From NCBI GenBank assembly GCA_009699025.1, contig WLOZ01000023.1, positions 1 to 12,888 on the forward strand: a stretch of DNA of 12,888 nucleotides, read 5' to 3'. Positions 1 through 12,888 of the stretch are shown in pieces. The translations under genes were made by a program, and so were the position numbers. The notes beneath the pieces were generated by a model. The model did not search any database, was not told the DNA's origin, and was given only the letters and a program-made list of their open reading frames with translations. This stretch comes from Actinomycetota bacterium. Lineage in GTDB: Bacteria > Actinomycetota > Actinomycetes > S36-B12 > CAIYMF01. Numbering within the stretch: the first letter of the stretch is position 1; each line of letters starts with the position of its first letter.

Positions 1-55
1 AGGAGGTGTCGGCGGTGCGCAGGCTCCGCCTCTGCCCGCGCGACTCCCGCCCGTT

Positions 56-99
56 CTGTGGTGGCACCCGACATCGACTCGTGTCGTTCACCACCACAG
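56..99. repeat. nested stem-loop / inverted repeat
   Basis: A perfect 9-base inverted repeat (CTGTGGTGG at 56-64, CCACCACAG at 91-99) encloses a second 5-base stem (CGACA at 69-73, TGTCG at 82-86) with an 8-base loop. No T-run follows on either strand, so it is not a standard intrinsic terminator. It lies about 60 bases outside the leftmost tRNA-like repeat. Bases 1-160 otherwise show no convincing gene: the two short plus-strand reading frames there run straight through the tRNA-like repeat and resemble nothing I recognise. It could be a terminator of a gene outside the window, a structured RNA or a protein-binding site. Confidence 0.4.
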
Positions 100-161
100 C
101 TCGTGCAGGTAGTCACCAGAGAACTCCGGCCGAGACGCGCGGCTTCAACGGCGGATTGTGG

Positions 162-233
162 TGGCCCCGGCGCGAATCGAACGCGCGACACACGGTTGAG
201 TAAATCGAGTCACGAGTTTTGGGCAGGGGGGCA
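162..233 (-). pseudogene. decayed tRNA-Arg-like copy (outer left repeat)
   Basis: Bases 161-197 are identical to 1130-1166 and differ at one base from 12435-12471, the 3' part of the intact tRNA-Arg(CCU). Past 197 the sequence still aligns without gaps to the copy at 1131-1202: three differences in the anticodon arm, then weak similarity to the acceptor 5' strand (GGGGGC near 227-232). The anticodon triplet would read ACU rather than CCU. The anticodon stem has a mismatch, the D arm no longer pairs, and only 5 of 7 acceptor pairs remain. It cannot be a working tRNA. It is either an old attachment-site duplication or a rotted tRNA copy. Confidence 0.6.
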
Positions 234-279
234 TCTCAAGAGTTCAACTACCTAGAGATAGTCGCTTGCTCGACGACCC

Positions 280-297
280 CGACGCGTGGGTGCGTCG
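280..297 (-). terminator. possible terminator hairpin after the DM13 gene
   Basis: Reading leftward from the stop of the DM13 gene, a 6-base-pair stem (CGACGC at 280-285 with GCGTCG at 292-297) with a 6-base loop begins 5 bases after the stop codon. There is no following U-tract, so intrinsic termination is only weakly supported. Confidence 0.3.
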
Positions 298-302
298 CTA
301 CG

Positions 303-935
303 TCACACCGGCTTGAGTTCGGCAGCGCCAAACGACACAAAGAATCGTGCACACCACAAGGTCACCGACGGGTAGGCATCAAGGTCGACATTGGCGGGGA
401 TGCTGTAGTTCTGGTTCCCCAGATTGCCCTTGATGTCACCGAGGCTCACGTGATTGCCGTCCTTGAACACAAACCATCCATCACGACCCTCGATCACGGG
501 CTGATCGCTCAGCCACACTTCGACCTGTGGACCGCTGGCGGTGGTGAGATCCTGAAGACGCAGAATCCGACTGCCATCGGGAAGTTGCACAATGAGTGCA
601 GTGCCGGTGGTCTCGTGTTCGTGACTCACCAAGGTGCCGCGACGTAGCACCACCGGCTTATCGGGCGATGGACTTGCCGTTGGACTCGCCGTGGTGCTGG
701 CACCGGCGGAGGTGCTGGCACCGGAAGAAGCGGAGGGGGTGCTAGCAGTGGTCGATGCAGCATCGCTCGGTGTCGCGCTCGCACTGCTCGACGGTACCTC
801 GGGCAGTGCGTCGTTGACCGTGGTGTTGACGAAGAGCAACCAGGGCTGAAAGAGCAGAAGCCCGCCGATCACCACCACAAGGGCGCCGCCTGCAATGAGC
901 CACTTGGCTCGGGAACTGAGGTTCCGTCGTGCCAC
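303..935 (-). CDS. membrane-anchored DM13-domain protein
   Basis: This 210-residue protein has an N-terminal hydrophobic segment at about residues 12-36 preceded by Arg and Lys (signal anchor, C-terminus outside). A Ser/Thr/Ala/Pro-rich linker follows at about 47-92. The extracytoplasmic domain at about 97-210 has the features of the DM13 family: a GTLVSHEHETTG opening, a central LPDGSRILRL strand, and a C-terminal LWCARFFVSFGAAEL block with the single conserved Cys195. DM13 domains are proposed to act in redox or electron transfer at the cell surface, but the bacterial function is unknown. The GTG start at 933-935 is supported by a strong AGGAGG just upstream. The 194 bases before it (936-1129) hold no gene; a TAGATT on the minus strand near 1055 is a weak -10 candidate. 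The gene sits between two tRNA-derived repeats, outside the catabolic cluster. Confidence 0.85.
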   Translation of the reverse strand: MARRNLSSRAKWLIAGGALVVVIGGLLLFQPWLLFVNTTVNDALPEVPSSSASATPSDAASTTASTPSASSGASTSAGASTTASPTASPSPDKPVVLRRGTLVSHEHETTGTALIVQLPDGSRILRLQDLTTASGPQVEVWLSDQPVIEGRDGWFVFKDGNHVSLGDIKGNLGNQNYSIPANVDLDAYPSVTLWCARFFVSFGAAELKPV

Positions 936-1130
936 GACTCCTCCTGTGGATGCCTGACATGTGAGTGCTGCACGGGTCGCAGCTGGTGCGAACTGACCCC
1001 GAGTAGTCAGCCAGTGTCTGAGTGAGTCCGAGGCTGCTTCCGTGCCAATCTAGTTCCCATGAAGCTTCTCAACTGTGTCACGATCCATCAACGTCCTGAT
1101 GGCCACGCCGAGCAACCAAGCTCTTCTCGG

Positions 1131-1202
1131 TGGCCCCGGCGCGAATCGAACGCGCGACACACGGTTTAGGAAACCGATGCTCTTATCTCGAGCATGGGGG
1201 CC
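1131..1202 (-). pseudogene. tRNA-Arg(CCU)-like sequence, probable pseudo-tRNA / left attachment site
   Basis: Read on the minus strand this 72-base sequence still folds as a tRNA. The acceptor stem has 6 of 7 pairs, the D stem is GCTC/GAGC, the anticodon loop is TTCCTAA (anticodon CCU), and the T arm is GCGCG with loop TTCGATT. It differs from the intact gene at 12436-12508 mainly in the 5' part: the D loop is GAGATAA, one base shorter and lacking the G18-G19 pair needed for tertiary folding, and the last acceptor pair is C-C. These faults make a working tRNA unlikely. The 3' part is almost unchanged, as expected of an attachment site. No CCA is encoded. Confidence 0.65.
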
Positions 1203-1267
1203 TTGTGAAGATTGTGACTATTGATCGGGACTGCCCCCGCTTTGGTTGACTCGCGGGGTGGGGTTGT

Positions 1268-1456
1268 TCATTCCACTTTCGCGACCGTGTGGTGAATCGT
1301 TTCAAACTCGATGGGCGTGAGCTTGCCCAGGGCACGTTGCCGGCGGCGACGATGGTAGGCCCGCTCGATCCGGTGGATAATCGCGAGGCGTAACTCGTCG
1401 CGGGTGTCCCAATGCTTGCGGTTCAGGACGTTCTTCAGCAGCAGAGAGTCGGGTTG
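1268..1456 (-). pseudogene. IS3-family transposase (OrfB) C-terminal remnant
   Basis: The minus strand encodes about 60 residues of the C-terminus of an IS3-type DDE transposase: SLLLKNVLNRKHWDTRDEL, then a WIERTYHRRRRQ-like block (here HRIERAYHRRRRQ), then ALGKLTPIEFE, ending in TGA at 1268-1270. These are the C-terminal signatures of the rve integrase core region in this family. The catalytic DDE residues and the whole N-terminal half are missing and there is no start codon. Beyond the stop, GGGACTGCCCCCGC at 1227-1240 is probably the terminal inverted repeat of the element. The remnant joins the end of the aminotransferase gene directly and in the same reading frame, separated only by the TAG at 1457-1459. 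The element was truncated here, perhaps in the event that assembled or trimmed this side of the island. Confidence 0.8.
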
Positions 1457-2800
1457 CTACGGGCGAGAGGCCAACCATGGCGCGTGCCCGATGGCTTCCA
1501 GCGCCCCGTCGAGCAGCCGGACCAACTCGACCACCTCATCTGCGCCGATTGTCAGAGGAGGCGAGATGATGACGGAGTTGTTCAGCGGGGCAATGCCAGC
1601 GGGGTAGACGATCAGGCCCCGGTCGAAGCATGCGTCCACGAGCGCCGTGGCGGCGTTGTGGCTGGCGGCCGGTACTCGCCGTGTCGTGGGGTCCTCGACC
1701 AGCTCGAACCCCCACAGCAGCCCCCTCCCGCGCACGTCCGCGATGAAGCGGTACCGCGTCGCCAGGTCGAGCAGGCCCGCCTGGAGCTGATCGCCCCGCT
1801 GCCGTGCGGCTGCCAGCAGGTCGTGGCTTTCGAGGTAGTCGAGGACGGCGAGGCATGTGGCGGCGCCGAGTGGGTTGCCGGAGAAGGTGTGGCCGAATGG
1901 AGCCACGCCGCTGCCGTCGCGGAAGGCCGATACGACGTGCTCGCGCAATAGGACTGCACCGACGGGCGAGTATCCGGCGCTCAGCCCCTTGCCAGCCACG
2001 AGCAGGTCGGGGACCACATCCTCCGCGCTGCAGGCGAACCAGTCGCCTGTCCGTCCGACACCGGTGATGACCTCGTCCAGGATCAGGAGGATGTCGAGGC
2101 GATCGCACATCTCGCGAAGGCGGCGGAGGTAGCCGTGCGGGGGAACCAGGACTCCACCGGCCGCGCCCACGATCGGTTCGACGATGACGGCCGCGACGCT
2201 CGCCGGGTCCTCAGCGATGACCGCAGCCTCGAACTCGGCGATTGAGCGCGCGGCGTAGTCCTGCTCTGTTTCGCCGGGGCGTGCGTAGCGGTACTGGTAT
2301 GCGGGCGGGCCGACGGGGAAGGCATGCAACAAGGAGCCGTAGTCGGGCCGGCGCCCGGGATGGCCGGACATGGACAGTGAGCCCAGGGTCATGCCGTGGT
2401 AGCTGATGTGGCGTCCCAGAACCTTGATTTTCTCCGGTCGGCCAACCTCGCGCCAGTACCCGAGTGCGGCGCGCATGGCGAACTCGGTTGCCTCCGAGCC
2501 GCTGCTCACGAAGAAGGCCCAGTTGAGGTCGCCCGGAGCCTTGGCCGTGAGACGGCTCGCCAGCTCCTCAGCCGGCTGATTCGTGAACTGGGTCCGGTAC
2601 GTGAACGCGACGTGCCGGAGCTGCTCATCAATGGCCGCCGTGATCTCCGGTACTCCGTGGCCGAGGCTGGCGGTCATCGGTCCGCCCGAGCCATCGAGGT
2701 ACCGCTTGCCGTCCGTGTCGTACAGGTAGACGCCGCGGCCGTAGTCGACGGTGGGGTACCTGCGGTGCAGGTGCTGCTTGAGCAGGGCGCTGGAGGTCAT
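1457..2800 (-). CDS. class III PLP-dependent aminotransferase (omega-amino acid / GABA type)
   Basis: This 447-residue protein is of normal length for the fold-type I class III aminotransferases (GabT, PuuE, beta-alanine or omega-amino acid:pyruvate enzymes). Visible landmarks are the SSGSEATE phosphate-binding segment at 99-106, YHGMTLGSLSMSG at 134-146, LDEVITGVGRTG with the pyridine-binding Asp242, AGKGLSAGYSPVGA with the PLP lysine Lys271, and GHTFSGNP at 303-310. ATG at 2800 is chosen over longer in-frame versions because of an AGGAG about 7 bases upstream and because its ATGA overlaps the stop of the upstream hydrolase gene (translational coupling). As last gene of the minus-strand operon it probably deaminates the omega-amino acid released by that hydrolase. 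The exact amino donor is not readable. Its 3' end abuts a transposase remnant, so the C-terminus may have been altered. Confidence 0.9.
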   Translation of the reverse strand: MTSSALLKQHLHRRYPTVDYGRGVYLYDTDGKRYLDGSGGPMTASLGHGVPEITAAIDEQLRHVAFTYRTQFTNQPAEELASRLTAKAPGDLNWAFFVSSGSEATEFAMRAALGYWREVGRPEKIKVLGRHISYHGMTLGSLSMSGHPGRRPDYGSLLHAFPVGPPAYQYRYARPGETEQDYAARSIAEFEAAVIAEDPASVAAVIVEPIVGAAGGVLVPPHGYLRRLREMCDRLDILLILDEVITGVGRTGDWFACSAEDVVPDLLVAGKGLSAGYSPVGAVLLREHVVSAFRDGSGVAPFGHTFSGNPLGAATCLAVLDYLESHDLLAAARQRGDQLQAGLLDLATRYRFIADVRGRGLLWGFELVEDPTTRRVPAASHNAATALVDACFDRGLIVYPAGIAPLNNSVIISPPLTIGADEVVELVRLLDGALEAIGHAPWLASRP

Positions 2801-3564
2801 TGCTGCTCCTGTGCTGTGGGGTGGAGTGGAACGGCAGCTCGGGCTCGAGCGGCAGCGTCGATGAGTGCACTGAAGAACCGGTGCATCCGGGGCTTCTCGG
2901 GGTGCCACTGGACACCGAGTGCAAAGCGCTTCATCGGCCACTCGAGGGCCTCGACACATCCGTCGGACGTCGCCCATCCGCTGATGCTGGCGCCGGAGGC
3001 GACCTGAGCCACCCCTTGGTGGTGGTGCGAGTTCGTCTCGATCGGTGCATCGCCCACGATGCTTGCCAGTACCGACCCGCTCTCGACCTGGGTCTCGTGG
3101 AAGGTTGCATGATCCAGATGCCCAGGCGCTGGCCGGTGGTCTGAGTAGCCCGCGTGTACGAGGTCCTGGTGAAGTGTTCCGCCTGCTGAGACGTTCATGA
3201 CCTGAAGCCCGCGGCAGATGCCGAGGATCGGCACGTCCCATTCCATCGCACGGCGCACGAGCGGCAGCTCGTAGCTGTCGCGAACGTGGGAGGTCTCCTC
3301 TAGCAGCTCATGCGGGTGGTGGCCGTACTCCGACGGGTCGAGGTCTGCGCCTCCGACGAGAAGCAGACCGTCGACCCGGCTGAGCACGGCATCGAGGGCT
3401 TCCTGTTCAGCGCCGCCCAGGGGCGGCACGATCAGCGGAAGACCACCCGCTTCCCACAACGCGGCGATGTAGGTGTCGGCGACAAGATTCGCGTGCTCGT
3501 GCCAGAAGCCCCACTGGGCCGTGATGAACACCGCCGGGATCCCGATGACCGGCCTGGACGCCAT
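2797..3564 (-). CDS. PuuD-like gamma-glutamyl amide hydrolase (class I glutamine amidotransferase fold, peptidase C26)
   Basis: This 255-residue protein matches the length and motifs of gamma-glutamyl-gamma-aminobutyrate hydrolases. It has GLLLVGGADLDPSEYG near 66-81, nucleophile elbow GICRGLQVMNV with Cys117, TNSHHHQGV at 178-186, and ALGVQWHPEKP with catalytic His221 and Glu223. Enzymes of this family cut gamma-glutamyl amides to glutamate plus the free amine-bearing product in the cytoplasm. Paired with the glutamine synthetase-like ligase at 6492, it would remove the glutamyl mask after chain oxidation. It starts 30 bases after the aldehyde dehydrogenase gene and overlaps the aminotransferase by 4 bases. 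The ATG at 3564 has a GGAGAGG upstream. PuuD is the closest named relative, but substrate identity is not proven, so no symbol is given. Confidence 0.88.
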   Translation of the reverse strand: MASRPVIGIPAVFITAQWGFWHEHANLVADTYIAALWEAGGLPLIVPPLGGAEQEALDAVLSRVDGLLLVGGADLDPSEYGHHPHELLEETSHVRDSYELPLVRRAMEWDVPILGICRGLQVMNVSAGGTLHQDLVHAGYSDHRPAPGHLDHATFHETQVESGSVLASIVGDAPIETNSHHHQGVAQVASGASISGWATSDGCVEALEWPMKRFALGVQWHPEKPRMHRFFSALIDAAARARAAVPLHPTAQEQQ

Positions 3565-3594
3565 GGCTCTGCCTCTCCGTCGTGGTCCGCGAAG

Positions 3595-5073
3595 TCAGAT
3601 CGGGAGCGACGGGTCGTCGACGCCGATGGTGCGACGACCCTGGAAGAACCGGACCATGTCGGTAGGCCCGTGGCCCCCGATGCCGGCGTTATTCCAGAAC
3701 GTCTGCTCCGAGCCGTCCGCGAGGTCCGCGAGCTTGCAACCGTTCACCCGCACCTCGCCGACAGGGATCTTCGCCGCGACCTTCAGAGCTGCTGCGGTGT
3801 CCTGGCCGAAGACGAATCCCGCGAGCCCGGTCTCCGGGCCGTCCGCAGCGGCCAGCGCGGCGGCCACCGAAGGTACGGAGTGGACACTGATGACCGGCCC
3901 GAAAAGCTCCCGCGTCGACACCTCCGCGGGCACGCCGACGATGATCGACGGGGCGAAGAACCAACCGTCCAGTGCCGGCAACCTGCAGGGCGTGAGGCGC
4001 TCGCCACCGGCAGCGACGAGCCGATCCACCTCGTTCTCGAGACGTGTGCGGTGCAGTTCGTACGCGAGCGGCCCGACGTCGGTGCCCTCGTCAAGGCAGT
4101 GTCCGACGGTGAGATCCGCGAGCCGACGCATCAGTGCGTCGACGAGCTCGTCGTACTTCGCCTCGGAGACCAGCACCTTGCCCGGCGCCTCGCACCACTG
4201 CCCGTTGAGCTTGGTCATCCCGTCGATGAGTGCTGCCGCCGTGAGCTCGATGTCCGCGTCATCCAGCACGATCGCCGGGTTGTGGCCGCCCAGCTCGAGC
4301 TGGAGTGCAGTGAAGTGCGGCGCAGCCGCCGCGGCGACCGCCCGCCCAGCCGGTGCTCCGCCGGTGAAGGAGATGGCTCGGACGCGCGGGTCCGACGCGA
4401 GCTGGGAACCGACAGCAGCCGCACCGTGCACGAGCTGGAAGGTGGCGGCGGGCAAGTCATGGCTGCGGAGGACGTCGTTGATGACCTCGGCCACGATCTG
4501 ACAGCCTCCAGGTGCCCACTCGGAGGGCTTGAGGATCACGGGGCATCCCGCAGCGAGAGCACTGGACAGTTTGGCAACCGCTACGAAGGTGGGTGCGTTC
4601 CACGGCGCGAGCACGACTGCTGGCCCCAGGGGTCGCCGCAACAGCTGCACCCCGCGCTCCTCGTCGAGCACGTCCCTCTCGCCGATCGAGCGCAGCTGGG
4701 CGGCCGAGCCGAGGACACGGGGTCCGATGTAGGAGGCCATCTTCTGCGATACGCGGATGGCATTGCCGGTCGACATCGCGTCCTCGTACGCCAGGTCGGA
4801 TGCGCGGAGCGTCAGTCCGGCCGCGATGTCCTGCAGGACGGTGACGCGTAGCTCGAGTGAGGCCTCCGCGAGCAGACCACTGCGGTGAAGTGCGTCGGCG
4901 GCCTCGAGCGCCCGTTCGACGTCCGTGGCGGAGGTCGCCAGCTGAGGCTGCAAGGGCGAACCGGTGTTCGGGTCGGCCAATGTGCCCAGCTGCGTCATGG
5001 GGGTCTGCCACACGCCGTCGATCAGGTCGACCTGCGAGCGGGGCGGGCGGATCTCGCTCTGGTTCTGGGGCAA
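3595..5073 (-). CDS. NAD(P)-dependent aldehyde dehydrogenase
   Basis: This 492-residue protein has the length and motifs of the ALDH superfamily: APWNAP with the oxyanion Asn159, KPSE with Lys182, FTGG at 236-239, LELGGHNPAIV with the general base Glu260, NGQWCEAPGKV with nucleophile Cys294, and the ELFGPV segment. It oxidises an aldehyde to a carboxylate, presumably the (gamma-glutamyl)amino-aldehyde made upstream in this pathway. The region around the catalytic Cys departs from the common GQxCxAGxR pattern (Glu-Ala-Pro-Gly-Lys instead), suggesting a less studied subfamily. The start is TTG at 5071-5073, preceded by GAGGA at a spacing of about 6; the first downstream ATG (Met26) would remove part of the N-terminal fold. 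It is the second gene of the minus-strand operon, 59 bases after the alcohol dehydrogenase. Confidence 0.9.
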   Translation of the reverse strand: MPQNQSEIRPPRSQVDLIDGVWQTPMTQLGTLADPNTGSPLQPQLATSATDVERALEAADALHRSGLLAEASLELRVTVLQDIAAGLTLRASDLAYEDAMSTGNAIRVSQKMASYIGPRVLGSAAQLRSIGERDVLDEERGVQLLRRPLGPAVVLAPWNAPTFVAVAKLSSALAAGCPVILKPSEWAPGGCQIVAEVINDVLRSHDLPAATFQLVHGAAAVGSQLASDPRVRAISFTGGAPAGRAVAAAAAPHFTALQLELGGHNPAIVLDDADIELTAAALIDGMTKLNGQWCEAPGKVLVSEAKYDELVDALMRRLADLTVGHCLDEGTDVGPLAYELHRTRLENEVDRLVAAGGERLTPCRLPALDGWFFAPSIIVGVPAEVSTRELFGPVISVHSVPSVAAALAAADGPETGLAGFVFGQDTAAALKVAAKIPVGEVRVNGCKLADLADGSEQTFWNNAGIGGHGPTDMVRFFQGRRTIGVDDPSLPI

Positions 5074-5132
5074 CGTGTCCTCGCGGTGTCAGTGCTTCGC
5101 CGCACGAGAGCGGCCGAGCATGGTTTCGGTGG

Positions 5133-6239
5133 TCATGAGGTGGGTGCGACGACGATGCGCACCGTATGTGCATCCCTCATCCGGGCGAGCCCATCGTTGA
5201 TCTGGTCGAAGGGGATGACTGCCGTGACCATGCCGTCAAGGTCGAGGCGACCCCGGCGGTAGTGGTCAACGAACATCTCCACGTCGCTGAGGAAGCGGTT
5301 GGCACCCATGTAGGCGCCCTGGATGCGGCGATCGCCATAGACGAGGGCGTCGGCCGAGATCGTGAGTGTCTCGCCCGCGCGCATGAGGCCGAGAATGGTG
5401 GCGGTCCCGTTGGGTGCCAGCAGGTCGAAGGCGAGCGCCGCCGTCACGGGACTCCCGACGGCCTCGATGGCGTGAGTGACGCCGCCTGGGATCAGCTCGT
5501 GAATCTGGGCCACGGTGGAGACGGAGTCGCTCTGCGACAGCAGCACGTCCGTAGCGCCGAACCGCATGGCGATCTCGAGCTTGGCGGGCACGGTGTCCAG
5601 GGCGACGATGCGTCGTGCGCCAGCGAGACGAGCGCCCTGGATGGCGGCGATTCCTACGCCTCCGCATCCGATCACGGCGACCGTGTCCTGACTGCCGATC
5701 TGCGCACCGTGGACGACGGCGCCGACGCCCGTCGCGACACAGCATCCGAGGAGGCAAGCCACTGCGGCCGGGATGTCGTCGGGCACGCCGGCAAGGGCGT
5801 CCTCGGACGCCAGGAACGCCTCCCCGAAGGCGCCGATTCCGCCAAGCGTCTGGACCGGCGTGCCGTCGGGAAGAGTGACTCGCGGACGCGGACGGAAGCG
5901 CATCTCTGAGACGCGGGCGCACTGTGTGGGGCGTCCCGCCAGGCAGTGATGGCATCCGCCACATGAGGGTGTCACAGTCGCGACGACCCGCATGCCTGGG
6001 CGCAGCCGGGTGACCTGAGGCCCGACCGACTCGACGATGCCGGCGACCTCATGCCCGAGCAGGGCCGGTTTGTCGATGCTGAGCGAGCCCTCCACGTAGT
6101 GCACATCGCTGTGGCAGAGTCCGATGCGCTCGGTCCGCACCACTACCTCCCGCGGCAGGGGTTCGTCTAGGAGCACGTCGGTGATCTGAAGCTCAGCGCT
6201 GCCCTCCAGCAGGAGGGCAGCCTTCATGGGTGTAGGCAC
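5133..6239 (-). CDS. zinc-dependent alcohol dehydrogenase (MDR superfamily)
   Basis: This 368-residue protein belongs to the medium-chain zinc alcohol dehydrogenases, near the class III-like NAD-dependent enzymes common in actinobacteria. Catalytic zinc ligands are Cys42, His63-Glu64 and Cys166 or Cys167. The structural zinc site is C93-G-G-C96-H-H-C99 with Cys107. The Rossmann motif is GCGGVG at 191-196, and the Asp in VALD (Asp215) points to NAD rather than NADP. It should interconvert an alcohol and an aldehyde ahead of the neighbouring aldehyde dehydrogenase. Its presence suggests that the pathway passes through a primary alcohol, for example the product of P450 hydroxylation. The GTG start at 6239 is preferred because AGGAG lies 7 bases upstream; an in-frame ATG four codons later is the alternative. 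It is first in the minus-strand operon. Confidence 0.9.
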   Translation of the reverse strand: MPTPMKAALLLEGSAELQITDVLLDEPLPREVVVRTERIGLCHSDVHYVEGSLSIDKPALLGHEVAGIVESVGPQVTRLRPGMRVVATVTPSCGGCHHCLAGRPTQCARVSEMRFRPRPRVTLPDGTPVQTLGGIGAFGEAFLASEDALAGVPDDIPAAVACLLGCCVATGVGAVVHGAQIGSQDTVAVIGCGGVGIAAIQGARLAGARRIVALDTVPAKLEIAMRFGATDVLLSQSDSVSTVAQIHELIPGGVTHAIEAVGSPVTAALAFDLLAPNGTATILGLMRAGETLTISADALVYGDRRIQGAYMGANRFLSDVEMFVDHYRRGRLDLDGMVTAVIPFDQINDGLARMRDAHTVRIVVAPTS

Positions 6240-6305
6240 TCGCTTGCTCCTGTTCAGACGGTGGCGTCGATGTCACCGAGTCCGGAGCCGCAGCGGGCCG
6301 CGAAA

Positions 6306-6342
6306 GAGAGTGAAGCATCGGTAGCGCGTGCCGTCCACTCTC
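6306..6342. promoter_or_regulatory. inverted repeat, candidate operator near the dehydrogenase operon
   Basis: GAGAGTG (6306-6312) and CACTCTC (6336-6342) form a perfect 7-base inverted repeat with 23 bases between. It lies 67 to 103 bases upstream of the alcohol dehydrogenase start, a plausible activator distance. Function is inferred from position only. Confidence 0.35.
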
Positions 6343-6365
6343 CGGTGCGTCCCCGTCCGCAGCAA

Positions 6366-6380
6366 TGTGCGCCTTGCACA
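6366..6380. promoter_or_regulatory. short inverted repeat TGTGC-N5-GCACA
   Basis: A perfect 5-base dyad with a 5-base spacer sits in the middle of the divergent region. A TTGCAC at 6374-6379 overlaps its right arm and resembles a -35 box, but no good -10 follows at the expected distance. Confidence 0.3.
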
Positions 6381-6398
6381 CTGGCGGGCTAGGAGAAT

Positions 6399-6431
6399 CC
6401 CCCGATCGCATACTGCGTCCCGGATCGGGGG
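6399..6431. promoter_or_regulatory. inverted repeat CCCCCGATC-N15-GATCGGGGG, candidate operator
   Basis: A perfect 9-base inverted repeat (6399-6407 and 6423-6431) is the strongest dyad in the divergent region. Its ends lie 60 to 92 bases upstream of the ligase start codon. It could be the binding site of the regulator at 10513-12300, or a hairpin in the 5' leader if transcription starts upstream of it. Confidence 0.45.
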
Positions 6432-6491
6432 GCACTTGTATGAGCACCAAGCGGTCGAGCCGTCGGCCACCGAACGAAGAGGAGCCAAGCG

Positions 6492-7865
6492 TTGAGCAGC
6501 ACCGAGGCGCGGCAGGCGGCGGAGGCCTTCCTTACGGAGCACGGCATCACGACCGTGCGCATCGCGGGGACGGACATCGACGGCCTGCTGCGCGGCAAGC
6601 GCATCCCGGTCGACTACTTCCTCGAGAGCGTGTGGGACAAGGGCAGCAACATTGCCGACATCCTCTTCGGCTGGGACGTGGCCGACGAGCCGATGACCAA
6701 CCTGACGTTCACGGGATGGCATACCGCCTACCCGGACGTCACGCTCCTGCCGGATCTCTCGACGCTGCGCCTCGCTCCATGGGACCCGAATGCTGCGACC
6801 GTGCTCTGCGACATCGTCCGGCTGGACGGTTCTCCGTTGGAGCTCTCTCCTCGTACTCTGCTGAAGAACGTGGTGTCCCAGGCACGGGCTGCTGGCTATG
6901 AGCCCGCTGCGGCCTATGAGTTCGAGTTCTACGTGTTTAAGCAATCGCCGGAGGAGCTGGCTGCCAGTTCGTGGCGCGATGCTGAGCCGCTCACGTCGGG
7001 AAACCGCACCTACAGCATCTACCGCGGCACGTCGACGGAGTACCTGATCGGCGAGATCCGTGAGTCGCTGCGTGAGTGCGGGATCTTCATCGAGGCCAGC
7101 AACAGCGAGCACGGCCCCGGGCAGTTCGAAGTGAACATCCACTACTCGGATGCCGTGTCTGCGGCGGACCAGGCTGTGATCCTCAAGCACGCCGTCAAGG
7201 AGATCGCGGTGAAGCACGGCCACACTGCGACGTTCATGGCCAAGGTGCGGTCGGAGTGGGCTGGGTCCTCCGGCCATCTGCACCAGAGCCTGAGCAACCT
7301 CGATGGAACTGCGGCATTCGCCAACCCGAGCGACTCTGGCAGCCTCTCGTCGGTTGGCCTGAACTACATCGCCGGCTTGGTCGAGATGGCCCCGGCGTTC
7401 ATGGCCCTGTACTGCCCCACAGTGAACTCGTACAAGCGCATCGAGGGTGGTAGTTGGGCCGGGTCCAGCGCCACGTGGGGCCGGGACAACCGGACGGTGG
7501 CGTGCCGCGCGATCCCGGCGACCGGACACGCGGCCCGCGTGGAGAACCGCATCGCCGGCGCCGACGCGAACCCCTACCTCGTGGTCGCCGCCAACGTCGC
7601 CGCCGGTCTGCACGGCGTCGTCAACGGGTTAACCCCGCCTGCCGCCATGACCGGTAACGCCTACGAGGCGACTGACGGTTCCGCTGTGCTCCTGCCGACG
7701 TCGCTCCAGGCCGCGACGGCCGCGCTCCGAGCCAGCGAGACGGCTCGCAAGCTCCTGGGCGATGCGTTCGTGGACCATTTCGCACTGACCCGTGACTGGG
7801 AGACGCGCCAGTTTGGTCGAGCCGTCACCGACTGGGAGACCGCCCGCTACATGGAGATGATCTGA
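6492..7865 (+). CDS. glutamine synthetase-like gamma-glutamyl-amine ligase
   Basis: This 457-residue protein has the catalytic architecture of glutamine synthetase: YEFEF with metal ligands Glu143/Glu145, SEHGPGQFE with Glu206 and Glu213, GHLHQS with His262/His264, NSYKR at 312-316, Arg334 in RDNRT, and RVENR with Glu351. It lacks the usual type I motifs around the ammonium-binding loop and shows NAYEAT where the classical adenylylation NLYDLP lies. In PuuA, IpuC, GlnA3/GlnA4 and similar proteins this pattern goes with ATP-dependent coupling of glutamate to an organic amine. The nearby PuuD-like hydrolase strongly favours that role over nitrogen assimilation. The TTG start at 6492 has AGGAG at a 7-base spacing. 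It leads the plus-strand operon, 62 bases before the P450. The amine substrate is unknown. Confidence 0.88.
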   Translation: MSSTEARQAAEAFLTEHGITTVRIAGTDIDGLLRGKRIPVDYFLESVWDKGSNIADILFGWDVADEPMTNLTFTGWHTAYPDVTLLPDLSTLRLAPWDPNAATVLCDIVRLDGSPLELSPRTLLKNVVSQARAAGYEPAAAYEFEFYVFKQSPEELAASSWRDAEPLTSGNRTYSIYRGTSTEYLIGEIRESLRECGIFIEASNSEHGPGQFEVNIHYSDAVSAADQAVILKHAVKEIAVKHGHTATFMAKVRSEWAGSSGHLHQSLSNLDGTAAFANPSDSGSLSSVGLNYIAGLVEMAPAFMALYCPTVNSYKRIEGGSWAGSSATWGRDNRTVACRAIPATGHAARVENRIAGADANPYLVVAANVAAGLHGVVNGLTPPAAMTGNAYEATDGSAVLLPTSLQAATAALRASETARKLLGDAFVDHFALTRDWETRQFGRAVTDWETARYMEMI

Positions 7866-7880
7866 GCGGCCGTGCCGCTC
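7864..7880 (+). other. intercistronic hairpin between ligase and P450 genes
   Basis: GAGCGGC (7864-7870) and GCCGCTC (7874-7880) form a perfect 7-base-pair stem with a 3-base loop that starts within the ligase stop codon. No U-tract follows, so full termination is unlikely. It may set mRNA stability or partial termination between the ligase and the P450 module. Confidence 0.45.
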
Positions 7881-7927
7881 CCCCGACTCAACCCACACGT
7901 CACCGACCTGTCGTCCAAGGAGTACGC

Positions 7928-9088
7928 ATGACTCAGCAGCCTGTCAGGGACTTCGATTTCCACGGCGAGGCCCTCGACAACATCTTCGAGACCTACCGTG
8001 AACTGCGCTCCGAGTGCCCCGTCGGATGGAGCGAGCGCTACGGCGGCTTCTGGTTCATGATGAAAAACGAGGACATCTTCAACGCCGAGCAGAATTGGCA
8101 GACCTTCTCTGTCGCGCCGTCGATGTTGATGCCCGCGATCGGCACGGACGAGCCGATGATCCCCCTCGACATCGACCCACCGGCTCATACCGGCTACCGA
8201 CGCCTGCTGCTGCCTCTGTTCACGCCTTCCAAGGTCGACGAACTCACGCCGTTCGTCGAGGCGACGGCACGGGAGCTGGCCGATGCAGTGATGGAGCACG
8301 ATGTCGCAGACATCGGCATCAACTTCGCGCGGCCGCTGCCGACGATCGTCTTCAGCAGTCTCGTGGGATACCCGCGTGAGGACTGGCACCTCTTTGACGA
8401 CTGGATCGACCGGATCTTCGCGCGCACCGATGACGAAGAGGACGCGCGGATCGCCGGCGACGAGGTCCGTGCCTATCTCGAAGCGCTCGTCGAGCGTCGC
8501 CGCAACGAGCCCCACAAGGACGACATCACCGGGCGTCTGCTCACCGCAGAGGTGGACGGCCGCCCGCTCACCCACGAGGAGATCATGAACTACCAGTACC
8601 TCCTCTTCGTGGCCGGCCTCGAGACGACTGCTTGGACTATCCGCGCGGGCCTCTGGTACTTGGCGAATCACCCCGAAGACCAGCAGCGGCTGCGTGACGA
8701 GCCCGAGTTGGTGTCATCGGCCGTCGAGGAGTTCCTGCGCACATTCGCGCCAGTGCAGGGCATGGCACGTACCGCGCTGCAGGACATTGAGGTGGGCGGC
8801 TGCCCCATCAAGAAGGGGGATCGAGTGGTGCTTGCGTTCGGCTCGGGTAACCGAGACGAGGCTGCCTACGATAACCCGGACGACGTGATCATCGACCGGG
8901 TCGAGAACCGTCACCTCGCCTTCGGCGTAGGCATCCACCGCTGCCTCGGCTCGAATCTGGGGCGGCGTGAGGTGGTGGTCGCACTGCGCGAGTTCATCGC
9001 CCGCGTCCCCCGGTTCGAGGCCGTCGACCCCTCCCAGCAGTGGCACGGCGTCGGTCCGCTCACCGTTCGTTTCATTCGCGAGGCGTGA
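7928..9088 (+). CDS. cytochrome P450 monooxygenase
   Basis: This 386-residue soluble P450 has no membrane anchor, as usual for bacterial class I enzymes. Landmarks are the C-helix HTGYRR (His87, Arg91), I-helix AGLETT at 229-234 with the oxygen-activating Thr, EFLR (Glu268, Arg271) as ExxR, and the heme loop FGVGIHRCLG with Cys339 as thiolate ligand. It inserts one oxygen atom into its substrate using electrons from the ferredoxin and reductase encoded just downstream. In this setting the substrate is probably an amine or its gamma-glutamyl amide. Alpha-hydroxylation of a cyclic amine would open the ring; terminal hydroxylation would feed the alcohol dehydrogenase. ATG has AAGGAG 5 bases upstream. 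I cannot assign a CYP family; the morpholine/piperidine P450s (CYP151) are a contextual analogy, not a sequence match I have verified. Confidence 0.93.
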   Translation: MTQQPVRDFDFHGEALDNIFETYRELRSECPVGWSERYGGFWFMMKNEDIFNAEQNWQTFSVAPSMLMPAIGTDEPMIPLDIDPPAHTGYRRLLLPLFTPSKVDELTPFVEATARELADAVMEHDVADIGINFARPLPTIVFSSLVGYPREDWHLFDDWIDRIFARTDDEEDARIAGDEVRAYLEALVERRRNEPHKDDITGRLLTAEVDGRPLTHEEIMNYQYLLFVAGLETTAWTIRAGLWYLANHPEDQQRLRDEPELVSSAVEEFLRTFAPVQGMARTALQDIEVGGCPIKKGDRVVLAFGSGNRDEAAYDNPDDVIIDRVENRHLAFGVGIHRCLGSNLGRREVVVALREFIARVPRFEAVDPSQQWHGVGPLTVRFIREA

Positions 9089-9093
9089 GGCTC

Positions 9094-9291
9094 ATGAAGG
9101 CCCAGGTCAACCCGAGCAAGTGTCAGGGGCACAACCGCTGCATGATCATCGCGCCTGAGCTTTTTGAGGTGGATGACTACGGCTACGCCATGGTGCAGGG
9201 CGACGGCGAGGTCGCCCCAGAGCTGGTGGAGAAGGCGCGGGCGGCCGCCGCCAACTGCCCTGAGCTGGCCATCCTCCTCTCCCAGGAGTGA
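9094..9291 (+). CDS. [3Fe-4S] ferredoxin of the P450 system
   Basis: This 65-residue acidic ferredoxin has the cluster motif KCQGHNRC (Cys10, Cys16) and a distal NCP (Cys54). The position that holds a fourth cysteine in [4Fe-4S] proteins is His13, which is typical of the small [3Fe-4S] ferredoxins serving actinobacterial P450s. It carries single electrons from the reductase to the P450. ATG at 9094 is chosen because homologous ferredoxins begin just before this VNPSKC strand; a longer in-frame version would overlap the P450 end by 49 bases and its added residues do not resemble the family. It starts 5 bases after the P450 stop. Confidence 0.92.
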   Translation: MKAQVNPSKCQGHNRCMIIAPELFEVDDYGYAMVQGDGEVAPELVEKARAAAANCPELAILLSQE

Positions 9292-9292
9292 C

Positions 9293-10474
9293 GTGACGGA
9301 CGTCCGTGTGCTCATCGTCGGCGGCGGTCTCGCCGGCTGCACCGTTGCGAAGATGCTCGAAGACGAGGGGCGAGGCGGCGATGTTCTCATCGTCGACAGA
9401 GATCCGCAGGCGCCGTATGACCGGCCGCCTCTCACGAAGGCGTTCCTCGGGCCTAAGGACCGTATGGTGCAAAGCCCCCCGTGGGCTCCGGCCGACGTCC
9501 CCTGGCTGGCCGACTGCGCCGTGGCCGTGGACCTGCTTGCCCGGGCGGTACAGCTCGCCTCCGGGCGCGTTCTCCGTGCGCAGACACTGGTGCTGGCAGC
9601 CGGGTCGCTGGCCCGCGACCTGCCCGGCCGGGACAACCGCGTCCTGACGCTGAGGACCGTATCGGACGCGCTGAGGGTGCGCGAGATCCGGTCCGGCGGC
9701 GCGGGGTGCTTCCTCGTGGAGGGCGCCGGCCCGCTGGGCATGGAACTGGCGTCGACGCTGGCCGATGACGGCGCCTCCGTAACCGTGGTGGACCCGGCGT
9801 CGGCCCCCATGGAGAGGCTGCTAGGTGGCGCGCTGGCAACCGAGGTGGCCTCGTGGGCAGCCGAGGCCGGGGTGCGCCTCAGGCTCGATACCAAGGTGGT
9901 GCACGCTGTTCCCGTCGGTGACCGCCACGCGGTGGAGGCTGTCTTTAGCGATGGCGAGGCCGAGGCATTCGACTGCATGATCACGGCGGTCGGCAGTGTG
10001 CCCGCACCGATGATGCTGCACGGATCACGGGGCGCCGTCGGCGCCGCTGTCGTGGACGATATGCGCAGGCTCGTCGACGTGGACGGGTCGCACTTCGAAG
10101 GAGTCTTCGCGGTCGGTGACCTCGCCTTCCACCGTGACGCCGACCGCTCCCTCGTACGCAGCGAGTCTTGGACGGCTGCCAAGAACGATGGGGAAGCGGT
10201 AGGACGTCAGATCTTGGGGCTTCCGGCGGCCGCCGAGGCTGTTCCCTACTTCTGGACGCGGCAGTTCGGGCGCATGGTCCAGGTCCTGGGAGCGATCCCT
10301 CTGGGCGCTGAGGTCGTCCCCATCGCCGTGGTACCGAAGACGGGAGGGATGTTGTACCAGGCGTCGATCGACGGCTCTACTGTAGGTTTCGTGGGTGTCA
10401 ACGCTCAGCGCCTGGTGGCCATGCTGCAGATGCAGGGTGGTGCCGTTGCCGAGTGGGTTGCGCCAGAGGTGTGA
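9293..10474 (+). CDS. FAD-dependent ferredoxin reductase of the P450 system
   Basis: This 393-residue flavoprotein has the oxygenase-coupled NADH ferredoxin reductase fold. The FAD dinucleotide motif is VLIVGGGLAG at 6-15, and the family signature YDRPPLTKAFL follows. A second dinucleotide motif for NAD(P)H (EGAGPLGMELA) is followed by an Asp at the end of the next strand, and the second FAD contact is FAVGDLA. It passes electrons from NAD(P)H to the ferredoxin. GTG at 9293-9295 gives the expected N-terminus immediately before the FAD motif, has AGGAG 4 bases upstream within the ferredoxin stop region, and starts 1 base after that gene; the longer in-frame version reads through the ferredoxin gene and is not credible. 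ATG is usually common in this family, so the start rests on context. Confidence 0.9.
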   Translation: MTDVRVLIVGGGLAGCTVAKMLEDEGRGGDVLIVDRDPQAPYDRPPLTKAFLGPKDRMVQSPPWAPADVPWLADCAVAVDLLARAVQLASGRVLRAQTLVLAAGSLARDLPGRDNRVLTLRTVSDALRVREIRSGGAGCFLVEGAGPLGMELASTLADDGASVTVVDPASAPMERLLGGALATEVASWAAEAGVRLRLDTKVVHAVPVGDRHAVEAVFSDGEAEAFDCMITAVGSVPAPMMLHGSRGAVGAAVVDDMRRLVDVDGSHFEGVFAVGDLAFHRDADRSLVRSESWTAAKNDGEAVGRQILGLPAAAEAVPYFWTRQFGRMVQVLGAIPLGAEVVPIAVVPKTGGMLYQASIDGSTVGFVGVNAQRLVAMLQMQGGAVAEWVAPEV

Positions 10475-10477
10475 CGG

Positions 10478-10494
10478 GACGGCAGCCTGCCGTC
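10478..10494 (+). other. intercistronic hairpin between reductase and regulator genes
   Basis: GACGGCA (10478-10484) and TGCCGTC (10488-10494) form a perfect 7-base-pair stem with a GCC loop, 4 bases after the reductase stop. There is no U-tract. It has the same geometry (7-pair stem, 3-base loop) as the hairpin at 7864-7880, at the other side of the P450 module. It may reduce read-through into the regulator gene. Confidence 0.45.
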
Positions 10495-10512
10495 GCTCGT
10501 GAAAGGTGCTGA

Positions 10513-12300
10513 GTGCCCAAGAAGCAGACCGCCGGCTCCCTCGCAGGGGGACTGCACGCTGCAGACGTCGAGCTGCTGCACGAGTCCCTGCGTGATGCGG
10601 AGAGGCGCGCGGCGCTGCTGACTCAACTGATCGAGGCGCTCAACCAGTCCCGGGATGCGCTCACGCTGCTTCAGCGATCGGTTGAGGCGGTCGTGCGGGC
10701 CATCGACGCAGGCGGCGCTTTCGTCTACCTATGGGACGCGGACGCGGGGCGCTTCGTTCTCCGCGCCGCGACCGAAGGCCATCAGAAGGCGTTCGTCGGG
10801 TTGATCTCGTTGCGCCCAGGCGAGGGGCTGACCGGTTGGTCGGCGCTCATGCGCCGCCCGGTGCTACTGGGAGACAAGCTCAGCGAAGACCCGCGGGTCG
10901 TCACGTTCCCGGAGCTTCAGGAGGATGAGTTCCGCTCGGGAATGATAGTTCCGATCCTGGTTCCGGGCGGAGACACACTGGGCGTGTTCTCCATCTACTC
11001 GACGGAGAAGGACTCCTTCACTGAGCACGACCTCGCCCTCGTCGACGAGGTTGCGAAACTCCTGGCGAGCGGGATCGACAGGGCGAACGTCGTAGACCAG
11101 TGGGAGCGTCAATCGGCAACGCTGGAGTCGCTGGTCGCGGCCGCCGATCGCGCACCCGAGGACGCGCACGAATGCCTGCTCGACCTGGCACATCGGTGCA
11201 TGGCGCTCGTTCCTGCGGACGTCTACATCGTCGAGTCGTTGGACGCAGAGGACGGCCATCCGGATGCGGTCGCGCTGGGGCTGCGCCGCGAGTCGGACGA
11301 AGAGGCCGGGGCCGTGGCCGTTCTCTCACCGACGGCGGCCAAGGGGATCGCCAGCGACAGGATGCCGCCGCTGCAGGCGGTCACCGTGGCGCTCAGGCGC
11401 GCGGATCGGACTCTTGGCGTGATCACCGCCCACAGGGCCGCTCCCTTCACCGTGGAGGATCGAGCCCTGTTGTCGGCTCTGGCGGCGTACGGCGCTGCGG
11501 CACTTCAGGCGTTGTCGAACCCGGGGAGTCAGGAGTCCGTGCTGAGCCAGCTCCTCAACACCTCGGACGAGAGCCGAGTGGCCGCCATCCTCGAGAGCCG
11601 GGGATGGCGTCAGGGTACCCCCGTCGTTCCCGTCGTTCTGCTGTGCGACCCCGAGATGCGGCTCACCAGCAGGCGGAGTCTCGACAGCGTGACCCAGACG
11701 GTCGAGTCGGTCTTCGTCGGCAAGCGTCGGCGCAGCCTTCGGGCCGCGTCCGGAGTTGTTGGCGCCCTGCTCTTCGGCCGCGTCTTGGACCAGGAGCTTG
11801 CCCTGACTGCGGCGGAACTGCAGCATGAAGTCGGCGTGGCACTGACCGACAAGGGTCAAGTGGCAGGGGTGGCCGTGGGACTCGGCCGCTGCGTCACCGA
11901 CCCGCAGGCGATCGCTGTCGAGCTTCGTTCAGCGTACGACGCCGCCGGCTGGGCGGCTCTGACGGGAACAGGCGTACGCTCGTGGATCGCTAGCGACAAC
12001 GATCTGACTCACAAGCTGTTCGCGGTGAGTCGGGAACTGGCTCCGGATGTCGCGCGGTATGTGGCCAGGATGCGACGGATCAAGGACTACGACGAGCGGC
12101 ACGGGACCGATCTGCTCCAGACGTTGGCGGTGTTCGTCCGTGAGCGCGGCGCCGCGCAGCAGGCGTCGGAGCAGTTGTTCATCCATCGCAACACCTTGCG
12201 CCAACGGCTCAACAAGATCTCGAGCCTGCTCGACGAGCCGATCGAGCAGGTCGAGGACTGGCTGCCCGTCTCACTGGCCGTCAAGGTCCTGAAGACATGA
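10513..12300 (+). CDS. tandem-GAF PucR-family transcriptional regulator
   Basis: This 595-residue cytoplasmic regulator starts with a helical, possibly coiled-coil segment (about 15-60). A GAF domain follows at about 45-190 (GEGLTGW, RSGMIVPIL, GVFSIYS) and a second, weaker GAF-like domain at about 218-347. A CdaR-like degenerate GGDEF region spans about 370-500. The C-terminal PucR-type helix-turn-helix lies at about 535-585, with the recognition region LFIHRNTLRQRLNKI. PucR-family proteins usually activate catabolic operons in response to a bound ligand; GAF domains are the likely sensor for the amine or an intermediate. It is the last gene of the plus operon, 38 bases after the reductase, so it may be autoregulated. 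The GTG start has AAAGG about 7 bases upstream. Likely targets are the inverted repeats at 6306-6431. Confidence 0.9.
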   Translation: MPKKQTAGSLAGGLHAADVELLHESLRDAERRAALLTQLIEALNQSRDALTLLQRSVEAVVRAIDAGGAFVYLWDADAGRFVLRAATEGHQKAFVGLISLRPGEGLTGWSALMRRPVLLGDKLSEDPRVVTFPELQEDEFRSGMIVPILVPGGDTLGVFSIYSTEKDSFTEHDLALVDEVAKLLASGIDRANVVDQWERQSATLESLVAAADRAPEDAHECLLDLAHRCMALVPADVYIVESLDAEDGHPDAVALGLRRESDEEAGAVAVLSPTAAKGIASDRMPPLQAVTVALRRADRTLGVITAHRAAPFTVEDRALLSALAAYGAAALQALSNPGSQESVLSQLLNTSDESRVAAILESRGWRQGTPVVPVVLLCDPEMRLTSRRSLDSVTQTVESVFVGKRRRSLRAASGVVGALLFGRVLDQELALTAAELQHEVGVALTDKGQVAGVAVGLGRCVTDPQAIAVELRSAYDAAGWAALTGTGVRSWIASDNDLTHKLFAVSRELAPDVARYVARMRRIKDYDERHGTDLLQTLAVFVRERGAAQQASEQLFIHRNTLRQRLNKISSLLDEPIEQVEDWLPVSLAVKVLKT

Positions 12301-12435
12301 GCCCCCGGATGAACTCGTTCCAGTTCCCGGCTATTCGGGGCCGTTGCATCTGGGACTGCATCCACGAGGCACCAACCGTGTGTCCACGGTGGGCTCTTGA
12401 AGCCCGAATACGTTGCTAGGCAACGGTTATGCCAG
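12301..12435. other. non-coding gap between regulator and tRNA-Arg with two small hairpins
   Basis: There is no gene here. Two adjacent short dyads are visible: GGGCT/AGCCC at 12391-12405 (5-base loop) and CGTTGC/GCAACG at 12411-12425 (3-base loop). They could serve as a weak bidirectional terminator for the converging regulator and tRNA genes, or as recombinase arm sites beside the attachment core. Neither has a T-run. Confidence 0.35.
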
Positions 12436-12508
12436 TGGCCCCGGCGCGATTCGAACGCGCGACACACGGTTTAGGAAACCGATGCTCTATCCCCTGAGCT
12501 ACGGGGCC
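12436..12508 (-). tRNA. tRNA-Arg (anticodon CCU)
   Basis: The minus strand folds into a complete 73-base cloverleaf. The acceptor GGCCCCG pairs with CGGGGCC with discriminator A, the D stem is GCTC/GAGC with an eight-base loop (AGGGGATA) containing the G pair, the anticodon loop is TTCCTAA, and the T arm is GCGCG/CGCGC with loop TTCGAAT. The outermost anticodon pair (27-43) is U-U. CCA is not encoded. It reads the AGG codon, a rare arginine codon in high-GC genomes. Its 3' part is repeated at 1130-1183 and 161-197, marking it as an insertion target. Confidence 0.95.
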
Positions 12509-12564
12509 ATGAAGCAGTCACTGTAGCGGGAAAGGGTCCGGCCCCCGTGGTGGGATGATGACGT

Positions 12565-12888
12565 GTGACATCCCTGAGCGTGGCGCTCGACATGGCCGTG
12601 GTGATCGCCACCTTCGCGGTGATCTTCCCCGCCGAGTTGCCAGACAAGTCGTTCATCGCCGCGCTGGTGCTGGCTACTCGGTATCCGCGGCTCATGGTGT
12701 GGCTGGGCGCTTCGGCCGCCTTCGTGGTTCACATGGCTATCGCGGTGTCCGCGGGAGCGTTGCTGGGGCTGCTACCCCAGCGCCTGGTGCTCGGCGTGGC
12801 TGCGGCCCTGTTCGCCTTTGGGGCCGTCAATCTCATCCGAGGCGGCCTCCACGCGCGCGCCGAGGAGGAGGCCGAGGAGGAGGCTGAG
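12565..12888 (+). CDS. TMEM165/GDT1 (UPF0016) family membrane transporter, N-terminal part
   Basis: The first 108 codons run off the window end. The protein has three hydrophobic segments (about residues 7-20, 31-65, 72-90). The first carries the family hallmark AELPDKSFIAALVLATRY at about 23-40, a variant of the E-x-G-D-K-S/T motif with Pro replacing Gly, as I recall for actinobacterial members. The family transports Mn2+ or Ca2+, probably in exchange for protons; bacterial members act as manganese exporters. A Glu/Ala-rich hydrophilic stretch begins at about residue 96 (cytosolic loop between the two repeats). The GTG start at 12565 is the first in frame after a TGA; Met10 is an alternative and the ribosome-binding site is weak. 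It lies on the far side of the tRNA and is probably core chromosome rather than island. Confidence 0.85.
   Translation, partial: MTSLSVALDMAVVIATFAVIFPAELPDKSFIAALVLATRYPRLMVWLGASAAFVVHMAIAVSAGALLGLLPQRLVLGVAAALFAFGAVNLIRGGLHARAEEEAEEEAE

Follow-up and report, generated by a model that had tools for sequence, protein, structure and literature searches.

A probable Ipu-type islet for short-chain alkylamine catabolism between tRNA-Arg copies of an Actinomycetota genome

Background

In the published Ipu scheme of Paenarthrobacter aurescens TC1, IpuC glutamylates isopropylamine and a multicomponent P450 converts the product to gamma-glutamyl-L-alaninol, from which a postulated amidotransferase frees L-alaninol for oxidation by an alcohol dehydrogenase (ADH) and then an aldehyde dehydrogenase (ALDH). 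Many proteins of this scheme have been quantified by proteomics while their roles are predictions, and the labels of the TC1 Ipu proteins rest on similarity. Plasmids pTC1 and pTC2 each group ipuC with genes for a P450, a ferredoxin, a reductase, an amidotransferase and a GAF regulator. A route through gamma-glutamylisopropylamide and gamma-glutamyl-L-alaninol was outlined for Pseudomonas sp. KIE171 (ipuABCDEFGH/ipuI, 2002), and it is by this route that we liken KIE171 to the present locus. The accession list for KIE171 spans ipuA to ipuI. Plasmid clusters of AT13 and SR38 have the gene order reductase, ferredoxin, ligase, P450, ferredoxin, hydrolase, which we take to match the KIE171 order. 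KIE171 is reportedly the only Ipu set with mutant evidence, and L-alaninol is said to occur there as a free intermediate.

The Puu pathway of Escherichia coli shares with the present locus the logic of gamma-glutamyl masking, a C26 hydrolase, an ALDH and a class III aminotransferase, but has the PuuB oxidase where the locus has a P450 and an ADH. As far as their summaries go, the aniline and 1-naphthylamine systems (Atd, Npa) also begin with a glutamine synthetase (GS)-like ligase, followed by an oxygenase acting on the gamma-glutamyl amide, and include a GAT-like hydrolase; they differ in having a Rieske dioxygenase instead of a P450 and in acting on aromatic amines. The Pip and Mor systems (CYP151), again as summarised, have a P450, a ferredoxin and, in relatives, a GS-like neighbour, and are set apart by their description as oxidising a free cyclic amine.

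Gene content and setting of the block

We analysed a 12,888-nt stretch of DNA from an Actinomycetota bacterium (contig WLOZ01000023.1), hereafter the window, assigning gene families from open frames together with Pfam and NCBIfam profile matches. The Pfam matches of the block genes are far above their cut-offs, so chance matches are of no concern. Every gene proposed in an earlier sequence-only reading is present as an open frame with its catalytic motifs, and the list below adds the tRNA-Arg copies that this reading had missed.

160-232, minus strand: tRNA-Arg-like fragment with a conserved 3′ part and a diverged 5′ part (repeat family D1 and alignment)
1129-1202, minus strand: degraded tRNA-Arg(CCT), far end of the islet (ARAGORN; Rfam tRNA, 34.8 bits)
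1268-1453, minus strand: C-terminal remnant of an integrase-core (IS3-like) transposase (PF13333 rve_2)
1457-2800, minus strand: class III aminotransferase (PF00202, E 2.4e-93; PLP-lysine motif GKGL)
2797-3564, minus strand: PuuD-like C26 hydrolase, predicted gamma-glutamyl amide hydrolase (PF07722, E 3.3e-63; motifs GICRG, WHPE)
3595-5073, minus strand: ALDH (PF00171; motifs GQWC, ELGG)
5133-6239, minus strand: zinc ADH (PF08240/PF00107; motifs GHE, CGGCHHCLAGRPTQC)
6240-6491, no strand: divergent intergenic region, presumed regulatory from its position
6492-7865, plus strand: GS-like, predicted gamma-glutamyl-amine ligase, IpuC-like (PF00120)
7928-9088, plus strand: cytochrome P450, IpuD-like (PF00067; motifs FGVGIHRCLG, AGLETT, EFLR)
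9094-9291, plus strand: small Fe-S ferredoxin of the single-cluster type (PF13459/PF13370)
9293-10474, plus strand: FAD-type ferredoxin reductase (PF07992)
10513-12300, plus strand: regulator with GAF and PucR-type HTH domains (PF13185, PF13556)
12435-12508, minus strand: intact tRNA-Arg(CCT) (ARAGORN; Rfam tRNA, 63.3 bits)

The genes form two divergent runs separated by 252 nt; a scan of positions 6150-6600, which cover this gap, found neither a sigma-70 promoter consensus nor a terminator consensus. The hydrolase and aminotransferase genes share 4 nt (ATGA), so the mechanically called long frame 1457-3241 gives a wrong gene start and was ruled out as that of the aminotransferase. The ADH resembles the NDMA-dependent subfamily while scoring under the cut-off of that model (TIGR03989: 268 bits against 440). 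No transporter family was found among the block genes by Pfam and NCBIfam annotation, as the sequence-only reading had noted of a dedicated amine transporter.

Unlike the TC1 clusters, the block is flanked by two tRNA-Arg(CCT) copies, one intact and the other degraded; in the 3′ part of the degraded one, 53 of 54 nt align identically with the intact gene. The fragment at 160-232 drew no tRNA call from ARAGORN or Rfam; 36 of 37 nt at its 3′ end are those of the intact tRNA-Arg in alignment. The transposase remnant is a marginal match (23.3 bits at a cut-off of 22, E 7e-5). Plasmid and phage collections yielded no near DNA match to the window, and viral contigs no close relative.

The ligase and P450 compared with Ipu proteins

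The ligase is 61% identical to a pTC1 protein annotated ipuC, 56% to the other TC1 IpuC and 28% to GlnA. In alignment it has Trp at the position of E. coli Glu327; in that column all 10 Ipu-type sequences compared have Trp, PuuA has Tyr and the four others have Phe. The Asp50 column, where the window ligase has Thr, is poorly aligned, and since Asp is kept there in two Ipu-type loci (L005 and L007) it is no clean marker. An ordinary ammonia-assimilating glutamine synthetase was rejected on the Glu327 to Trp replacement together with lineage; a ligase active on ammonia alone, which the sequence-only reading had named as a refuting case, is unlikely because the Glu327 counterpart is Trp. From its sequence we predict a gamma-glutamyl-amine ligase of the IpuC lineage, encoded next to the P450 gene.

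In tblastn searches of plasmids the P450 is 61% (60.9%) identical to the pTC1 P450, which adjoins the gene annotated ipuC, and 56% (55.9%) to that of pTC2, the ten best plasmid records lying at 54-61%. In the P450 tree the window sequence falls in a clade of 12 rows (100/99), which joins at 99/94 with 42 further rows including the P450s of TC1, Agrobacterium AT13 and Aminobacter SR38; it thus stands beside, not inside, the clade holding the TC1 P450s. These placements assign the protein, by sequence, to the Ipu P450 lineage, with ferredoxin and reductase genes of its own. Across the six substrate-recognition regions, whose borders we placed presumptively from general P450 anatomy, identity to the pTC1, pTC2 and AT13 P450s is 62, 63 and 56% against 59, 51 and 53% outside them, a weak comparison; regions 1, 4, 5 and 6 are more alike (56-80%) and regions 2 and 3 less so (29-48%). 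Three P450s without GS linkage gave 37, 31 and 32% in these regions against 38, 44 and 39% outside.

Accessory enzymes and regulator

The TC1 Ipu set has in common with the window an IpuC-like ligase, a P450, a small ferredoxin, an FAD reductase, a GAF regulator, a C26-type hydrolase, an ADH and an ALDH, and pTC2 also a class III aminotransferase. A short-chain dehydrogenase (SDR), an alanine dehydrogenase and amino-acid permeases are confined to the TC1 clusters: sequence comparison found no counterpart of the SDR, alanine dehydrogenase or permease in the window, nor any match there to the TC1 and AT13 permeases. We treat the permease as accessory and not defining for an Ipu-type pathway, whose core enzymes can do without it.

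The aminotransferase is 66-71% identical to those of Ipu-type loci L002, L009 and L022, and close relatives (62-71%) also occur in isopropylamine-type clusters such as pTC2 and AT13. The ADH reaches 63-65% to proteins of L001, L002, L009 and L010 and the ALDH 64-65% to those of L001, L005 and L009, with 63-65% and 65%, respectively, to pTC1 or pTC2 proteins. The hydrolase is 59-61% identical to those of L005 and L007, with which it clusters (95/98), 36% to the one beside the pTC1 P450 and 32% to E. coli PuuD; the TC1 hydrolases that adjoin a P450 belong to another C26 lineage. The AT13 hydrolase scores higher with PF00117 than with PF07722. The window's whole set recurs in a Nocardioidaceae genome (L009, CP059259.1; ligase 61%, P450 60%, aminotransferase 66%, ADH 63%, ALDH 64%), which also has the ferredoxin, reductase, regulator and a hydrolase and in which an SDR was likewise not found; it differs in gene order and in its hydrolase, which lies beside the P450 and is just 32% identical.

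Against E. coli, identities are 33% (ligase and PuuA), 32% (hydrolase and PuuD), 29% (ALDH and PuuC) and 30% (aminotransferase and PuuE). PuuB, PuuR and PuuP had no match at E ≤ 1e-3 among eight window proteins (ferredoxin excluded), and the window proteins fall far under the cut-offs of the NCBIfam models for Puu enzymes. The earlier description of the block as Puu-like therefore holds for the families and the glutamyl-mask logic and fails for orthology; the Puu pathway proper was rejected on the missing PuuB match and the low identity.

Recurrence across genomes

P450 relatives occur in Actinomycetota and Pseudomonadota. Of 45 loci returned, 39 have a P450 of at least 50% identity, and 31 of these 39 carry a GS-like gene (at least 34% to the window ligase) within 5 kb of the P450, and 19 of 22 Ipu-type genome loci have a relative of the regulator no more than 10.5 kb from the P450, the thresholds for both counts having been chosen after the identity tables were inspected. 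Among the eight loci without such a GS-like gene inside 5 kb, L008 has one at 28%, L023 and L035 lie at contig ends, and L030-L032 and L042 have wide flanks. An aminotransferase (E ≤ 1e-100) was found in 13 and an ADH (E ≤ 1e-90) in 15 of the 39 P450-locus genomes; neither was found at these thresholds in the three nearest genomes reached, two of which also lack the reductase at the locus. Shared occurrence of the two operons, a test proposed in the sequence-only reading, is partly borne out: some genomes have the accessory genes together with the core, and the three nearest reached do not.

In a sample of 197 genomes from one family, picked around one carrier, the same two genomes carry a P450, a ligase and an aminotransferase. 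Within the order of Prescottella, the centre genome alone among 150 had an Ipu-type P450 (57%; next best 42%), and 157 of 298 genomes had a ligase match (E ≤ 1e-70), the best beyond the centre at 41%. At 29 ligase-paralogue loci (L070-L098) no P450 was found in flanks of some 1.5 kb each, and a PuuD-type hydrolase lies within that distance at 18 of them; these paralogues look like polyamine or ethanolamine ligases.

Proposed pathway and alternative readings

The block is probably an Ipu-type islet for the catabolism of a short-chain alkylamine, working in ligase-first order; isopropylamine itself may be the substrate, a choice we put forward tentatively. For the window, gene content, motifs, lineage and recurrence with relatives are established; the order ligase, P450, hydrolase, ADH, ALDH comes from print and concerns relatives. 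We infer that the window follows this order, that its substrate is an alkylamine, and that the aminotransferase acts in the route. Using ATP, the GS-like ligase would couple the amine to the glutamate gamma-carboxyl, and the P450, receiving electrons through the ferredoxin and reductase, would hydroxylate this gamma-glutamyl amide on its alkyl moiety. The resulting alcohol would be oxidised by the zinc ADH and then the ALDH, with the C26 hydrolase freeing glutamate before or after these oxidations, and the class III aminotransferase would remove the amino group of whichever product is released, an amino alcohol or an amino acid. Control of the divergent operons would fall to the GAF-PucR protein. 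A class III aminotransferase is an unlikely choice for alanine, which counts against this reading.

The sequence-only reading had offered two orders, the P450 acting on a free cyclic amine or the ligase acting first. The second appears better supported, given that both ligase and P450 belong to the TC1 Ipu lineage, where that order has been published; the same publication removes the "less usual chemistry" once attached to it, and no new chemistry is needed here. We consider the first improbable. A CYP151-type P450 would hydroxylate a cyclic amine of the pyrrolidine, piperidine or morpholine type, and the opened amino-aldehyde would be glutamylated and oxidised. A gamma-glutamyl amino-aldehyde would fit the presence of hydrolase, ALDH and aminotransferase, and CYP151-type P450s are reportedly also accompanied by a ferredoxin and a GS-like neighbour, as in the Gulosibacter entries, where GS tags 438 and 3052 adjoin P450 tags 437 and 3051 (53 and 52% to PipA and MorA). 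The window P450, however, lies in the Ipu lineage at 54-61%, and the ADH would be left without a duty. Less credible still is a P450 with an unrelated hydrophobic substrate beside a ligase for ordinary nitrogen assimilation. The best solved structure by sequence is indeed P450cin (E 2.5e-60), whose substrate is a terpene, and a relative of this kind had been named as evidence against an amine route; the Ipu P450s, however, are much closer relatives than P450cin, the gene neighbourhood speaks against a terpene P450, the ligase has no Glu327 and shares 28% identity with GlnA, and 31 of 39 loci carry the two genes next to each other.

Within the Ipu explanation, a sub-case that is possible, if on the unlikely side, keeps the mask through the ADH and ALDH steps, as in the Puu order, so that an omega-amino acid, for example GABA from n-butylamine, would be set free by the hydrolase and then serve the class III aminotransferase as substrate. 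It is favoured by the order of the minus-strand operon (ADH, ALDH, hydrolase, aminotransferase), by the grouping of the hydrolase with L005 and L007 apart from those beside the TC1 P450s, and by the window being without an alanine dehydrogenase, unlike pTC1 and pTC2. Gene order is not reaction order, however, L-alaninol is free in the published TC1 scheme and reportedly in KIE171 as well, and the close aminotransferases in the pTC2 and AT13 clusters mean that such an enzyme need not signal an omega-amino acid. A bolder version, which we think rather unlikely, is an Ipu-Puu hybrid of aquatic or soil Actinomycetota in which plain n-alkylamines would first be masked; the P450 would then hydroxylate the end of the chain, oxidation to the acid would follow with the mask in place, and removal of the mask would give an omega-amino acid (such as GABA or beta-alanine) for transamination, the islet moving as a unit between tRNA-Arg copies; if true, it would join unfunctionalised alkylamines to the GABA route.

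Conclusions

A route of the Ipu kind is already known from isopropylamine-using bacteria, and the window is probably a further case, so that a guessed new chemistry gives way to a published one. The Ipu-type core of masking ligase and P450 is much wider than the atrazine degraders, extending across Actinomycetota and Pseudomonadota, and the hydrolases, alanine dehydrogenase, SDR and aminotransferase swapped around this fixed core reveal which steps are modular. Provided that the route is confirmed, aerobic use of alkylamines in soil and water would be recognisable in sequence data by the ligase-P450 pair.

Gene content and lineage

Two divergent gene runs occupy 1457-12300 by frame and family annotation, and a motif check found the motifs of their proteins intact, bearing out the gene block of the sequence-only reading.

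Minus strand, read in the direction of transcription: zinc alcohol dehydrogenase (ADH), aldehyde dehydrogenase (ALDH), PuuD-like C26 hydrolase, class III aminotransferase
Plus strand: glutamine synthetase (GS)-like ligase, P450, small ferredoxin, FAD reductase, GAF-PucR regulator

The C26 hydrolase and aminotransferase genes overlap by 4 nt. In a P450 tree of 73 rows (the root a drawing choice, the distant rows long) the window P450 and 11 others form a clade (support 100/99) that joins 42 rows, including the P450s of Paenarthrobacter aurescens TC1 and plasmids AT13 (Agrobacterium) and SR38 (Aminobacter), at 99/94; 10 acidimicrobial rows are the next group. Because its own clade joins the TC1-bearing rows in this way, the window P450 represents a sister group in the same family, outside the TC1 group itself. 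The window ligase shares 61 % identity with that of TC1 plasmid pTC1, 56 % with pTC2, 49 % with AT13, 28 % with GlnA and 32 % with PuuA, and the column of E. coli Glu327 holds Trp in all 10 of the 10 Ipu-type (isopropylamine route) ligases compared.

Searching plasmids with the P450 by tblastn returned ten top records at 54-61 % identity, the next record being at 39 %, from Paenarthrobacter, Arthrobacter, Pseudarthrobacter, Microbacterium, Agrobacterium and Aminobacter. On pTC1 and pTC2 an ipuC-annotated gene accompanies the P450, together with a ferredoxin, a reductase, an amidotransferase and a GAF regulator; AT13 and SR38 carry reductase, ferredoxin, ligase, P450, ferredoxin and hydrolase in a row. 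The source of one top record names an atrazine site, and several other hosts also have an atrazine link. P. aurescens TC1 is an atrazine degrader (PMC6776027).

The window hydrolase groups (support 95/98) with those of L005 and L007, two of the three nearest genome loci, separate from the TC1 P450-side group. PF00117 scores better than PF07722 for the AT13 hydrolase, and the Ipu-type cluster hydrolases L003:13381-14223, L001:7928-8659 and L001:11236-11961 fall into at least two groupings by which of these families scores higher; pTC1 carries both kinds. The hydrolase lineage varies from one Ipu-type group to another.

Recurrence of the gene set

A genome scan returned 45 loci, 39 with a P450 of at least 50 % identity. 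The ligase/P450 pair recurs elsewhere, with a GS-like gene within 5 kb of the P450 in 31 of the 39 at ≥ 34 % identity and in 22 at ≥ 48 %. Within 10.5 kb, these 22 loci held a regulator (19), a C26-type hydrolase (20), an ADH (8, ≥ 50 %), an ALDH (7, ≥ 45 %) and an aminotransferase (8, ≥ 58 %), the last counts being restricted by the extent of flanks covered. Joint recurrence of the two operons was upheld in part: whole genomes of the 39 loci held an aminotransferase in 13 and an ADH in 15, but neither was found at the thresholds used in the nearest genomes, L005-L007 (P450 73 %). At least nine of the 13 had the aminotransferase on the P450's contig, at most about 12 kb away; that of locus L027 lies outside the contig examined.

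The Ipu-type P450 is sporadic; of the 59 genomes related to that of L007, 3 have it at 73-74 %. In a set of 197 genomes from a single family, centred on a carrier that is itself one of the two positives, the P450 was present in 2, and the ligase and aminotransferase in the same 2. Among the 120 protein database matches listed per protein, taking equal-sized contigs > 5 kb as a stand-in for a shared contig, we identified 17 P450-ligase, 10 P450-aminotransferase and 13 ligase-aminotransferase links, one of the 13 being the window's own contig (simulated chance: mean 0.03, maximum 2). P0019, a listed member of the window clade, has a contig equal in size to an aminotransferase's.

No GS-like gene lies within 5 kb of the P450 at L030, L031, L032 or L042, though flanks were wide. 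These gaps, like those in L005-L007 and the sporadic spread of the P450, count against the reading favoured below. At L030-L032 the P450s are alphaproteobacterial members of the Ipu-type lineage, accompanied by a short-chain dehydrogenase (SDR), a ferredoxin and two reductase-like genes. At L029, L034 and L036-L041 (acidimicrobial and other Actinomycetota) a related P450 lies about 2-3.6 kb from a different GS-like gene (34-37 % identity to the window ligase), and the intervening gene has weak ADH similarity at some of these loci, which may represent a second ligase-P450 module.

A tRNA-Arg setting

The block is bordered by the following features:

12435-12508, minus strand, intact tRNA-Arg(CCT), 63.3 bits
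1129-1202, minus strand, degraded tRNA-Arg(CCT) copy, 34.8 bits
160-232, minus strand, further degraded tRNA-Arg copy, a fragment keeping the 3′ part
1268-1453, C-terminal remnant of an integrase-core transposase (rve_2), marginal score, just inside one islet end

The 3′ part of the intact tRNA is repeated in the two degraded copies (53/54 and 36/37 identical bases), and three copies keeping this part suggest repeated insertions at a tRNA gene. The 11,232 bases between the intact tRNA and the degraded copy contain the whole catabolic block, and because the tRNA-Arg 3′ part recurs on both sides the block appears to lie in a tRNA-associated islet. No integrase was present among the genes identified in the window. 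The block may have travelled as one piece, but no empty insertion site was found for the islet and no tRNA lay near L005, L006 or L007 (0 each). A DM13-domain protein with a Ser/Thr/Ala-rich stretch (303-935) is flanked by two of the tRNA copies, and a GDT1 (UPF0016-type) cation/proton antiporter gene, of which the window holds the first part (12565-12888), is cut off at the window end.

Order of reactions

In the published Ipu scheme IpuC forms gamma-glutamyl-isopropylamide, a multicomponent P450 converts this to gamma-glutamyl-L-alaninol, and L-alaninol, released in a postulated amidotransferase step, passes to ADH and ALDH (PMC6776027). The TC1 proteins were quantified, their Ipu roles being predictions from earlier work (PMC6776027). 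As far as the available excerpts of citing papers go, the scheme dates to 2002 work on Pseudomonas sp. KIE171, and the ligase is named IpuA in one and IpuC in others. Excerpts on aniline and 1-naphthylamine also describe a ligase-first order, although there the oxygenases are Rieske dioxygenases.

Judged from sequence, the order in the window is probably the same: the GS-like ligase would act first, placing a glutamyl mask on the amine, and the P450 second, hydroxylating the glutamylated amine. This is the best reading because the ADH needs a hydroxylated and the hydrolase a glutamylated substrate, and both key enzymes are of the Ipu lineage, which favours the second of two orders offered earlier. 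That order had been thought a less usual chemistry; it is already published for Ipu (PMC6776027). Whether isopropylamine itself is the substrate is uncertain. The differing hydrolase lineage and the operon order of ADH, ALDH, hydrolase and aminotransferase leave room for a finish like the E. coli putrescine (Puu) pathway, in which the mask would be kept until the hydrolase acts after ADH and ALDH, followed by the aminotransferase. Our searches of the open-licence literature gave no paper on the islet or the window P450 clade. The core chemistry is already published, and the window adds some swapped accessory parts.
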